Source of the DNA: Roseovarius sp. MMSF_3350
Lineage (GTDB): Bacteria > Pseudomonadota > Alphaproteobacteria > Rhodobacterales > Rhodobacteraceae
Length of the DNA stretch: 64,000 nt
Reading direction: 5' to 3'
Assembly (NCBI RefSeq): GCF_030733425.1
Contig: NZ_JASHIZ010000015.1
Location: forward strand, 1 to 64,000
Positions 1 through 64,000 of this stretch are shown one piece after another; the stretch's first letter is position 1; every line of letters starts with the position of its first letter. Below the pieces are notes generated by a model. The model was not told where the DNA came from. It was given only the letters and a program-made list of their open reading frames with translations, and did no database searches. The position numbers were made by a program, and so were the translations under genes.

Positions 1-713
1 GGCAATGCGGCGGGCGCGGGCAGGGGGGTGCCGCGGGCGGCGGATCTGATCGCGTCAAGATCGACATTCTCGCGCAGGAAGGCGGCATAGCCGGCAATGG
101 CGGCGTCGAGGTCGGGATGCTCGACCGCCTGGATCAGCCCCAGGTGCCGTTCCGGCAGTGTCAGGTCGCCGCGCCGGGGCAGGACACCCAGCACGGGCAA
201 GCCGGCGCGGTCCATGCCCAGCCGGGTCAGCCGTTCGTGGCGGGGCGAGGCGCATCGGTTGAGGATGACCCCGGCAAAGGGCAGGTCGGGCATGTATTGC
301 CGAAACCCCAGCGCCGTGGCGGCGGCGGATTGCGCCTGGCCGCCCACGTCGAGCACCAGTACCACGGGCCAGCCCATGGCCAGCGCGGTTTCCGCACTTG
401 ACCCGAAGCCTTGCTGGCCGCGCGTGGCGACGCCGTCGTAGAGCCCCATCGAGCCTTCGGCCACGCAGATATCCGCGCCTGCGGCCTGCCCCGCGATGGC
501 CTGCCAAAGGCCCTCGCCCATGGCCCAGCCGTCGAGGTTGAAGCTGTCCCGCCCGCAGGCGGCCTTGTGAAAGGCGGGGTCGATGTAATCGGGGCCGGAC
601 TTGAAGGGTTGTACATTCAGACCGTCCTCGGCCAGCGCCCGCAGCAGGCCCAGCATCACGGTCGTCTTGCCGGTGCCCGAGGATGGCGCGGAGATCAGCA
701 GGCCGGCGCTCAT
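1..713 (-). CDS. cobB: Cobyrinate / hydrogenobyrinate a,c-diamide synthase, C-terminus cut by window edge
   Basis: CobB amidates side chains a and c of (hydrogeno)byrinic acid with glutamine and ATP, in the cytoplasm. The visible 237 residues begin [18 protein letters not shown], a dethiobiotin-synthase-type P-loop at residues 9-18, followed by the SGPDYIDP motif typical of CobB/CbiA. Family members run about 430 residues, so the glutamine amidotransferase half with its Cys-His pair lies left of the window. The start ATG shares ATGA with the cobM stop, so translation is probably coupled. It is the last visible gene of the minus-strand cob chain. Identity is secure; completeness cannot be judged. 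Confidence 0.93.
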
Positions 714-1513
714 GACGTGCCTTCGCTTTCCGGGGTCCAGTTCGACCAGGGGCTGTCGGCGCTTTGCGGCCTGTAGCGGCGGTCGTAATCCACGGCATAG
801 AGGCAGGAGTCGTCGAACCCTTCGCCGGCAAGCGCGGGGCCTACCAGGATCAGCGCGGTGCGGGTGATGTCCTCGCCCAGGCGGGAGGCGATATCGCCGA
901 GCGTGCCACGGATGATCTGCTGATCCGGCCAGGAGGCGCGGTACACCACGGCGACCGGACAGTCGGCGCCGTAGGCCGGGGTGAGGTCGGCGGTGACGGT
1001 GTCGAGGTTCTGGATCGACAGGTGAATGGCCAGCGTCGCGCCGGTGGCGGCGAAATTGGCGAGCGTCTCGCCCGCGGGCATCGAGGAGGCGCGACCGGGC
1101 GTCCGGGTCAGCACGACGGATTGCGCGATGCCGGGCAGGGTCAGTTCCGCGCCCAGTGCCGCGGCGGCAGCGGAAAAGGCCGGTACGCCCGGTGTGACAG
1201 ACACGGGGATGTCGAGCGCCCGCAGCCGGCGCATCTGTTCGCCCATGGCCGACCAGACCGAAAGATCGCCGGAATGCAGGCGGGCGACATCGTGCCCGGC
1301 CCGATGGGCGGTCTGGATCTCCGCGATGATCTGGTCGAGATCGAGCGGGGCCGTGTTGACGATACGCGCGCCTTCCGGGCAATGCGACAGCACCGCCTCG
1401 GGCACCAGAGAGCCGGCGTAAAGGCAGACCGGGCAGGACGCGATGATGTCGCGGCCGCGCAGGGTCAGAAGATCGGGCGCGCCGGGACCGGCGCCGATGA
1501 AGTGAACGGTCAT
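710..1513 (-). CDS. cobM: Precorrin-4 C11-methyltransferase
   Basis: CobM transfers a methyl group from S-adenosylmethionine to C11 of precorrin-4 in the aerobic corrin pathway. The 267-residue protein is a single tetrapyrrole-methylase domain: the N-terminal [11 protein letters not shown] loop (residues 7-17), YAGSLV (32-37) and HSGDLSVW (80-87) match the CobM/CbiF family, as does the length. The frame is open further upstream, but the start at 1513 puts the SAM-loop at the usual position and gives an ATGA overlap with the cobE stop. Its own stop overlaps the cobB start in the same way. Confidence 0.95.
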
Positions 1514-1866
1514 GGGGTCTTTCCTTTGGCCAGGGCACAGGTGGCCATGCGGTCGGTTGAAATGCAGCGGGGGGCCAGCAGCGTCGCGCCGGGACCTGCG
1601 GCGGCGAGGGCCGCGGCTTCGGCGACCGAGCCGGTGCCGCGTGCGCGCAAGGACGCCGCGGAGGTGCTCTGCGTGGCTTGTCGCGTCATGTCTTCGGGCG
1701 GTATGGCGTGCAGGGGTAGGCCAAGTTCGCGGGCGAAGGGCGCCAGTTGATCGGCCTTGTCCTGCGCGGTGGCCAGCGCATCGGGCGTGCCGCCGGTCCG
1801 GGCCAGGGCATCGCGGAACGATGTGCGTGTGGCGCGTGTGGTGAAGCCCATGCCGGCGACGATCAT
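1510..1866 (-). CDS. cobE: CobE, CbiG C-terminal-domain protein
   Basis: This 118-residue protein is the stand-alone C-terminal CbiG domain known as CobE in aerobic cobalamin producers. It begins [17 protein letters not shown] and carries the conserved stretch of small residues around positions 70-100. The family is needed for cobalamin synthesis in Pseudomonas, but its exact reaction is not firmly defined. The start at 1866 gives an ATGA overlap with the cobL stop; an in-frame ATG at 1878 would add four residues. The stop overlaps the cobM start, so the gene is translationally coupled on both sides. Confidence 0.88.
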
Positions 1867-3047
1867 GGAAAGCTCCATTGCGTGATCGGGTAAGCCTGCG
1901 CCCAACCGCGTTTGCGCCCCATGGGTTGCGCTTGCGCCACTTCGAAGCGGTGCAGTTCGCCGCCGCGGCGGGCGTGGGCATCGGCCAGAAGCGCCTCTGA
2001 TTCCAGGGTGACCGCGTTGGCGACGATGCGCACGTCTTTCAGTCCTTCGACAAAGGTCAGAAGGTCGGAGGAAAGACCGCCGCCGATGAAGACGGCGTCG
2101 GGTTTCGGCAGGTCTTTCAGGGCGGCGGGGGCCGTGCCCTGGACCACATGCAGGCGGTCGACGCCGAGCGCGCGGGCATTGGCGTTGATCAGCGCGATGC
2201 GGTCGGCGCGGGGCTCGACGACGCTGGCCGTGAGGGATGGATCGCAGAGCAGCCATTCGATCCCGATGCTGCCCGAGCCGCCGCCGATGTCCCACAGGTG
2301 CTCGCCCGGTTTCGGGGCCAATGCCGAAAGAGTCAGCGCCCGGATGTGACGCTTGGTCATGACGCCATCGGTTTCGAAGAGTGTGTCGGGCAGGCCGCTG
2401 GCGCGGGGCAGGGCCGGGCCGTCGCCCGCAACCTCGACCGCGGTGCAGACCGGGTGGGCGAAGTCGCCGGACAAGGCCTCGGCGGTGTCGTGCGTGATAC
2501 GTTCGCGTGGGCCGCCCAGTGCCTCCATCACGGAGACCTTTGAGGTGCCGAAACCGGTGTCGCGCAGGTAGGTCGCAAGCTCTGTCACCGCGTCGCCGTC
2601 GCGCAGCAGGACGATCAGGCGCGCGCGCGGGGCCAGGTGCGGGCGCAGGCGGGTCAGCGGCGCCGCGTGCAGGCCGGTGCAGATTGTGCGGTCGAGCGGC
2701 CAGCCGAGGCGGTTCGCGGCGAGAGAAAACGTCGACCGGCCCGGATAGGCACGCCATTCGGACGGATCCAGATGCCCGGTGATCGTCGTGCCCGCGCCGA
2801 ACCAGAACGGGTCACCCGAGGCCAGGACGACGCAGGGCGTGCCGCGCAGGGCCAGCAGGTCTTCGACCCCCTTGGCAAAGGGCACGGGCCAGGGGATCGT
2901 GCGGGCGGGCGTCTCGATCAGTGACAGGTGCCGCTCGGGTCCCATGACGATTTCCGCCGCCTCCAGCGCGGATCGGCTTGCGGCGCACAGGCCGTCCGGG
3001 CCATCTTCGCCCAGACCGATGATCGTCAGCCACGGAGCCTCAGACAT
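1863..3047 (-). CDS. cobL: Precorrin-6Y C5,15-methyltransferase (decarboxylating)
   Basis: CobL methylates C5 and C15 of precorrin-6B and decarboxylates the C12 acetate, giving precorrin-8X. The 394-residue protein shows the fused architecture. A CbiE-like methylase domain has GLGEDG at 11-16 and ASGDPFWFG at 76-84. A CbiT-like Rossmann methyltransferase has [10 protein letters not shown] at 253-262. Its ATG (3047-3045) and the ATG of divergent cobK (3046-3048) share one CATG, so there is no spacer for a promoter between them and no clear Shine-Dalgarno for cobL. Expression probably comes from run-through of the upstream operon or a promoter inside cobK. Confidence 0.95.
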
Positions 3048-3795
3048 GACACCGACCGTTCTGCTGCTGGGCGGCACGACCGAAGCCATGCGGATGGGGC
3101 AGGCGCTGGCCGCGCGGGGCGTGCGCGCCACGATCAGCCTTGCGGGACGGGTCAAGTCCCCCGCGGAGCAGCCCCTGCCGGTGCGTATTGGCGGCTTTGG
3201 CGGTGTGGACGGGTTGGTTGCCCATCTCAAGGCGGAAGGCGTGACCCATGTGATCGACGCGACCCATCCCTTCGCCGCGCAGATGAGCGCCAATGCGGTT
3301 GACGCCTGTGATGCGTTGGACCTGCCCCTGCTGGCGCTGACACGGGCGCCGTGGAAGGCCGGGGCGCAGGATCGCTGGATCCATGTGCCGGATATGGATG
3401 GCGCGGTGGCTGCGCTGTCCGGTCGGCCGAGGCGCGTTTTCCTGGCGCTGGGGCGGATGAACCTGCCCGCCTTTGCCGCGCAGCCGCAGCACGACTACCT
3501 GTTGCGGCTGGTCGATGCGCCGGATCGGTTGCCGCTGCCAAAGGCGCAGGTCGTCATCGACCGCGGTCCGTTCGAGGTGGAGGGCGACCTGGCACTGATG
3601 CGGGCGCATGGCACCGAACTGGTGGTGTCGAAGAACGCGGGCGGCACGGGGGCGCAGGCCAAGATCGTCGCGGCGCGGAAGCTTCGCCTTCCGGTGGTCA
3701 TGATCGACCGGCCCGCCATCCCGGCCCGTGCCGAGGCGCATGACGTCGAAGAGGTGCTGGACTGGCTTCATGGCGAGACCGCGCGCGGGGTGTAG
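3046..3795 (+). CDS. cobK: Precorrin-6A reductase
   Basis: CobK reduces precorrin-6A to its dihydro form (precorrin-6B) with NADPH. The 249-residue protein starts [21 protein letters not shown], a nucleotide-binding N-terminus, and has the family motif DATHPFAAQMS at 71-81 and SKNAGGTGAQAK near 200. A GGAG at 3034-3037 sits eight bases before the ATG and supports this start. It is the only plus-strand gene between cobB and the riboswitch. It overlaps cobL head to head by two bases and cobJ tail to tail by 28 bases, so any minus-strand transcript running from cobJ into cobL is antisense to all of cobK. Confidence 0.95.
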   Translation: MTPTVLLLGGTTEAMRMGQALAARGVRATISLAGRVKSPAEQPLPVRIGGFGGVDGLVAHLKAEGVTHVIDATHPFAAQMSANAVDACDALDLPLLALTRAPWKAGAQDRWIHVPDMDGAVAALSGRPRRVFLALGRMNLPAFAAQPQHDYLLRLVDAPDRLPLPKAQVVIDRGPFEVEGDLALMRAHGTELVVSKNAGGTGAQAKIVAARKLRLPVVMIDRPAIPARAEAHDVEEVLDWLHGETARGV

Positions 3796-4520
3796 ACGAG
3801 GGGCGCGCCGCGCCGCTCGATCAGCCGGGTGGTGGAGTTGCCGACAAGGACGACCGTGCGCATGTCGGCCATCTCGGGTGTGCAGCGTGACAAGGGCACG
3901 ACCTGCAAGGTTTCCTCGGGGGTGCTGACGGCGCGGGCGAATATGACCGGGCGGTCGTCGCCGCAGGCGTCGTTCAGGATGTCCAGTGTCCGGGCAAAGC
4001 CTTCGGGCCGGGATTTCGACCGTGGATTGTAGAAGGCCATCGCGAAATCCGCCTCTGCCGCGAGGCGCAGGCGCTTTTCGATCAGCGCCCAGGGCTTGAG
4101 GTTGTCGCTGAGGTTGATGGCGCAGAAATCGTGCCCCAAGGGCGCGCCGGCGCGCGCGGCGGCGGCCAGCATGGCGGTGATGCCGGGCAGGACGCGGATA
4201 TCAAGGTTACGCCATTCGGCCGGGCCGGCCTCGACCGCCTCGAACACGGCGGAGGCCATGGCGAAGACGCCCGGATCGCCCGAAGATACCACGACCACGC
4301 GCTTGCCCTCGCCCGCCATCTCAAGCGCGTGGCGGGCGCGGTCCAGCTCGACACGGTTGTCGGACGGGTGCAGGGTGAGCCCGGGACGTTCGGACACGCG
4401 GGCGACGTAGGGAATGTAGCCGACCACGTCGGTGGCCTGCGCGAGCGCTGCGGTGACTTCGGGCGTCACCAGGTCGTCGGCGCCGGGGCCGAGGCCTGCT
4501 ATGACGACGCTGCCCGTCAT
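3768..4520 (-). CDS. cobJ: Precorrin-3B C17-methyltransferase
   Basis: CobJ methylates C17 of precorrin-3B and drives ring contraction to precorrin-4. The 250-residue single-domain methylase has GLGPG at residues 9-13, GYIPYV near 34 and SSGDPGVFAMAS at 79-90, all typical of CobJ/CbiH. The start at 4520 gives an ATGA overlap with the cobI stop. The open frame extends further upstream, but that part is antisense-like sequence without family similarity. The 3' end overlaps the end of cobK by 28 bases. Confidence 0.95.
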   Translation of the reverse strand: MTGSVVIAGLGPGADDLVTPEVTAALAQATDVVGYIPYVARVSERPGLTLHPSDNRVELDRARHALEMAGEGKRVVVVSSGDPGVFAMASAVFEAVEAGPAEWRNLDIRVLPGITAMLAAAARAGAPLGHDFCAINLSDNLKPWALIEKRLRLAAEADFAMAFYNPRSKSRPEGFARTLDILNDACGDDRPVIFARAVSTPEETLQVVPLSRCTPEMADMRTVVLVGNSTTRLIERRGAPLVYTPRAVSP

Positions 4521-5248
4521 GGGCGCCGGCCCTGCCCGTGCACGATGATAATCGAGAAATAGGGCGTGATCTTGTCCTCGGCCTCGGACAGGCGTTGCAC
4601 TGTCTGGTTGGGCATCGAGGCGTATTCGACCAGCCACGCCGCATCGTACCGGCCCGCCCGGCGCAGGGCGCGGCGGATCTTATCGATGTTGCGGCCGATC
4701 TTCATGACCACCAGCGCGTCGGCGCGGGTCATGTGTTCGACCAGCGTGTCCTCGGGCAGGGTGCCCATCAGGGTGGAGAGGATGTCGTCACCCCAGGTAA
4801 TCGGCGCGTCCGTGGCCGTCCATGCGGCGGACATGCCGGTGATGGCGGGGACGACCTGCACCGGGCAGTCGTCGCGCAGGCGTGAATGCAGGTGCATGAA
4901 AGAGCCGTAGAAGAACGGGTCGCCTTCGCAGACGATCACCACGTCCTCGCCTGCCTTGGACAAGGCACACAAGCGGTCGGTGCAGGTCTGGTAGAATGCC
5001 GACAGCATTTCGTTGTAGCGCGGATCGGTCAGCGGAATTTCGGTGGTGACGGGGTATTCCATGGCGATCTCGGTGACGTCGGCGCGCAGCATCCCCTCGA
5101 CGATGCGCCGGGCCTGTCCCTGCCGCCCCGCCTTGCGGAAAAACGCGACGTGCCGCGCGCCGCGCAGCAGGCGGTCGGCCTTGACCGACAGAAGCTCGGG
5201 GTCGCCGGGACCGAGCCCCACGCCCCAGATCGTGCCCGGCGTGCTCAT
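4517..5248 (-). CDS. cobI: Precorrin-2 C20-methyltransferase
   Basis: CobI adds a methyl group to C20 of precorrin-2, giving precorrin-3A, the substrate of CobG. The 243-residue protein has GVGLGPGD at 9-16, the LLSVKA segment that follows it in this family, and CEGDPFFYGSFMHL in the middle of the chain. The length is normal. The ATG at 5248 overlaps the cobH stop as ATGA, and the stop overlaps the cobJ start, so cobHIJ should be translated as a coupled unit. Confidence 0.95.
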   Translation of the reverse strand: MSTPGTIWGVGLGPGDPELLSVKADRLLRGARHVAFFRKAGRQGQARRIVEGMLRADVTEIAMEYPVTTEIPLTDPRYNEMLSAFYQTCTDRLCALSKAGEDVVIVCEGDPFFYGSFMHLHSRLRDDCPVQVVPAITGMSAAWTATDAPITWGDDILSTLMGTLPEDTLVEHMTRADALVVMKIGRNIDKIRRALRRAGRYDAAWLVEYASMPNQTVQRLSEAEDKITPYFSIIIVHGQGRRP

Positions 5249-5874
5249 TCCGCGCGGCTCGCGATGGCGTTGATGGCGGCCACGGTGATGGCGCTGCCGC
5301 CCAGCCGGCCCTCGACGATGCAGCAGGGCACCGGCTGATCGGCCCAGAGCGCATCCTTCGATTCGCGCGCGCCGACAAAGCCGACGGGGCAGCCGATAAT
5401 GGCCGCCGGGCGCGGGCAGTCCGGGTCTTCGAGCATGTTGAGAAGATGGAAAAGCGCGGTGGGCGCGTTGCCGATGGCCACGAGCGCCCCGGCCAGTTTC
5501 GGGCGCCACAGTTCCAGTGCCGCGGCAGAGCGCGTGTTGCCCATCTCGCGCGCACGCTCGACGATGCCGTCGGCGTGCAGGGTGCAGATCACCTCGTTGT
5601 CGGCGGGAAGGCGGCTGCGCGTGACACCCTCAGATACCATGCGGGCATCGCAGAAGATCGGCGCGCCATTCTCCAGCGCGGCACGGGCGGTGCGGGCGAA
5701 GCCGGGGGAGAAGCGCACATGCTCTTCCAGCCCGACCATGCCGGCGGCGTGGATCATGCGGACGGCGATGGGTTCTTCATCCGCGTCGAACCTCGACAAC
5801 GCGGCTTCGGCCCGGATGGTGGCGAAGCTTTCGCGGTAGATGGCCGCGCCGTCCTTTTCGTATTCGTATGGCAT
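5245..5874 (-). CDS. cobH: Precorrin-8X methylmutase
   Basis: CobH moves the C11 methyl group to C12, converting precorrin-8X to hydrogenobyrinic acid. The 209-residue protein has the family's active-site histidine within RMIHAAGM (His42) and the FCDARMVSEGVTRSRLP segment near residue 80. The start at 5874 shares one base with the cobG stop (TGATG). The stop overlaps the cobI start as ATGA. Confidence 0.95.
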   Translation of the reverse strand: MPYEYEKDGAAIYRESFATIRAEAALSRFDADEEPIAVRMIHAAGMVGLEEHVRFSPGFARTARAALENGAPIFCDARMVSEGVTRSRLPADNEVICTLHADGIVERAREMGNTRSAAALELWRPKLAGALVAIGNAPTALFHLLNMLEDPDCPRPAAIIGCPVGFVGARESKDALWADQPVPCCIVEGRLGGSAITVAAINAIASRAE

Positions 5875-7004
5875 CAAAGGGTCTCGTTCAGGTCTTCGGG
5901 GCTGAGGCCCCGTGCGCAGGGTGTGTCCCACGGCGCTCCGTTGCGGACAAGGTCGAAACGTCCGTCGCGTCCGGTCAGGGTCGTGTCGGCGGCGCGGGGA
6001 AGGGCGCAGCCCTTGGCGCAGCCGGAGACGTGCAGGGTGCCGGAAACGCGGCCAGCCAGATCGCGGGCAGTGTCCATGGTGGAAACGGTCGCCTGCGGGC
6101 AGAAAGGCGCGCCGGGGCAGGCGTGGGCGGACATGAGCGGATTGCCGGGTTGGGTGACGAAGGGCGTGTCACCGGGCGTGCCGTCCACCAGCAGGAAGAG
6201 ACGGTTCAGCATCAGGCGCATGTGCGATGCGCCGCTGGTTTCCAGCAGGGTCTGTAGATCGGCGGCGGCCAGTTTGCCGAATGGTGCGCCGAGGATGAAT
6301 CCTTCGGGTACGGGGCCGGGATTGCTTGGGGCGGACTGCATGCGCGGTTCTGCGACATTCCAATCTTGTGGAAGGGGGTGCGTCGCCAGATGCCGCGCCA
6401 TGCGGCCCGACGCGTGGCCGCCGGTCTCGGTGAACCAGTGGGCGAGGTCCAGAAGGGCGAATGTGGCCGAGGCCTCTGTCACGGGGCGGGCCTTGGCGGC
6501 GCCGTCGGCGCGCAGGAGCAGCGCGCCGGAGGCGTCCCGCTCGAACCGGAAATCCGCCGAGCCGTCGACCAGACATGCCGCTGGCCCGGTGTCGATGGCA
6601 AAGCCCATCTTCTGAGGCAGGTCGGGCAGGTCAGGAAGGGTGGCGAGGACCCGGTCATAGAGCCGGTCGGTCAGCCCGCCCGCATCGCGCCGGGCCGGGA
6701 CAAGGATGTTGCGATGACCCTCGATGGCGGGGTCTGCATCTATAAGGCCGAGCGTGTCGAGGGCACCAAGCAGGGCTGGATGGTCGGCCTCGGTGACGCC
6801 GCGCAGTTGCAGGTTGGCCCGCGAGGTGAGGTCGATCACGCCGTTGCCGTAACGCTGCGACAGGTCGCACAGGGCCAGAACCTGCGCCTTGCTCAGCTCA
6901 CCCCTGAAGGGCCGCACGCGCACGACCAGCCCGTCGCCCGACATCATCGGGCGGTGCGCGCCGGGGCACCAGCCCTTGACGATCGGGGGCGCGGCACCGT
7001 TCAT
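5874..7004 (-). CDS. cobG: Precorrin-3B synthase, Fe-S oxygen-dependent enzyme
   Basis: CobG uses molecular oxygen, an Fe-S cluster and non-haem iron to hydroxylate precorrin-3A and form a gamma-lactone. Its presence marks the aerobic route. The 376-residue protein resembles sulfite/nitrite reductases: half-domains with SRANLQLRGV near 61-70 and the cluster motif Cx5C...Cx3C at Cys296, Cys302, Cys329 and Cys333. Some Rhodobacter use CobZ for this step, so finding CobG is informative. The start at 7004 overlaps the cobN stop as ATGA. A longer open frame to 7052 lacks support. Confidence 0.94.
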   Translation of the reverse strand: MNGAAPPIVKGWCPGAHRPMMSGDGLVVRVRPFRGELSKAQVLALCDLSQRYGNGVIDLTSRANLQLRGVTEADHPALLGALDTLGLIDADPAIEGHRNILVPARRDAGGLTDRLYDRVLATLPDLPDLPQKMGFAIDTGPAACLVDGSADFRFERDASGALLLRADGAAKARPVTEASATFALLDLAHWFTETGGHASGRMARHLATHPLPQDWNVAEPRMQSAPSNPGPVPEGFILGAPFGKLAAADLQTLLETSGASHMRLMLNRLFLLVDGTPGDTPFVTQPGNPLMSAHACPGAPFCPQATVSTMDTARDLAGRVSGTLHVSGCAKGCALPRAADTTLTGRDGRFDLVRNGAPWDTPCARGLSPEDLNETL

Positions 7005-10000
7005 GCGCTGTCTTCCAGCCCGGCCAAGATGGCGTTGCGGCGGGTCTGCCAAAGACCGGCATCGAGCAAGGCGCGGAACCGGTCCTGCATGGCGGCATAA
7101 GCTTCGGGGTTGGCCTCGCGCAAAAAGGCGTCGGTGTCGGGGTCGCCCAGGGTCGCGTCGTGGTACGCGTCAAAGAGATGCGGGCCGACGACCTGTGCGA
7201 GATGGGCGAAGGCGGCCATGTGGTCGAGCGTGGCGGCGATCTCGGCGGCGCCCCGGAAGCCATGCCGCTTCATGCCCGCGATCCAGCCGGGATTTGTGGC
7301 ACGGGCATGGACGACGCGTGCGATTTCCTCGGGCAACGTGCGGGCGCGGGGGCGGTTGGGATCGGTATTGTCGAGATGGTAAAGCGCGGCGTGCCCGCCG
7401 GTGACAGATTGCGCGGCGGCAAACCCGGCCTCGTGCGTGGCATAGTCGGCGGCCAGCAGAAGGTCAGTTTCCGGCAGGTCCTGAAGGTGGACGAAGCTGT
7501 CGGCGTTTTCGACCCGGGCGCGGATGCCGGCATCGTCGCGCGTGGCCTCGTCGCCGTCGAGCGCCCAGGCGGAGGCGGAAAGCCACGCCTCGCCCGCCTG
7601 GCTGCGGGCCTCTGCGGTGTAGGTTTCGGGTGCGGCGCCCATGCCGAGGCCGAAGCTGCCGGGGGCGGGGCCGTAGACGCGTGCGCCCGAGGCGTGACCG
7701 GCATAGGGGTTCCAGTCGGGGGCTTCGTCGCGTTGTTCGAGGGCGCGCACGGCTTGAGAGAAGAGGCCAGAGAGCGTCGGGAAAACGTCGCGGAAAAGGC
7801 CCGAGACGCGCAGGGTGACGTCGATACGGGGGCGGTCGAGTTCGGCGATGGGCAGAACCTCCAGCCCCGAGACCCGTTCCGAGCCCTTGTCCCAGACCGG
7901 CTTGACGCCCAACAAATGCAGGGCCATGGCGAATTCCTCGCCGGCCGTGCGCATGGTGGCGGAGCCCCAGAGATCGACGATCAGGCCGCGGGGCCAGTCG
8001 CCTTCTTCCTGCAGGTGGCGGCGGATCAGTTCCTCGGCCAGCCTGACGCCCTGGGAGTGTGCGGCCCGCGTGGGAACAGAGCGGGGATCGGTGGTGTAGA
8101 GGTTGCGCCCGGTGGGCAGCACGTCGTCGCGGCCGCGATAGGGCGAGCCGGAGGGGCCCGCCGCAATGCGGCGTCCGTCGAGCGCGTCGAGCAGGGATTG
8201 CCGCTCGGCCAGGGCGCTGTTTTGCATCGGTTCCGCGTCGGTATCGGGTCGGCCCCAGATGTGCAGCCCGTCGCCGAACATGCTTTCCTTGATGTCGCAC
8301 ACGAAGCGGTCGATGCGGGTGATCGCCTCGGCGGTCGATGTGGCGCGGTCGAGGCCCAGATCGTCCTCGACACCGAGGGCCTGCGCCTCGGCGCGGATAT
8401 CGGCCTGCAGGCGGTCGCGGCGGCGGGGGTCGAGCCCGTCGGCGGTGGAGAACTCGTCAAGCAGCGATTCCAGCGTCGACAGGCGGTCGGGCGCGGCGCT
8501 GGCCTGCATCGGCGGGGGCACGTGGCCCAAGGTGACGGCGCCGATGCGGCGCTTGGCCTGCGCAGCCTCGCCGGGGTCGTTGACGATGAAGGGGTAGATG
8601 ACGGGCAGCGCGCCGGTCAGCGCCTCGGGCCAGCAGGCGGGCGACAGGGCGACGGCCTTGCCCGGCAGCCATTCAAGCGTGCCATGCGCGCCGATATGGA
8701 CGAGTGCGTCGGCTTCGGTCTGGAGCCAGAGGTAGAAGGCGACATAGGCGTGGCGGGGCACGCGGGACAGGTCGTGGTAGTCATCGTCGCGGGTCTTGGG
8801 CGTGCCGCGCTCGGGTTGCAGCGCGACGATGGCGTTGCCGAGGCGGAGGGCGGCGAAACGGAATTCCCCGTCCTGCGCGTCGGCGTCGTCCTCGGGACGG
8901 CCCCAGGCCAGGTAGAGATCCTCGCGCAGAGGGGTGGGGAGCCGCGCCAGCAGCGTCTTGTAGTCCGCAAGCGGCAGGCGCATGTCGCGCGCCAGCAGGC
9001 GGTCTTCCAGTGCCGCCGGTGTCGCGTCCAGCGTGTAGCCCGCGTCGCGCAGGTCCGACAGGATGGCGCGGGCCGAGGCGGGGGCGTCGAGGCCCACGGC
9101 GTGGCCCATCTGCCAATCCTTGCCGGGATAGGTGGAGAGGATAATCGCCGGATGACGCGACGCGGCGGGCGTGGCGGCGAGGTCGAGCCAGCCTTGCACG
9201 CGGGAAACCAGCGCCGCGGTCAGGTCCGGCTCGGCCCGGTGTGCAAAGCGGGAGAATTCGAGGTCCGGATCGCGCTTGCCCGGTTCCTTGAACGAGATCG
9301 TGCCGCCGGTCAGGCGGCCGTCGACCTCGGGCAGGACGACATGCATGGCAAGGTCAGCGGGCGACAGGCCGCGTTCGGAGCCGTCCCAGGCGTCGCGGGT
9401 GGAGGTGGCCAAGGCGGCCTGAAAGACCGGCACGCCTCCCGCGTCGAGCGGCGAGGTGCCGTCATCGCCCTTGCCGGAAAAGGCGGTGGCGTTGACGATG
9501 GCGTGGGGGCCGTAGGCCTGCACCTGCCGGCGCAGCCAGCCCGCCGCCTCGGGGGCCTTGAGGGACGGAGTGAAGAGGGCGCGAACATGGTGGCCCCGCG
9601 CCTGGAAGGCCTGCATCAGCGCCTCGATCGGGGCGAGGTCGGCGGCCACCACGTAGGAGCGGTAAAAGACGATCAGGATGCGCGTCTGGGTGACGGGCAG
9701 GTCGGCGAGCGGGCAGCAGGCACCGTGCTCGGGCGTCCAGGCGCCCACCATGGGCAGCACCTTGGCCCCGCGCACCGGCGCGGCGTATAGGCCCGCGGCC
9801 AGCGACAGTTGTTGCAGCGCGGCCTGTGCCGCGATACTGCCGCCGTTGTCGCAAAGCTCGGCCAGCCTTCGCAGGGTCGAGACGGGCAGGGTGGAATAGG
9901 CGTCGAGCCGGGGATCGGGCCGGCCGTCGGCGGGCAGCACGGCGAGCGCGATGCCTTTTTCCTGCGCCAGGGCCAGGACCTGCTGCAGCCCGTATTCCCA

Positions 10001-10276
10001 GTAGGGCACCCCGCCGATGAGCCGGATCAGGATGCCCTTGGCCCCGGTCAGCGTCTGTTCGACATAGGTGTCGACCGACAGCGGGTGGCGCAGGGCGGTG
10101 AGGTTTGCCAGGCGCAGGCCGGGCAGGCCGTCGCGCCGCCGATGCCAGCCTTCCGCGAAGGCGCCAAGGTCGCTGTCGGAAAACGACAGCACCACCAGGT
10201 CCGCCGGGCTTTGACCCAGGTCGGTCGGGGTGTCGGTTTCTTCCAGACCGTGGCTTTCGCGGAAGACGACGTGCAT
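7001..10276 (-). CDS. cobN: Cobaltochelatase subunit CobN
   Basis: CobN is the large, substrate-binding subunit of the ATP-dependent aerobic cobaltochelatase, which inserts Co(II) into hydrogenobyrinic acid a,c-diamide together with CobS and CobT. Neither partner is in this window. The 1091-residue frame is uninterrupted and carries CobN/BchH-family stretches such as GAHGTLEWLPGK near residue 533 and WGSATMRTAGEEFA in the C-terminal third. It is shorter than the Pseudomonas denitrificans protein (about 1,270 residues), with no visible break. It starts three bases after the cobW stop and overlaps the cobG start, so it belongs to the riboswitch-led operon. Confidence 0.95.
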   Translation of the reverse strand: MHVVFRESHGLEETDTPTDLGQSPADLVVLSFSDSDLGAFAEGWHRRRDGLPGLRLANLTALRHPLSVDTYVEQTLTGAKGILIRLIGGVPYWEYGLQQVLALAQEKGIALAVLPADGRPDPRLDAYSTLPVSTLRRLAELCDNGGSIAAQAALQQLSLAAGLYAAPVRGAKVLPMVGAWTPEHGACCPLADLPVTQTRILIVFYRSYVVAADLAPIEALMQAFQARGHHVRALFTPSLKAPEAAGWLRRQVQAYGPHAIVNATAFSGKGDDGTSPLDAGGVPVFQAALATSTRDAWDGSERGLSPADLAMHVVLPEVDGRLTGGTISFKEPGKRDPDLEFSRFAHRAEPDLTAALVSRVQGWLDLAATPAASRHPAIILSTYPGKDWQMGHAVGLDAPASARAILSDLRDAGYTLDATPAALEDRLLARDMRLPLADYKTLLARLPTPLREDLYLAWGRPEDDADAQDGEFRFAALRLGNAIVALQPERGTPKTRDDDYHDLSRVPRHAYVAFYLWLQTEADALVHIGAHGTLEWLPGKAVALSPACWPEALTGALPVIYPFIVNDPGEAAQAKRRIGAVTLGHVPPPMQASAAPDRLSTLESLLDEFSTADGLDPRRRDRLQADIRAEAQALGVEDDLGLDRATSTAEAITRIDRFVCDIKESMFGDGLHIWGRPDTDAEPMQNSALAERQSLLDALDGRRIAAGPSGSPYRGRDDVLPTGRNLYTTDPRSVPTRAAHSQGVRLAEELIRRHLQEEGDWPRGLIVDLWGSATMRTAGEEFAMALHLLGVKPVWDKGSERVSGLEVLPIAELDRPRIDVTLRVSGLFRDVFPTLSGLFSQAVRALEQRDEAPDWNPYAGHASGARVYGPAPGSFGLGMGAAPETYTAEARSQAGEAWLSASAWALDGDEATRDDAGIRARVENADSFVHLQDLPETDLLLAADYATHEAGFAAAQSVTGGHAALYHLDNTDPNRPRARTLPEEIARVVHARATNPGWIAGMKRHGFRGAAEIAATLDHMAAFAHLAQVVGPHLFDAYHDATLGDPDTDAFLREANPEAYAAMQDRFRALLDAGLWQTRRNAILAGLEDSA

Positions 10277-10279
10277 CGG

Positions 10280-11332
10280 TTACTCGGCCGCCTCGGCCGG
10301 CGCCAGGACGGCGCGGATCGCGTCGGCATTCACGTCGTCATGCTCGGCGATGACCACGAGACGCCCGCGGCGGGCCTCGTCGGGTTTCCACGGGCGGTCG
10401 TATTGATGGCGCACGCGCGCGCCCACGGCCTGCACCAGAAGGCGCATCGGCTTGCCGGCGACGCTGGCATAGCCCTTGACGCGCAGGATGTTCTGGCTGT
10501 TGGCCAAGTCTTCGATGCGGCTGACCAGATCGGCGGGATCGCCCAGTTCCGGGATGTCGATGACGACGGATTCGAAATCGTCATGCTCGTGATCGTCATG
10601 GTCGTCGTGGTGGCTGGGCCGGGCGTCCATGTCATCCTCGGCGGCGGCTTCCAGCCCGAGGATCACGCGGGGATCGACGACGCCCTCGGCGACCTCGACC
10701 ACGGGCAGCGGGCGGGGGGCTTCGGCGGCAATGACCTCCTTCGCCTTGGCCACGCCTTCGGGGCCGGCAAGGTCGGGCTTGGTCAGCAGGATGATGTCGG
10801 CGCAGGAGATCTGGTCCTCGAACACCTCGGACAGCGGGGTCTCGTGGTCGATGCTGTCATCTGCGAGGCGCTGGGCGTCGACCCGGGCCACATCGGGGGC
10901 AAAACGGCCTGCGGCGACGGCCTCGGCATCGGCGAGGGCGATGACACCGTCGACGGTGATCTTGGAACGGATGTCGGGCCAGTCGAATGCCTTGAGCAGA
11001 GGCTTGGGCAGGGCCAGCCCGCTGGTTTCGATCAGGATGTGATCGGGGCGCGGATCGAGCGCCATCAGCGCCTCGATGGTCGGGATGAAATCGTCGGCCA
11101 CGGTGCAGCAGATGCATCCATTGGCCAGTTCCATGATGTTTTCCGCCGGGCAATCGGGGATGGCGCAGCTTTTCAGGATGTCGCCGTCGACGCCGACATC
11201 GCCGAATTCGTTGACGACGACGGCCAGGCGACGGCCGCCGGGGTTCTGCATCAGGTGGCGCACCAGCGTCGTCTTGCCGGAGCCCAGAAAGCCCGTGATG
11301 ACGGTGACGGGAAGTTTCGCGAGATCGGTCAT
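10280..11332 (-). CDS. cobW: CobW, G3E-family GTPase / metallochaperone
   Basis: CobW is a cytoplasmic P-loop GTPase thought to deliver cobalt for CobN-dependent insertion. The 350-residue protein has the Walker A motif GFLGSGKTT at 14-22, the metal-binding GCICC motif at 72-76, a TKPD guanine-specificity motif, and a His/Asp-rich stretch around residues 225-240 (SHHDDHDDHEHDD). The C-terminal CobW_C domain follows. It overlaps the upstream DUF1636 gene as ATGA and lies three bases before cobN. This matches its role beside the chelatase. Confidence 0.94.
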   Translation of the reverse strand: MTDLAKLPVTVITGFLGSGKTTLVRHLMQNPGGRRLAVVVNEFGDVGVDGDILKSCAIPDCPAENIMELANGCICCTVADDFIPTIEALMALDPRPDHILIETSGLALPKPLLKAFDWPDIRSKITVDGVIALADAEAVAAGRFAPDVARVDAQRLADDSIDHETPLSEVFEDQISCADIILLTKPDLAGPEGVAKAKEVIAAEAPRPLPVVEVAEGVVDPRVILGLEAAAEDDMDARPSHHDDHDDHEHDDFESVVIDIPELGDPADLVSRIEDLANSQNILRVKGYASVAGKPMRLLVQAVGARVRHQYDRPWKPDEARRGRLVVIAEHDDVNADAIRAVLAPAEAAE

Positions 11333-11706
11333 TGGTCAGCCTTTGCGGTCAGGGGTGGGATGCGCGCAACGCAGTTGCGCTTGAAGTGTTCGGGGCGCTG
11401 GCGCCATGGGATCAGCCCGTCGTCGGTCTGTTGATAGAGGACCGCCCCTTCCAGCAGCATGTCGGGATGCGACGTTTCATCGAGATTTCCGTACAGATAC
11501 GTCCAGCGATCGCCGCCGCGCATGGCGGCGGTGCAGCCCGCGTCGCAGTTTTGCAGGCATTCCACGGGCGTCACCGTGACGCCGTCGGGCAGCGCACGCG
11601 CCGTGACCTCCTCATAGAGGCGCTGGCCGGGGCGGCGCTCGTCCTCGGGGAGCTCCTGCCCCTTGCGGCACTTGATGCAGATCAGAAGCTCGATGGGCGT
11701 GCTCAT
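11329..11706 (-). CDS. DUF1636 small cysteine-rich metal-binding protein
   Basis: This 125-residue protein belongs to the DUF1636 family, often found beside cobW in alphaproteobacteria. Cysteines at 10, 13, 50, 54 and 58 (CIKC, then CLQNCDAGC) suggest a thioredoxin-fold ferredoxin-like site for an Fe-S cluster or another metal; that is inferred. It is the first gene after the minus-strand cobalamin riboswitch. A GGAGG five bases ahead supports the ATG at 11706; the longer open frame to 11862 would run back into the riboswitch. A paralogue with similar cysteine spacing lies at 22,358-22,702. Confidence 0.85.
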   Translation of the reverse strand: MSTPIELLICIKCRKGQELPEDERRPGQRLYEEVTARALPDGVTVTPVECLQNCDAGCTAAMRGGDRWTYLYGNLDETSHPDMLLEGAVLYQQTDDGLIPWRQRPEHFKRNCVARIPPLTAKADQ

Positions 11707-11797
11707 GTATCCTCCAATATCAGGGGTGCGCGCGGGAGTGGCGGGTGGCCACGCATCCGAGCCCGGCACACCCCGTCCGGTCCGTATTTTCCTTCTG

Positions 11798-11972
11798 GTT
11801 GGCAGGTCTCCCGGCTTGCGGTTTCGGGCCCTTGAGCCCACGGTTTCCGGCCTTCCCGGCATTGCGCCAGTGGCGGTGGAAACCTTCCCGGTTCACGGTC
11901 GCGGGGGCGGCTGTGCCTGGCGCGTTGCGCTGCACATTCCCTTTTCACCTGTTTACACAGGCACCAACACGG
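11798..11972 (-). ncRNA. Cobalamin riboswitch upstream of the DUF1636-cobW-cobN operon
   Basis: Read on the minus strand, the leader holds the conserved cobalamin-aptamer pieces in order: AAAAGGGAA, the B12-box-like CAGCCGCCCCCGC, CACTGG, GGGAAGGCC, and GCCGGGAGACCTGCC at the 3' end. Binding of adenosylcobalamin is expected to repress the downstream chelatase and corrin-ring genes. About 90 bases separate it from the first ATG. They can fold into a GC-rich hairpin, but no U-tract follows, so control of translation rather than termination is the better guess. Confidence 0.92.
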
Positions 11973-12016
11973 TGCGACATGCTGCGAAAACCCACCTTGT
12001 GTCAAGGAGACGTCCC

Positions 12017-12640
12017 ATGTCCGACCCGTCTGACGCGGAAAAGACCGCACGCCACAACGCGAAGATGAAGAAGATAAAGGCCGCGCGCGACCGCATGATG
12101 GCGGACAAGACCGAGGAGAAAGGCCTGATCATGGTCCATACCGGGCCGGGCAAGGGCAAGTCGTCTTCTGGATTCGGGATGATTCTGCGTTGCATCGCGC
12201 ACGGGATGCCCTGCGCGGTGGTGCAGTTCATCAAGGGCAACTGGGTGACCGGAGAGGCCGAGATGTTGCGCAATCGGTTCTCGGACGAATGCCGATTCTT
12301 CATTTCGGGCGAAGGATTCACCTGGGAGACGCAGGACCGGGAACGCGATATCGCCGCGGCGCAGAATGGCTGGCGCATCGCGAAAGAGCAGATTCGCGAC
12401 CCCGAGATGAAGTTTGTGCTGCTGGACGAGATCAACATCGCGCTGCGCTATGACTATATCGATATCGACGAGGTCGTGGATTTCCTGCTGCACGAGAAAC
12501 CGGCGATGACGCATGTTTGCCTGACGGGGCGCAATGCCAAGCCCGAACTGATCGAGGCCGCCGACCTCGTGACCGAGATGAACCTGGTCAAGCATCCCTT
12601 CCGGGACGGGATCAAGGCCCAGAAAGGCGTGGAGTTCTGA
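12017..12640 (+). CDS. cobO: Cob(I)yrinic acid a,c-diamide adenosyltransferase
   Basis: CobO adenosylates the cobalt of cob(I)yrinic acid a,c-diamide (and related corrinoids) using ATP. The 207-residue protein has the family P-loop TGPGKGKSS at 42-50, LDEINIALRY in the Walker B region, and CLTGRNAK near the C-terminus. The length is normal. AAGGAG at 12004-12009 precedes the ATG at the right distance. A longer open frame upstream would read through the riboswitch DNA. It is transcribed divergently from the riboswitch-led operon. Confidence 0.95.
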   Translation: MSDPSDAEKTARHNAKMKKIKAARDRMMADKTEEKGLIMVHTGPGKGKSSSGFGMILRCIAHGMPCAVVQFIKGNWVTGEAEMLRNRFSDECRFFISGEGFTWETQDRERDIAAAQNGWRIAKEQIRDPEMKFVLLDEINIALRYDYIDIDEVVDFLLHEKPAMTHVCLTGRNAKPELIEAADLVTEMNLVKHPFRDGIKAQKGVEF

Positions 12641-12704
12641 TGCGTTCCGTCGTGGCCGGCGAGGTGAGGTGCCCGGCGGCGATACCATGTGACGGGGGCC
12701 GGCC

Positions 12705-14150
12705 ATGCCTGCGATAATGATCCAGGGTACGGGGTCGAATGTCGGCAAGTCGATGCTGGTGGCGGGCTTGTGCCGGGCGGCGCGGCAGCGGGGCCTGAGC
12801 GTGGCGCCGTTCAAGCCGCAGAACATGTCGAACAACGCCGCCGTGACGGATGATGGCGGCGAGATCGGGCGCGCGCAGGCGCTTCAGGCTATGGCCTGCG
12901 GGGTGGCGCTGCACACCGACATGAACCCGGTTCTGCTGAAGCCGGAAACGGATGTGGGCGCACAGGTGATCGTGCAGGGCAAGCGTCTGACCACGGCGAA
13001 GGCGGTGGAGTATTCCAGGCTGAAGCCGACGCTGACGGCGGCGGTGCAGGACAGCTTTGCCCGGCTCAGCGCACAGCATGACCTCGTGATCGTCGAGGGC
13101 GCAGGCTCGCCCGCCGAGATCAACCTGCGCAAGGGCGACATCGCGAATATGGGGTTTGCCGAGGCGGCGGACGTGCCCGTGGTCCTGTGTGGCGATATCG
13201 ACCGCGGCGGCGTCATCGCGCAGATCATAGGCACGCAGGCGGTTTTGCCGGAGGCGGATGCGGCGCGCATCGGGGGGTTTCTGATCAACAAGTTCCGCGG
13301 TGATCCGGCGCTGTTCGAGGATGGTTACAGGGAAATCGAGGCGCGCACGGGGTGGCGCGGCTATGGCGTGGCGCCGTGGTTTCCCGAGGCGTGGCGGCTG
13401 CCGGCGGAGGACGCGCTGGATATTGCCGACAGCCCGATCCAGGGCGCGTTTCATATCGTCTGCCTGCAACTGTCGCGGATCGCGAATTTCGACGATCTGG
13501 ACCCGTTGACGCAGGAGCCGGGCGTGCGTGTCACGATGCTGCAACCGGGACAAGTGCTGCCGTGCGACGCCGATCTGGTGATCATTCCGGGCTCGAAATC
13601 GACGCGTGGCGATCTGGAATTTCTGCGCCGGCAGGGATGGGACATCGACCTTCTGGCGCATCACAGGAGGGGTGGCCGCGTGCTGGGTATCTGCGGCGGC
13701 TACCAGATGCTGGGCCGCATGGTCTCTGACCCTGACGGAATCGAGGGGCCGCCGGGGGACACGCCGGGGCTTGGACTGCTGGACATCGAGACGGTCATGG
13801 GGGGCGACAAGAGCCTGGCCCAGGTCGACGCGCACCACGTGGGGCTGGACCTGCCGTTTGCCGGCTACGAGATTCACATCGGCCGCAGCGACGGCCCGGA
13901 CCGCGCGAGACCTTTCGCCAGGGTGGCTGGTATGGACGAGGGGGCGGTGTCTGCCGATGGTCGCGTGGCGGGCAGTTATCTGCATGGCATGTTCGGCGAC
14001 GACAGGTTCCGCGCGGCCTGGCTTGGCTCGAACGGGGCAGATGCGTCTGACCTGGGGTACCTGGCCATGGTGGAGCGCACGCTGGATGAACTGGCGGCGC
14101 ATCTTGAGGCGCATCTGGATGTCGCGGGCCTTCTGGCGCTGGCCAAGTGA
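12705..14150 (+). CDS. cobQ: Cobyric acid synthase
   Basis: CobQ amidates side chains b, d, e and g of adenosylcobyrinic acid a,c-diamide with glutamine and ATP. The 481-residue protein has an N-terminal synthetase domain with P-loop GTGSNVGKS (8-16) and the PQNMSNN motif (38-44). The C-terminal class I glutamine amidotransferase domain has its nucleophile at Cys330 in [10 protein letters not shown]. It follows cobO after 64 bases, which hold a doubtful 25-codon frame. It meets the next gene tail to tail with two bases between. Confidence 0.96.
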
Positions 14151-14152
14151 GG

Positions 14153-15127
14153 TCAGGCGGCGCCGATCGCCGCCTCCAGCTGCGTCCATCGGGTTCGCGG
14201 CGGCAGGCCGAGGCGTAGCCAACGGTTCGAATAGGGGAAGATGCGGGACCACACCTTGTGCATTGCAAGGGCCTCTTGTGCCGTGTGGGCCTCGGGTACC
14301 TCGTAGGTGCGAAAGAGCGGGGTGCCTCCGACCAGGGTCCAGCCGGCGCGAGCCGCCAGGTCGTCCAGTCGCGCAACGTCTTTCGTGAGGCGCTGGACTG
14401 TTCGGGCCTGCCACTCCTTGTCGGCCAGCGCCGTGCAGGCAATCTCGATCGCGGGACCGGAGACGGGCCAGGGGCCTGCCAGCTCGGCGAGACGGTCGGC
14501 GACCGCCCCCGAGGCGAGGGCGAAACCGAGGCGCAGGCCGGCCAACCCGTAGAACTTTCCGAAGGATCGCAGGATGAGGCAATTGGCGGGACAATCCCTT
14601 GAGGCGACGGACAGGTGCGGCTCGGGGTCGACGAAGCTTTCGTCGACGACCAGCAGGCCTACATCGCCCGCGAGGTCGAGCAATGCATCTGGCGACGTGC
14701 GGCGACCGTCGGGGTTGTTCGGGTTGACCACCACCGCGAGGTCTGCGCCGCGCAGGGCGTCTGTTGAGGCCACCTCTGCGACCTGCCAACCGCAGGCCCT
14801 GAGCGCGGCGGCGTGTTCGTTGTAGGTGGGGGCCATCACGGCGGCGCAGCCCGGTTTGGCCAGCCACGGCACGAGCTGGATTGCGCCTTGGGCGCCGTTC
14901 ATCGGGATGACGCGCAGGGGAGTGGCATAGGCGCTGGCCGCCGCATCGCGCAGCCGCGCGAGGTCTGATTTGCGCGGCAGAACTGCCCAGGCGTCGGCGG
15001 TGATCGGTGGCACCGGGTAGGGTTCGGGATTGATGCCGGTCGACAAATCGAGCCATTCGGCGGGGGTGCCGCCCAGCCTGGCGATGGCGGCGTCGAGGTT
15101 GCCGCCGTGATCCCGGATCTGTGTCAT
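14153..15127 (-). CDS. cobD: Threonine-phosphate decarboxylase (CobC in Pseudomonas denitrificans naming)
   Basis: This PLP enzyme decarboxylates L-threonine-O-phosphate to (R)-1-aminopropan-2-ol phosphate, the linker of the nucleotide loop. The 324-residue aminotransferase-fold protein has LSTGINP at 29-35, NPNNPDGR at 135-142 and the PLP lysine in SFGKFYGLAGLR (Lys191). The start at 15127 fits the family length; the open frame to 15163 adds twelve unlikely residues. It follows cbiB after seven bases. With the PduX-like kinase, cbiB and cobC it supplies and attaches aminopropanol phosphate. Confidence 0.93.
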   Translation of the reverse strand: MTQIRDHGGNLDAAIARLGGTPAEWLDLSTGINPEPYPVPPITADAWAVLPRKSDLARLRDAAASAYATPLRVIPMNGAQGAIQLVPWLAKPGCAAVMAPTYNEHAAALRACGWQVAEVASTDALRGADLAVVVNPNNPDGRRTSPDALLDLAGDVGLLVVDESFVDPEPHLSVASRDCPANCLILRSFGKFYGLAGLRLGFALASGAVADRLAELAGPWPVSGPAIEIACTALADKEWQARTVQRLTKDVARLDDLAARAGWTLVGGTPLFRTYEVPEAHTAQEALAMHKVWSRIFPYSNRWLRLGLPPRTRWTQLEAAIGAA

Positions 15128-15134
15128 GAGGCCC

Positions 15135-16070
15135 TTAGAGCAGCGCAAGACCGGCCAGCGCAAGGGCGCAAAGCGCCATCGCGCGCTGGTAGAGCGACAA
15201 GGCGCGCGTCAGGTCTTCGGCGGCCGGGTCGGGGGCGGCGGCGTTCAGCCAGGGCTCATTGGTGGAACGACCGTCATAGCTGCGGGGGCCGGACAGGCGG
15301 ACGTTCAGGGCACCGGCCATCGCGGCCTCGGGCCAGCCCGCATTCGGGGACCGGTGCCCGGGCGCGTCCTGGCGCATGATGTGAAGCGCGTGAAAGAACG
15401 CCCCCGAAGCCAGTGCGAAGAGTAGCCCGGTCAGGCGGGCGGGAAGCCAGTTCACCAGATCATCCAGCCGGGCGGCGGCTTTGCCGAAGGCCTCGAACCG
15501 GTCGTTGCGGTGGCCGATCATGGAATCCATCGTGTTGATGGCCTTGTAGGCGGCGATGCCGGGCAGACCCAGGATCAGGCCCCAGAAGACGGGGGCGATG
15601 ATGCCGTCGGAGGTGTTCTCGGCCAGGCTTTCGGTGGCTGCCCGCGCGATGGCTGGCGGATCGAGCTGGGATGGGTCGCGCCCGACGATCATGCTGACGG
15701 CGTGGCGGGCGGCGGGCGTATCGCCGGAGGCCAGCGGGCGTGCGACGGCGGCCACGTGCGTGTGCATGGAGCGCATTGCAACCAGAGGCCAGGCCAGTAC
15801 CGCGCCGATCAGCGCGCCGGTCCAGCCATCGGGCAGAAACGTCTGGACGAGCAGGGCGGGCAGGGCGGCGAGAAGGGTTATCCCGAGGACCGTCACGCCG
15901 CCGGCGATCAGACGCCGATGGCGGGCGCCGGTGTTCAGGCGATGCTCGGCCGCCGTGATCGCCAAGCCAAGCCACGTGACCGGGTGGCCGATCCGGGCGT
16001 AGAGCCTATCGGGCCAGCCGAAGGCGAGGTCGAGGGCCAGGGCGCCCAGCATCATCAGGGCGAAACTCAT
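15135..16070 (-). CDS. cbiB: Adenosylcobinamide-phosphate synthase (CobD in Pseudomonas denitrificans naming)
   Basis: CbiB attaches aminopropanol phosphate to adenosylcobyric acid at the inner membrane. The 311-residue protein has several hydrophobic segments, DLAFGWPDRLY and HPVTWLG near the N-terminus, the ENTSDGIIAPVFW motif in the middle and MDSMIGHRN after it, all typical of CbiB/CobD. Its ATG at 16070 overlaps the stop of the PduX-like kinase (ATGA). The decarboxylase that makes its substrate is encoded directly downstream. Confidence 0.95.
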   Translation of the reverse strand: MSFALMMLGALALDLAFGWPDRLYARIGHPVTWLGLAITAAEHRLNTGARHRRLIAGGVTVLGITLLAALPALLVQTFLPDGWTGALIGAVLAWPLVAMRSMHTHVAAVARPLASGDTPAARHAVSMIVGRDPSQLDPPAIARAATESLAENTSDGIIAPVFWGLILGLPGIAAYKAINTMDSMIGHRNDRFEAFGKAAARLDDLVNWLPARLTGLLFALASGAFFHALHIMRQDAPGHRSPNAGWPEAAMAGALNVRLSGPRSYDGRSTNEPWLNAAAPDPAAEDLTRALSLYQRAMALCALALAGLALL

Positions 16071-16840
16071 GGGCTGCCTGTCTCGAAGCTGAGAATGGCC
16101 TCAAGGCCCGCTTCCTGCAGGGCGGATGCGCCGTGCGGCGGGATGGTTCCCGGTGCGAAGATCAGACCGCGGGCGGACCCGGTATGCGCGCGGACCGTAC
16201 CCAGGGCGCCGAGATCACGTGCGAGATCGGCCATCGGATCGGGCGGGCCACGGCGGGCGGTGCAACGGCGCGCGGAGTCCGAAGCCAGGGCGGCGACGCG
16301 GGGCAGGTCGCGTGCCTCGGTCGCCGCGGCCCATTCCTCGGCGAGGTCGGACACGTCGTCGAACGCCTGGTCCTGTGCGTCGGTACACACGGGCGCGCCC
16401 CACAAGCCTCCAAGGATCGCGGCACGGGGCGGGGCGGGCATGGTTCTGAGCACCTTGCCCGACCGGGAGGCCCAGAGGTGCTGATCGGGAGTGTCGAACA
16501 TAAGGGGATCGGTGGCGCCCTCGACAGCGATGCAGGCGCTGGCCAGCCGTTCCGGCGTGCCGTCATAGCCCGCTGCCCTGGCGGCGGCGACCAGTGTTGC
16601 CGTCGAACCGCCTGCCCCGATGCCGAGGGCGAAATTGCGGGTGGCGCCGGGGAGGGTGCTTAGCCCGAGGGCGGCGGCAAAGCGAGCCAGTTGGTCTGCG
16701 GTGAACGGCAGGGCCTCCCCGGACGGGGCCGTGACACGCAACGGGGAACAGGCCAGGGTGATAAGGGCCACCGGCCCCGACGGGCCGTACCGCCCTTGAA
16801 TCCATTCCCCGAAATGGCCGCAGACCGTGACATGCTTCAT
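16067..16840 (-). CDS. PduX-like GHMP kinase, probable L-threonine kinase
   Basis: The 257-residue protein resembles PduX, which phosphorylates L-threonine for the aminopropanol linker. Visible support is the N-terminal CGHFGEWIQG (7-16), matching the PduX start, and a glycine-rich GHMP ATP-binding loop GIGAGGSTA at 73-81. Its place between cobC and cbiB, upstream of the decarboxylase, fits this job. Rhodobacterales have a described L-threonine kinase called BluE; whether this gene is that orthologue cannot be settled here, so no symbol is given. The start overlaps the cobC stop and the stop overlaps the cbiB start. Confidence 0.75.
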   Translation of the reverse strand: MKHVTVCGHFGEWIQGRYGPSGPVALITLACSPLRVTAPSGEALPFTADQLARFAAALGLSTLPGATRNFALGIGAGGSTATLVAAARAAGYDGTPERLASACIAVEGATDPLMFDTPDQHLWASRSGKVLRTMPAPPRAAILGGLWGAPVCTDAQDQAFDDVSDLAEEWAAATEARDLPRVAALASDSARRCTARRGPPDPMADLARDLGALGTVRAHTGSARGLIFAPGTIPPHGASALQEAGLEAILSFETGSP

Positions 16841-17469
16841 GTGCGGTTGACCTCGATCACCGAGAGCGGGCCGTCCGGGCCACAGCGCAGGCGCGTCACC
16901 GACAGGTGCGCCACCTCGAATGCCAGCCCGCCGGGGGCGTGCCCGGTCACGAAGCCGAGCGCGGCGCGGATCACGCCGGCATGAACGACCAGCGCCACCG
17001 GACCGTGCGCCGCGGCGTGGCGCCCATGCTCGATCAGGGCGGGGGTCACGCGCGCGCAGAGGTCGTTGAAACTCTCGCCGTTAGGCGATCGGTGCGCCGC
17101 TAGTGCCGCGCTGTCCAGGACGCCGATGTCGGGTAGCTGATCAAGGCCGAGGCCGTCATGCGTGCCGAAATCCTGCTCCCACAGGCGTGCGTCCTGCTCG
17201 AAGGGTCCGAAAAGCGCTTCGGCCGTTTGGCGGCAGCGTTGCGCAGGGCTGCTGATGACCTGCTTGATGGAGGCCAGCCGTGGTCTGAGCGCCGCAACCG
17301 CGGTGTCGTCGAGGGTGGCCGCGACATCGGTTCGGCCATAGAGGCGGCCGGGATCGGCCACGGGGGCGTGACGGATCAGGACAAGCTCTGGCCGGGGGGG
17401 CGCAACGGGTTCCAGGATGTCGCCTTTCAGCTTTCTTTTTTTCTCGAAAAGTGCTTTCCCACGCTGCAA
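16837..17469 (-). CDS. cobC: Alpha-ribazole phosphatase-like histidine phosphatase
   Basis: The histidine phosphatase CobC removes the phosphate from alpha-ribazole phosphate or adenosylcobalamin phosphate in nucleotide-loop assembly. The protein has the catalytic RHA motif (LIRHAPVADPGRLYGRTD, RH at 33-34 with this start) and a second histidine in VVHAG near 167. The start is unresolved: the only conventional codon in the frame before the RHA motif is TTG at 17469, which has no Shine-Dalgarno and directly abuts the divergent cobU ATG. An AAAGG near 17424 suggests translation could begin inside the Lys-rich leader at a rare codon. Confidence 0.85.
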   Translation of the reverse strand: MQRGKALFEKKRKLKGDILEPVAPPRPELVLIRHAPVADPGRLYGRTDVAATLDDTAVAALRPRLASIKQVISSPAQRCRQTAEALFGPFEQDARLWEQDFGTHDGLGLDQLPDIGVLDSAALAAHRSPNGESFNDLCARVTPALIEHGRHAAAHGPVALVVHAGVIRAALGFVTGHAPGGLAFEVAHLSVTRLRCGPDGPLSVIEVNRT

Positions 17470-17999
17470 TGAAAAAGTCGATACTCATCACCGGGGGCGC
17501 GCGTTCGGGCAAGTCCGCACTGGCCGAGCGGATGGCTTTGCAGCCCGCCGGCCGGGCGATTTATGTCGCCACCGCGCGTCTGCACGCCGGCGACGACGAG
17601 ATGGCCGACCGGGTGGCGAAACACAAGGCGCGGCGCGGCGCGGCGTGGGAGGATGTGCATGCGCCGACCGAACTGGCCGGGGCGCTGCGGGATACCGATG
17701 GCACGCTGCCGCGCTTGGTCGATTGCCTGACGCTGTGGCTGACGAACCTTATCCTGGATGACAGCGACTGGCGGGCCGAGACCGACAGGTTGGTCGAGAC
17801 GCTGGCGGGACAGGCCGCGCCGGTGATCCTTGTCACCAACGAGGTGGGGCAGGGGATCGTGCCGGAAAACAAACTGGCCCGGCTGTTCCGCGATGCGGCG
17901 GGGCATGTGAACCAATCCGTGGCGCTGGCCTGTGACGAGGTGTGGCTGACCGTGGCGGGCTATCCGATGAAGGTGAAGCCGAATGACCATTCTTTCTGA
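17469..17999 (+). CDS. cobU: Adenosylcobinamide kinase / adenosylcobinamide-phosphate guanylyltransferase
   Basis: The bifunctional CobU (CobP) phosphorylates adenosylcobinamide and activates it with GTP to AdoCbi-GDP. The 176-residue protein has the P-loop GGARSGKS at 9-16, the family segment YVATARL near 36, and NEVGQGIVPEN near 130, at the usual length. The ATG at 17469 gives the normal N-terminus; an in-frame GTG at 17451 is possible. It is divergent from cobC with no spacer and overlaps cobT by 17 bases. Confidence 0.94.
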   Translation: MKKSILITGGARSGKSALAERMALQPAGRAIYVATARLHAGDDEMADRVAKHKARRGAAWEDVHAPTELAGALRDTDGTLPRLVDCLTLWLTNLILDDSDWRAETDRLVETLAGQAAPVILVTNEVGQGIVPENKLARLFRDAAGHVNQSVALACDEVWLTVAGYPMKVKPNDHSF

Positions 18000-18999
18000 C
18001 GTCTCGTCGCTGGGCGAGGTGGCCGGGCTGGCCGGGTCTTTGCCCGTATCCGATGCCGAGGCCGCCGAGGCGGCGCTGGCGCGTCAGAACAGCCTGACCA
18101 AGCCGCCGGGCGCCTTGGGGCGGCTGGAGGAGCTGGCGATCTTCATGGCGGGGTGGCAAGGCACGGAACGGCCCGCCATCGCCAGCGCGCAGGCCCTGGT
18201 CTTTGCCGGCAATCACGGCGTCTGCGCGCAGGGGGTCAACCCGTTCCCGCAGGACGTGACAGCCCAGATGGTGGCGAATTTCGAGCAGGGTGGCGCGGCG
18301 ATCAACCAGCTGTGCCGCGCGAACGGAGCCGATCTGTCGGTGATTGCGCTGGACCTGGACCGGCCGACCGCTGACATCACCGCCGGGCCCGCCATGTCGG
18401 AGGCCGAGACGCTGGACGCATTGCGCCGCGGGGCTGCGGCCGTCGATCCCGGTGTCAGCGTGCTGATCCTTGGCGAGATGGGCATTGGCAACTCGACCAT
18501 TGCCGCCGCGATGGCCATGGGCGCATTTGGAGGAGTTGCGTCGCACTGGGTCGGCAAGGGGACGGGGTCGGATGACGCAGGGGTCGCGCGCAAGATCGAC
18601 GTGGTGACACGCGCTTGTGCGCGTCATTCGGACGCCAGGGGTCTGGACATTCTTGCCCGGCTCGGCGGGCGGGAGCAGGCGGCGATCTGCGGCGCCGTGC
18701 TGGAAGCGCGGGCGCGGGGCATTCCGGTCATCCTCGACGGATTCATCTGCACGGCCGCGACCGTGCCGCTTTTCGCTGCCGACCGGCGGTTTCTCGACCA
18801 TTGCCTTGTCGGTCATGTCAGCCGCGAGCCGGGCCATGCGCGGCTTTTGTCGGAATTGGGGATGCGGCCGATCCTGTCGCTGGACATGGCGTTGGGCGAA
18901 GGTTCGGGCGCGGCGATCGCGCTGGGCGTGTTGCGCTCGGCGCTGGCCTGTCACAACGGGATGGCGACCTTTGCCGAGGCCGGGGTGTCCGGTCAATGA
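17983..18999 (+). CDS. cobT: Nicotinate-nucleotide:dimethylbenzimidazole phosphoribosyltransferase
   Basis: CobT makes alpha-ribazole phosphate from dimethylbenzimidazole and nicotinate mononucleotide. The 338-residue protein has LTKPPGALGRLEELA near residue 36, FAGNHGVCAQGVNPFP near 70, and GEMGIGNSTIAAA near 164, all landmark CobT segments. The final third has LDMALGEGSGAA. It overlaps cobU at its start and cobS at its end (ATGA). This is not the unrelated cobaltochelatase subunit of the same name. Confidence 0.96.
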   Translation: MTILSDVSSLGEVAGLAGSLPVSDAEAAEAALARQNSLTKPPGALGRLEELAIFMAGWQGTERPAIASAQALVFAGNHGVCAQGVNPFPQDVTAQMVANFEQGGAAINQLCRANGADLSVIALDLDRPTADITAGPAMSEAETLDALRRGAAAVDPGVSVLILGEMGIGNSTIAAAMAMGAFGGVASHWVGKGTGSDDAGVARKIDVVTRACARHSDARGLDILARLGGREQAAICGAVLEARARGIPVILDGFICTAATVPLFAADRRFLDHCLVGHVSREPGHARLLSELGMRPILSLDMALGEGSGAAIALGVLRSALACHNGMATFAEAGVSGQ

Positions 19000-19721
19000 C
19001 CCTGCGTGCGCGCGTTGCCGAGCTTCAACTGGCGGTGATGCTGCTGACCCGGCTTCCGGCAGGGCGGATCGGTGACGACCCGCCGACGATGCTGGCCGCG
19101 CGGTGGGCGTTCGTGCCGGTGGGGGCGCTTGTCGGCGCCCTGACGTGGCTGGTTTTCAGTCTGGCAGCGGCGGCCGGAGCGTCCGAGCAGATTTCGGCCC
19201 TTCTGGCGCTGGGCGGGCTGGCGCTGGTCACCGGGGCGCTGCATTTCGACGGGCTGGCGGATTTTGCCGATGGGCATGGCGGCGGGCGCGACAAGGCGCA
19301 CGCGCTGGAGATCATGCGCGACAGCCGCATCGGCAGCTATGGCGTGGTTGCGATTGGGGTGGTCGCGGCCCTGTGGGCAGTGTCCGTGGCCGACGCCGAT
19401 CCCGGCATTTGGGCGTTCGTCGGCGCGGCCATGCTGAGCCGGGGGGCGATGGTGGCGGTGCAGGAGAGCCTGGCGCCGGCCCGCGCGGATGGTCTGGGGC
19501 GCAGCGCGGCAGGGCGCAGCAAGGCCGCGCGCGGGGTTCTGGCGGTTGTGGCGGTGGCGGCGCTGGTGGTTTCGCCCTGGGCGCTACTGGCCTGCGCGTT
19601 GGTGACGGCGGCCATCGGCTGGCTGGCGTGGCGCAAGATCGGCGGGCAGACCGGCGACGTTCTGGGGGCCGTGCAACTGGTCTCGGAAACCGCGATCTGG
19701 GTGGCGATGGCGTGCCTTTGA
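18996..19721 (+). CDS. cobS: Adenosylcobinamide-GDP ribazoletransferase (cobalamin synthase)
   Basis: CobS (CobV) joins adenosylcobinamide-GDP and alpha-ribazole(-phosphate) at the inner membrane, completing B12. The 241-residue protein has LLTRLP near residue 16, the metal-binding DGLADFADGHGGG motif near 84, RDSRIGSYG near 108, and several hydrophobic helices. The start at 18996 overlaps the cobT stop (ATGA). The stop codon lies in the base of a hairpin shared with the end of bluB. It is unrelated to the cobaltochelatase CobS subunit. Confidence 0.95.
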   Translation: MTLRARVAELQLAVMLLTRLPAGRIGDDPPTMLAARWAFVPVGALVGALTWLVFSLAAAAGASEQISALLALGGLALVTGALHFDGLADFADGHGGGRDKAHALEIMRDSRIGSYGVVAIGVVAALWAVSVADADPGIWAFVGAAMLSRGAMVAVQESLAPARADGLGRSAAGRSKAARGVLAVVAVAALVVSPWALLACALVTAAIGWLAWRKIGGQTGDVLGAVQLVSETAIWVAMACL

Positions 19722-19740
19722 CGGCCCTTTGGCCGGGCCG

Positions 19741-19743
<3 letters not shown>
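19719..19743. terminator. Bidirectional hairpin between cobS and bluB
   Basis: A perfect 9-bp inverted repeat, TGACGGCCC and GGGCCGTCA with a 7-base loop, lies between the convergent genes. The two TGA stop codons form the outer ends of the stem. No T-tract follows on either side, so termination strength is uncertain. Confidence 0.6.
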
Positions 19744-20683
<940 letters not shown>

Positions 20684-20689
20684 AACGGG

Positions 20690-20875
20690 GATGATCGGTT
20701 CCATTTCCGCACGGGATGGAGAACAGGGAACGCGGTGCGCCGGAAAACATTCGGCAATTCCGTGGCTGTCCCCGCAACTGTAGGCGGCGAATCAGGCTGA
20801 ATACGTCACTGGAGCAATCCGGGAAGGCCAGCCAGACGATGAAGACCCGCAAGCCAGGAGACCTGCTGATCGCGA
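20690..20875 (+). ncRNA. Cobalamin riboswitch upstream of cbtB-cbtA
   Basis: The leader holds the aptamer pieces in order: ACAGGGAACGCGGTG near 20,724, GCTGTCCCCGCAACTGTA near 20,766, CACTGG near 20,807, GGGAAGGCC near 20,821, and AAGCCAGGAGACCTGC near 20,851. It is expected to lower cobalt import when cobalamin is plentiful. About 45 bases later comes the cbtB ATG. The spacer has a small hairpin (GCCTTC / GAAGGC, 20,889-20,906) with no T-tract, just before the AAAGAGG Shine-Dalgarno. Confidence 0.93.
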
Positions 20876-20920
20876 CTGAAACCACAAGGCCTTCGGGTGT
20901 GAAGGCAAAGAGGTAGAATT

Positions 20921-21097
20921 ATGAATGTAGAGACTGCAACAGCCACACAGACGACATCCGCCTCTGCGCTGGTTTCGGTTTTCGCGATTGCCGCGCTGGG
21001 CCTTGGTGTGATCTTCTTGGCAGGCCATGTGCAGGCCGGGACGCTTCACGACGCGGCGCATGACGTGCGTCACGCCACCGGCTTCCCCTGCCACTGA
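20921..21097 (+). CDS. cbtB: CbtB, small subunit of predicted cobalt transporter
   Basis: CbtB is a tiny membrane protein that accompanies CbtA in a predicted B12-regulated cobalt transporter. The 58-residue protein has one hydrophobic segment (about 14-34) and a C-terminal metal-ligand tail with His43, His47, His51, Cys57 and His58 (HDAAHDVRHATGFPCH), the family hallmark. AAAGAGG lies eight bases before the ATG. It follows the riboswitch directly and is four bases from cbtA. Transport has been predicted for the family mainly from gene context. Confidence 0.92.
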   Translation: MNVETATATQTTSASALVSVFAIAALGLGVIFLAGHVQAGTLHDAAHDVRHATGFPCH

Positions 21098-21101
21098 ACC
21101 G

Positions 21102-21803
21102 ATGTTCACGCGTCTGCTGACCAGCGCCCTGTTCGCTGGCGCTGCCGCAGGGTTGATTATCGCCCTGTTGCAGCTCTTTTTCGTGCAGCCGGTCCTGCTT
21201 CATGCCGAGCTTTATGAAGGCGGTGATCTGGTGCATTTCGGCACCGACTCGACCGTTTCGGCCACGCCGGAGCTGCCTGGCTTCGATGCCGTGCGGGATG
21301 GTTTGAGTATCATCTTCACGATGCTGATCTATTCCGGTTACGCGATGATCCTGGTGGCGCTGATGTCGCTGGCCGAGAGCCGTGGTGCGGTGATCAACGC
21401 GCGGGCGGGCCTGGTATGGGGTGTTGCCGGGTTCGTGGCGGTGCACCTGGCGCCGGGCTTTACCCTCGCGCCGGAGGTTCCGGGCGTGGCTGCGGCGGAT
21501 GTCTACGAACGCCAGATCTGGTGGTTTGCGACCGTGCTGACGGCGGCGATCGCCATGTGGCTGATCGCGTTCAGCCGGAGTTGGGCCGGGTGGGGTGCCG
21601 CCGTGGTGCTGTTGCTGGCGCCGCATGTCATCGGTGCGCCCGAGCCCGAGGTCTTTACCGGGCCCGTTCCGACCGAGATCGGCGCCCTGTTCGCGTCGCG
21701 CGCACTTGGGATCGGATTGGCGGCCTGGGTCATGCTGGGGGCCTTCGCGGGTTTCTTCTGGTCGCGCGAAAGCGAAGCGACGGGCCAGGCGCAGACCGTC
21801 TGA
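21102..21803 (+). CDS. cbtA: CbtA, predicted cobalt transporter subunit
   Basis: CbtA is the main membrane subunit of the predicted CbtAB cobalt transporter. The 233-residue protein begins MFTRLLTSALFAGAAAGLI, has about five to six hydrophobic segments, and conserves HAELYE near residue 36 and HLAPGFTLAPEVPG near 114, where His and acidic residues may hold metal. The start at 21102 follows the cbtB stop after four bases. A strong terminator lies 18 bases after the stop. Confidence 0.93.
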   Translation: MFTRLLTSALFAGAAAGLIIALLQLFFVQPVLLHAELYEGGDLVHFGTDSTVSATPELPGFDAVRDGLSIIFTMLIYSGYAMILVALMSLAESRGAVINARAGLVWGVAGFVAVHLAPGFTLAPEVPGVAAADVYERQIWWFATVLTAAIAMWLIAFSRSWAGWGAAVVLLLAPHVIGAPEPEVFTGPVPTEIGALFASRALGIGLAAWVMLGAFAGFFWSRESEATGQAQTV

Positions 21804-21821
21804 CACCGGCATATCATATTT

Positions 21822-21853
21822 CGGGCGCGTGCCGTGCGCGCCCGTTTTCTTTT
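21822..21853 (+). terminator. Rho-independent terminator after cbtA
   Basis: An 8-bp perfect GC stem (CGGGCGCG and CGCGCCCG, 7-base loop) is followed by TTTTCTTTT. This is the clearest intrinsic terminator in the window. It lies only 23 bases before the next start codon, so the following gene depends on read-through or on a promoter hidden in the hairpin. Confidence 0.85.
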
Positions 21854-21876
21854 CAAGCCTGAGGTCGGATTCGCCA

Positions 21877-22374
21877 ATGGACCGTTCCATTCCAATGCTT
21901 CTGATCGGCCTCGTTTTCGGCGGGGGCATCGGGTTTACGGTCGCCGCGGCGAACGGTGTCGCCCTTGACGGTCATGATCATGGCGACCCGGCCCATCATG
22001 GCGGTCATGAGCAGCACGCCGGGGCGGCCATGCACGACCACGGCGACATGTTGTCGGTTCCGGCGGGCGCCGATGCGCCAAAGCTGGAGATCGAGGTGAC
22101 GCCTGATCCGTCTGCCGGCTGGAACCTGCATATCATGACCGAGAACTTTCGGTTCTCCCCGGAAAATGCCAGCCGCGACCATGTTCCGGGCGAAGGACAT
22201 GCCCATGTCTATGCCAACGGCGTCAAGCTGGCCCGGGTCTATAGTCCCTGGGTGCATCTGGACACCCTGCCCGAAGGCGAGGTGGAACTGGAGGTGGCGT
22301 TGAACAGCAACGACCATCGGCCTTTGGCCGTGGACGGTGCTCCGGTTGCGCAGACCGTCACGCTTGGCAACTGA
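21877..22374 (+). CDS. His-rich membrane-anchored or secreted protein of unknown function
   Basis: I do not recognise a characterised family. The 165-residue protein has an uncleaved-anchor-like or signal segment (about 5-26), then eight histidines between residues 33 and 55 (HDHGDPAHHGGHEQHAG and MHDHGDM). A compact domain follows with NFRFSPENAS near 90 and GEGHAHVYANGVKLARVY near 106. The His-rich stretch faces the periplasm if the anchor is N-terminal and could buffer Co or Ni for CbtAB; that is inferred from position. It begins 23 bases after the cbtA terminator. It overlaps the convergent DUF1636 gene by 17 bases. Confidence 0.8.
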   Translation: MDRSIPMLLIGLVFGGGIGFTVAAANGVALDGHDHGDPAHHGGHEQHAGAAMHDHGDMLSVPAGADAPKLEIEVTPDPSAGWNLHIMTENFRFSPENASRDHVPGEGHAHVYANGVKLARVYSPWVHLDTLPEGEVELEVALNSNDHRPLAVDGAPVAQTVTLGN

Positions 22375-22702
22375 GCGCGGGGACGCGGCCCACCAGACAG
22401 AACCGAAGCCTGCCGCAGGGCTGGGCGTCCTCGATCCAACCGTCCGGGGCGGCGAGGTAGGCGCGCAAGGTTGCGACGATATCCGCAGCGTCCTTCACCG
22501 GGTCGACCCCGTTGAAGAAATAGGTGGCCCGGCCAGGGCCCTGCATGGCCATGGAAACCGGGCTGGCGCAGCCGTTCATGCATCCGCGCTCGACGATACT
22601 CACCGCGTCTGACAGGCCTGAGGCCGCCAGTTCCTCGTGCAGGGGCGCAAGGTCCAAGGGGCCGCAGTTCTGACAGAAATGGACGGTGGCGGCGGGGGTC
22701 AT
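22358..22702 (-). CDS. Second DUF1636-like cysteine-rich protein
   Basis: This 114-residue protein has CQNC near residue 10 and GCMNGC near 41, followed by GPGRATYFFNGVD. That is the same cysteine layout as the DUF1636 protein at 11,329-11,706. An Fe-S or metal site is likely but not shown. The start at 22702 gives the family N-terminus; 28 upstream codons are open but unlikely. It lies 49 bases after the 333-residue unknown gene on the same strand, so it is probably the last gene of the btuB operon. Its tail overlaps the His-rich gene by 17 bases. Confidence 0.78.
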   Translation of the reverse strand: MTPAATVHFCQNCGPLDLAPLHEELAASGLSDAVSIVERGCMNGCASPVSMAMQGPGRATYFFNGVDPVKDAADIVATLRAYLAAPDGWIEDAQPCGRLRFCLVGRVPALSCQA

Positions 22703-22751
22703 CCGGTGTCTCGCATTGCTTACAGGCTTCGATGCATACAGATCCCAGCCT

Positions 22752-23753
22752 TCAGTGTCCCGGATTTTCCGGGTCGGCATCCGCATCGCCGCGGTCGAAA
22801 GCGACCGCCCAAGCGTTCAGCAACGCGCTGTCGCCGTGCTGGCGGCGCCATTGGCGGATCGCGTTGCGCAGGCCGGCCCGGGCCACGCGGGTGTCGGGTT
22901 CGACCCAGGTTTCGGGGTCACGTGCCTCGCGGAGCGCGGTCCACACGCGATGTTTCTGGTCGACGTAGTCCGTTGGGCCCCAATCGGACAACAGTATCTG
23001 GAAGGCCGCAAATGCCGCCTCGTCAAAGTCCTGGTCCTCGCCGAGGCGTCCCATGACGGGACTGTTCGGGTGAAAGCCGCAGCACGGCACCCAGCCGTCG
23101 GGAATGGGCGTGTTGGCGGAATGGGTCCGGTTGGCACGCAACAGCTTGGGCAGCACATGGGTGTGCGGCCCCTCGGGCGAGGTGCCGCCCGTGTCCGGTC
23201 CGCCGATCATCTGGTAGACCTCGACCCGGCCCAGGCAGGTGAGGGCCACGCGATGCGGATGCATCTTGAGGATCGCACCCATTGCCGGGTTGTCCTGTTC
23301 GAAAAGCGAGCGACCGGCGTTCGCGCGGAGAGTCTCGAGCAACGCGGGATCGGCTGTGCGGATGCAGAAATCGACCTGCGGCTGGGCGAGGCCCATGTCG
23401 AAGATGACTGCCTCTCGGTCTTCCTTGCGGATCGCATCGGTGTCGGGGCCGAGTTCGGTCAGAACATCGCGCCGGTTCATCGAAGCGGCGTCTTCGGGCA
23501 GGCAGAGCGAGACCGCCTGCGTCCAGCGGTGGGATTTGGGGCTGAGCGTTTCGTAGGCCACGGGACGGACGCCCTCCAGCGTGTCGATACGGATGCCGCC
23601 GCGCGATGTGACCTGCTGCAATGCCGATGCTTCGGACGCCGGGGGATCGCCCGCCACGTGGTGAAATTCTGCAATCGCGCCGAAAGAGCCCATGTTCCAG
23701 CCCGCGTTCGGGTCGTTCAGCCCTTCCTTCAGTACCGCTTCAAGATGTTGCAT
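22752..23753 (-). CDS. Uncharacterised 333-residue protein in the corrinoid-uptake operon
   Basis: I cannot assign a function. The protein is soluble-looking, without signal peptide or membrane segment. It has two stretches that look like metal or ligand sites: PEGPHTHVLPKLL (193-205; His197, His199) and WVPCCGFHP (221-229; Cys224, Cys225, His228), plus MHPHRVALTC near 164. GGAG nine bases before the ATG at 23753 supports the start. It overlaps cbiZ by 14 bases, so it is co-translated with the corrinoid amidohydrolase and the BtuFCD importer. A role in corrinoid or lower-ligand salvage is inferred from context only. Confidence 0.8.
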   Translation of the reverse strand: MQHLEAVLKEGLNDPNAGWNMGSFGAIAEFHHVAGDPPASEASALQQVTSRGGIRIDTLEGVRPVAYETLSPKSHRWTQAVSLCLPEDAASMNRRDVLTELGPDTDAIRKEDREAVIFDMGLAQPQVDFCIRTADPALLETLRANAGRSLFEQDNPAMGAILKMHPHRVALTCLGRVEVYQMIGGPDTGGTSPEGPHTHVLPKLLRANRTHSANTPIPDGWVPCCGFHPNSPVMGRLGEDQDFDEAAFAAFQILLSDWGPTDYVDQKHRVWTALREARDPETWVEPDTRVARAGLRNAIRQWRRQHGDSALLNAWAVAFDRGDADADPENPGH

Positions 23754-24402
23754 CGAACATTTCTCCTCTTGTGGCCAACCATTGGCGTGCGCCGTCCAGA
23801 ACGGCGGAATAGACGGCGCGGCCCGTGGCTTCGCCGATTTCGGTGTGAAGGCCGGCATAGCGTGCCTGCCCCGGCAGCGCCGCGACGGCAAGGCAATCGG
23901 TTCCGGTCCCGGTGGCGCGACCGGGCGCGAGTGACAAGTCCACGTCCATCACCGCAGCCGTGCGCGCCTGAACCGCGATGCTCATGGCTTCGATAAGGGC
24001 GGCTTCGGCAAGACGGCGGTTGAGACGGAGTGCTATATTGATAGTGCCCCAGTGTTCGCCTTCAGGAGCGGTCCTGTGCCCCACGCGCTCGGCATTGCTG
24101 AGACCGACGGTCGCGACGGCCTGCGCCTCTGTCGCGCCGACGGTGGCGACGGCGTGGGTGAAGCTGCGAACATCGCGGGAGGTCAGAAAGGCCACGGCAT
24201 CCTCGGCGTTTCGCGCGGCAAGCTCGGCTTGCAGCCAATCATGGGCCTCAAGGTCCGGTGTCAGGTCCGCATCGCGCACTTCGCGCCAGACGATGCGGCG
24301 CGCCTGAACGAGGCCGGGCCTGTGGACGGCCCAGCTCAGCACCTGCATGTCCTGTCCGAGGTCGAAGTCCAGCCAGGGGCGGTGGAGCGAGACGCGGTTC
24401 AT
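23740..24402 (-). CDS. cbiZ: Adenosylcobinamide amidohydrolase
   Basis: CbiZ hydrolyses the aminopropanol amide of adenosylcobinamide or pseudocobalamin, releasing adenosylcobyric acid for rebuilding. The 220-residue protein has the family sequence TVGLSNAERVG near 110, TRDVRSF near 78 and the RRIVWREV segment near 38. The start at 24402 shares one base with the btuD stop (TGATG). With BtuFCD upstream and the complete nucleotide-loop set in the window, it allows imported corrinoids to be remodelled to dimethylbenzimidazole cobalamin. Confidence 0.88.
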   Translation of the reverse strand: MNRVSLHRPWLDFDLGQDMQVLSWAVHRPGLVQARRIVWREVRDADLTPDLEAHDWLQAELAARNAEDAVAFLTSRDVRSFTHAVATVGATEAQAVATVGLSNAERVGHRTAPEGEHWGTINIALRLNRRLAEAALIEAMSIAVQARTAAVMDVDLSLAPGRATGTGTDCLAVAALPGQARYAGLHTEIGEATGRAVYSAVLDGARQWLATRGEMFDATS

Positions 24403-25157
24403 CACAGCACCTTGAGCGGTTGGAACACGAAGCCGCTGTCGGTGTCCTGAAACCATGCGGTGACGCCGAAAATGTCGGCAAGGCGTTGGTCGGTCAGGAC
24501 ATCGGCGGGATTGCCGTCCGCGACGAGGCCCTTGTCGCCCAGCATGATCAGGCGGGTGCAGTGGCGGGCGGCAAGCCCCAGGTCATGCAGCGACACCAGA
24601 GAGGATTTGCCGGTCCGTGCCAGCGCCGCGAAGGTCTGCATGGTGGAAATCTGGTGGGCGGGATCCAGCCCGGCGATCGGTTCGTCGGCGACAAGCAGCG
24701 GGGTTTCCTGTGCCAGCGCCCGGGCGATCAGCACACGGGCCTGTTCGCCGCCCGAAAGCTGCGTGGCATCTCGGTGGCGAAACTCGGTCAGCTCCATCCA
24801 GTCGAGTGCGTCGTCGACGGCCTTGCGGTCATGGTCGCCCGGGTTCTGGATCGAGCTGAGATAGGGGGTGCGGCCCAGCATCACCACGGTTTCCACGGTT
24901 ACCGGCCAGGCGATCTCGCGTGCCTGGGGCATCCAGGCGGCCTGTCTGGCGCGGGCGTTCTCCGACAGGGTGGCGAGGTTGCTGGAGCCGGTGAAGGGCA
25001 GCAGGCCGAGCGCGGCCCGCATCAGGGTGGTCTTGCCCGCGCCATTGGGGCCGATCAGGCCGACGAACTCGCCTGTCCCGATCTCGAAACTGACGTCGCG
25101 CAGCACATTGCGATTGCGCAAAGAGACCGTGAGGTTCTTGACGGACAGAAGGCTCAT
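24402..25157 (-). CDS. btuD: Cobalamin ABC transporter ATPase
   Basis: BtuD powers corrinoid import across the inner membrane with BtuC and BtuF. The 251-residue protein has Walker A GPNGAGKTT at 36-44, the ABC signature LSGGEQAR near 138, Walker B with LLVADEP, and the H-loop SLHDLG. The length suits the FecE/BtuD family. The start at 25157 overlaps the btuC stop (ATGA); the open frame further upstream lies antisense-like over btuC. Confidence 0.92.
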   Translation of the reverse strand: MSLLSVKNLTVSLRNRNVLRDVSFEIGTGEFVGLIGPNGAGKTTLMRAALGLLPFTGSSNLATLSENARARQAAWMPQAREIAWPVTVETVVMLGRTPYLSSIQNPGDHDRKAVDDALDWMELTEFRHRDATQLSGGEQARVLIARALAQETPLLVADEPIAGLDPAHQISTMQTFAALARTGKSSLVSLHDLGLAARHCTRLIMLGDKGLVADGNPADVLTDQRLADIFGVTAWFQDTDSGFVFQPLKVL

Positions 25158-26137
25158 ATCCGTTCCTTTCGCAGCTTCAGGATGAGATGCAGGAACAAGG
25201 GCGCGCCGACAAGGGCGGTCAGCACGCCAAGCTTGAGGTCCCGGGCGGGCAGGATGACCCGCACCGCGATGTCGGCGGCCGACACCATGGCCGCGCCGCC
25301 AAGTGCCGAGGCCCAGAGCAGGCGCGAGGGATGCGCCCCGACCAGGGGCCGAAGGAGGTGCGGGACAACGAGGCCGACAAAACCGATCGCGCCTGCGACC
25401 GCCGTACCCGCGCCGACCACGCAGGCAGTGCCTAGCACCAGCAGCAGGCGCAGGCGGACAAGGCGGATGCCCATGGCCGCCGCGGCGTCCTCGCCCAGCG
25501 TCATGGCGTCGAGGCCACGCCCCAGGCCGGCCAGAAGGGCAAAGCCCACGGCCATGAAGGGCAGGGCGAGCCACACATGCGTCATCGAGCGGTCGGTGAG
25601 CGAGCCCATCATCCAGAAGACGATTTCATTCGCGGCGAAGGGATTGGGCGAGAGGTTCAGCACCAGCGAGGTCAGCGCTCCGGCCAGGGCAGAGACCGCG
25701 ATGCCGGCCAGGATCAGTGTCAGGGACGTGCCGCGCGGGCCGGCCAGCGACATGACCAGCACCACCCCCAGCAAGGCGCCCGTGAGTGCCGCCAGGGGAA
25801 GGCCGAGCGCGAACGCCCCCGCCATCCCGGTATGGATTGCCAGCACAGCCCCCAGCGCGGCAGAGCCGGAGACACCGATCAGGCCGGGCTCTGCCAGCGG
25901 ATTGCGCAGGTAGCCCTGCATTGCCGCCCCGGCCAGCCCGAGGCTGCCCCCGATAAGCACGGCGAGGATGGCGCGCGGCAGGCGCACCTCGCGCATCACC
26001 AGCGTCAGGGGGCCGCCATCGCCCAGGAAAAGCGCCGACAGGCTTTGCCGGATGCCGATGCCGGCGGGGCCTATCAAGAGCGACGCGGCGAATAGCGCGA
26101 CGACCACCAGCAGGAGCGAGAGGAACAGTGCCTTCAT
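25154..26137 (-). CDS. btuC: Cobalamin ABC transporter permease
   Basis: BtuC is the FecCD-family permease, working as a dimer. The 327-residue protein is hydrophobic throughout, about ten helices, with the family signatures RLPRAILAVLIGGSLGLAGA near 50, NPLAEPGLIGVSGSAALGA near 77 and FVGLVVPHLLRPLVG near 245. The start at 26137 overlaps the btuF stop as ATGA. It sits between the binding protein and the ATPase, the usual order. Confidence 0.93.
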   Translation of the reverse strand: MKALFLSLLLVVVALFAASLLIGPAGIGIRQSLSALFLGDGGPLTLVMREVRLPRAILAVLIGGSLGLAGAAMQGYLRNPLAEPGLIGVSGSAALGAVLAIHTGMAGAFALGLPLAALTGALLGVVLVMSLAGPRGTSLTLILAGIAVSALAGALTSLVLNLSPNPFAANEIVFWMMGSLTDRSMTHVWLALPFMAVGFALLAGLGRGLDAMTLGEDAAAAMGIRLVRLRLLLVLGTACVVGAGTAVAGAIGFVGLVVPHLLRPLVGAHPSRLLWASALGGAAMVSAADIAVRVILPARDLKLGVLTALVGAPLFLHLILKLRKERI

Positions 26138-26988
26138 TGCTGGCTCCCGAAGAGGGCTTCGCGATCGGCGGCAAGCTCCTCTATGGCGCGGAGCACGTAT
26201 GGCGTGCCGCAGACCCAGTCGCGATCGGTGATGCTGGCCCGTTCGCCCGTCCGGCGCAGCGTTTCGATGACGGGGTGGTTCATGATCGCCTCGGCGCGGG
26301 ACTCGCCGGGATAGGGCTGCGAGGTGATCACCAGATCGGGGTTCGTGACCGCCAGCACTTCGAGCGGGATCTTCATGCCCGATCCGTACCCGGCCTCTGC
26401 CGCGGCGTTGGCAAAACCCGCCGTGGTCAGGATCTGGCCCGCCAGCGTCTGTTCCCCCGAGGTGTAGCCGTTGGCGTAGAAAAGCACCGCACGGGGCCGC
26501 TGCGCCACGTCGGCCCGCAGGTTGGCCAGACGCGTGTCGAAGTCCGACACCATGGCTTGGGCCGTATCCTCGCGGTGCAGCACCTCGCCCATCTGCAGGA
26601 TGCGGTCGCGCACATCGTCAAGCGACGAGGCGGGATCGAACACGACGACCGGGATATCCAGCCGGCGCAGCATTTCCACGGTGGCGCGGGCCGAATAGGC
26701 ACCCGCGATCACCAGGTCCGGCTGCATCAGGTAGACCTCTTCGGCGAGACCGTGATTTATGACGTACTCTTGTGCCTCCTCTGCCATGGCCGAGGCGCGG
26801 GGGTCCGCCGCGAGATAGGTCACCGAATGCAGCTGACCAGGCTCTGCCAGCATCATGGCCAACTGATCGGTGCAGAGGTTCATGGAGACGACGCGGCGCG
26901 GCGCCTCGGCCACGACCGGACTGGCCCCGCACAGCAAGGCTGCGAGGGTCAGTCCGGCAAGGGCAGTGGGAAGACGCAGCGACATCAT
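26134..26988 (-). CDS. btuF: Cobalamin-binding periplasmic protein
   Basis: BtuF delivers corrinoid to BtuCD. The 284-residue protein has a signal peptide (about 1-27, ending SPVVAEA), then RRVVSMNLCTDQLAM and the family segments PDLVIAGAYSA near 92 and GSGMKIPLEVLA near 203, of a class III binding protein. The start could be either ATG of an ATGATG pair (26988 or 26985). It follows btuB after one base, which links outer-membrane and inner-membrane transport in one transcript. Confidence 0.9.
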   Translation of the reverse strand: MMSLRLPTALAGLTLAALLCGASPVVAEAPRRVVSMNLCTDQLAMMLAEPGQLHSVTYLAADPRASAMAEEAQEYVINHGLAEEVYLMQPDLVIAGAYSARATVEMLRRLDIPVVVFDPASSLDDVRDRILQMGEVLHREDTAQAMVSDFDTRLANLRADVAQRPRAVLFYANGYTSGEQTLAGQILTTAGFANAAAEAGYGSGMKIPLEVLAVTNPDLVITSQPYPGESRAEAIMNHPVIETLRRTGERASITDRDWVCGTPYVLRAIEELAADREALFGSQQ

Positions 26989-26989
26989 C

Positions 26990-28936
26990 TCAGAAGGTCG
27001 CCGTCAGGCCGAAGAACGCCGTGCGGCCAGGGGTCTCGAAGCCTAGGACCTCCTGGTAATTTTCGTCGGTCAGGTTCTCGATCCGGCCATAGATCTCGAC
27101 GCTGTCGGTCAGCTGGTGCCGCAGGCCGACATTGACAAGCGTGTAGTCCGGCAGGGTCACCGCTACGGATGGGTTGGGAAATGGCGGAAAGAACGAGTCG
27201 ACATTGTTCGCCACGTGCTGCACGTCCATGGTGAAGCGCGTGCGGTCATCCGGGAAATCGTAGCCAAGCTGCAAGAGCACCTCGTGTTCCGGGCGACGGA
27301 CCTCGGTGCTGCCGTTGGGGTTCTCGGCGTCCAGCCACGTATAGTTCCCCCCGAGGTCGAGCCGCGCGTTCACCTGCCAGGTCGCACCGATTTCCACGCC
27401 TCGGCGTTCACTTTTGCCGGCCTGGTTGAAAGGTGTCAGGCTACCGGTTCCGGGATCGACGGTGGACGAGATCTCGTTGGTCAGCTCGTCATCGAAATAG
27501 GTGACGTCGATAAGGCCACGGCCGCCCAGGAACTGTTGCTCGACGCCGATATCCCAGCCTTCGCTCTGCTCGGGTTCCAGGTTGGGGTTGCCGATGAAGT
27601 TGTTGGAAAAGCCGAACTGTTCGAGCATGGTGGGGTTCTGGACGCCGGTGCCGTAGGAAGCATGCAGTCGCGTGGTCTGGTTGGACAGCTTGTATGACAC
27701 ACCGACGGCGTAGGTCGTGAAATCCTCGAATTCGTCGTTGAAATCATGTCGGACGCTGGCCTGCACATCAAGACTGTCGGTCAGGTTGCCCTGGTATTCC
27801 GCCACGAGAGCGGTCTGCTCGCGCGTCTGCTTGATCAGCTGGCTGGGTGCGAAGACGAAGGCGGGGTTGTTGTTGACGAAGGTTTCCCGCTCCCACTCGG
27901 CGCCGAGGGTCAGGATGTGGCGGGCGGTATCGACCGTGCCGCCATCCAGCGCGACGCTGCCCTTGTAGCTGATCTTGTGCCGTGTCTCTGTGGTGTCGCC
28001 CGACTGCGCGCCGGTGCCGTTGAAGCGATCGGTCTGGATGTCCGCGAAGGACAGGTCGAGCCGGTTACGAAAACGTCCGCCGAACGTGTCGAGCACGGCG
28101 TAGATCGAACCGAAGGTCTCGGCCGTATCGGAACCGGAAAAGTCATCGACGAGGATCTGCCCGGCAGGTGTGAGCGCGGTGTAGATCTGGCCGTCGAAGT
28201 CCGAGTCGCTTTTCACGTGCCGCAGCGTGCCGCCGAAGGTCAGCGTCTCGGTCGCGTAATACTGAACGTTGAGGTTGTAGGTTTCATTGAGATCGCCGTC
28301 GTCCTCGCCGTTCAGGCCGGACACGTCATAGCCGCCGGTATCCCGGCGCGTCGCGGAAAAGCTGAGCGCCAGTTTGTCCGTGCGCTGCCGCAAGGCCAGG
28401 CTGACTTGCGTGGTCTCGTCGGTGCCGATCTCAAACCCGGCCTGCCCGCTGAAGCCCGGCTCGGTCGCGCGCTTGGTGGTGATCGAGATCACGCCGCCGA
28501 TGGCGTTCGAGCCGTAAAGCGAGGATTGTGGCCCGCGCAGGACCTCGATGCGCTCGATGTCGGCGCTGAGTAGGCCACTGAAATCGTATTCGCCCTGGCT
28601 GGGCGAGGCCACCTTGACGCCATCAATGATGACCAGCGTGTGGTTGCCCTCGTGGCCGCGCATACGGACCTGGGTCAGGCCGCCGGCGGGGCCGGTCCGC
28701 GAGACGGAAACGCCCGGCAGTGAGCGGATGAGATCGACGGCGTATCTTGAGCCGCGATCCTCGATATCCTGTTCGGTCAGCACGGTCCCGGCGCGGCCAT
28801 AGGCGCTGCCTTCAATCGGGGTCAGGCCGCCGGAGACAAAGATCGTCCCGAGGTCATAGGGCGTGTCCTGCGCAATGGCGGGTTGGGTGAAAAGGGCAGT
28901 GGATGCCGCAAGTGCGGCTTTGAATGAGCGTGACAT
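26990..28936 (-). CDS. btuB: TonB-dependent outer-membrane cobalamin receptor
   Basis: BtuB carries corrinoids through the outer membrane using TonB energy. The 648-residue protein has a signal peptide (about 1-22), a plug domain with RSLPGVSVSRTG and LRGPQSSLYGSNAIGGVISITT near 115-136, and a beta-barrel ending in the aromatic FFGLTATF. The ATG at 28936 is preceded by GGAGGGG, itself able to pair with an upstream CCCCTCC in the leader. The gene follows a cobalamin riboswitch, which supports cobalamin rather than iron as substrate. Confidence 0.93.
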   Translation of the reverse strand: MSRSFKAALAASTALFTQPAIAQDTPYDLGTIFVSGGLTPIEGSAYGRAGTVLTEQDIEDRGSRYAVDLIRSLPGVSVSRTGPAGGLTQVRMRGHEGNHTLVIIDGVKVASPSQGEYDFSGLLSADIERIEVLRGPQSSLYGSNAIGGVISITTKRATEPGFSGQAGFEIGTDETTQVSLALRQRTDKLALSFSATRRDTGGYDVSGLNGEDDGDLNETYNLNVQYYATETLTFGGTLRHVKSDSDFDGQIYTALTPAGQILVDDFSGSDTAETFGSIYAVLDTFGGRFRNRLDLSFADIQTDRFNGTGAQSGDTTETRHKISYKGSVALDGGTVDTARHILTLGAEWERETFVNNNPAFVFAPSQLIKQTREQTALVAEYQGNLTDSLDVQASVRHDFNDEFEDFTTYAVGVSYKLSNQTTRLHASYGTGVQNPTMLEQFGFSNNFIGNPNLEPEQSEGWDIGVEQQFLGGRGLIDVTYFDDELTNEISSTVDPGTGSLTPFNQAGKSERRGVEIGATWQVNARLDLGGNYTWLDAENPNGSTEVRRPEHEVLLQLGYDFPDDRTRFTMDVQHVANNVDSFFPPFPNPSVAVTLPDYTLVNVGLRHQLTDSVEIYGRIENLTDENYQEVLGFETPGRTAFFGLTATF

Positions 28937-28942
28937 GGCATG

Positions 28943-28994
28943 CCCCTCCGGATCTCGCTTGACGCGATGGCTGTTGGTTTGGCCTTTGGAGGGG
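28943..28994 (-). promoter_or_regulatory. Hairpin able to mask the btuB Shine-Dalgarno
   Basis: On the minus-strand transcript, CCCCTCC (28994-28988) is exactly complementary to the btuB Shine-Dalgarno GGAGGGG (28949-28943), 38 bases apart and six bases before the ATG. This would suit a riboswitch expression platform that blocks translation. An alternative partner in the aptamer has not been worked out. Confidence 0.55.
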
Positions 28995-29067
28995 TGACTC
29001 CGCAGACGGTGATGACGTCACCGCTACGGAAAGTCCGTTGTCGAAACGCGCCCCGCGTTCGGACAGG

Positions 29068-29262
29068 GTGATCACCTCGGCAGGTCTCCTGACTTGCGGG
29101 TCAACACTTGGCCGGGTCTTCCCATCATGCACAGCATGACAGTGACATGGTCCGGCTTCGCTCTCCGCCTACAGTTGCGGGGGCAGTTGCGGAATGGACG
29201 CCTTGGGCGTCGCACCGCATTCCCTATTATCCCGCCGGCAAACCGCCGGGAACCGAAGTGAA
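29068..29262 (-). ncRNA. Cobalamin riboswitch upstream of btuB
   Basis: Read on the minus strand, the aptamer pieces appear in order: AATAGGGAATGCGGTG, the B12 box TGCCCCCGCAACTGTAGGCGG, GTCACTG, GGGAAGACC, and GCAAGTCAGGAGACCTGCC. It should repress btuB and the linked btuFCD-cbiZ genes when adenosylcobalamin is high. Its 5' end lies about 58 bases after the stop of the bat operon on the same strand, with no clear promoter or terminator between. Confidence 0.93.
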
Positions 29263-29320
29263 TCGATGCGTAAAGGATGGAAAGGTTCGAGAAAAGATAA
29301 AACTTGAAGACTGGAAACTT

Positions 29321-30526
29321 TTACATTCCGACGTGGCGGGAAGAGGTACGCAATCTTTCCTCGATGTCGCGCAGAACCGACCTGAGATCCAGGGCAGGCT
29401 GTGCACTCTTGCTGCCGAACAGAAAGATATCAACCGGGCGCAGGGCGATGTGATCCCTGGTCGGTGGCGTTATGGTTTCGCTGGACAGAAGGTGGGCCGC
29501 AAGGGCGCGAAACCGCGGAATATCTTCGGTGGCGGCGTATTTCCGCAGCCGGCGCAGCTGTTTCTTCAAATGCAACTTGCGGCGCAGGGCGAGGGTGGCG
29601 GATGATGCCCCCGAGCGGCCTCGGAGCGCCAACAAGACAACGATGATCGTGGCCCCGGAAAAAACCGCGATGTGCGCTTGGCCGACGCCGATGTCCTTGC
29701 GCCAGCCGGCCGCGGCGTTGTCGCCAAAGCTTGCATAGCCGATGGGCGCGGCGGGCAGTATGGCGGCACGCGCCGTGCGGGCCTCCGTGTCGAAATAGGG
29801 AATCGTGACCTCTGGCAGCACGCCGGGCTCTCCGGTGATGGGGCGCAGTTTCCAGACCCAGACCAGGGTCGTGACAGGACCCTGCGAGGTGACCTGGAAG
29901 TCGCGCTCCTCCGGCGGGGTGAAGGTGATCAGCCACGGCTCGCGCAAGGCGGGTTGTTGCGGCATCATCTCGGGCGTGGCGCCGAGCGCGCGAAGCACGA
30001 CCCGGCGCGTCACGCCTTGTCCGTCCTCTAGCTGCGCCGCGTCGGCGTCCCACGTGTCGGAGACTTCCAGCGCGCGGACGGGGAACCATGTCTCTTCGGC
30101 GCGTGCGGGTTTTTCAACCACCTCGATGCGCACCGGTTCGGATCGGACAAGCACGGTTTCGCGTTGTCCGCTGTCGCCGGGGACCTCCAGTTCATGCACG
30201 ATAGGCAGGACCTCCAGCGTTCCGGCGCGCTTGGGAAAGAAGGCGATCCGCCGCTCGAACACCCGCGACATGCGCCCGTCGACGCGCTGGTCGGTCCATT
30301 CGTCCTGGCCCAGCCGCGTCCAATCGAAATCGGTCATGCTGCGCAGCTTCAATTCCTCGTTGGTGATGGTCTCGCGATAGATCCCCCGGATCGTGGCAAG
30401 GATCATCTCGCCCTCCATCGGGGCTTCGTCGCGCGGGTCGAGCACCAGTTCGAGGCTCAGCGTCTCGTGCTCCTGTGCGGCCAGGGGGGTGGCGAGCAAC
30501 AGCAGGAGTACCAGGATTTTCACCAT
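29321..30526 (-). CDS. BatD-like membrane protein
   Basis: The 401-residue protein has a signal peptide (about 1-17, ATPLAAQ), an extracytoplasmic beta-rich region with repeated PVRIEVVEKP-type strands, one transmembrane helix near 290-310 (HIAVFSGATIIVVLLALRG), and a basic cytoplasmic tail. This is the BatD/oxygen-tolerance layout, though the N-terminal part is shorter than many BatD proteins. The start at 30526 has GAGGAG ahead of it and overlaps the TPR gene by seven bases. It ends a seven-gene MoxR/vWA operon; the complex is thought to act in envelope protein maturation or stress. Confidence 0.78.
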   Translation of the reverse strand: MVKILVLLLLLATPLAAQEHETLSLELVLDPRDEAPMEGEMILATIRGIYRETITNEELKLRSMTDFDWTRLGQDEWTDQRVDGRMSRVFERRIAFFPKRAGTLEVLPIVHELEVPGDSGQRETVLVRSEPVRIEVVEKPARAEETWFPVRALEVSDTWDADAAQLEDGQGVTRRVVLRALGATPEMMPQQPALREPWLITFTPPEERDFQVTSQGPVTTLVWVWKLRPITGEPGVLPEVTIPYFDTEARTARAAILPAAPIGYASFGDNAAAGWRKDIGVGQAHIAVFSGATIIVVLLALRGRSGASSATLALRRKLHLKKQLRRLRKYAATEDIPRFRALAAHLLSSETITPPTRDHIALRPVDIFLFGSKSAQPALDLRSVLRDIEERLRTSSRHVGM

Positions 30527-31173
30527 CGGCTGGGCTCCTCTCGATGGGCCTCGCCGTCCTTGCGCCGGCGTTCCATCTCGGAGGCGATGCGGCCCTTGAG
30601 ATAGGCCCCAGGCGCATCGGCCAGCGAATCGAGCCAGCCCATATCCGCCGCCGCCGTCCGCTCGCCGGTGACCGAGCGTTTCAGGCTGGCACGCTTTGGG
30701 TCGCGTTCCGCCGCCTGAATGGGCCGCGCGGGGGCGTCGGGATCGAAGGCCGCGGTTTCGACGCCGCCTTGGGACAGGATCGTCTCGATGCGTCCGTGGC
30801 CGCGCGCTTCGCCGATCACCGGCTCGATCAGGGCCGAAACGACCCGGCGGTTGTGCTGCGCGTCGGCATCGTAGCGGTCGGCGAAGAGCACGGCATCGAA
30901 ATAGGCGACCGACAGGCTGTAGTCGCCTGTCGCGGCCAGGGTCATGCCCCGGTTGTAGGTGGCGCTGCGGCCGATCTGGGCGAAAACGGCGTCGGCCTCG
31001 GCATAGCGTCCGGCCTGGAAGAGTGCCGCGCCGCGCGCGCCGGGGTTTTCGATCAGGGGCAGGGCAAGCGCGGGATGGCCCGCGCGCCAGATCAGCTTTG
31101 CCCAGCCCTCGGGGCCCGCGGCGGTGGCGCAGAACAAGGCAGCGGCAAGGATCGACAGCGAACCGCGGCTCAT
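30520..31173 (-). CDS. TPR-containing protein of the MoxR/vWA operon
   Basis: The 217-residue protein has an N-terminal signal or anchor (about 1-23), then helix pairs fitting tetratricopeptide repeats: GAALFQAGRYAEADAVFAQIG and YNRGMTLAATGDYSLSVAYFDAVL between about 48 and 105. A charged, low-complexity tail follows. It corresponds to BatC/BatE or MxaK-like members of such clusters. Both ends overlap neighbours, ATGA with the upstream vWA gene and seven bases with the BatD-like gene. Confidence 0.78.
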   Translation of the reverse strand: MSRGSLSILAAALFCATAAGPEGWAKLIWRAGHPALALPLIENPGARGAALFQAGRYAEADAVFAQIGRSATYNRGMTLAATGDYSLSVAYFDAVLFADRYDADAQHNRRVVSALIEPVIGEARGHGRIETILSQGGVETAAFDPDAPARPIQAAERDPKRASLKRSVTGERTAAADMGWLDSLADAPGAYLKGRIASEMERRRKDGEAHREEPSRW

Positions 31174-32105
31174 GCTTCATCGCTTCTGCGCAAGAGGAAA
31201 GCCAGTGGCAGCAACGCGAAGGCCAGCAGCCACCGGCCCTGATCGGCGTAGCGCAGGTTTCGCAGGGTGGGGTCCGACGCGACTGCTCCCTGACGCTCGG
31301 ACAGGATCTTTTCGACGGTGGCGATATCTGTGGCGTCCGCGATCATGCCGCCGCCCGCCGAAACGATGGCGGCCAACCCGTCGCGATCAGGCGGCGGCAT
31401 CCCGTAGGGTGGCTCGTCAGGCGGGACGAAGACGGCCGAGACGCGTATACCCTCGGCGGCCATCTGGCGGGCACGGTCCAGCGCCTCGGGGCCGGCACCG
31501 CCGCCGTCGGAGACCAGCACGACATCCGGATACGCCGCGGCGGCGTCGGTCAGGGTCTGGCGCGCGAGGTCGAGCGCGCGGTCGGGACGGCTGCCGCCGA
31601 CCGGAATCGTTTGGCTGTCGGCCACGGCGATGACCGTTTGCAGGGCGGCCGGATCCTCGGTCGGCACGCTGACCAGGAAACTTTCGGCGGAATAGACGGC
31701 CATGGCGACGGGCCGCGTGCCATGACGGTCGATCAGGCGCGATACGGCGGCCTGCGCGTCGTCGAACCCGCCGCCCTGGGTGACCGAGGGCGAAAGGTCC
31801 ATCAGGATCATCACGGCGTCGAGGTTTCGCAGCACCGGCGCGTCCGGGTCTCGCGTGGCAGGGCCGGCCAGTGCCAAGGCGGTCAGCCCGCCTGCCATGG
31901 CCAGCAACCACGGGTCGATAGTGCGGCGCCCGTCCGATACATGCCCCAGCTTGCGCAGCGCCGAGAGCAGTTCGGGGTCGATCACCCGGCGCCAACGATC
32001 GAGCCCGCGTGCGGCCCAGGCGACGGCGCCGCCGGCCAGCAAGGCCAGCGGAATGCCGATCAGCCACAGCGGGCGCAGCAGCACGAACTCCCCGCCGTCC
32101 GTCAT
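31170..32105 (-). CDS. vWA-domain membrane protein (BatB-like)
   Basis: The 311-residue protein has an N-terminal transmembrane segment (about 12-31), a second near 65-83, a von Willebrand A domain, and a C-terminal helix near 285-303. The metal site is altered: the usual DxSxS appears as DLSPSV (near residue 102), which keeps Asp, Ser and Ser. It pairs with the next upstream vWA gene, whose MIDAS is classical. The start at 32105 overlaps that gene's stop as ATGA; 22 open upstream codons are rejected for this reason. Confidence 0.83.
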   Translation of the reverse strand: MTDGGEFVLLRPLWLIGIPLALLAGGAVAWAARGLDRWRRVIDPELLSALRKLGHVSDGRRTIDPWLLAMAGGLTALALAGPATRDPDAPVLRNLDAVMILMDLSPSVTQGGGFDDAQAAVSRLIDRHGTRPVAMAVYSAESFLVSVPTEDPAALQTVIAVADSQTIPVGGSRPDRALDLARQTLTDAAAAYPDVVLVSDGGGAGPEALDRARQMAAEGIRVSAVFVPPDEPPYGMPPPDRDGLAAIVSAGGGMIADATDIATVEKILSERQGAVASDPTLRNLRYADQGRWLLAFALLPLAFLLRRSDEA

Positions 32106-33058
32106 GCCGCCTCCCGCGCCTGCAGCCCGAGCGCCGTGGCCAGCAACGCGAGCGCCGCGCTGGCCAGCCATGGCCAGTATTCCTGCCAGCCCCGAACCGG
32201 CGGCGAGTCGGCCAGGCTCGGTTCAAGCCGGTCGATGGCCTCGGTCACCGCCAGAAGGTCCTCGGTGCTGCGCACGCGAAAGGTTTTGCCGTCTGCGGCC
32301 TCGGCGATGCGGCGCAAGGTTTCGCTGTCCACCGCGTCGCGCGCATCCCGGGCGGTCTCGAGGTCGGCGGGACCGAGCGCGATGGTGTAGACCCGTACGC
32401 CCAGCGTCTTGGCGGTGATAGCGGCGGCAACGGGATCGACCGCGCCGGTCGTGTCCTGCCCGTCCGACAGCAGCACGATGACGCGGCTTTCGGCCTCGCG
32501 CTCGCGCAGGCGTCGAAGCGCCAGGCCAAGCCCGTCGGCGATGGCCGTGGCCTTGCCCGAAACCCCGATCTGGGCGGTTTCGATCACCTGTGCGACGGCG
32601 GACACATCATGTGTCAGGGCCGCCGCCACATAAGCCCGGTCGCCGAAGACGACCAACCCGACACGGTCACCCGTGCGGCCGCGGACAAAGCGGGCGCCCA
32701 CGTCCTGCACCGCTGCAAGGCGTGACACCTGCGCGCCGTTCAGGGTGAAGTCCTCACGCTCCATCGAGCCGGAAAGGTCGAGCGCAAGGACGATATCGCG
32801 CCCCGAGGCCGGCACAACATCGAGAATGCGCTCCGCGCGCGGGCCGGTCAGGGCGGCGACCAGCAAGACCCAAGCGAGGATCAGCAGGGTTGTGCGCGCA
32901 TGGAGCCGAGCCGGAGACGTGTCGGTGGGCCGGAATGTCTCTGCGATGGCCGGTGGCAGGCTTATGGCACCTTCCGCGATCCGGCGCTTTGGCAGAATGC
33001 GAAACAGCAGAAGTGGTAGCACCAGCAGCAGCGCCGCCCAGGGGGCTGCGAAACTCAT
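32102..33058 (-). CDS. vWA-domain membrane protein (BatA-like)
   Basis: The 318-residue protein has hydrophobic segments at about 5-21 and 57-75 and near the C-terminus (290-308), flanking a von Willebrand A domain with a textbook MIDAS motif DLSGSM near residue 94 and SDGQDTTGA near 198. This is the BatA layout, with the domain in the periplasm. It overlaps DUF4381 upstream and the second vWA gene downstream by ATGA. The genes probably form a membrane complex driven by MoxR. Confidence 0.88.
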   Translation of the reverse strand: MSFAAPWAALLLVLPLLLFRILPKRRIAEGAISLPPAIAETFRPTDTSPARLHARTTLLILAWVLLVAALTGPRAERILDVVPASGRDIVLALDLSGSMEREDFTLNGAQVSRLAAVQDVGARFVRGRTGDRVGLVVFGDRAYVAAALTHDVSAVAQVIETAQIGVSGKATAIADGLGLALRRLREREAESRVIVLLSDGQDTTGAVDPVAAAITAKTLGVRVYTIALGPADLETARDARDAVDSETLRRIAEAADGKTFRVRSTEDLLAVTEAIDRLEPSLADSPPVRGWQEYWPWLASAALALLATALGLQAREAA

Positions 33059-33423
33059 TGGCGCGGGCCTTTCGCGGCGGCGATGATGGCGGCTTCCAGC
33101 GGGGCCGGGTCGAACCGGCGGCGCGGGTTATAGAGCGCCGGGCCCAGCCCGTCGGGAGGCGTGCCGCCATGGTCCAGCAGGAGTTGCGTGAGACCTGCAA
33201 GCCGGGCCTGCGGTGCGGCATCGGACAAACCGGCGATGGCGGCGCGGGCGGCCTCGGCCGGTCGTGTCTTGCGCACCGTTGCGAACCGGGCGATCCGTGC
33301 AACCAAAAGCCCCGCAACCAGACCGAGGGCCGCAGCCGCCATCGCGTCCTGAAGGCCGAAGCGGGCAAAGCTTTCGGGTATGCGGATATCGGCCAGATGG
33401 GCGGTCAGGTCCTCGGGTGTCAT
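33055..33423 (-). CDS. DUF4381 small membrane protein
   Basis: The 122-residue protein has one transmembrane helix (about 29-45, AAALGLVAGLLVARIA) and a cytoplasmic-looking tail, matching DUF4381, a regular partner of MoxR, DUF58 and vWA genes. The function is unknown. The start at 33423 overlaps the DUF58 stop as ATGA, and its stop overlaps the BatA-like start. Confidence 0.82.
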   Translation of the reverse strand: MTPEDLTAHLADIRIPESFARFGLQDAMAAAALGLVAGLLVARIARFATVRKTRPAEAARAAIAGLSDAAPQARLAGLTQLLLDHGGTPPDGLGPALYNPRRRFDPAPLEAAIIAAAKGPRQ

Positions 33424-34265
33424 GCGGCCTCCGGAAGTACCGGGTCTGCCGCGTTTACGATCCGGTGGGGGATGCACCGGGCTGCAAGGTGGTCGGCCGA
33501 GGCGGAGGTGCCGAACCGGCCGCGGGTGATGCGCCCGCAGATACGTGCCGCAAAGCGCCCGGTTGGTGGTGTGGCCTCCACGCTGTCGCGGATCAGCAGG
33601 AGTTCGAGCGGGCATTTCTGCATCAGGGCCGCCGCCGCCCTGCCGAAATCCGCGCCGGGCGCGTCAAGCCCGGTTGCGATCTTTACAGCCGTGCCGGGCG
33701 CTGCACGGGCGGAGATTGCCTCGAGGAGCACCGCGAGGCTGTCGTAGCCGGCCTCCGGCGCATCGAGTGCGGCGGCATGGGCGCGTGAGAATGCGCCCGC
33801 TGCGCGCAGCATTGCCGTTTCGCGCGGGCGCGGGGCCATCATCTCGATGGCGCTGCCGGTGACGAGCATCGCGCCCACGCGCCCGCCGGCCAGCACCGCG
33901 CGCCAGCCCTCCACCGCCAGCGCCTCTGCGGCGGCGACCGAGCGGAAACGCCCGCGGGTGCCCCAGAGCATTGGCGGGCGAAAATCGGCGACCAGAAGCG
34001 GGGTGTGTTCCACTTCCTCGTGGCGGCTGCGAACCTGGGGCCGCCCGCTGCGCGCCGTGGCGGCCGGATCGATCCGGCGCAGGTCGTCACCGTCCTGAAA
34101 CGGGCGCAGGTCGAAGAGATCGCCGCCCTCGCCGCGGCGCGGACCGGAGAGACCACCCGCGAGCCCGTGGGAGAGACCGGGCGGGTGTTTGCCCGCGACG
34201 AGGCCGCCGATCGCGACGAGACGGTCGAGTGAGACCTCCGCCCCCGATGCTCGGGGCAGGCTCAT
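33420..34265 (-). CDS. DUF58 domain protein
   Basis: The 281-residue protein carries the DUF58 core DLRPFQDGDDLRRIDPAATARSG near residue 75 with the conserved Arg-x-Asp-Pro, and a vWA-like half after it. There is no membrane segment. DUF58 proteins (MxaS in methylotrophs) work with MoxR ATPases. The start at 34265 overlaps the moxR stop; 24 open codons further upstream are unsupported. Confidence 0.88.
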   Translation of the reverse strand: MSLPRASGAEVSLDRLVAIGGLVAGKHPPGLSHGLAGGLSGPRRGEGGDLFDLRPFQDGDDLRRIDPAATARSGRPQVRSRHEEVEHTPLLVADFRPPMLWGTRGRFRSVAAAEALAVEGWRAVLAGGRVGAMLVTGSAIEMMAPRPRETAMLRAAGAFSRAHAAALDAPEAGYDSLAVLLEAISARAAPGTAVKIATGLDAPGADFGRAAAALMQKCPLELLLIRDSVEATPPTGRFAARICGRITRGRFGTSASADHLAARCIPHRIVNAADPVLPEAA

Positions 34266-35245
34266 AGCGGCGCCACACCGGCGAGGATCTCGGAAAGGAT
34301 CGAGCGGGCCGTGTGGCCTTCGGCCTGCGCCCGCCATGTCGGCGCCATGCGGTGGCAGAGCACATCGGGCGCCAGGGCCGCGACGTCTTCGGGCACCGCA
34401 TAGTCGCGACCGTGCAGCCAGGCACGGGCACGGGCGCTCGACGCCAGGGCAAGCGTGCCGCGCGGGCTGACCGCGTGGCGGATCCGGTCGGTCACGTCAA
34501 TGGCCTCGGTCGCGCGGCGCGTCGCCATGACCAGCGCTACTATGTATTGCTTCAAGGCGGGCGACAGGTGGACCTGAAGCACGTCTTCCTGCATGGCGGC
34601 GAGCGTCGCGTGATCCAGCGTTGGTGCTTCGCGCCCGGCATGGCTGCGCAGTTCCGCCTCGACAAGGTCGAGAATTTCCATCTCGGCGGCCTCATCGGGC
34701 AGGTCCAGCATGACATGCATCAGGAACCGGTCAAGCTGCGCCTCGGGCAGGGGAAAGGTGCCTTCCTGCTCCAGCGGGTTCTGCGTGGCGATGACCATGA
34801 AAGGGTCGGGCAGGGCACGGGTCTGGCCACCGGCGGTGACCTGGCCTTCGCCCATCGCCTCGAGCAGCGCGGATTGCACCTTGGGCGGCGCGCGGTTGAT
34901 CTCGTCGACCAGGACAAGATTGTGAAAGACCGGGCCGGGCAGGAAATCCATCGTGCCGCTGTCCTGCCGGTAGATCTGTGTGCCGGTGACGTCAGACGGC
35001 ATCAGGTCGGGCGTGCACTGGATGCGGGAAAAGCTGCCCTCGACCCCCTCGGCCAGCCGCCGCACCGAGCGGGTCTTTGCAAGGCCCGGCGCGCCTTCGA
35101 TCAGGACGTGCCCGTCGGTCAGGAGCGCGATCAACAGCCGTTCCACGAGCACCGCGTGGCCCACGAGGCCGAGTTCCATACGAGCCGCCAGCAACGCCGC
35201 GGGGTCTGCCCGAGTGCCTGTCGTCCTGTCTGCGATATCCTCCAT
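34262..35245 (-). CDS. MoxR-family AAA+ ATPase
   Basis: MoxR ATPases are chaperone-like AAA+ proteins that activate or assemble partner complexes containing vWA proteins. The 327-residue protein has a Walker A variant EGAPGLAKT near 51, Walker B LVLVDEINRAPP near 107, sensor 1 ATQNPLEQEGT near 151, and RFLMHV after it. AAGGAGGACCGG just before the ATG at 35245 is the strongest Shine-Dalgarno in the operon. The 67 open codons upstream are rejected. It is the first of seven genes and faces the histidine kinase gene across 152 bases that must hold both promoters. Confidence 0.92.
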   Translation of the reverse strand: MEDIADRTTGTRADPAALLAARMELGLVGHAVLVERLLIALLTDGHVLIEGAPGLAKTRSVRRLAEGVEGSFSRIQCTPDLMPSDVTGTQIYRQDSGTMDFLPGPVFHNLVLVDEINRAPPKVQSALLEAMGEGQVTAGGQTRALPDPFMVIATQNPLEQEGTFPLPEAQLDRFLMHVMLDLPDEAAEMEILDLVEAELRSHAGREAPTLDHATLAAMQEDVLQVHLSPALKQYIVALVMATRRATEAIDVTDRIRHAVSPRGTLALASSARARAWLHGRDYAVPEDVAALAPDVLCHRMAPTWRAQAEGHTARSILSEILAGVAPL

Positions 35246-35397
35246 CCGGTCCTCCTTTTGCCCGTGACACAGAAACATGGCCGGGACATGCAAAGAAGAT
35301 CTCGCTGACCTTTTCGGCGCATGTCGGGCAAATTGCCCGAGACATGACGGCCGGTTTGCCCGATCCTCGGGTGCAGTACATTTCGGGAGGGAATGAC

Positions 35398-36735
35398 ATG
35401 AGCCTTCGGTTCCGACTGGTTCTGACGCTCTGGCTGGTGACGGCACTGGCCGGGGCGATCACCCTTGGCCTGGCAGCAACAGATGCATACCGGAGCGCCC
35501 GCAGCGATACCCAGACGACGCTGACGCGGGCCAGCTATGTGCTGGAGCGGAACTATCACATGGAGCCGCGCGTGGGCGACCCGCTCTATGCCGAGATGAC
35601 GTCGATCAAGCTTCTGGGTGTGATGGCGCCGGGCACCTGCATCCGGTTTGACCAACGGATGATCTCGGAGCGGCGGCTATGTGCCGGCTGGCAGGTCTTC
35701 GGGCAGATCGCGCCCGGCTGGTTCCGCGACCTGTCCGAACGCGTTTTCGAGCCGCCCGCGCCGGTCGCGCGGTCCGGATCGGCGTCACAAAGCGGCGCGT
35801 TCCGTGTCGAGGCAACCTTCGATCCGGTGGCCGCCGCGACGCTGGCCTGGCAGCGCACACGGCTGGCCCTGTGGCAGACACTGGCGATGGCGGCAGGCGT
35901 GCTGATTTTGGGCTCTTTCGCGATTGTCTGGCGCCTGGGGCCGGTGCGCGGCATCGTCGCCGGGCTAGACCGGCTGGCCCACGGCGACCTCGATGCGCGG
36001 GTCGAACTGGGTGGCGCGCGCGAGTTCGGCCAGATAGCGCAGGCCGTCAATCATTTGGCCGAGCGCCTGAGAGCCAGCGCCGAGCGGAGCCGTGCGCTGA
36101 CCCGCAAGCTGATCGAGGTCGAGGACGTGGAGCGGCGCCAACTGGCGCGCGACCTTCATGACGAGTTCGGTCAGACGCTCACCGCGACGGCCGCGCTTGC
36201 CGCTTCGATGCGCTATGCCGCCTCGGGGGACCGCCCCGATATCGAGCGCGACGCGGGGGCCGTCGGTGATAATATCCGCAACATGATGGATTGCCTGCGC
36301 GGGGCGTTCGCGCGTCTGCGACCGCCGGATCTGGAGGAGGTCGGCCTTGCCGCCAGCCTGCGCACGATGCTGGGCGGGTGGGAAAAGCAGCGCGGCACCC
36401 GCCTGACGCTCGATTGTGACCTGGACGAAGGCGGGATGACGGATGCCGTGGCGCTGGATCTCTACCGCATCGTTCAGGAATGCGTGACGAACGCTATGCG
36501 GCATGGCGCACCGGAACATGTTCGCGTGATGCTGCGGCAGGTGGAGGGAAGCATCACGCTTACCGTCGAGGACGATGGAGGCGGGACGCTGGCCCGGGAG
36601 CGGCCGGGTCATGGCATCCTAGGCATCACCGAGCGGACGGCGGCCATGGGCGGGCGATTGAACATGCAGCAGACGATAGACGGCGTCAGGGTCGACGTGA
36701 CCGTTCCCGGCGCGATCATGCGAAGCGCCGCATGA
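35398..36735 (+). CDS. NarL-type sensor histidine kinase
   Basis: The 445-residue membrane kinase has transmembrane helices at about 7-27 and 159-180, a periplasmic sensor region of about 130 residues with two cysteines (81 and 95), a HAMP linker (about 180-230), a HisKA_3 domain with phosphoacceptor His254 in RDLHDEFGQ, and an ATPase domain with QECVTNAMRHG and DDGGG...GHGILGITER. GGGAGG at 35385-35390 supports the start. It overlaps its response regulator by ATGA. The ligand is unknown. Similar kinases stand beside methanol-oxidation mox/mxa genes, so a link with the divergent MoxR operon is worth noting. Confidence 0.9.
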   Translation: MSLRFRLVLTLWLVTALAGAITLGLAATDAYRSARSDTQTTLTRASYVLERNYHMEPRVGDPLYAEMTSIKLLGVMAPGTCIRFDQRMISERRLCAGWQVFGQIAPGWFRDLSERVFEPPAPVARSGSASQSGAFRVEATFDPVAAATLAWQRTRLALWQTLAMAAGVLILGSFAIVWRLGPVRGIVAGLDRLAHGDLDARVELGGAREFGQIAQAVNHLAERLRASAERSRALTRKLIEVEDVERRQLARDLHDEFGQTLTATAALAASMRYAASGDRPDIERDAGAVGDNIRNMMDCLRGAFARLRPPDLEEVGLAASLRTMLGGWEKQRGTRLTLDCDLDEGGMTDAVALDLYRIVQECVTNAMRHGAPEHVRVMLRQVEGSITLTVEDDGGGTLARERPGHGILGITERTAAMGGRLNMQQTIDGVRVDVTVPGAIMRSAA

Positions 36736-37388
36736 CCGAGCATCGCATCATGATCGTCGATGACCACCCGGTCGTGCGCGAGGGGTATCGCCGGCTGATC
36801 GACCTGCAACCGGGCCTGCGCATCGTATCCGAGGCCGAAGACGCGCGCAGCGCCTACATTCGTTTCCGGGAGACGAAGCCGGACGTGGTGGTGATGGACG
36901 TGACCTTGCCCGGCGCAAGCGGCATCGAGGCGATCCGCCATATCCGGCAGTACGATGAGACCGCCAGAGTGGTGGTTTTCACGATGCACCAGGGATCGGC
37001 CTTTGCATTGAAGTCTGTCGAGGCCGGGGCGGCGGGGTATGTCACCAAGAGCAGCGATCCGGCGAACCTGATCAACGCTATCCTTGGGGTGCTGGAGGGG
37101 CGGACCGTGATCTCGCCGGATGTAATCGAGTCTATCGCGCAGGACCGGATTGCCGGGGCGGGCATCGGCCTTGACGAGCTGAGTACACGCCAGACCGAGA
37201 TCCTGCGCCTGCTGGCAAGCGGATGGCCCGCGGAGAAGATTGCCGATGCCCTGTCGATCAGCCTCAAAACGGTGCGCAACAACCACTACCAGATCAAGAG
37301 CGTCCTGGGGCTGGAAACCGACGCGCAGATGGTCTGGTTCGCTCTGAAGGCAGGGCTGGTGGACGGGTCGAGGGACGCGCAAAGCTAG
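36732..37388 (+). CDS. LuxR/NarL-type response regulator
   Basis: The 218-residue regulator has a receiver domain with acidic pocket DD at 10-11, phosphoacceptor Asp56 in VVVMDVTLPG and Lys at TKSS near 106, then a LuxR-type helix-turn-helix near 150-205 (LSTRQTEILRLLASGWPAEK, then VRNNHYQIKSVLG). The start at 36732 overlaps the kinase stop as ATGA. The two form one signalling pair. Its targets are not visible; the divergent MoxR operon is the nearest candidate. Confidence 0.92.
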   Translation: MTEHRIMIVDDHPVVREGYRRLIDLQPGLRIVSEAEDARSAYIRFRETKPDVVVMDVTLPGASGIEAIRHIRQYDETARVVVFTMHQGSAFALKSVEAGAAGYVTKSSDPANLINAILGVLEGRTVISPDVIESIAQDRIAGAGIGLDELSTRQTEILRLLASGWPAEKIADALSISLKTVRNNHYQIKSVLGLETDAQMVWFALKAGLVDGSRDAQS

Positions 37389-37450
37389 CTTTTGATAATG
37401 CCGGGCCAAGGCCAACGGTGGATACTGGTGCGTCACCGAAAATTTAGCTT

Positions 37451-37478
37451 TTGACGCCGTTTTGACACTAGGGATAAA
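37451..37478 (+). promoter_or_regulatory. Candidate lysR promoter
   Basis: TTGACG (37451-37456) and GATAAA (37473-37478) are 16 bases apart and fit a sigma-70 promoter. The same positions are conserved upstream of the lysR remnant at 57 kb (TTGACG, then GATAGA), which supports a functional origin. Confidence 0.45.
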
Positions 37479-37511
37479 TTGAGGCGTCGAATTACGAAAT
37501 TCGGGACAATG
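37471..37511 (+). promoter_or_regulatory. Conserved lysR operator-like element, copy 1
   Basis: This 41-base element runs from GGGATAAATTGAG to the lysR ATG and contains the inverted repeat CGAATT-ACGA-AATTCG. Related copies are at 43,495-43,536 and 57,033-57,073, both on the minus strand. It is probably an autoregulatory LysR site. Confidence 0.5.
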
Positions 37512-38417
37512 AAAAACTATAAACTGACCGACTTCGATGCCGTGCTCGCAATCAGCCGCAGAGGGACGTTCCGGGCCGCGGCACTCGATTTGGGGATGTC
37601 GACGAGTGCTCTCAGCAATGCGGTTTCCAAGCTGGAAGGGCAGTTGGGGGTGCGCCTGTTCAATCGCACGACGCGCAGTGTCTCGCTGACCGAGGCGGGG
37701 CACAGATTCGTCGATCAGGTCAGTCCGGCGGTGCGGGATATCCATCAGGCGTTGGACACGGTCCGGTCGCAACAGGAGACGCCTTCCGGCACCTTGCGCA
37801 TCAACACCTTCGTCACTGCCGCGCAGGAAATTCTTGCGCCGCTGGTCCTGGAGTTTCTGAAGCGGTTTCCGGAGGTTCAGATCGATCTCGTGACCGAGGG
37901 GAGCCTTGTGGACATCGTGGCGGACGGATTTGATTTCGGGGTGCGCAGCAAGACGCTCGTGCCGTCGGACATGATCGCGATTCCGCTGGGGCCCGCGCGC
38001 CGACATGCCGTCGTGGCCGCGCCGTCCTATTTCGCGAACCGGGATGTCCCGCGCGTTCCGGCCGACCTGAAGGCGCATACCTGTATCCGCGTCCGCCTGC
38101 CGAACGGCGCGCTGTATCGCTGGCAGTTCGAATCCGAAGGCCAGCCAGTGCATGTGGACGTGGACGGGCCACTGACCCTGGATGAGGCCAGCCTGGCGCG
38201 CACAGCGGTCCTCGATGGTGTGGGCATCGGGTATTTCATGGAGTCGAACGTGCGCGAAGATATCGCGGCGGGCCGGCTGGTGCGGATCCTCGATGACTGG
38301 ACCCCGCCGATTGCGCCGCTGTGCCTGTATTACCCCAGCCGGCGCAACCCACCGGCCGCGTTCAAGGTGTTCGTCGACCTTGCGCGCGAGTTGGCGCGCT
38401 CGGCACGGGCGGCGTGA
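37509..38417 (+). CDS. LysR-family transcriptional regulator
   Basis: The 302-residue protein has an N-terminal winged helix-turn-helix (about 4-62; [20 protein letters not shown], then [20 protein letters not shown]) and a LysR substrate-binding domain. The ATG at 37509 lies at the end of the conserved element and ten codons into a longer open frame; the conserved [10 protein letters not shown] stretch right after it fits the family. The effector is unknown. The operator-like copy between the SDR and SnoaL genes suggests those as targets. It converges on a second LysR gene 12 bases away. Confidence 0.9.
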
Positions 38418-38429
38418 AGAGTGGCCGGG

Positions 38430-39335
38430 CTATCGCCGGAACGGGGCGATGGCGAAGGCGCGGGCAAGGTGGTCGATGAAGGCGCGAAGCGCCGAGGCCC
38501 TAGCGGTGTCGCGCGAGAACACGGCGTAGATTGTGCCCTCGACCGTCGAGATGTCCGGCAAGACCCGCATCAGGTGGCCGGCTGCAATATCCGGCATACA
38601 GGCATGTTCGGGCAGCAGGGCGACGCCCAGCCCCCTGATCGCGGCGTGCCGCAAGGTGGCGATGTCGCTGGTGACAAGCCGCGGAGAGACGTCAATTGTG
38701 TGGGGTGTGCCAGCCCGGTCGAAAAGCGCCCATTCGCGGCTGTCGCCGGGCAGGCACAGGGTGGGGACAGTCTGCAAGTCCCGAGGCGTCAGCAGATGGC
38801 TTGTACCGGCAAGGGACGGCGCGGCAACCAGGATGCCACGCGACACGCCGAGCCGCCGTACGACATGCGAGGCGCCGGCCTCGACCTGCGACCGCGCGCG
38901 GATCGTGATATCCACATCGTCCCTGACGAGGTCGAGCGGGCCCGCCATCGCGACCAGTTCGATCCGGACCTTGGGAAAGTCGGTGAGGAAATCGGCGATG
39001 ACATCATCGAGCAGATCATCCAACAGCCCCGGCGGACACCCGACGCGGACGCGGCCCGAGGGCCCGTCGCTGTCGCTGGCTGCAAGCCTTGCCGCGTCGA
39101 ACGCGTCGACCATCGTCTTGCCGTGATCCGCAACGATACGCCCGATGTCGGTGGGTCGCATGTTGCGCGTCGTTCGCTCCAGCAGGCGCACGCCAAGATC
39201 CTGTTCGAGCCGGGCGATGGCCTTGCTTAGGGTGCTTTTGGGTATGCCGAGGTCCCGCGCTGCGGCTGCGAAAGAGCCTTTGTCGACGACTTTCCTGAAG
39301 CGGGCCAGGTCATCGAGGCTGGGCGTTTTCGGCAT
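38430..39335 (-). CDS. LysR-family transcriptional regulator, divergent from the wrbA-like gene
   Basis: The 301-residue protein has a LysR helix-turn-helix (about 5-63; FAAAARDLGIPKSTLSKAIA, LEQDLGVRLLERTTRNMRPT) and a C-terminal effector domain. An in-frame ATG at 39347 would add four residues. The open frame continues to 40,001 but that part is antisense to the flavodoxin gene. It is divergent from this flavodoxin-like gene with 99 bases between, the classic arrangement for a LysR regulator and its target, and a short palindrome (CCACT-CTAT-AGTGG, 39,372-39,385) lies in the gap. Confidence 0.88.
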   Translation of the reverse strand: MPKTPSLDDLARFRKVVDKGSFAAAARDLGIPKSTLSKAIARLEQDLGVRLLERTTRNMRPTDIGRIVADHGKTMVDAFDAARLAASDSDGPSGRVRVGCPPGLLDDLLDDVIADFLTDFPKVRIELVAMAGPLDLVRDDVDITIRARSQVEAGASHVVRRLGVSRGILVAAPSLAGTSHLLTPRDLQTVPTLCLPGDSREWALFDRAGTPHTIDVSPRLVTSDIATLRHAAIRGLGVALLPEHACMPDIAAGHLMRVLPDISTVEGTIYAVFSRDTARASALRAFIDHLARAFAIAPFRR

Positions 39336-39404
39336 GTGATTGTCCATCCGGGCAGACAGTGAAACGAAATTCCACTCTATAGTGGCGACGGTTGGGCGCG
39401 CATA

Positions 39405-39431
39405 GCTTTCCTTTCTCAACAAGAGGAAAGC
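39405..39431 (+). promoter_or_regulatory. Hairpin covering the flavodoxin gene Shine-Dalgarno
   Basis: GCTTTCCT (39405-39412) and AGGAAAGC (39424-39431) form a perfect 8-bp stem with an 11-base loop. The right arm contains the Shine-Dalgarno of the gene starting at 39435. It could limit translation. Confidence 0.45.
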
Positions 39432-39434
39432 GAC

Positions 39435-40058
39435 ATGACAGATCAAGAACCCGTCCGGCTGGCAATCGTCTATTACAGCAGTACCGGCAACACCTACACG
39501 ATAGCACGGGAAATCGCCGCAGGCGCCGAAGCACGCGGCGCCGCGGTCAGGATACGGCGGGTGGCGGAACTGGCGCCTGACGCGGCGATCGATGCGAACC
39601 CGGCGTGGCGGAAACACCTCGAGGCCACGCGCGAGGTTCCCGTGGCGACTCACGAGGACCTGGAATGGGCGGACGGTTTCGTTTTCGGCACGCCGACGCG
39701 TTTCGGACTGCCGGCTGCGCAGTTGAAGCAGTTCCTGGACACCTGCGGCGGTCTGTGGATGAACGGGGCGCTGACGGACAAGGTCGTCAGTGCATTCACC
39801 GGGGCCGGTAACGTTCACGGTGGACAGGAATCCACCCTGCTTGCGCTGCATAACGTGTTCTACCACTGGGGCGGGATCATGGTGCCTCCGGGCTATACCG
39901 ATCCGGCGATCCATGCGGCCGGCGGAAATCCTTACGGCACCAGCTTTACCGACGGGCAGGGCGCGGCGCTGCCCCAGACGACGTTGCAAGCGGCGCGGCA
40001 CCAGGGGTCGCGGACGGCCACATGGGCGCAGGCGGCGCGACGTGTCAGGGCAGGGTGA
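39435..40058 (+). CDS. WrbA-like NAD(P)H:quinone oxidoreductase / flavodoxin
   Basis: The 207-residue protein has the flavodoxin phosphate loop YYSSTGNT (13-20), FGTPTRFGLPAAQLKQFLD near 86, and GAGNVHGGQESTLL near 122, the WrbA signature, with FNGGHPYG replaced here by GGNPYGTSFTDG. It is expected to bind FMN and reduce quinones by two electrons, protecting against redox cycling. AAGAGGAAAG precedes the ATG and lies in a hairpin. A divergent LysR gene probably controls it. Confidence 0.85.
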   Translation: MTDQEPVRLAIVYYSSTGNTYTIAREIAAGAEARGAAVRIRRVAELAPDAAIDANPAWRKHLEATREVPVATHEDLEWADGFVFGTPTRFGLPAAQLKQFLDTCGGLWMNGALTDKVVSAFTGAGNVHGGQESTLLALHNVFYHWGGIMVPPGYTDPAIHAAGGNPYGTSFTDGQGAALPQTTLQAARHQGSRTATWAQAARRVRAG

Positions 40059-40071
40059 GAGCGCAAGGGCG

Positions 40072-40094
40072 GTCCGGGGGCATGGCCCCCGGAC
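40072..40094. terminator. Hairpin between convergent flavodoxin and Lrp genes
   Basis: A perfect 10-bp repeat (GTCCGGGGGC / GCCCCCGGAC, three-base loop) stands in the 42-base gap between two converging genes. There is no T-tract on either side, so it may be a bidirectional but weak terminator. Confidence 0.55.
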
Positions 40095-40100
40095 TCTCAG

Positions 40101-40580
40101 TCAGAACGCCAGAGGTGCGTTGTCCTTGACTTCCTTTAACACGAAGAAGGTACGGATCTGGCGGACGCCCGGCAGGGTGATGAGTTTGCGGCCGTGCAAC
40201 AGATTGAACCCTTCCATGTCGCGCGTCCTGATCTTCAGAAGATAATCGAAGTCTCCGGCGACAAGGTTGCAGTCCAGGACCTCTTTCATCCCTCCGACAG
40301 CCTCTTCGAACTCGGAAAAGCTCTCGGGTGTGGAGCGGTCCAGCACGACGCCGACCATCACGAGCGTGCCCAGCCCCACGCTGGCCGGTGCGATCTGCGC
40401 GCGGACGGACGAGATGTACTTCTGTTCGATCAGGCGCTGGGTGCGGCGGTGGCATGTCGCGGCACTCACGTTCACCAGTTGGGCCAGGTCGGAGTTGGGC
40501 ACGCGGGCGTCTTTCTGCAGCGCGCGCAGGATGTTTCGGTCGATCCGGTCGAGGTCCGGACTGATGGGATCTTCCGGCAT
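40101..40580 (-). CDS. Lrp/AsnC-family transcriptional regulator
   Basis: The 159-residue protein has an N-terminal helix-turn-helix (LDRIDRNILRALQKDARVPN, then SAATCHRRTQRLIEQKYIS) and a C-terminal AsnC/RAM domain with the GDFDYLLKIRTRDM turn near 115. Such regulators answer to amino acids. The start at 40580 gives the usual length and has AAGGG before it; the frame is open to 40631. It lies downstream of the GMC oxidoreductase on the same strand, 182 bases away, so it probably has its own promoter. Confidence 0.88.
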   Translation of the reverse strand: MPEDPISPDLDRIDRNILRALQKDARVPNSDLAQLVNVSAATCHRRTQRLIEQKYISSVRAQIAPASVGLGTLVMVGVVLDRSTPESFSEFEEAVGGMKEVLDCNLVAGDFDYLLKIRTRDMEGFNLLHGRKLITLPGVRQIRTFFVLKEVKDNAPLAF

Positions 40581-40762
40581 TCTATGCCCTTTTGCGGCTT
40601 TCAGGCGCTCTTGTGCACCTTTCTGGATCATCTAAGACACAGATCGGGTGTGGGTGAAAGCGTGCTGTGGGCGCCTCGCCGCGTGTGGCGCGCGCAAACC
40701 GGGGGCGAAGTCGGCAGGTCGTGCGGATCGAAGGGCTTGCCACCGATCCGCTGACGTTTCGC

Positions 40763-42406
40763 TTATGCCCCGGCTTCGACGGGCATTGCGGTGTGCGCCA
40801 GTTCGTGCTGAAGGCGGATCATGTCGGCGGCACGTTCCCCGATCACAACGCAGGGGGCCATCGTGTTGCCGGTGGTGATGCGCGGCATGATCGAGGCATC
40901 GGCGATGCGCAGGTTGTCGATGCCGTAGACCTTGAGCTGATGATCGACGACCGACATCTCGTCCCGTCCCATCTTGGCGGTGCAGGATTGGTGCCAGTAG
41001 GTGACCGCGGAGTTGCGGATAAAATCGGCCAACGCCTTGCGATCCCGCCTGCCGGGCGCGACTTCCTGCCGGACGAGGGGCGTGAAGGCCTGGTGGTTGC
41101 CGAGCTCGCGGCACATCGCGACGGCGGCAAAGGCGGTCTCCAGATCCTCGGCCTCGCTGAGGGCGTTGGGCTCGATCAGGAGCGGATCGTCGGCATCCGG
41201 CCCGGACAGCCGCAGGCGGCCCCGGCTTTTCGGCTGGGCCAGCCCGGCGAACATGGTCCAACCATGCGGGGGCGTCTCGATGCCGGCTTCGGCGGGCGCG
41301 GGCACCGGGAATTCGAGCTGGCATTGCAGGATATCCGGCTGTCGGAGGCGCGAGTCGCTCTGCCAATAGAGCGTCGCCTCGCACCCGCCGCCGCCGATGC
41401 CTTCGGGCTTGTGATAGGCCCAGGTACAGCCGAAGGCGAGGTGGTCCTGGTGGTTGCGGCCGACGCCGGGAAGGTCGCGCACGATCGGGATGCCGTGGGC
41501 GGCGAGCTCTTCCTCGGGGCCGATGCCGGACTGCATCAGCACCTTCGGCGTCTGGATGGCGCCGAGCGACAGGATCGTCTCGCAACGCGCGCGGATCTGC
41601 CGGGGCTTGCCGTCGAGCAGGAGTTCGACGCCGGTGGCGGAGGTGCCCTCCAGCAGGATGCGGGTGACCAGGGCGCCGGTCAGGACGGTCAGGTTGGGCT
41701 GGTGCATGACGCGGTGGGTGTAGGAGCGGAAGATCGACTGGCGCCGGCCGTCGCGGATGCGCAAATCGGCGATCGCGGCGCCGCCGGGGCCTTCCATCAT
41801 CGCCCCGTTCGGGCTGTCGAAAACCGGGATGCCCATCTGGCCGGCGGCCTCGAGCATCGCGCGGGCGGCGGGCTGAGGCGAGGCGGGTTGTTCGACATGG
41901 ACGGGGCCGCCCTTGCCGCGCCGTTCGTCGTCGGGTGTGCCCTGCCAATCCTCGATGCGGCGGTAGTAGCCAAGGACGGATTGGTACCCCCAGGCGGGGT
42001 CGCCGGATTCGGCGGCGAAGTGATCCCAGTCTTCCTTGTGGCCACGGGCCCAGACCATGACGTTGATGCTCGACCCGCCACCCAGGCCCTTGCCCATGCT
42101 GAGCGGAAGCCTGCGGCCATTGAGGGTCGGGCTGGGTTCGCTAGAGAAGCCCCAGTCGCGCTCGCTGCCGAGGTTCAAGGGCCACATGGCGGGGTTGGTG
42201 ACCGTGTCTGCCGTGTCGTCGCCGCCGGCCTCGACCAGGAGAACGCTGACCTCCGGCTGTTCTGCCAGCCGGGCGGCGACGACCGAACCGCTGGACCCGG
42301 CACCGCAGACGATGAAATCGTATTCGGAGCGAAGCGCTTGGCGCAGGGCATTCTGGTTTTCCGCGACGTCAATGTCGTGTCGCGAGAGGTCAGGATTGGT
42401 GTCCAT
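40763..42406 (-). CDS. GMC-family FAD oxidoreductase
   Basis: The 547-residue protein has the FAD-binding GAGSSGSVVAARL at 35-47, the GMC signature GKGLGGGSSINVMVWARG near 104-121, and a C-terminal domain with the active-site histidine in TYWHQS near residue 470. It resembles choline dehydrogenase and other alcohol dehydrogenases, but the substrate cannot be read from the sequence. AAGGAG eight bases before the ATG at 42406 supports the start. It follows the SDR gene by 193 bases on the same strand, which suggests two oxidation steps of one alcohol pathway. Confidence 0.9.
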   Translation of the reverse strand: MDTNPDLSRHDIDVAENQNALRQALRSEYDFIVCGAGSSGSVVAARLAEQPEVSVLLVEAGGDDTADTVTNPAMWPLNLGSERDWGFSSEPSPTLNGRRLPLSMGKGLGGGSSINVMVWARGHKEDWDHFAAESGDPAWGYQSVLGYYRRIEDWQGTPDDERRGKGGPVHVEQPASPQPAARAMLEAAGQMGIPVFDSPNGAMMEGPGGAAIADLRIRDGRRQSIFRSYTHRVMHQPNLTVLTGALVTRILLEGTSATGVELLLDGKPRQIRARCETILSLGAIQTPKVLMQSGIGPEEELAAHGIPIVRDLPGVGRNHQDHLAFGCTWAYHKPEGIGGGGCEATLYWQSDSRLRQPDILQCQLEFPVPAPAEAGIETPPHGWTMFAGLAQPKSRGRLRLSGPDADDPLLIEPNALSEAEDLETAFAAVAMCRELGNHQAFTPLVRQEVAPGRRDRKALADFIRNSAVTYWHQSCTAKMGRDEMSVVDHQLKVYGIDNLRIADASIMPRITTGNTMAPCVVIGERAADMIRLQHELAHTAMPVEAGA

Positions 42407-42599
42407 AAGGATCTCCTTGGGGATGTTTGTCGTCTGGTCGAAATGGGTCAGATCGCGATCACGTGGTTGCGGCGGGGCGCAACCAACAGACCACCATTGG
42501 TGGTTTCACCGTTCACCGGGGTGGACGATGCAGCGCCGACCGTTGGCCATGCGGTCTGGAGCCGGTGTTTCGGGGCCCGACGGGCAAAGGGTCAGGGGC

Positions 42600-43379
42600 T
42601 CAGACGGTCGGAACGGTTCCACCGTCTATGGTGTACTCGGTGCCCGTGATCGTGGCCGCGCGATCCGAGGCCAGAAAGGCGATCAGGCTGGCGACCTCGT
42701 CGGGTTTGGTCGGGCGGCCTATGGGGATGCCGCCGAGCGACTGCATGATGATCTGCTTGCCGCCTTCGTAATCGGTCCCCGTCTCCTCGGCGAGGCGCTG
42801 GGCGAGGCGCACCGATGCCTCGGTCTCGATCCAGCCGGGGGAGACGCGCAGGACGCGGACACCTTTCGGGGAGACTTCCTTGGAGAGGCTCTTGCTATAG
42901 GCCGAGAGCGCGGCCTTGGCCGCGGCATAGGCTGTCGTGGCCTCCGGCAGGGGCAGGAGACGCTGGATCGAGGTGACGTGGATGACGACGCCGTGGCCCT
43001 GAGCCACCATCTGCGGCACCAGCAAGCGGTCGAGCCGAACCGACGGGAACAGGTTCAGGTCAAGCTCCCTTTGCCATTGATCGTCATCGAGTGCCGCATA
43101 TCCGCCACCCGGTGCGGAGGATCCGCCGACCATGTGGACGATGATGTCGATGCCGCCCAGCTCGTCTTTGACTGCGTCGGCAACCGCCTTGCAGCCTGCG
43201 GGTGTCGTCAGGTCTGCGGCAACGAATGCGTCGGCATTCATCTGGTCCGGGCGCGAGCGCGCGGTTGTCAGGACCGTCGCGCCGAGCATTCGCAGCAACT
43301 CGACGGTGGCGGCGCCGGCGCCCTGGGTGCCCCCGGTCACGAGTGCGCGCTTGTCTTTCAGGTTGAGAAAATCGTGCAT
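42600..43379 (-). CDS. Short-chain dehydrogenase/reductase
   Basis: The 259-residue protein has the NAD(P) motif TGGTQGAG at 15-22, a catalytic triad of Ser137, Tyr151 and Lys155 ([11 protein letters not shown]), and the GWIETEAS loop after it. The C-terminal IDGGTVPTV is typical of classical SDRs. The substrate is unknown. Its start at 43379 faces the SnoaL gene across a 244-base AT-rich gap that contains a LysR-like element. Confidence 0.9.
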
Positions 43380-43485
43380 GATCCGAGCTCCAGATTTATC
43401 GCTGAGTGTTGCTTGCTGGAAAACCTAGGCAATATGTGTGGTTTGGATAACTGGGATAAACGAGTATGCGCTGTTCTGAATTTCC

Positions 43486-43502
43486 GGATAATGGCATTAT
43501 CC
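43486..43502. promoter_or_regulatory. 17-bp palindrome in the SDR/SnoaL gap
   Basis: GGATAATGGCATTATCC is an 8-bp inverted repeat around one central base. It abuts copy 2 of the LysR element and lies between two divergent genes, so it is probably an operator. Confidence 0.5.
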
Positions 43503-43536
43503 TGATTTTCGGGATTTGACGTATCGATTTATCCAC
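43495..43536 (-). promoter_or_regulatory. Conserved lysR operator-like element, copy 2
   Basis: Read on the minus strand, GTGGATAAATCGATACGTCA... through CAGGATAATG aligns with the lysR element at 37,471-37,511 at roughly three quarters of positions. It is placed between the SDR and SnoaL genes and points to control by the LysR at 37,509. Confidence 0.5.
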
Positions 43537-43623
43537 ATTCTTAAATTTTCATCTGGTCCTAAATTGGCTTTCAGCGCGACTGGCAGAGGTCGCAGCGCCT
43601 TGAACCACAACAGGAGAATGACC

Positions 43624-43953
43624 ATGAAACCCGAACTACCGACAGTGATCGCCAAGTATTTCTCGGCCGACAAGAAGGGCAACGCGCAAGCTATAGCGGA
43701 GTGCTTTACGGAGGACGCCGTGGTCGTTGATGAAGGAAATACGTACAAGGGCCGGGAGGCGATCCGGCAGTGGATGGCCAATGCCTCGACCCAATATACC
43801 TATACCGTCGAGCCGTTTTCCCTGACCGAGGAAGGTGAGCGCACGATCGTGACCAGCCACCTTGTCGGCAACTTTCCCGGCAGCCCGGTCGATCTGCGTT
43901 ACCTGTTCCGTCTCGAGGGGGACAGGATCGCGGAGCTGGAGATCGTTCCCTGA
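43624..43953 (+). CDS. SnoaL-like (NTF2-fold) protein
   Basis: The 109-residue protein fits the SnoaL-like fold: IAKYFSADKKGNAQAIAECFTEDAVVVDEG near the N-terminus, YKGREAIRQWM in the middle, and a beta strand with LRYLFRLEGDRIAELEIVP at the end. Such proteins are small isomerases or binding proteins of unknown substrate. CAGGAG at 43611-43616 is correctly spaced for the ATG at 43624, less so for the ATG at 43618. It is divergent from the SDR gene. Between its stop and urtE lie 165 bases with no recognisable feature. Confidence 0.82.
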   Translation: MKPELPTVIAKYFSADKKGNAQAIAECFTEDAVVVDEGNTYKGREAIRQWMANASTQYTYTVEPFSLTEEGERTIVTSHLVGNFPGSPVDLRYLFRLEGDRIAELEIVP

Positions 43954-44118
43954 CGAGACGCGTTGTCCGGGGCGGTGTGTGATGTTCGAGACCTTTTGCG
44001 AGCTTGTTTCGAGATCAGACGTCGACGTGACAGCAAACGCCCGCGCCGGACCGCATCAAGAAACGCAGGCATGTCGTCTGACGTGCCTCGCGTTTATTGA
44101 AGCGGTCCTTGCGGGTGG

Positions 44119-44826
44119 TTAGATGGCAGTGCTTCTGGCGAGTTCTTCGCTTGTCACGCTATCCCTGTCCGCGCTCAGCTTGACCGCTCCGCGTTCGATC
44201 ACATAGAAACGGTCGCCGAGGTCGAAGGCAAAGCTGAAATACTGCTCGACCAGGATGATTGCGATGTCGCCCTGGGACCGCAGCAGGCGGATTGCCTCGC
44301 CGATCTGCTGGATCACGTTGGGCTGGATGCCCTCGGTCGGCTCATCGAGGAGCAGGACCTTGGGCTTGGTGATGAGCGCGCGGGCGATGGCAAGCTGCTG
44401 TTGCTGCCCGCCCGACAGGTCTCCGCCGCGCCGGGGCATGAATTCCTTGAGGATCGGAAAGAGGTCGAAGATATCGTCGCGCAGGTGGCGTTCGCTGCGC
44501 GGCAGGCAGGCGAAGCCGGTCTCGAGGTTTTCCTCGACCGTCAGGAACGGGAAGATGTCGCGCCCCTGTGGCACGTATCCGATGCCGCGCCGCGCCATGT
44601 CATAGGCGCCGAGTTTGCCGACGGTCTCGCCCGCCAGCGTATAAGTGCCACCCGAGCGGGGATGAGTGCCGGAGAGCGCCTTGAGCAGGGAGGTCTTGCC
44701 GACGCCGTTGGTGCCCATGATGCAAGTCACTTCGCCCAGACGTGCGCCCATGTCGATGCCGTTCAGGATCTGGCTGCCGCCGTAGTGGAGGGTCAGGCCC
44801 TCGACGCTCAGGATGTCATCGGCCAA
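44119..44826 (-). CDS. urtE: Urea ABC transporter ATPase UrtE
   Basis: UrtE is the LivF-type ATPase of the urea importer. The 235-residue protein has Walker A GTNGVGKTS at 38-46, GYVPQGRDIFPFLTVEENL near 82, the signature LSGGQQQQLAIARAL near 138, and LLLDEPTEGIQP, the UrtE version of Walker B. It overlaps urtD by 11 bases and ends the operon. Confidence 0.94.
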   Translation of the reverse strand: MADDILSVEGLTLHYGGSQILNGIDMGARLGEVTCIMGTNGVGKTSLLKALSGTHPRSGGTYTLAGETVGKLGAYDMARRGIGYVPQGRDIFPFLTVEENLETGFACLPRSERHLRDDIFDLFPILKEFMPRRGGDLSGGQQQQLAIARALITKPKVLLLDEPTEGIQPNVIQQIGEAIRLLRSQGDIAIILVEQYFSFAFDLGDRFYVIERGAVKLSADRDSVTSEELARSTAI

Positions 44827-45556
44827 GATACACCTCGATCACGTTTTCATTCTTGGTGACATGGTCGATGGAGCCTTCGGCCAGCACCGAGCCTTCGTGC
44901 AGCACCGTGACCTTGCAGCCGAGGCGGCGGACGAATTCCATGTCATGTTCGACGACGACGACGGCGCGGGTTCTGGCGGCTTCGCGCAGCAGGTCGGTGG
45001 TCTTCTCGCGCTCGGCGGTGGTCATGCCCGCCGCGGGTTCATCGACCAGCAGAAGCTGCGGTTCCTGCGCCAGCAGCATCCCGATCTCCAGCCATTGTTT
45101 CTGACCGTGCGAGAGTTCGCCAGATTTGCGCTGAAGCGCCTGCGCGAGGCCGATCGTGCCCGCCAAATCGGCGACGCGGTCGCGGTCTTCGGCGCTGGGC
45201 TTGAAGAAGAGGACGGCGAAGGGCGAGCGGGGTTTGCGCAGGGCCATCATCAGGTTCTCGAACACGGTCTGGTCCTCGAACACGGTGGGGCGCTGAAACT
45301 TGCGGCCGACACCCGCCATGGCGATGGTGCTTTCCGATTTGCCCAGCAGGGAGATGGGCGGCTCGCCCCAGAGCACGCGGCCTTCGTCGGGCTTCGTCTT
45401 GCCGGTGACCACGTCCATGAAGGTGGTCTTGCCCGCGCCGTTGGGGCCGATGACGGCGCGTAGTTCCTTGTTGGCGATAGAGAAGGACAGGTTGTTCAAT
45501 GCCTTGAAACCGTCGAAGCTGACCGAGACGCCGGAAACCTCCAGAAGCTGGCTCAT
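44816..45556 (-). CDS. urtD: Urea ABC transporter ATPase UrtD
   Basis: UrtD is the LivG-type ATPase partner. The 246-residue protein has Walker A GPNGAGKTT at 37-45, VGRKFQRPTVFE near 88 and the UrtD-type signature LSHGQKQWLEIG near 150 in place of LSGGQ, then LLLVDEPAAGMT. The start at 45556 overlaps the urtC stop as ATGA; an upstream extension of the frame is antisense-like over urtC. Confidence 0.94.
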   Translation of the reverse strand: MSQLLEVSGVSVSFDGFKALNNLSFSIANKELRAVIGPNGAGKTTFMDVVTGKTKPDEGRVLWGEPPISLLGKSESTIAMAGVGRKFQRPTVFEDQTVFENLMMALRKPRSPFAVLFFKPSAEDRDRVADLAGTIGLAQALQRKSGELSHGQKQWLEIGMLLAQEPQLLLVDEPAAGMTTAEREKTTDLLREAARTRAVVVVEHDMEFVRRLGCKVTVLHEGSVLAEGSIDHVTKNENVIEVYLGR

Positions 45557-46815
45557 TTGTCGGCCTCCTGTTCGCGCAGAGCGCCCTGGTCGGGGCCGAG
45601 GTCGGCGCCGTGGCGGTTGGGGGTCAGGCAATCCGCCAGCAGGTCGAAGAGCCCGCCGATTCCCTTGGGGGCAAAGAGCGTGACCGCAACGAATGACACG
45701 CCAAGCAAGACCGTCCACCAGTCGACCCACTGGATGCGCCAGCTGCCCAGCACGATGTCGGGGGCCTGTCCACCAGTGAACCACGTCGATAGAAGCGATA
45801 CGAAAGCGGCGCCGATGACTGCCCCGTAAAGCCGCCCGCGCCCGCCGATGGCGACCCAGACGGCGAGATAGATCGAGGCGATGGGCGCCAGTTCGGCGGG
45901 GTTGATGATGCCGGCCTGCGGGTAATAGAGCGCGCCGGCGATGCCGGCGATGACCGCCGACAGGGTGAAGACGAAAAGCTTGTACGCCTCGACCGGGTAA
46001 CCGAGGAATCGCACCCGGGCCTCGTCATCGCGGATGCCGCGCAGGACCGAGCCGAACTTGCCCGACACGACCCATGTGGCCAACCAGAAGCCCAAGGCGA
46101 GAGCAAGCGCCGAGGCCCAGAGGAACCACACCGAGACGACGGATTGCGGGACATTGCCGAGGCCGGGCAGGTTTTGCAGGCCCGAAAGGCCGTTGTTGCC
46201 GCGCAACCCGCTGTCGTTCTGAAAGAGGTAGAGGGCGAGGGCGAGGGTCATCGCCTGGGTCAGGATCGACAGGTACACTCCCGTCACCCGGCTGCGGAAG
46301 GCGAACCAGCCGAAGACCAGGGCCAGCAGACCGGGCACCAACACCACGGCGGCAAGTTGCAGGGGCAGGGAGTGGGCGACCGCCCAGATGGGCGGGAACT
46401 CGGACGCGCCGACGACGCCGAAGATCTGGCTGGCGATGCCGTCGGAGATTTGTTCGGGCGTGGGCGGCAGTGCTTGTGCGGACATGCTTTCGACCACGAT
46501 GAGGCGGGTGCGTTCATACATCAGCCACATGCCGATGGCGTAGCCGCCCAGCCCGAAAAAGGCCATGTGCCCGAGCGACAGGATTCCGCAATAGCCCCAG
46601 ACGAGGTCCATCGCCAGTGCCACGAGGCAAAGGCAGAGCGTCTTGCCCAGCGTCTTGACGAAGCTGGTGGAAATCACGCCGATGCCGAACCCTTCGGACA
46701 GGATGGTGACGCCGACAGTAAAGAGCGCGAGGCAGGCCATGAAGATCAGGATCGCCGGAAAGCGCAGAGCCAAGGGCTGGCGCGGGGCGGTGCCGGTTAG
46801 GGTGCTGTCGGTCAT
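45553..46815 (-). CDS. urtC: Urea ABC transporter permease UrtC
   Basis: UrtC is the LivM-type permease. The 420-residue protein has about ten hydrophobic segments, LVWGYCGILSLGHMAFFGLGGYA near 70-92, NNGLSGLQNLPGL near 210, and GGRGRLYGAVIGAAF near 318. Length and motifs match UrtC. It starts one base after the urtB stop and overlaps urtD. Confidence 0.94.
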   Translation of the reverse strand: MTDSTLTGTAPRQPLALRFPAILIFMACLALFTVGVTILSEGFGIGVISTSFVKTLGKTLCLCLVALAMDLVWGYCGILSLGHMAFFGLGGYAIGMWLMYERTRLIVVESMSAQALPPTPEQISDGIASQIFGVVGASEFPPIWAVAHSLPLQLAAVVLVPGLLALVFGWFAFRSRVTGVYLSILTQAMTLALALYLFQNDSGLRGNNGLSGLQNLPGLGNVPQSVVSVWFLWASALALALGFWLATWVVSGKFGSVLRGIRDDEARVRFLGYPVEAYKLFVFTLSAVIAGIAGALYYPQAGIINPAELAPIASIYLAVWVAIGGRGRLYGAVIGAAFVSLLSTWFTGGQAPDIVLGSWRIQWVDWWTVLLGVSFVAVTLFAPKGIGGLFDLLADCLTPNRHGADLGPDQGALREQEADK

Positions 46816-46816
46816 G

Positions 46817-48772
46817 TCAGGCCTCCGCCGCCCGGCCCTTGAGCGCGATGATGCCGCGCGGCCGGAACTGTATGAAGAGGATGATGAAGAGGATCATGTA
46901 GGTCTGGGCCGCCAAGGTATTCGAGGGGTTGAGCCATTCGATGCCTTTCTGAAGCGAGCCGACCAGCGTGGCGCCCAGCAGCGTGCCCCAGATGTTGCCG
47001 ACGCCGCCGACGACCACGGTCATGAAGCTTTGCACGATGTAGTCCGCGCCCATTTCGGACGTGACCTTGGCGTATAGCCCGATGGCAACGCCCGCGATGC
47101 CCGCGATGCCCGAGCCGAAGCCGAAGGTCAGCATGTTGATCCGGTCGGGGTTGATGCCCATAGAGGCCGCCATGCGGGGGTTCTGCGTCACCGCGCGCAC
47201 CTCCAGCCCCAGCCGGGTGCGGTTCATCACCAGGAGGAACAGCGCAAGGAAGAGCAGCGCCAGCACGAAGATCGCGATGCGGATATAGCTGATTGAAACG
47301 ATGTCGTTGAATACAAGCGACCCGTCGAGCCAGCCGGGGGCCGTCAGCGGGCGGGCCTGCGTGCCGAAGATGTTCTTGGCGATCTGTTGCAGCGCGATGG
47401 AGATGCCGAAGGTGGCCAGCAGCGTTTCCAGCGGGCGGTGATAGAGCCAGCGGATGACCAGCCGTTCCATCGCCACACCCGCCGCGAAGGTCACGGCAAA
47501 GGCCAGCGGGATGGCGAGGATGACCGACAGCGTCTGGTCGGGGATGATCTGCTGCACGACGAAGCCGGTATAAGCGCCCATCATGATGAATTCGCCATGG
47601 GCCATGTTGATCACCCGCATCACGCCGAAAGTGATGGCGAGACCGATGGCGGCGAGGAAATAGATCGAGCCGAGCGAGATGGCATCGAGCGCGAGGTCTG
47701 CGGCCTGATTGACCGCGACGCGGGTCTCGATGCCGTTGAGCGCGTCCATCGCGGCCATCGCGACGGCAGGCGGGGCGCCGGTGAAGATCTCGTAGAAGGT
47801 GTATCGGTCCAGCGTCTCGTCGATCTCGGCCTCTGTGGCGACGGGGTCGACCGTGCCTTGCTCGGCCAGCTTGGCGTAGGCCATGTCGCGGGCGTCTTCG
47901 GTGTCGAGGGATGCCACCTGGATGCCAGCGACAGCCTCTCCGTCTATATTGGCGACAAGTGCTGCAGCCTTGTCGGCGCGGCTGATGCGGGGCTTGGCGA
48001 AACCTTCGGTGACCAGAAGGTCATAGGCCGCTTCGCGCGTCAGAGCTTCGGAGCCCGGTTTCAGGACGCGGGCAACTTCCGGGCCTTCAGGTTCGGTTTC
48101 GGTCGCCTCGAGGTCTGTCGTGACCAGCGGGTTGAGCGCGCCGCGCAGGTCGACGCCCAAGTCACCCTTGAAGCTTTCGATGGCGGCGATGCGTTCGTCT
48201 TCGGTTTCACCGAAACGGATGGTCAGCAGACGTTCGAGCCGTTCCGCGCGAGCCTTGAGGGTCGGACTCGTCTCGGCCTCGATCGCCTCGCGCAGGGGGG
48301 CGAGGTGCGAGGCTTCGGCGTCACGCTCGATGTTATTGATTGCGGTGCGGCGGGTGGCGATGTCTTCGGCGGTCAGCTGGAACTTGACCAGCGCGGCACC
48401 GATCATCTTGCGGACACCGGAATTGGGTTTGGACTGGTCGTAGTCGTCGTCGGGCAACTCGCCCAGGGCCGTGTCACCGGCAAAGTCGAAGCCGCGGATC
48501 GTGTCGCGGTCGATCTCTTCGGCCCAGATGAAAAGGCCGGTCTCAACGTTGCGCCAGAGTTCCTTGTCCTGCCATTTGCGCAGGACGGTCTGCGCCTCGG
48601 GGAGGCCGCTGGATGCGATGGCGTCGATGGTGGGCGCGACCTTGGTGCGCGATGGCTTGGCCAACTGGTCTGCATGTACCTGCAGGAGTTGCTGGATCGG
48701 TGCGTCGGCCTGTTGCGCCGTTGCGGGCAGACATGCGACGAGGAATGCGAGGATCAGCGGCAGGCGTGCCAT
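46817..48772 (-). CDS. urtB: Urea ABC transporter permease UrtB with large periplasmic extension
   Basis: UrtB is the LivH-type permease. The 651-residue protein has a signal peptide (about 1-19), a long extracytoplasmic part of about 350 residues rich in Glu and Arg helices, and a membrane part from about 360 with INMAHGEFIMMGAY and the closing FRPRGIIALKGR. UrtB proteins usually have such an extension, but this one is at the long end. It is separated from urtA by 66 bases holding a hairpin. Confidence 0.92.
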   Translation of the reverse strand: MARLPLILAFLVACLPATAQQADAPIQQLLQVHADQLAKPSRTKVAPTIDAIASSGLPEAQTVLRKWQDKELWRNVETGLFIWAEEIDRDTIRGFDFAGDTALGELPDDDYDQSKPNSGVRKMIGAALVKFQLTAEDIATRRTAINNIERDAEASHLAPLREAIEAETSPTLKARAERLERLLTIRFGETEDERIAAIESFKGDLGVDLRGALNPLVTTDLEATETEPEGPEVARVLKPGSEALTREAAYDLLVTEGFAKPRISRADKAAALVANIDGEAVAGIQVASLDTEDARDMAYAKLAEQGTVDPVATEAEIDETLDRYTFYEIFTGAPPAVAMAAMDALNGIETRVAVNQAADLALDAISLGSIYFLAAIGLAITFGVMRVINMAHGEFIMMGAYTGFVVQQIIPDQTLSVILAIPLAFAVTFAAGVAMERLVIRWLYHRPLETLLATFGISIALQQIAKNIFGTQARPLTAPGWLDGSLVFNDIVSISYIRIAIFVLALLFLALFLLVMNRTRLGLEVRAVTQNPRMAASMGINPDRINMLTFGFGSGIAGIAGVAIGLYAKVTSEMGADYIVQSFMTVVVGGVGNIWGTLLGATLVGSLQKGIEWLNPSNTLAAQTYMILFIILFIQFRPRGIIALKGRAAEA

Positions 48773-48799
48773 GCACGGGCCTCCTTATCGGAAGGGGGT

Positions 48800-48824
48800 A
48801 AAGGGCGGCGCGTGGCCGCCCTTT
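48800..48824 (-). terminator. Intercistronic hairpin between urtA and urtB
   Basis: AAAGGGCGGC and GCCGCCCTTT form a perfect 10-bp stem with a five-base loop. Without a long U-tract it is probably a partial terminator or an RNA-stabilising structure giving more binding protein than permease. Confidence 0.6.
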
Positions 48825-48838
48825 CGGTTCTCAGGAGA

Positions 48839-50113
48839 TCAGTAGTTCGATTCGATCTGCACGCAGGTCTCGGTCTCGGTGTTGTACATACCGCACTCGA
48901 GCTCCTGCCAGTCGGACTTCAGCACGGCCGATTCCGGCAGGAAGTCGGTCCACGCGTCACCCGGCACTTCCTCGGTCTGGCTGATGATGTCGAACTGCCC
49001 GTCTTCCTGGATCTCGCCGATCAGGACGGGCTTGGCCAGGTGGTGGTTCGGCAGCATGACCGCGGTGCCGCCGGTCAGGTTCGGGAATTCCTGCCCGTAC
49101 ATGGCGGTGCGGACCGCGTCGACATCGGTGGTGCCGGCCTCTTCCGCGGCGTTCACCCACATATTGAAGCCGATGTAATGCGCCTCCATCGGGTCGTTGG
49201 TTACGCGTTCCTCGCCCATGCGGGCTTTCCACGCTTCGACCCATTCGGCGTTGGCGTCGGTATCGGCGGACTGGAAGTAGTTCCATGCCGCCAGGTGGCC
49301 GACGAGGTTCGAGGTGTCGAGGCCCGAAAGCTCTTCCTCGCCCACCGAGAACGCGACTACGGGGATGTCATCGGCTGACACGCCTTGGGCCGCCAGTTCC
49401 TTGTAGAAGCCCACGTTGGCGTCGCCGTTGATGGTGGAGATCACGCCCACCTGCTTGCCACCTGCGCCGAGCGCCACGACGTCCGACACGATCTTGGACC
49501 AGTCGGAGTGACCGAAGGGGGTGTAGTTGACGAAGATGTCCTCGTCAGCGATGCCCTTGGATTTAAGGTAGGATTCCAGGATGTTGTTCGTGGTGCGCGG
49601 ATAGACATAATCGGTGCCCAGTAGCGCGAAGCTTTCGACGCCCAGTTCATCGAGGAAGTAATCCGTGGCGGGGATCGCCTGCTGGTTGGGCGCGGCGCCG
49701 GTGTAGAACACGTTCTTGGAGCTTTCCTCGCCCTCGTACTGGACTGGGTAGAACAGCAGGCCGTTGAGTTCCTCGATTACGGGCAGAACCGACTTGCGGC
49801 TGACGCTCGTCCAGTTGCCGAAGATCACGTCGACCTCGTGTACGGTCAGAAGTTCGCGCGCCTTCTCGGCGAAGAGCGGCCAGTCAGAGGCAGGATCGAC
49901 GACCACCGCTTCCAATTGGCAGCCCAGAACGCCTCCTTTTTCGTTCTGCTGCTCGATCAGCATTTCCATGGTGTCCTTGAGCGTGGTCTCCGAGATTGCC
50001 ATGGTGCCGGACAACGAGTGCAGCACGCCGACCTTGATCGGGCAGTCCTGCGCCATCGCGGGCAGCGCGGTCGCCATTACGGCAGCGACAGTGCTCAACA
50101 GCTTTTTAGACAT
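48839..50113 (-). CDS. urtA: Urea-binding periplasmic protein UrtA
   Basis: UrtA captures urea in the periplasm for UrtBCDE. The 424-residue protein has a signal peptide (about 1-21, ending AMAQD), then IKVGVLHSLSGTMAISE, FGNWTSVSRKSVLPV near 98, FYPVQYEGEESSKNVFYTGAAPNQQ near 122, and NYFQSADTDAN near 286, all characteristic of UrtA (FmdD-like) proteins. The start at 50113 is correct for the signal peptide. A sigma-54-type promoter lies about 105-120 bases upstream. Confidence 0.95.
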   Translation of the reverse strand: MSKKLLSTVAAVMATALPAMAQDCPIKVGVLHSLSGTMAISETTLKDTMEMLIEQQNEKGGVLGCQLEAVVVDPASDWPLFAEKARELLTVHEVDVIFGNWTSVSRKSVLPVIEELNGLLFYPVQYEGEESSKNVFYTGAAPNQQAIPATDYFLDELGVESFALLGTDYVYPRTTNNILESYLKSKGIADEDIFVNYTPFGHSDWSKIVSDVVALGAGGKQVGVISTINGDANVGFYKELAAQGVSADDIPVVAFSVGEEELSGLDTSNLVGHLAAWNYFQSADTDANAEWVEAWKARMGEERVTNDPMEAHYIGFNMWVNAAEEAGTTDVDAVRTAMYGQEFPNLTGGTAVMLPNHHLAKPVLIGEIQEDGQFDIISQTEEVPGDAWTDFLPESAVLKSDWQELECGMYNTETETCVQIESNY

Positions 50114-50218
50114 TTATTCAGTCCCCTTTGCGTAACGCGCAGGGTGCTTGTGGACTAAAGTCGAATGTCCCATATATCCCCCACGCAACTTGTTGCGGAG
50201 TGCGGTGGTGATCTGGAT

Positions 50219-50234
50219 TGCAAGGCCTGCACCA
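50219..50234 (-). promoter_or_regulatory. Sigma-54-type promoter of the urt operon
   Basis: On the minus strand TGGTGCAGGCCTTGCA fits the consensus TGGYRYR-N4-TTGCW at every position. Transcription would start about 50,205, leaving a 90-base leader before urtA. Urea uptake under NtrC/RpoN nitrogen control is common. A palindrome CGCAAC-TT-GTTGCG (50,184-50,197) lies just downstream. Confidence 0.55.
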
Positions 50235-50407
50235 TCGCACGTTCGACAGGACAAGATTCGTCCGTCGGGAACAGTGCTTCCACAAGCTTCTGCGCTGCGG
50301 CGAGGATGCAGCGGCGTAACGAGCCAAAACCTGCGGCAGGAGCCCAATTTTTCAGCGCGATTCGCGGTGTTCGCCTGTTTTTTGACCGGTCGCTCTGTGC
50401 GCGACGA

Positions 50408-50782
50408 TCAGCTGTCCAGCAGCAAGCTTTGGCAATAGCCGATCTCGACTTCGGCGCGGCGTCTGGCCCAGCGGGCGATGCCGGGATCGCCAGAGAATTG
50501 TGCCAGGTTCAGAATGTGCGCATGCGCGCTTTTGGCCTTTATCCGTTGGTCCATGAGGACGCTGCGCATGCCATGTGGAGTCACGGAAGCGAGCATGTCC
50601 TCGAAACGCGCCCGCCGCCGTTCCAGCGCTTCGGCCTTGGCATCCCGCATCAGCCACGCATGTTCAAGTTCTGCGGAAAAGCGCCCGGTGCACCCGGCGA
50701 AAACTTGCGGTAGCGTGGCGGCGGCGGCCGGGCCGCCAAGCAGGATGCTCAGAGCAATGATGATAGTTTTCAATCCGCTCAT
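50408..50782 (-). CDS. Small secreted protein of unknown function between urt and ure
   Basis: The 124-residue protein has a signal peptide (about 1-22, PAAAAT) and a mature helical, charged region with two cysteines (Cys31 and Cys117) at opposite ends, which could form a disulfide that closes the chain. It has no recognised domain. It lies between the urt operon and the divergent ureD, 294 bases before urtA on the same strand. A role in urea or nickel handling is a guess from position. The start is chosen for the signal peptide; the Shine-Dalgarno is weak. Confidence 0.7.
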   Translation of the reverse strand: MSGLKTIIIALSILLGGPAAAATLPQVFAGCTGRFSAELEHAWLMRDAKAEALERRRARFEDMLASVTPHGMRSVLMDQRIKAKSAHAHILNLAQFSGDPGIARWARRRAEVEIGYCQSLLLDS

Positions 50783-50871
50783 TTCTTGATCATCACGCCA
50801 ATAAAGCAGGCGGGCAAGTGATGTTTTTCCACCGCTTCAAGGCCCGCTTGACGTGTGGCCAATCCATCTCA

Positions 50872-50898
50872 TGCACGCCTGTTTTAAAGGCAGGTGCA
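50872..50898. promoter_or_regulatory. Interrupted palindrome upstream of ureD
   Basis: TGCACGCCTG and CAGGTGCA (mismatch of one extra base) with a nine-base centre form an inverted repeat between the divergent 124-residue gene and ureD. The TGCAC/GTGCA ends recall NtrC sites. The rest of 50,783-51,017 shows no gene. Confidence 0.35.
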
Positions 50899-51017
50899 AG
50901 AATATCGCAAAATTAATAGGCGCATGGATGGGGCGTTGTGGCCGCCGGAAACGCTTGGGCTGGATCAGGTGGCGCGGTGCATGCTCGGTTCCGGCGTCCT
51001 GGTAAGCGAAAGCCCCT

Positions 51018-51854
51018 ATGCACCTTGTTCAGAACTTCGAGGCCTCCGCCGACGCACCGCGCCTTCCCCGGGCGATCGGCCAGTTGCGCGTGTCCTCCAA
51101 GATGCGCGACGGGACCAGTTGCATCGACGCGCTGTACAGCGCGGGCTGCGCACGGGCTGTCTTTCCGCGCCGAACGGATGCCGTTGAGGCCATCGTGGTG
51201 AACACGTCGGGAGGGCTGACGGGGGGTGACAGTTTCGACGTCGACGCACGCGCCGGACGTGGCAGCAGGCTGGTGATCACGACGCAAGCCGCCGAACGGG
51301 CATATCGCAGCACCAGCGGGCAGGCGCGCGTCAGAACGAAGATTGCCGTAGAGGCAGAGGCGACGATGTGCTGGCTTCCGCAGGAATTGCTGATCTTCGA
51401 AGGGGCGGCTCTCGATCGGCGGCTGGATGTCGACCTGTCCGCGAAAGCGGCGGAATTCTTAATGGCCGAGCCGATCGTCCTGGGCCGTACCGCCATGCGC
51501 GAAGTGATCCATGATGCGACCTTTCTCGACAGGATCAGCGTTCGGCGCGGCGGGCGACCGGTCTATGAAGACCGCCTTTCGCTGACGGGCGATGTGCAGG
51601 CGCTTCTGGATCAGACCGCGACCGCAGGCGGGATGCAGGCGATGGCCAGCGCGCTCTATGTCGGCCCCCGTGCCGAAGCTCTGCTGCAACAGGTGCGCGC
51701 GCTTCTGCCGGCAACCGGAGGGGCCAGCCTGCTTCGTCCGGATATACTCGTGGTCCGACTGCTTGGGGGGGATGGTTTCATGCTGCGGTCGGCGCTGTGT
51801 CCGGTGCTTGAGGCATTGTCCGGGGCCGTACTGCCAAGATCCTGGAGGCTTTGA
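51018..51854 (+). CDS. ureD: Urease accessory protein UreD
   Basis: UreD (UreH) binds the apo-urease and recruits UreF and UreG for nickel insertion. The 278-residue protein has [13 protein letters not shown] near 62-74 and [10 protein letters not shown] near 88, both UreD signatures, with [11 protein letters not shown] near 119. The start ATG has only a weak Shine-Dalgarno, but the N-terminus fits. It is the first gene of the ure operon and its stop lies five bases before ureA. Confidence 0.94.
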
Positions 51855-51859
51855 GAAAC

Positions 51860-52162
51860 ATGCAACTTACGCCAAGAGAAAAGGACAAGCTGATGATCGC
51901 GATGGCGGCAGAAGTCGCGCGCAAGCGCCTCGCGCGGGGGGTGAAGCTGAATTACCCCGAAGCGATTGCCCTGATCACCGATGCGGTCGTGGAGGGCGCG
52001 CGCGACGGCCGATCTGTCGCAGACATGATGGCGGCCGGGGCCGAAGTGGTCTCGCGCGGTCAATGCATGCAAGGGGTACCTGAAATGATCCATGAGGTTC
52101 AGGTCGAGGCTACCTTTCCCGACGGCACCAAGCTTGTCACCGTTCACAATCCCATCCGCTGA
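51860..52162 (+). CDS. ureA: Urease gamma subunit
   Basis: UreA is the small subunit of the three-subunit nickel urease. The 100-residue protein begins [13 protein letters not shown] and ends [15 protein letters not shown], as in the family, at the normal length. A TTG three codons upstream is in frame but the ATG gives the conserved start; GGAGG lies eleven bases before it. Confidence 0.97.
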
Positions 52163-52182
52163 CCCGATAGGAGACATAATCC

Positions 52183-52758
52183 ATGCGACGCCTCGCCCTT
52201 ACCCTCGTTCCTGCCTTGCTGGCTGCCGGCCCGGCACTTGCCCATCTCGATCCGGGTGAACACGGTTCTTTCGCGGCGGGTTTCTCGCATCCGGTATTCG
52301 GGGCCGACCATATTATGGCGATGGTTGCGGTAGGGCTGTGGGCGGCCAGCCTTGGCGGACGGGCCTTTTGGGCATTGCCGGCGGGATTTGTGGGCGCGAT
52401 GGCCGGTGGGTTCGTGATGGCACTGGGCGGTGTGCCGCTGCCCCTGGTCGAGCCGATGATCCTCGCTTCGGTGCTTTTGCTTGGGCTGTTGATCGCGCTT
52501 GCGGCGCGGCTGCCATTGCCTGCGGCCGTGACGATCGTGGCGGCGATGGGTCTCTTTCACGGTCACGCGCACGGGGCCGAGATCGGCAGCGCGGGGGCGC
52601 TGGCCTACCTTGCGGGTTTCGTCGTCGCGACGGGGGTGCTGCACGCGCTGGGCGCCGCCGCCGGCTGGGCACTGGGCCGGTCGGGCGGCGCTTTGCTGTC
52701 ACGTGGGGCCGGGCTGGCGGTCGCCATTGGCGGGTCTGCGCTGGTCATGGGGGGATGA
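52183..52758 (+). CDS. ureJ: HupE/UreJ-family nickel permease
   Basis: The 191-residue membrane protein has a signal-like N-terminus (about 1-20), [19 protein letters not shown] near 36-54 with the conserved HxxxGxDH motif, and [11 protein letters not shown] near 127. It has about six hydrophobic helices. HupE/UreJ proteins import nickel for urease or hydrogenase. Its place between ureA and ureB, inside the structural genes, agrees with nickel supply for this urease. Confidence 0.88.
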
Positions 52759-52762
52759 GGCG

Positions 52763-53068
52763 ATGATACCCGGAGAAATTTTTGCCGCAGAAGGCGCGCT
52801 GGAGTTGAACGCTGACCGTCAGGCTATCACGTTGGAGGTCGCGAATACAGGCGACCGGCCCGTTCAGGTGGGCAGCCACTACCACTTTGCCGAGACGAAC
52901 CCGGCGCTTGATTTCGATCGTGACGCCGCCCGTGGCCACCGTCTGGACATCGCCGCCGGTACTGCCGTGCGGTTCGAGCCGGGCCAGCGCCGCGAGGTAC
53001 AGTTGATCCCCATCTCGGGCGCGCGCCGAATTTTTGGATTCAACCAGCAGGTCATGGGAGAGCTATGA
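52763..53068 (+). CDS. ureB: Urease beta subunit
   Basis: UreB is the second small urease subunit. The 101-residue protein has the family core [18 protein letters not shown] near 35-52, [10 protein letters not shown] near 65, and ends [16 protein letters not shown]. The ATG at 52763 follows ureJ after four bases, and the stop overlaps the next gene as ATGA. Confidence 0.96.
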
Positions 53069-53382
53069 TGGGTCGCACATCCGACGCAATGAATGCTTGG
53101 TCGAACGCGCTCGAAGCCGGGATGATCATGGCCGAGGCCTATGCCGTCATCGCCATGCGGCTTTGGGGCATGGCCGGGCTGTGGGCGGTCACACCGTCCG
53201 AAAACCACCGCATGATGTCCGAAAAGGCGGCGGCATTGACGCGCTCGATGCTCGATGCCAACACCGCTGCCTTTCGCGGTGGTGACCCGTCCCGGATCAT
53301 CGCCGCCGCGATGAAGCCCGTCCGGCAGAAAACCCGTGCCAACGCCCGCCGCCTCGCCAAACGCGGTCCGAAGAGAAGGTAA
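53065..53382 (+). CDS. Small helical protein between ureB and ureC, unknown function
   Basis: The 105-residue protein is predicted to be nearly all helix, with [20 protein letters not shown], several methionines and a very basic C-terminus ([19 protein letters not shown]). It recalls phasin-like helical proteins, but that is tentative. The overlap with ureB (ATGA) and the four-base gap before ureC place it firmly inside the urease transcript. Its function is not known. Confidence 0.8.
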
Positions 53383-53386
53383 GTTT

Positions 53387-55147
53387 ATGCCCACCAGTAT
53401 CTCTCGCTCGGATTATGCCGCCATGTTCGGTCCCACGACCGGCGACAAGGTGCGGCTGGCCGACACTGATCTGATCATCGAGGTCGAACGCGACTTGACG
53501 GCCCTGAACGCGGGTGCAGCCACGACGGGCGGTACCGGAGACAACGCCACCCTCTACGGCGAGGAGGTCAAATTCGGTGGTGGCAAGGTTATCCGGGACG
53601 GCATGGGGCAGTCCCAGGCCACCCGGTCCGAAGGCGCGGTGGATACCGTGATCACGAATGCCCTGATCCTGGACTACACCGGCATCTACAAGGCGGATGT
53701 CGGTCTGAAGGACGGCACCATCCTTAAGATCGGCAAGGCCGGCAACCCCGACACCCAGCCGGGCGTCGACATCATCATCGGCCCCGGAACCGAGGTCATT
53801 GCAGGCGAAGGCCGCATCCTGACGGCAGGCGGCTTCGACAGTCATATCCATTTCATCTGTCCGCAACAGATCGAGGACGCGTTGCATTCGGGACTGACGA
53901 CGATGCTGGGCGGTGGTACGGGGCCGGCGCACGGTACGCTCGCCACCACCTGCACGCCGGGGCCGTGGCATCTCGGGCGGATGTTGCAGGCCGCCGATGC
54001 CTTTCCGATGAACCTGGCCTTCGCGGGAAAAGGAAACGCGTCGCTGCCGGCGGCGCTGGAAGAGCAGATTATCGCCGGGGCCTGCGCGCTAAAACTGCAC
54101 GAGGACTGGGGCACGACCCCGGCGGCCATAGACTGCTGCCTGTCCGTCGCGGACGCGATGGATGTGCAGGTAATGATCCACACGGACACGCTCAACGAGT
54201 CGGGCTTCGTGGAAAACACCGTGGCGGCGATGAAGGGCAGGACGATCCATGCCTTCCACACCGAGGGCGCGGGTGGCGGGCACGCACCCGATATCATCAA
54301 GATCTGCGGGCAGGGAAACGTGTTGCCCTCCTCGACCAACCCGACGCGGCCCTTCACGGTGAACACGCTGGAAGAGCATCTGGACATGCTGATGGTCTGC
54401 CACCACCTCGACAAGTCGATCCCCGAGGATATCGCCTTTGCCGAAAGCCGCATCCGGCGCGAGACCATCGCCGCCGAGGATATCCTGCACGACATGGGAG
54501 CGTTCAGCATCATCGCTTCGGACAGCCAGGCCATGGGTCGTGTCGGAGAGGTGATCATCCGCACGTGGCAGACGGCGGACAAAATGAGGAAACAACGCGG
54601 TCGCCTGTCCGAGGAGACCGGCGAGAACGACAATCTGCGGGTCCGTCGTTATGTCGCCAAGTACACGATCAATCCGGCCATCGCGCACGGCCTGTCGGAC
54701 CATATCGGCTCCGTCGAGGAAGGCAAGAGGGCCGATCTGGTGCTGTGGCATCCGGCGTTCTTCGGAGTGAAGCCCGAGATGGTTCTGATCGGCGGGTCGA
54801 TCGCCTGTGCGCAGATGGGCGACCCCAACGCCTCGATCCCGACGCCACAACCGGTTTACACACGCCCCATGTTCGGCGCTTTCGGTCGCGCCGTCGAAGC
54901 ATCGGCGGTGACCTTCGTTTCGGCAGCTGCCGCGGATGCGGGCATCGGAGACAGCCTTGGGCTCGCCAAGCAGACGCTGCCCGTTCAGAAAACCCGCGAC
55001 ATCGGCAAGGCCGACCTGAAGCTCAACGATGCTTGCCCTGAGATCGACGTGAACCCCGAAACCTACGAAGTGCGCGCTAACGGCGAATTGCTGACCTGTG
55101 AACCGGCCAGCGAGTTGCCCATGGCGCAGCGCTATTTCCTGTATTGA
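53387..55147 (+). CDS. ureC: Urease alpha subunit
   Basis: UreC is the catalytic subunit that hydrolyses urea to ammonia and carbamate. The 586-residue protein carries all nickel ligands at a constant shift of 19 from the Klebsiella enzyme: His153, His155, carbamylated Lys236, His265, His291 and Asp379, plus the catalytic flap Cys338-His339. All are intact, so the enzyme should be active if nickel is loaded. The ATG at 53387 is preceded by AAGGT. The extra length relative to Klebsiella is N-terminal to the first ligand. Confidence 0.97.
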
Positions 55148-55152
55148 ACACC

Positions 55153-55626
55153 ATGACACACCTTCCGATCGCCCAGAAACTGCACGAGGCCGGCACCTGG
55201 ACCGGTGAGGCGGCGCTGTGTGCGCTGACCTACGAAGACCGTTTTTTCCGACGCCGCAAGCTTACCGTGGATCAAGGTTGGTCGCTTGTGGCCGATTTCG
55301 AACAGACGGTGTCGTTAAATGACGGAGACGCCCTGGAAACCACCGATGGGCGGCTTGTGCGCATCGCCGCGGCCCCGGAGGCACTGTTGGCAGTGTCGGG
55401 GCCCGGTCTGGCGCGCTTGGCTTGGCATATCGGCAACCGGCACACGCCCTGCCAGGTGGAGGCGGACAGGCTTTTGATCCGCGATGATCCGGTGATCGCG
55501 CATATGCTGGCCCATCTGGGTGCGACCATGACGCCGGTCACCGAACCCTTCAAACCCGAGGGCGGCGCCTATGGCCATGGCCGGACCCACAGCCACGAAC
55601 ACGGAGCGACGGCCCATGCGCACTGA
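55153..55626 (+). CDS. ureE: Urease accessory protein UreE, nickel chaperone
   Basis: UreE binds nickel and hands it to the UreDFG complex. The 157-residue protein has the C-terminal metal-binding region with GNRHTPCQVE near 92-101 and a His-rich tail [21 protein letters not shown] nine bases upstream overlaps the ureC stop, but the ATG is preferred. It overlaps ureF by 11 bases. Confidence 0.94.
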   Translation: MTHLPIAQKLHEAGTWTGEAALCALTYEDRFFRRRKLTVDQGWSLVADFEQTVSLNDGDALETTDGRLVRIAAAPEALLAVSGPGLARLAWHIGNRHTPCQVEADRLLIRDDPVIAHMLAHLGATMTPVTEPFKPEGGAYGHGRTHSHEHGATAHAH

Positions 55627-56254
55627 TGCCTGGCTATTGACACTGGCTCAGTGGCTGTCCCCGGCATATCCCATTGGCGCCTTCGCCTGGTCGCACGGGA
55701 TAGAACAAGCCGTTCGTGATGGACAGATCACGGATGCCGACACCTTGCAGGCATGGCTGCGCACCTGCCTGAGCGAAGGCGCGGGCCGCACGGACGCGAT
55801 CTGGCTGCGGCTCGCCGCGGGGCCCGGAGACGTGAACGAGATCGACGCGCAACTTCGCGCCTTCGCGCCCTCCGCCGAACGTCTGTCCGAGACAGTTAGG
55901 CAGGGAGCCGCTTTCGTGTATACAACCAATGCCGTCTGGGGGCTCGAGCTCCCTCAGCTTGCCTTGCCGGTTGCAACGGGACGCGCGGCGCATCTGATGA
56001 AGCTCGACATCGACGCCTGCGTGCTGCTCTACCTGCAATCTTTCGTGTCCAACCTCGTTTCCGCCGCCCTGCGCCTGATGCCGCTCGGCCAGACGGAAGG
56101 ACAGCGCGTTCTGACTGCGCTTCAGGATGACATCCTACGCGTCGAAGAAGAGACACGGGGCGCAGACCTCAACGACATCTTCAGCAACGCATTCCTGTCC
56201 GACATCGCGTCGATGCGGCATGAGACCCTCGAACCAAGGCTTTTTCAGTCATGA
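55616..56254 (+). CDS. ureF: Urease accessory protein UreF
   Basis: UreF is part of the activation complex and controls UreG's GTPase. The 212-residue protein has [26 protein letters not shown] near 8-33, the UreF hallmark, and [23 protein letters not shown] at its C-terminus. Its ATG at 55616 lies in the end of ureE, and the stop overlaps ureG (ATGA). Confidence 0.94.
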
Positions 56255-56874
56255 CCAGGATGAACGGTCCCTTGCGCATCGGAATTGGCGGTCCGGTTGG
56301 CGCGGGCAAAACCACGTTGACCGCCCGTCTGTCAGAGCGGATGAAGGACACGTATTCGATCGGCGTGATCACCAACGACATTTACACTCAGGAAGATGCC
56401 GACGCGCTGGTGCGGATGCAGATCCTGCCCTCGGACCGGATCATCGGAGTCGAAACTGGAGGCTGTCCGCACACGGCAATCCGCGAAGACGCATCGATAA
56501 ACCTGGCCGCTGTCGCCGAAATGCGCGACCGCCACCCGGATGTCGAGGTGGTGTTGATCGAGTCGGGCGGCGACAACCTGTCCGCCACGTTCAGCCCGGA
56601 ACTGGCCGATCTGACGGTCTACGTGATCGACACTGCGGCGGGCGAGGAGATACCGCGCAAGGGCGGCCCGGCGATAACACGATCCGACCTGCTGGTGATC
56701 AACAAGACGGACCTCGCACCGCACGTAGGCGCGTCGCTGGACGTGATGCGAGAGGACGCTGCGCGGATGCGGCAGGGGCGCCCCTTCATTTTCACGTCGC
56801 TCAAGTCAGGTGTCGGCGTCGACGAAGTTCTGAACGAAATCAAAGCTATATCCGGTCTCGGCAAGACAGGGTAG
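56251..56874 (+). CDS. ureG: Urease accessory GTPase UreG
   Basis: UreG drives nickel insertion with GTP. The 207-residue protein has P-loop [10 protein letters not shown] at 13-22, [10 protein letters not shown] near 42, [17 protein letters not shown] near 66-82 with the Cys-Pro-His metal motif, and NKTDLAP as the guanine motif. It closes the ure operon; the next 539 bases contain no intact gene. Confidence 0.96.
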
Positions 56875-56964
56875 GCATGTCAACTCGCAGGCGTAAGGCG
56901 CTTAGGGTTGATACACGTCTTCTGCAGAGAAGTATGGTGAGGTGTCCGAGACCTGGCGGTGTGC

Positions 56965-57119
56965 CGCGGCCCGAAACCGGCTTCTGTGCCTGATTGCGAG
57001 GGCGGCATCGAAGTCCGACAGCTTAGAGCTTTGATTGTCCCGATTTTCGTAATTCAACATCTCAATCTATCCCGATTATCAAAATGGCGTCAAAAGCTTA
57101 ATTTACGGTCACGCACCAA
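56965..57119 (-). pseudogene. Decayed fragment of a LysR regulator and its promoter
   Basis: On the minus strand, 57,119-57,036 aligns with the promoter of lysR (37,430-37,508), including TTGACGCC, GGGATA-ATTGAG and CGGGACAAT. The start codon position reads ATC (57,035-57,033). One base is missing about 20 bases in, and then the frame gives DAALAIRHRSRFRAAA, matching [16 protein letters not shown] of the intact LysR. Similarity fades after about 25 codons. Start lost, frame shifted and gene truncated: a dead copy of a close paralogue. Confidence 0.75.
57033..57073 (-). promoter_or_regulatory. Conserved lysR operator-like element, copy 3
   Basis: The minus-strand run from GGGATAGATTGAGATG to ATCGGGACAATC is the third copy of the element seen at 37,471 and 43,495. 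It is part of the lysR remnant's promoter and may still bind the intact regulator. Confidence 0.5.
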
Positions 57120-57205
57120 CCGGACGAAAGGAGTAGACCGCGCAATTGCTTACCGGGATCAGCCCCGATTCGGACGATCCGATGATGAAATAATCTTCCA
57201 TAAAA

Positions 57206-57232
57206 GGCGTGTTTCTTTTTCCTGAACACGCC
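57206..57232 (+). terminator. Hairpin downstream of the ure operon
   Basis: GGCGTGTT and AACACGCC form a perfect 8-bp stem with an 11-base loop and only a short T-run after it. It is a weak terminator candidate. The rest of 56,875-57,413 holds the lysR remnant and AT-rich leader for the hydrolase gene. Confidence 0.35.
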
Positions 57233-57413
57233 AATTTCCGACCATCATGCAACGTCTACGCCAAACTCTACGGCAAAGTTGCAAGCACCCGTCAAAGAAA
57301 AAACGCTACCCTGCCGACGCCTGCGCCGGGGAAGCAATCCAGCAATCGTTCCGGAAAGCCGCCCTCCCACGGCCTTTATGGATCTCTCGAAATATCGAAC
57401 AAAGGAACTTTAA

Positions 57414-58196
57414 ATGTCCAAGAAACTCAGGACTGCCGTCGCCGCCGCTGCCGCCGCCGCGACCATCACCGCCAGCGCAAGCGCGCAGGAAACGATCCCC
57501 GCGGAACAGCGGGTCAAATCCGTCGTCCTCGTCCACGGCGCCTTTGCGGACGGTTCGGGCTGGCGCGGCGTGTACGATATCCTTACCGCGCGGGGCTATC
57601 GTGTCAGCATCGTTCAGAACCCCCTGACCTCCCTGCAGGACGACGTGGCCGCAACCGACCGCATCCTAGACCGTCAGGACGGTCCGTCGATCCTCGTCGG
57701 GCATTCCTACGGCGGCACGGTCATCACCGAGGCGGGCATCAACCCCAACGTCGCGGGCCTCGTATACGTTTCCGCGCTGGCCCCGGATGTGGGAGAGACC
57801 ACGGGCGATCAGTTCGCCGACATCCCCGCGCCGCCCGAGTTCATCATCGAAACCGGCGAGGACGGCTTCGGCTTCGTCAACCTCGAGGAATTCAAGACGG
57901 GCTTTGCCGGCGACACTACTGATGCAGACGCGGCCTTCCTCCGCGATAGCCAGGTGCCGATCAACATGGAGATCTTCGGAACGCCCGTGAAGCATGCCGC
58001 CTGGAAGGACAAGCCGAGCTGGGCCGTGATCGCGACCGAGGACAAGGCCATCGACCCGAAACTGCTGCGTCACACCGCGGATCGGATCGGCGCCGTTTCG
58101 GTCGAGGTGCCCGCCAGCCATGTGGTCTTTCTGACCAAGCCCGGCGAAGTCGCCGACGTGATCGATCAGGCCGCCCGTGCCTCCGGCGGAAGCTGA
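57414..58196 (+). CDS. Exported alpha/beta hydrolase
   Basis: The 260-residue protein has a signal peptide (about 1-24, ending ASA-QE) and an alpha/beta-hydrolase core: HGAFADGSGW near 41 (oxyanion hole) and nucleophile Ser98 in VGHSYGG, with the catalytic histidine in PASHVVFLT near 234. It resembles small esterases related to plant salicylate esterase. The substrate is unknown. AAAGGAA precedes the ATG at 57414. Confidence 0.85.
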   Translation: MSKKLRTAVAAAAAAATITASASAQETIPAEQRVKSVVLVHGAFADGSGWRGVYDILTARGYRVSIVQNPLTSLQDDVAATDRILDRQDGPSILVGHSYGGTVITEAGINPNVAGLVYVSALAPDVGETTGDQFADIPAPPEFIIETGEDGFGFVNLEEFKTGFAGDTTDADAAFLRDSQVPINMEIFGTPVKHAAWKDKPSWAVIATEDKAIDPKLLRHTADRIGAVSVEVPASHVVFLTKPGEVADVIDQAARASGGS

Positions 58197-58298
58197 CCTA
58201 GCAAGCTCATGCGGCGGGCTGGTCTCGCCGCGTGAACCTCCAGCCCGTTCACCCAGAAATCTTATGCGGGGAATTCACCCCGGCAATGGAGCCAGACC

Positions 58299-58502
58299 AT
58301 GTCCCGTATTAACGTGAAATCCATTCTTTCGTGGAGCGTAATACTGTTCCTGATCTCTGTAGCGGCGGTTTCCATCGCCACGTGGATCGTTAACGTCGAC
58401 AGTTTCTCCGGCAGCTACCCTCAAGCCGACCGCGCATGTAACTTGCCCGGATCCGAGCCGTGCCAGATCGTCATATCGGGCAAGCGCCATGTCCGGTTCT
58501 GA
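58299..58502 (+). CDS. Small single-pass membrane protein
   Basis: The 67-residue protein has one transmembrane segment (about 10-31, SWSVILFLISVAAVSIATWI) and a periplasmic-looking tail with two cysteines (47 and 55). No family is recognised. Its last 14 bases overlap the following hydrolase gene, so the two may be co-translated. Confidence 0.6.
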   Translation: MSRINVKSILSWSVILFLISVAAVSIATWIVNVDSFSGSYPQADRACNLPGSEPCQIVISGKRHVRF

Positions 58503-59466
58503 CTCGTTCCACATGACCCGGCGCAGTGCGATTGCCGGCGGCGCGGGTCTGCTGATTGCGGCGAGCACGCCTTGCCTGACCGCCTCCGGCCTGCGGGCCG
58601 AAACATCACCCTCCAACACAGGACCACAGACCATGACCTATATCTCCGCCGATGACGGCACGCAGATCTTCTACCGCGACTGGGGCCCGCGTGATGCGCA
58701 ACCCATCGTGTTCCACCACGGCTGGCCCCTGACGGCCGACGAATGGGACGCCCAGATGCTCTATTTCCTAGACAAGGGCTTTCGCGTGATCGCTTTCGAT
58801 CGGCGCGGGCACGGGCGCTCGGACCAGACGGAAACCGGCAACGAGATGGACACCTATGCCGCCGATGTCATCGCCCTGGCCGACGCGCTGGACCTGAAGG
58901 CGGCCGTGCATGTGGGCCATTCCACCGGCGGTGGCGAGGTCGTGCACTACGTCGCCCGCGCCAAGCCCGGGCGTGTCTCGAAACTGGTCCTGATCGGCGC
59001 CGTGCCGCCGGTGATGGTGAAGAAGGACGGCAACCCCGATGGCACGCCGCTGGAGGTGTTCGACGGTTTCCGCGAGGCGCTTCTGGCGAACCGGCCGCAA
59101 TTCTACCTCGACGTGGCATCGGGCCCCTTCTACGGCTTCAACCGACCCGGTGCGGAGGTCAGCGAAGGCCTGATCCGCAACTGGTGGCGGCAGGGAATGC
59201 AGGGCAGCGCCAAGGCGCATTACGATTGCATCAAGGCCTTTTCCGAGACCGACTTCACCGAGGATCTGAAGGCGATCCAACTGCCGACGCTTGTGATGCA
59301 TGGCAGTGACGATCAGGTCGTGCCCTTCAAGGCCTCCGCCGCGCGGACGGTCGAGATCATGCCGAACGCGACGCTCAATGTCTATGAGGGTGCGTCGCAC
59401 GGTATGGCGGCCACTATGGCCGGCAAGATCAACGAGGACATCCTGGGCTTCCTCAAGTCCAGCTGA
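58489..59466 (+). CDS. Alpha/beta hydrolase with Tat-like leader (chloroperoxidase-type)
   Basis: The 325-residue protein has a Tat-like signal (MTRRSAIAGGAG near 9-20), then a hydrolase domain with HHGWPLTADEW near 76, FDRRGHGRSDQ near 103, nucleophile Ser145 in VGHSTGG, and MHGSDDQVVPF and EGASHGM for the acid and histidine. This is the non-haem (cofactor-free) haloperoxidase/esterase family. The start may be at 58489 or at ATG 58513, which directly opens the Tat motif. Confidence 0.85.
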   Translation: MSGSDSFHMTRRSAIAGGAGLLIAASTPCLTASGLRAETSPSNTGPQTMTYISADDGTQIFYRDWGPRDAQPIVFHHGWPLTADEWDAQMLYFLDKGFRVIAFDRRGHGRSDQTETGNEMDTYAADVIALADALDLKAAVHVGHSTGGGEVVHYVARAKPGRVSKLVLIGAVPPVMVKKDGNPDGTPLEVFDGFREALLANRPQFYLDVASGPFYGFNRPGAEVSEGLIRNWWRQGMQGSAKAHYDCIKAFSETDFTEDLKAIQLPTLVMHGSDDQVVPFKASAARTVEIMPNATLNVYEGASHGMAATMAGKINEDILGFLKSS

Positions 59467-59518
59467 AAAGGCGCGCCTGTCCCCCGATGCGCGCCTGCGC
59501 GGGCTCTGCCGCCCGCCA

Positions 59519-59548
59519 AGCTTCCCCCGCTTCTCCCCGGGGGAAGCT
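59519..59548. terminator. Hairpin between hydrolase and ABC transporter operon
   Basis: AGCTTCCCCCG and CGGGGGAAGCT form a perfect 11-bp stem with an eight-base loop between two converging transcripts. There is no T-tract. The remaining bases to 59,696 show no credible gene. Confidence 0.55.
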
Positions 59549-59696
59549 CATGTAAGCTGAAACGATGCAGAACTCATTTACCTGGAACGGTGCGGCATCG
59601 CAGAAACAAAAGCCTGGAGCTGTGAACCTTGAAGACCAAGCGCGCGATGTCGTGAAGATAGTTCGGATAGGGCGTATCATCTCGTCAAAAGATCGC

Positions 59697-61307
59697 TCAT
59701 GCCAATTGTCGGTCCCATTTTGTGCCGGGTACAGCCGCCAGAAGGCTACGCGTGTAGTCCTCCTTGGGATCGAGAAAGACCTCGGCTACCGGGCCGATTT
59801 CCACCAGCTTGCCCTTTTGCATCACGGCCACCCTGTCGCAAAGCTGCGCCGCCACGCGCATGTCATGGGTGATGAACATCAGGGAAAGGTTCAGTCGGCT
59901 TTGCAAGTCTCGCAACAGGTCAAGCACCTGGGCCTGGATGGACACGTCGAGCGCGGATACGGCCTCGTCAGCGATGATAAGGTCGGGATCCATGGCCAGG
60001 GCCCGGGCAATCCCGATGCGCTGTCGCTGCCCGCCCGAAAACTCGTGCGGATAGCGGTCGGCGGCGCCCGCATCCAGTTCGACGATTTCCAGAAGTTCCC
60101 GTGCGCGCGCATGGGCTTTTTGTTTGGGAACGCCCTGCACGATGGGACCTTCGGAGAGTGCGTGCAGGATCTTCTTGCGCGGATTGAGCGAGGCATAGGG
60201 ATCCTGGAAGATCATCTGCACGCGCCGGCGCGCGCGGCGCAGTTCCTCTGACGTGAGGCTGTTCATGTCCTGTCCGTCCAGGATGACTTCGCCGCTGTCG
60301 GCCTTTACAAGCCGTACGATTGCACGGCCCACGGTCGACTTTCCCGAGCCGGATTCTCCGACGATGCCCAGCACCTCGCCGCGCGAAAGGGTGAAGGAGA
60401 CATCGTCGATCGCGGTAACGCTGCGTGCGGCCTTGAACAGACCGCCCGAGGTGACAAAGGTCTTGCACAGGTTGCGCACCTCCAGCACGGGCGTCGCGCG
60501 TACCGGCTCCGGCGTCGGGACGTGATCGGACGGGATCGCCTCCAGCAGGGCCTTGGTATAGGCGTGCTGCGGGTTGTCCAGAACCTCGCGCGCCTCGCCT
60601 TGCTCGACGATCTCGCCATGGCGCATGACGATGACCCGGTCGGCGATTTCGGCGACGACGCCGAAATCATGGGTGATGAACATCACCGCCATGCCATGCC
60701 GGGACTGGATGGTCTTGATCAGGTCGAGGATCTTTGCCTGCGTGGTCACATCCAGAGCGGTCGTCGGCTCGTCCGCGATCAGGATCGCCGGATCGAGGGC
60801 CAATGCCATGGCGATCATGGCACGTTGACGTTGACCGCCCGACAATTGGAATGGGTAGGCGCGAATGATCTTCTCGGGGTCGGGCAGCCCTACTTCGTGG
60901 ACAAGGGCCAGCGCCTTGGTGCGCCGCTCGGACGGGCTGTGGCGGTTATGCGCCTCGAAGACCTCGGTGATCTGGTCTCCGATCCGCATCAGGGGGTTGA
61001 GAGCCGTCATCGGTTCCTGGAAGATCATGCCGATCCGGTCACCGCGCAGCTGGCGCCGCTCATTGTCCGGCATGGCCAGCAGGTCGCGCCCTTCGAATAG
61101 GGCAGAGCCCTGAGCGACCTCAACCTGATCGGGCAGCAGCCCCATGAGAGCGTTGGCGGTCATGGATTTGCCCGATCCGGATTCACCCACGACACAAAGG
61201 ATCTCACCGGACTTCAGATCGAAGCCCACGTTCTGAACGGCATGGTCGCGGTCGGCCCCAGGCGGAAGCGATATCGCCAGATCGCGGATCGACAATACGG
61301 TCTCCAT
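59697..61307 (-). CDS. Peptide ABC transporter, fused double ATPase
   Basis: The 536-residue protein joins two DppD/DppF-type ATPase domains. Each has a Walker A (GESGSGKS near 39 and again near 322) and an ABC signature (LSGGQRQRAMIAMAL near 155 and FSGGQRQRIGIARAL near 432). It powers uptake of di- or oligopeptides or related compounds through the two permeases encoded directly upstream. It lies one base after the DppC-like gene. The fused form is common in alphaproteobacteria (GsiA/YejF type). Confidence 0.92.
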   Translation of the reverse strand: METVLSIRDLAISLPPGADRDHAVQNVGFDLKSGEILCVVGESGSGKSMTANALMGLLPDQVEVAQGSALFEGRDLLAMPDNERRQLRGDRIGMIFQEPMTALNPLMRIGDQITEVFEAHNRHSPSERRTKALALVHEVGLPDPEKIIRAYPFQLSGGQRQRAMIAMALALDPAILIADEPTTALDVTTQAKILDLIKTIQSRHGMAVMFITHDFGVVAEIADRVIVMRHGEIVEQGEAREVLDNPQHAYTKALLEAIPSDHVPTPEPVRATPVLEVRNLCKTFVTSGGLFKAARSVTAIDDVSFTLSRGEVLGIVGESGSGKSTVGRAIVRLVKADSGEVILDGQDMNSLTSEELRRARRRVQMIFQDPYASLNPRKKILHALSEGPIVQGVPKQKAHARARELLEIVELDAGAADRYPHEFSGGQRQRIGIARALAMDPDLIIADEAVSALDVSIQAQVLDLLRDLQSRLNLSLMFITHDMRVAAQLCDRVAVMQKGKLVEIGPVAEVFLDPKEDYTRSLLAAVPGTKWDRQLA

Positions 61308-61308
61308 C

Positions 61309-62148
61309 TCAGCGTCCCTTCCGTGCCAGCCGGGGGTTCAAAGCGTCGTTCAGCCCCTCGCCAATCAGGTTCAGAGCCAGAACCGTCAGCAGGATCGCCA
61401 CACCCGGAATGAAGCTCAGCCACCAGGCCGAGCGGATCACCGTGCGCGCCGCGCCGATCATGTAGCCCCAGCTCATGATGTTCGGGTCCCCCAGCCCGAG
61501 GAACGACAACGAGCTTTCCAGCAGGATCGCCGTCGCCACCATCAATGAGGCCATTACGATGATCGGCGACATCGCATTCGGCAGGATATGCCCGAAGAGG
61601 ATACGACCGTTGGACAGCCCCGCGAGCCGGGCGGCATCGACAAATTCACGTTTGCGCAGGGACAGCACTTCGGCCCGCACGAGGCGCGCGACGGGCGGCC
61701 AACTGACGATAGCGATGGCCAGCGTTATCGTCGGCAGCGTCGGTTCCAGGATCGCGACCAGGACAATGGCGAGCGCAAAGTTCGGGATGGTCTGGAAAAA
61801 TTCGGTAAAGCGCATGGCCCCGTCATCGACCAACCCCCCATAGAAGCCCGCGAACGCCCCCAGCGGCACGCCGATCAACAGCGCCACGAGGGTCGACACC
61901 AGCCCCACGATCAGTGAGACGCGCGCGCCATGGACAAGACCTGCCGCCACGTCGCGGCCCAATGTATCGGTGCCCAGAGGAAAGCCCTCGGTGCTGAACG
62001 GTTCAAGGAAAGGCCGTTGCACCATCTTCCACGGGCTTTCCGGGTAAATCAGCGGCGCGAAGATGGCCAAGAGAACGACGCAGCTCAGGATCACCGCTCC
62101 TATCACCGCGCCGCGGTTGCGGGAAAACCTCTTGAGGAAATCTATCAT
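61309..62148 (-). CDS. Peptide ABC transporter permease, DppC-like
   Basis: The 279-residue permease has about six hydrophobic segments and the DppC signatures LGTDTLGRDVAAGLVHGARVS near 69-89 and ESSLSFLGLGDPN near 223. GAGGAGA before the ATG at 62148 decides the start; nine codons upstream are open. It lies between the DppB-like permease and the fused ATPase. Confidence 0.92.
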   Translation of the reverse strand: MIDFLKRFSRNRGAVIGAVILSCVVLLAIFAPLIYPESPWKMVQRPFLEPFSTEGFPLGTDTLGRDVAAGLVHGARVSLIVGLVSTLVALLIGVPLGAFAGFYGGLVDDGAMRFTEFFQTIPNFALAIVLVAILEPTLPTITLAIAIVSWPPVARLVRAEVLSLRKREFVDAARLAGLSNGRILFGHILPNAMSPIIVMASLMVATAILLESSLSFLGLGDPNIMSWGYMIGAARTVIRSAWWLSFIPGVAILLTVLALNLIGEGLNDALNPRLARKGR

Positions 62149-62158
62149 GCGTGTCTCC

Positions 62159-63124
62159 TCAGATCCGCGGATCAATCAGCCGATACACGATATCGGTGAT
62201 GATGTTGAAGGCGATGACCATTGCCGCCGAGACGAGGAACACGCCGAGGAGCGTGTTGTAGTCTCGCGCGGTAAGGCTCTCGAACATGAGGCGGCCGATG
62301 CCGGGCCACGCAAACACGGTTTCGGTCAGAACGGCACCGCCCACCAGTTGCCCGGCCTGCAAACCGGCCAAAGTCACGACGGGTAACAGCGCGTTGCGCA
62401 GTATATGACGCCGCCGGATGGTTCCCTCCCGAAGACCCTTCGCGCGGGCGGTCTTGACGAAATCCATCTGGCTGACTTCGAGAACCGATGATCGGGTCAT
62501 CCGCAGGTACACCGCCATGAAGAACAGCCCCAAAGTCAGCGCTGGCAGGAAGAGGTGTTCCAGCCGATCCAGCACCGCGGTCATGCCGGTGTATTCGGCG
62601 CCCACGGTTTCGTATCCGAAGGCCGGAAACCAGCCCAGATGAACCGAGAAGAGCACGACGGCCATCAGCGCCACCCAGAAAAGCGGTGTCGCATAAAAGA
62701 GCAATGCCATGGTGGTGATCGCGGTATCGCTCCATTTGCCCTGACGGGCGGCGGCGGCAAGGCCGAACAAGACCCCGAGAAGCAGAGACATGCCAAAGGC
62801 GGTCATGGTCAACAAAAGCGTGGCGGGCAACCGGTCTAGTATCAGGTCCAACACGGGCATCTGCTGACGGTAGGAGTAGCCCAGGTCAAGCTGGACTACG
62901 CCCGAAACGTAATTCCAGAACTGTACGTAGAGCGGCTGATCCAGCCCGAACTGTCTGCGCAGTTGCTGGATGAATTGTTCGTCTGCAGCGCCTGCCTCGC
63001 CTGCCATGACCATGGCCGGGTCGCCGGGGGCGGCATGGATCAGGAAGAAATTCAGCACAACGACCAGCAAAAGCGTGATGACAGCTTTGGCGGTACGGCC
63101 AAGTATGGCGGCGGCGAGGTTCAT
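62159..63124 (-). CDS. Peptide ABC transporter permease, DppB-like
   Basis: The 321-residue permease has hydrophobic helices and the DppB motifs HAAPGDPAMVMAG near 30, FGLDQPLYVQFWNYV near 59, and FVKTARAKGLREGTIRRRHILRNAL near 224 (EAA loop). It is the first permease gene after the substrate-binding protein, separated by a terminator-like hairpin. Confidence 0.92.
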   Translation of the reverse strand: MNLAAAILGRTAKAVITLLLVVVLNFFLIHAAPGDPAMVMAGEAGAADEQFIQQLRRQFGLDQPLYVQFWNYVSGVVQLDLGYSYRQQMPVLDLILDRLPATLLLTMTAFGMSLLLGVLFGLAAAARQGKWSDTAITTMALLFYATPLFWVALMAVVLFSVHLGWFPAFGYETVGAEYTGMTAVLDRLEHLFLPALTLGLFFMAVYLRMTRSSVLEVSQMDFVKTARAKGLREGTIRRRHILRNALLPVVTLAGLQAGQLVGGAVLTETVFAWPGIGRLMFESLTARDYNTLLGVFLVSAAMVIAFNIITDIVYRLIDPRI

Positions 63125-63168
63125 TTTCTGGGCCTGCTCGGTTCGCGGTGGTCTCTAGTGGCCGAAAA

Positions 63169-63202
63169 AGGGCTGGCCCGGGTCATGTCGGGCCAGCCCT
63201 TC
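63169..63202 (-). terminator. Terminator or attenuator between binding-protein and permease genes
   Basis: On the minus strand AAGGGCTGGCCCG and CGGGCCAGCCCTT form a perfect 13-bp stem with an eight-base loop, followed by a U-run (TTTTT overlapping the stem end). It would give far more binding protein than permease mRNA. Confidence 0.75.
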
Positions 63203-63216
63203 GAATTGCCCGGAGG

Positions 63217-64000
63217 CTATTGCTCGACCCAGGCGTCGCGCAGACCGTCGTTGACACCGATGGCGGTGGTCACGAGGTCCTGCACGTCACAGCGATAGAT
63301 CGTCGGGAACTCGATCTCCAGCAGCCATGCTACCGGCACGTCGTCGACCAGTTGCTTCTGGACGTCGGTATAGATCTCCTGACGCTCTTCCGGGGTCGCC
63401 GCGGTGGCGGCCTCGGCGAACATCTCGTCCACCTCCGCATTCTCATAGCCGGCGACGTTGTTCCACGGGCTGCCCTTGGCGATGTTGGACGACAGGTAGC
63501 TGCGCGCAACACCCAATGCCGGATCGCCGTACTGGTAGAGATAGGTGAAGGCGATATCGAAATCCCACTCCGCCTGTTTCTGGTTCCAGCCGGCGACGTC
63601 CGTGGCCACCACTTCGACATTGACGCCCACCTCTTCGAGGTTCTGCTTCATCGCCTCGGCCCAGCGCTGCCATGTCTCGCCGTAAGGCAAGGGCAGGATG
63701 CGCACGGTTTCCCCATCATAGCCCGCGGCCTCCAGATGCTCTCTCGCCTTGTCAGGGTCATGGTCGTACATGATCGTGTCATCGGTGTAGAAGTTCGTCT
63801 TCGACGACACAGGGCTGGTGGCGACCGTCCCGAACCCGTTCCAGATCACATCCTTCACGAACTCGCGGTCCATGGCGTACATGACAGCCTTACGGAAATC
63901 CTTGTTCGCCGTGGCGCCTTCGCGGTTGTTCATCCACGCCATCGCATGGGGCGCGAAATACTCCCACCCCTTGCCGGTGGAACAGACACCTTCCATCTCG
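63217..64000 (-). CDS. Peptide ABC transporter substrate-binding protein, N-terminus beyond the window
   Basis: The visible C-terminal 260 residues belong to family 5 extracellular binding proteins: NKDFRKAVMYAMDREFVKDVIWNGFG near the left, TSPVSSKTNFY and DPDKAREHLEAAGYDGETVRI, and the PVAWLLE strand near the end. The signal peptide and N-terminal lobe lie right of the window. It captures peptides or similar solutes for the permeases encoded downstream. Confidence 0.9.
   Translation of the reverse strand, partial: EMEGVCSTGKGWEYFAPHAMAWMNNREGATANKDFRKAVMYAMDREFVKDVIWNGFGTVATSPVSSKTNFYTDDTIMYDHDPDKAREHLEAAGYDGETVRILPLPYGETWQRWAEAMKQNLEEVGVNVEVVATDVAGWNQKQAEWDFDIAFTYLYQYGDPALGVARSYLSSNIAKGSPWNNVAGYENAEVDEMFAEAATAATPEERQEIYTDVQKQLVDDVPVAWLLEIEFPTIYRCDVQDLVTTAIGVNDGLRDAWVEQ

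Follow-up and report, generated by a model that had tools for sequence, protein, structure and literature searches.

The question raised by this locus is what a protein of 333 residues does near the end of an operon for corrinoid import. The gene lies in a stretch of 64,000 nucleotides from contig NZ_JASHIZ010000015.1 of Roseovarius sp. MMSF_3350 (here "the window"), where a cobalamin riboswitch is followed on the minus strand by btuB-btuF-btuC-btuD-cbiZ-DUF6925-DUF1636 (Table 1). ORF ends, Pfam and Rfam matches confirmed what the initial annotation had described: the overlap with cbiZ, the identity of the following gene and the position of the operon under a btuB riboswitch. An overlap of identical length is found in the related loci L005 and L006.

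Table 1. Features of the DUF6925 gene, its operon and the convergent neighbours in the window
Feature	Position	Strand	Evidence
DUF6925 gene, 333 aa	22752..23753	-	ORF; Pfam PF21973, E 6.1e-133; homologues
DUF6925 core domain, residues 1-230, predicted alpha/beta, HemS-like by weak fold match; in long and short members	23064..23753	-	AlphaFold2 pLDDT 90.7; VIA matches
DUF6925 C-terminal helical part, residues 231-333; missing in short forms	22755..23063	-	model; alignment
GPHTHVLP motif of DUF6925, residues 195-202	23148..23171	-	alignment
Overlap of cbiZ end and DUF6925 start, 14 bases	23740..23753	-	ORF ends
cbiZ, adenosylcobinamide amidohydrolase	23740..24402	-	Pfam PF01955, 1.2e-47
btuD, ABC ATPase	24402..25157	-	ORF; Pfam (ABC)
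btuC, FecCD permease	25154..26137	-	ORF; Pfam (FecCD)
btuF, periplasmic binding protein	26134..26988	-	ORF; Pfam (Peripla_BP_2)
btuB, TonB-dependent receptor	26990..28936	-	ORF; Pfam (plug and TonB-receptor barrel)
Cobalamin riboswitch upstream of operon	29062..29272	-	RF00174, 128 bits
DUF1636 gene; start codon uncertain (22702 or 22786)	22358..22702	-	Pfam PF07845, 9.3e-17
Second cobalamin riboswitch, convergent neighbour	20679..20884	+	Rfam
cbtB, convergent neighbour, behind second riboswitch	20921..21097	+	profile match
cbtA, convergent neighbour, behind second riboswitch	21102..21803	+	profile match

The protein was assigned by Pfam to DUF6925 (PF21973) with 443 bits (E 6e-133), passing the gathering score of 27 bits, and residues 4-302 align to positions 2-300 of the 300-position profile, that is, as a full-length member. 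No difference separates the window protein from this family, which has no described function; the gene had been presented as lacking a recognised function, and this still holds for the function, while a family name does exist. At E ≤ 1, DUF6925 was the sole Pfam match and no HemS domain was seen, the NCBIfam scan returned no family, and no paper naming DUF6925 or PF21973 turned up in a literature search across 5.39 million papers. Sequence searches against solved structures, run once from the protein and once from a 30-row profile, yielded no relative, the only two hits of the protein query (E 1 and 2) being taken as chance. The ORF is more than a chance frame, because homologues match most or all of its length in 29 named loci (the set found as close relatives of the window gene), with frames open along most or all of the gene at 53-79% identity. 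In pairwise comparisons with five relatives, second codon positions showed 40-97 differences versus 159-184 at third positions; since third positions differ far more, the gene is under purifying selection.

DUF6925 was detected in 26 of 385 genomes drawn from the Alphaproteobacteria and in 10 of 398 drawn from the phylum, all ten belonging to the same class as the host; the genome that contains the window and G318 are the two positives common to both sets. It was present in 7/149 genomes of the host family, in 4/60 near-relative genomes and in 0/14 control genomes, and 26 genera are represented among the 36 DUF6925 genomes. With such a patchy family, the protein is at most accessory to uptake. 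Long forms span about 285-380 aa, as cut by a simple gene-calling script, and ten short forms of about 220-250 aa are devoid of the C-terminal helical part. In a 54-row tree, from which 12 of the 66 aligned rows, near-copies of Rhodobacterales sequences, were left out, six of the ten short forms constitute one group with strong support (100/100). The L083 protein is also short, through an in-frame stop, and that of L086 is cut by the contig end.

To place the family in its genomic context, stretches of up to 9 kb on each side of 36 DUF6925 loci, sampled from 34 genomes, were compared by blastp with the B12 proteins of the window; as some genera are represented by more than one genome, the 36 loci are not independent. 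The importer gene set (TonB receptor and ABC transporter), adjacent in the window, was found at least in part in 20/36 sampled loci, as btuB, btuC or btuF nearby, and a BtuC relative was nearby in all 29 named loci. A cobalamin riboswitch (RF00174) occurred in 21/36 sampled loci against 0.44 expected, as computed from the per-genome riboswitch count and a rounded genome size, as well as in 6/6 named loci searched; all 36 DUF6925 genomes carry one somewhere. When btu, cbt or cob genes (e.g., cobU/cobQ) and the riboswitch were counted together, a B12 context was present in 24 of the 36 sampled loci, and the possibility, considered from the beginning, that homologues might reside mostly outside B12 loci was not borne out. 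No B12 neighbour emerged in the other 12 from blastp with the window proteins, Rfam, or Pfam on 1-3 flanking genes each, a count obtained with a simple GC-frame gene-calling script by which some neighbours may be missed; in three of these 12 the His-Thr-His (HTH) motif described below is broken. On the 54-row tree the B12 label requires 8 changes versus a shuffled mean of 11.0 (6 of 500 shuffles were as low), and the linkage is thus clustered, yet lost or gained several times. On these data, DUF6925 is very likely linked genetically to corrinoid uptake.

Gene order changes between lineages and the linkage to B12 genes persists. The arrangement is btuBFCD-DUF6925 in some lineages, btuBFC-DUF6925-btuD in L031, DUF6925-btuBFCD in L074, L083 and L088, and btuB-DUF6925 with divergent btuCDF in L100; elsewhere, cbtBA-DUF6925 (L092), DUF6925 adjoining cbtA (L084) and DUF6925-cobU (L102) were observed. 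An ExbB-like gene was among the next downstream genes in 15 of 65 loci compared, with Pfam confirmation in the one tested (L013), and those DUF6925 gene sets therefore also hold TonB-energising parts. The steadiest close neighbours being btuC and btuD, with exbB/exbD in some lineages, the protein might regulate the importer or form a structural part of it, for instance gating uptake through contact with BtuD, and perform no corrinoid chemistry; the Arg-rich helical C-terminus of the long forms, whose R289 and R296 are kept in all 55 rows having those columns, could dock on such a partner. We regard this role as unlikely, since some members have no btu genes and sit instead beside cbtA/cbtB, cobU or hemB, and since the strongest conservation falls on the His motif, which would be typical of a ligand site. 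In L089, a short form has hemB on one side and a gene for a SOUL heme-binding protein on the other, which hints that the theme of the family may be tetrapyrroles in general.

The association is with uptake and not with de novo synthesis. A CobK/CbiJ match was obtained in 26/36 DUF6925 genomes and not in the other 10; six of these ten have a btu-linked DUF6925, four being at least 96% complete. It is the occurrence of btu-linked DUF6925 in genomes devoid of a CobK match that separates the gene from synthesis, and likely B12 auxotrophs retain it beside the importer.

The close apposition to cbiZ had suggested a step in salvage or lower-ligand remodelling, and DUF6925 could indeed be a cobamide-remodelling enzyme that prepares or consumes the substrate or product of CbiZ. 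It lies directly behind cbiZ with an overlap in the window, cbiZ is present in 24/29 named loci, and all four long forms among the 149 host-family genomes directly follow cbiZ. This link turned out to be narrow: homologues do adjoin btu genes, but a CbiZ match was found in only 7/36 DUF6925 genomes (7/32 among those at least 90% complete), and among the 20 sampled loci with btu linkage, 18 come from genomes that gave no CbiZ match. In the host family, CbiZ occurs in 30/149 genomes, taking the draws for CbiZ and DUF6925 as the same 149; 26 of these 30 have no DUF6925, and in the other four the two genes are adjacent. In Roseovarius pacificus (L007), moreover, DUF6925 comes directly after btuD with no intervening cbiZ, and in G033, where the gene has the same position on its contig as in L007, cbiZ is on another contig. 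The nearest relatives thus have DUF6925 behind cbiZ, while the wider family is independent of it, and with so narrow a link DUF6925 goes with corrinoid uptake rather than with lower-ligand remodelling. Pseudocobalamin remodelling is begun by CbiZ in Rhodobacter sphaeroides (PMC7733943), and most CbiZ-bearing relatives would perform it without DUF6925, if they do so at all. A remodelling role is accordingly improbable; of the salvage proposal, the general membership in a corrinoid uptake locus stands and the part specific for remodelling does not.

The downstream neighbour, DUF1636, is described as related to thioredoxin-like [2Fe-2S] ferredoxins (PMC4520260); near DUF6925 it was found only in the window and in L084 (25% identity; blastp E 1e-4, weak for such a short protein), and an ExbB-like gene takes its place in 12 of the 25 named loci of Rhodobacterales type (L005-L029). 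Ferredoxin coupling via DUF1636 was considered as a central idea and dropped, since the gene is hardly found beside other DUF6925 genes.

Two His/Cys groups had been pointed out as conserved-looking in the protein, and the 66-row alignment separates them. In PEGPHTHV, H197 is kept in 61/66 rows and H199 in 63/66, whereas in WVPCCGFHP, C224 and H228 are kept in only 43/66 and 42/66, respectively. Much of the GPHTHxLP strand is at least 90% conserved, a level also reached by residues including G22, G25, A26, E29, F30, D104, D119, R132, R168, R176 and E178. Both His of the motif are present in 50/50 btu-linked members (window, 29 named and 20 sampled) versus 10/16 others, a contrast inflated by relatedness. 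The HTH strand could alternatively be a metal site, in a protein handling cobalt or another metal and not a corrinoid: L092 and L084 adjoin CbtA/CbtB, proposed to transport cobalt, and their stretches contain cobalamin riboswitches; cbtBA is near DUF6925 in the window as well. It is precisely in these cbt-adjacent members outside the window that the motif is altered (GPNTH in L092) or missing (L084), whereas the btu-linked members keep it, which makes a metal-handling role very improbable. Taken together, the observation in the initial annotation was sound and its reading partly supported, being right on corrinoid uptake and the His motif, and unsupported on remodelling and the Cys group.

Structure prediction was then used to look for distant relatives. 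AlphaFold2, run with 30 rows, modelled the whole protein with a pLDDT of 88.7 and a pTM of 0.87, and residues 1-230 alone with 90.7 and 0.88. Residues 181-220, around the HTH motif, rank with the lowest-confidence parts of the core in the whole-protein model (block mean pLDDT 58, 81, 75 and 78), as would often be the case for mobile ligand loops. Foldseek returned nothing at E ≤ 0.001 with either model; the rows listed were mostly DNA sliding clamps, rejected as fold relatives with TM-scores of at most 0.15 and rmsd above 17 Å. VIA-align placed 3na2, a protein of unknown function, first for the whole model (Z 6.6, 126 residues, 3.6 Å) and for the core (Z 5.9, 91 residues, 3.0 Å). It was followed in the whole-model list by 3fm2 (Z 5.4), ChuS (4.7, 4.5) and HemS (4.4, 4.4), and in the core list by HemS (Z 5.5, 147 residues, 4.5 Å) and ChuS (Z 5.4, 147 residues, 4.4 Å); HutX (5exv) appeared in the core list only (Z 4.2, 88 residues, 3.1 Å), level with the clamps, and 3fm2 in the whole-model list only. 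Clamps reached Z 3.7 (whole) and 4.2 (core), about one unit below HemS/ChuS, and apart from the proteins named nothing else exceeded Z 3.1, an absence that excludes nothing. All these Z values are below 8, a range in which, as the tool cautions, matches may reflect common arrangements. The HemS profile matched 3fm2 marginally (E 0.1) and did not list 3na2 up to E 1, so 3na2 is not countable as a heme protein. In hhalign comparisons, the probability for DUF6925 stayed under 1% both with 16 HemS proteins and with a 30-row alignment of the HemS lobe, the latter result being slightly weakened by two miscut rows that are not HemS (L114, L127). Failing these sequence tests, DUF6925 was not filed in the HemS family. 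The match to the two-lobed fold of HemS is suggestive, because ChuS and HemS recur in both models and fit the biology, at a level below that proving descent, and DUF6925 may still work like HemS.

Since many alphaproteobacteria keep DUF6925 beside B12 import genes, the protein probably binds or processes the B12-type molecules that enter the cell, as certain proteins do for imported heme. More specifically, we tentatively propose, with confidence just short of even, that it is a cytosolic acceptor or processor of the corrinoids brought in by BtuFCD, with a role like that of HemS towards heme; the cytosolic location, corrinoid binding and a chemical step are what we infer for it. DUF6925 would act directly behind BtuB-BtuFCD, taking the corrinoid from BtuCD in the cytosol, holding it, probably via the His-Thr-His strand, and readying it, e.g., by stripping the upper ligand prior to re-adenosylation; alternatively to processing, it might hand the corrinoid to CbiZ or to an adenosyltransferase. 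DUF1636 could supply electrons in the host organism. A bolder version, which we hold to be doubtful as a whole, would see in DUF6925 the missing cytosolic B12 processor of BtuFCD-importing alphaproteobacteria: a HemS-type fold put to a new use, with corrinoids in place of heme, accepting base-off corrinoid from BtuCD onto the HTH strand and stripping the upper ligand reductively, with the short forms serving other tetrapyrrole steps. To our knowledge, little has been established about what becomes of corrinoids in bacteria once they have passed the inner-membrane importer and before they reach the adenosyltransferase, and this conserved, riboswitch-linked family would provide a named gene for that step; if the proposal is true, a function would be assigned to a family that 26 genomes carry in one draw of 385 from the Alphaproteobacteria. 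A HemS-type corrinoid chaperone did not appear as a title among the matches listed in the literature search.

Among known systems, human MMACHC would be the counterpart in role if, as in the bolder version, DUF6925 removes the upper ligand reductively. BtuM sits in the membrane and relies on a Cys ligand, whereas DUF6925 carries a His motif and, judged by its model, resembles a soluble alpha/beta protein. The processing of imported B12 by BtuM, a decyanating B12 transporter (PMC6072759), is a job also proposed for DUF6925. The remodelling enzymes CbiZ and CbiR have some genes that likewise adjoin transport genes (PMC7733943), but Pfam shows only DUF6925 in the window protein and its distribution does not track CbiZ. 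Compared with HutX/ChuX (PF06228), single-lobe heme carriers, DUF6925 is longer, with a helical C-terminal part. The host has a HemS of its own elsewhere (G000, contig 40). According to PMC6018153, HemS goes with a transport system specific for heme, PhuS acts as a shuttle that brings heme to its oxygenase, and heme is broken down in vitro by HmuS when ascorbate or ferredoxin/NADPH is supplied. HemS/ChuS/PhuS (PF05171) have no sequence or profile similarity to DUF6925 and a different cargo is expected; nonetheless, they give the best fold match, a weak one, among proteins of known role and, like DUF6925, are encoded beside a TonB receptor and a FecCD-type importer of a tetrapyrrole. DUF6925 would be to corrinoids what HemS/HmuS, cytosolic chaperones or processing proteins encoded in heme-uptake operons, are to heme, and, if the fold match holds, heme and B12 uptake would share the same kind of cytosolic partner.

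The His-Thr-His (HTH) motif is changed in three DUF6925 copies that are not near btu genes (L103, L101 and L078), all belonging to one family (f70). Genome G548 carries two DUF6925 copies, namely the btu-linked L095, with the motif intact, and L103. The function of the three altered copies may perhaps have changed too. As for the short DUF6925 forms, the one in locus L089 lies in a same-strand row, and that in L087 is divergent from a riboswitch-preceded gene.

Three of the four cobalamin riboswitches found in the window's genome fall inside the window. The cbtB-cbtA set behind the second one converges on the DUF1636 end and includes a His-rich protein of 165 residues, for which no confident match was found in Pfam or NCBIfam. 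Two CobK/CbiJ genes are present in the window's genome (G000), one each on contigs C6 and C19. A full-length match to the 5' ureB sRNA family (125.6 bits) was also detected in the window, perhaps just an antisense reading of the conserved ureB coding region.

Coordinates of the features described
Feature	Location	Strand	Remark
Second cobalamin riboswitch, cbtB-cbtA, His-rich protein gene	window 20679-22374	+	riboswitch at head of set
His-rich protein	window 21877-22374	+	
Third cobalamin riboswitch	window 11784-11983	-	near cobQ/cobD
5' ureB sRNA match	window 53590-53879	-	
CobK/CbiJ	G000, C6:3058-3768		
CobK/CbiJ	G000, C19:141-851		
Short DUF6925 row	L089 7699-10400		hemB, short DUF6925, SOUL heme-binding gene
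Short DUF6925 locus	L087 6452-8594		family 5 solute-binding protein gene
Cobalamin riboswitch	L087 8380-8594	-	precedes solute-binding protein gene
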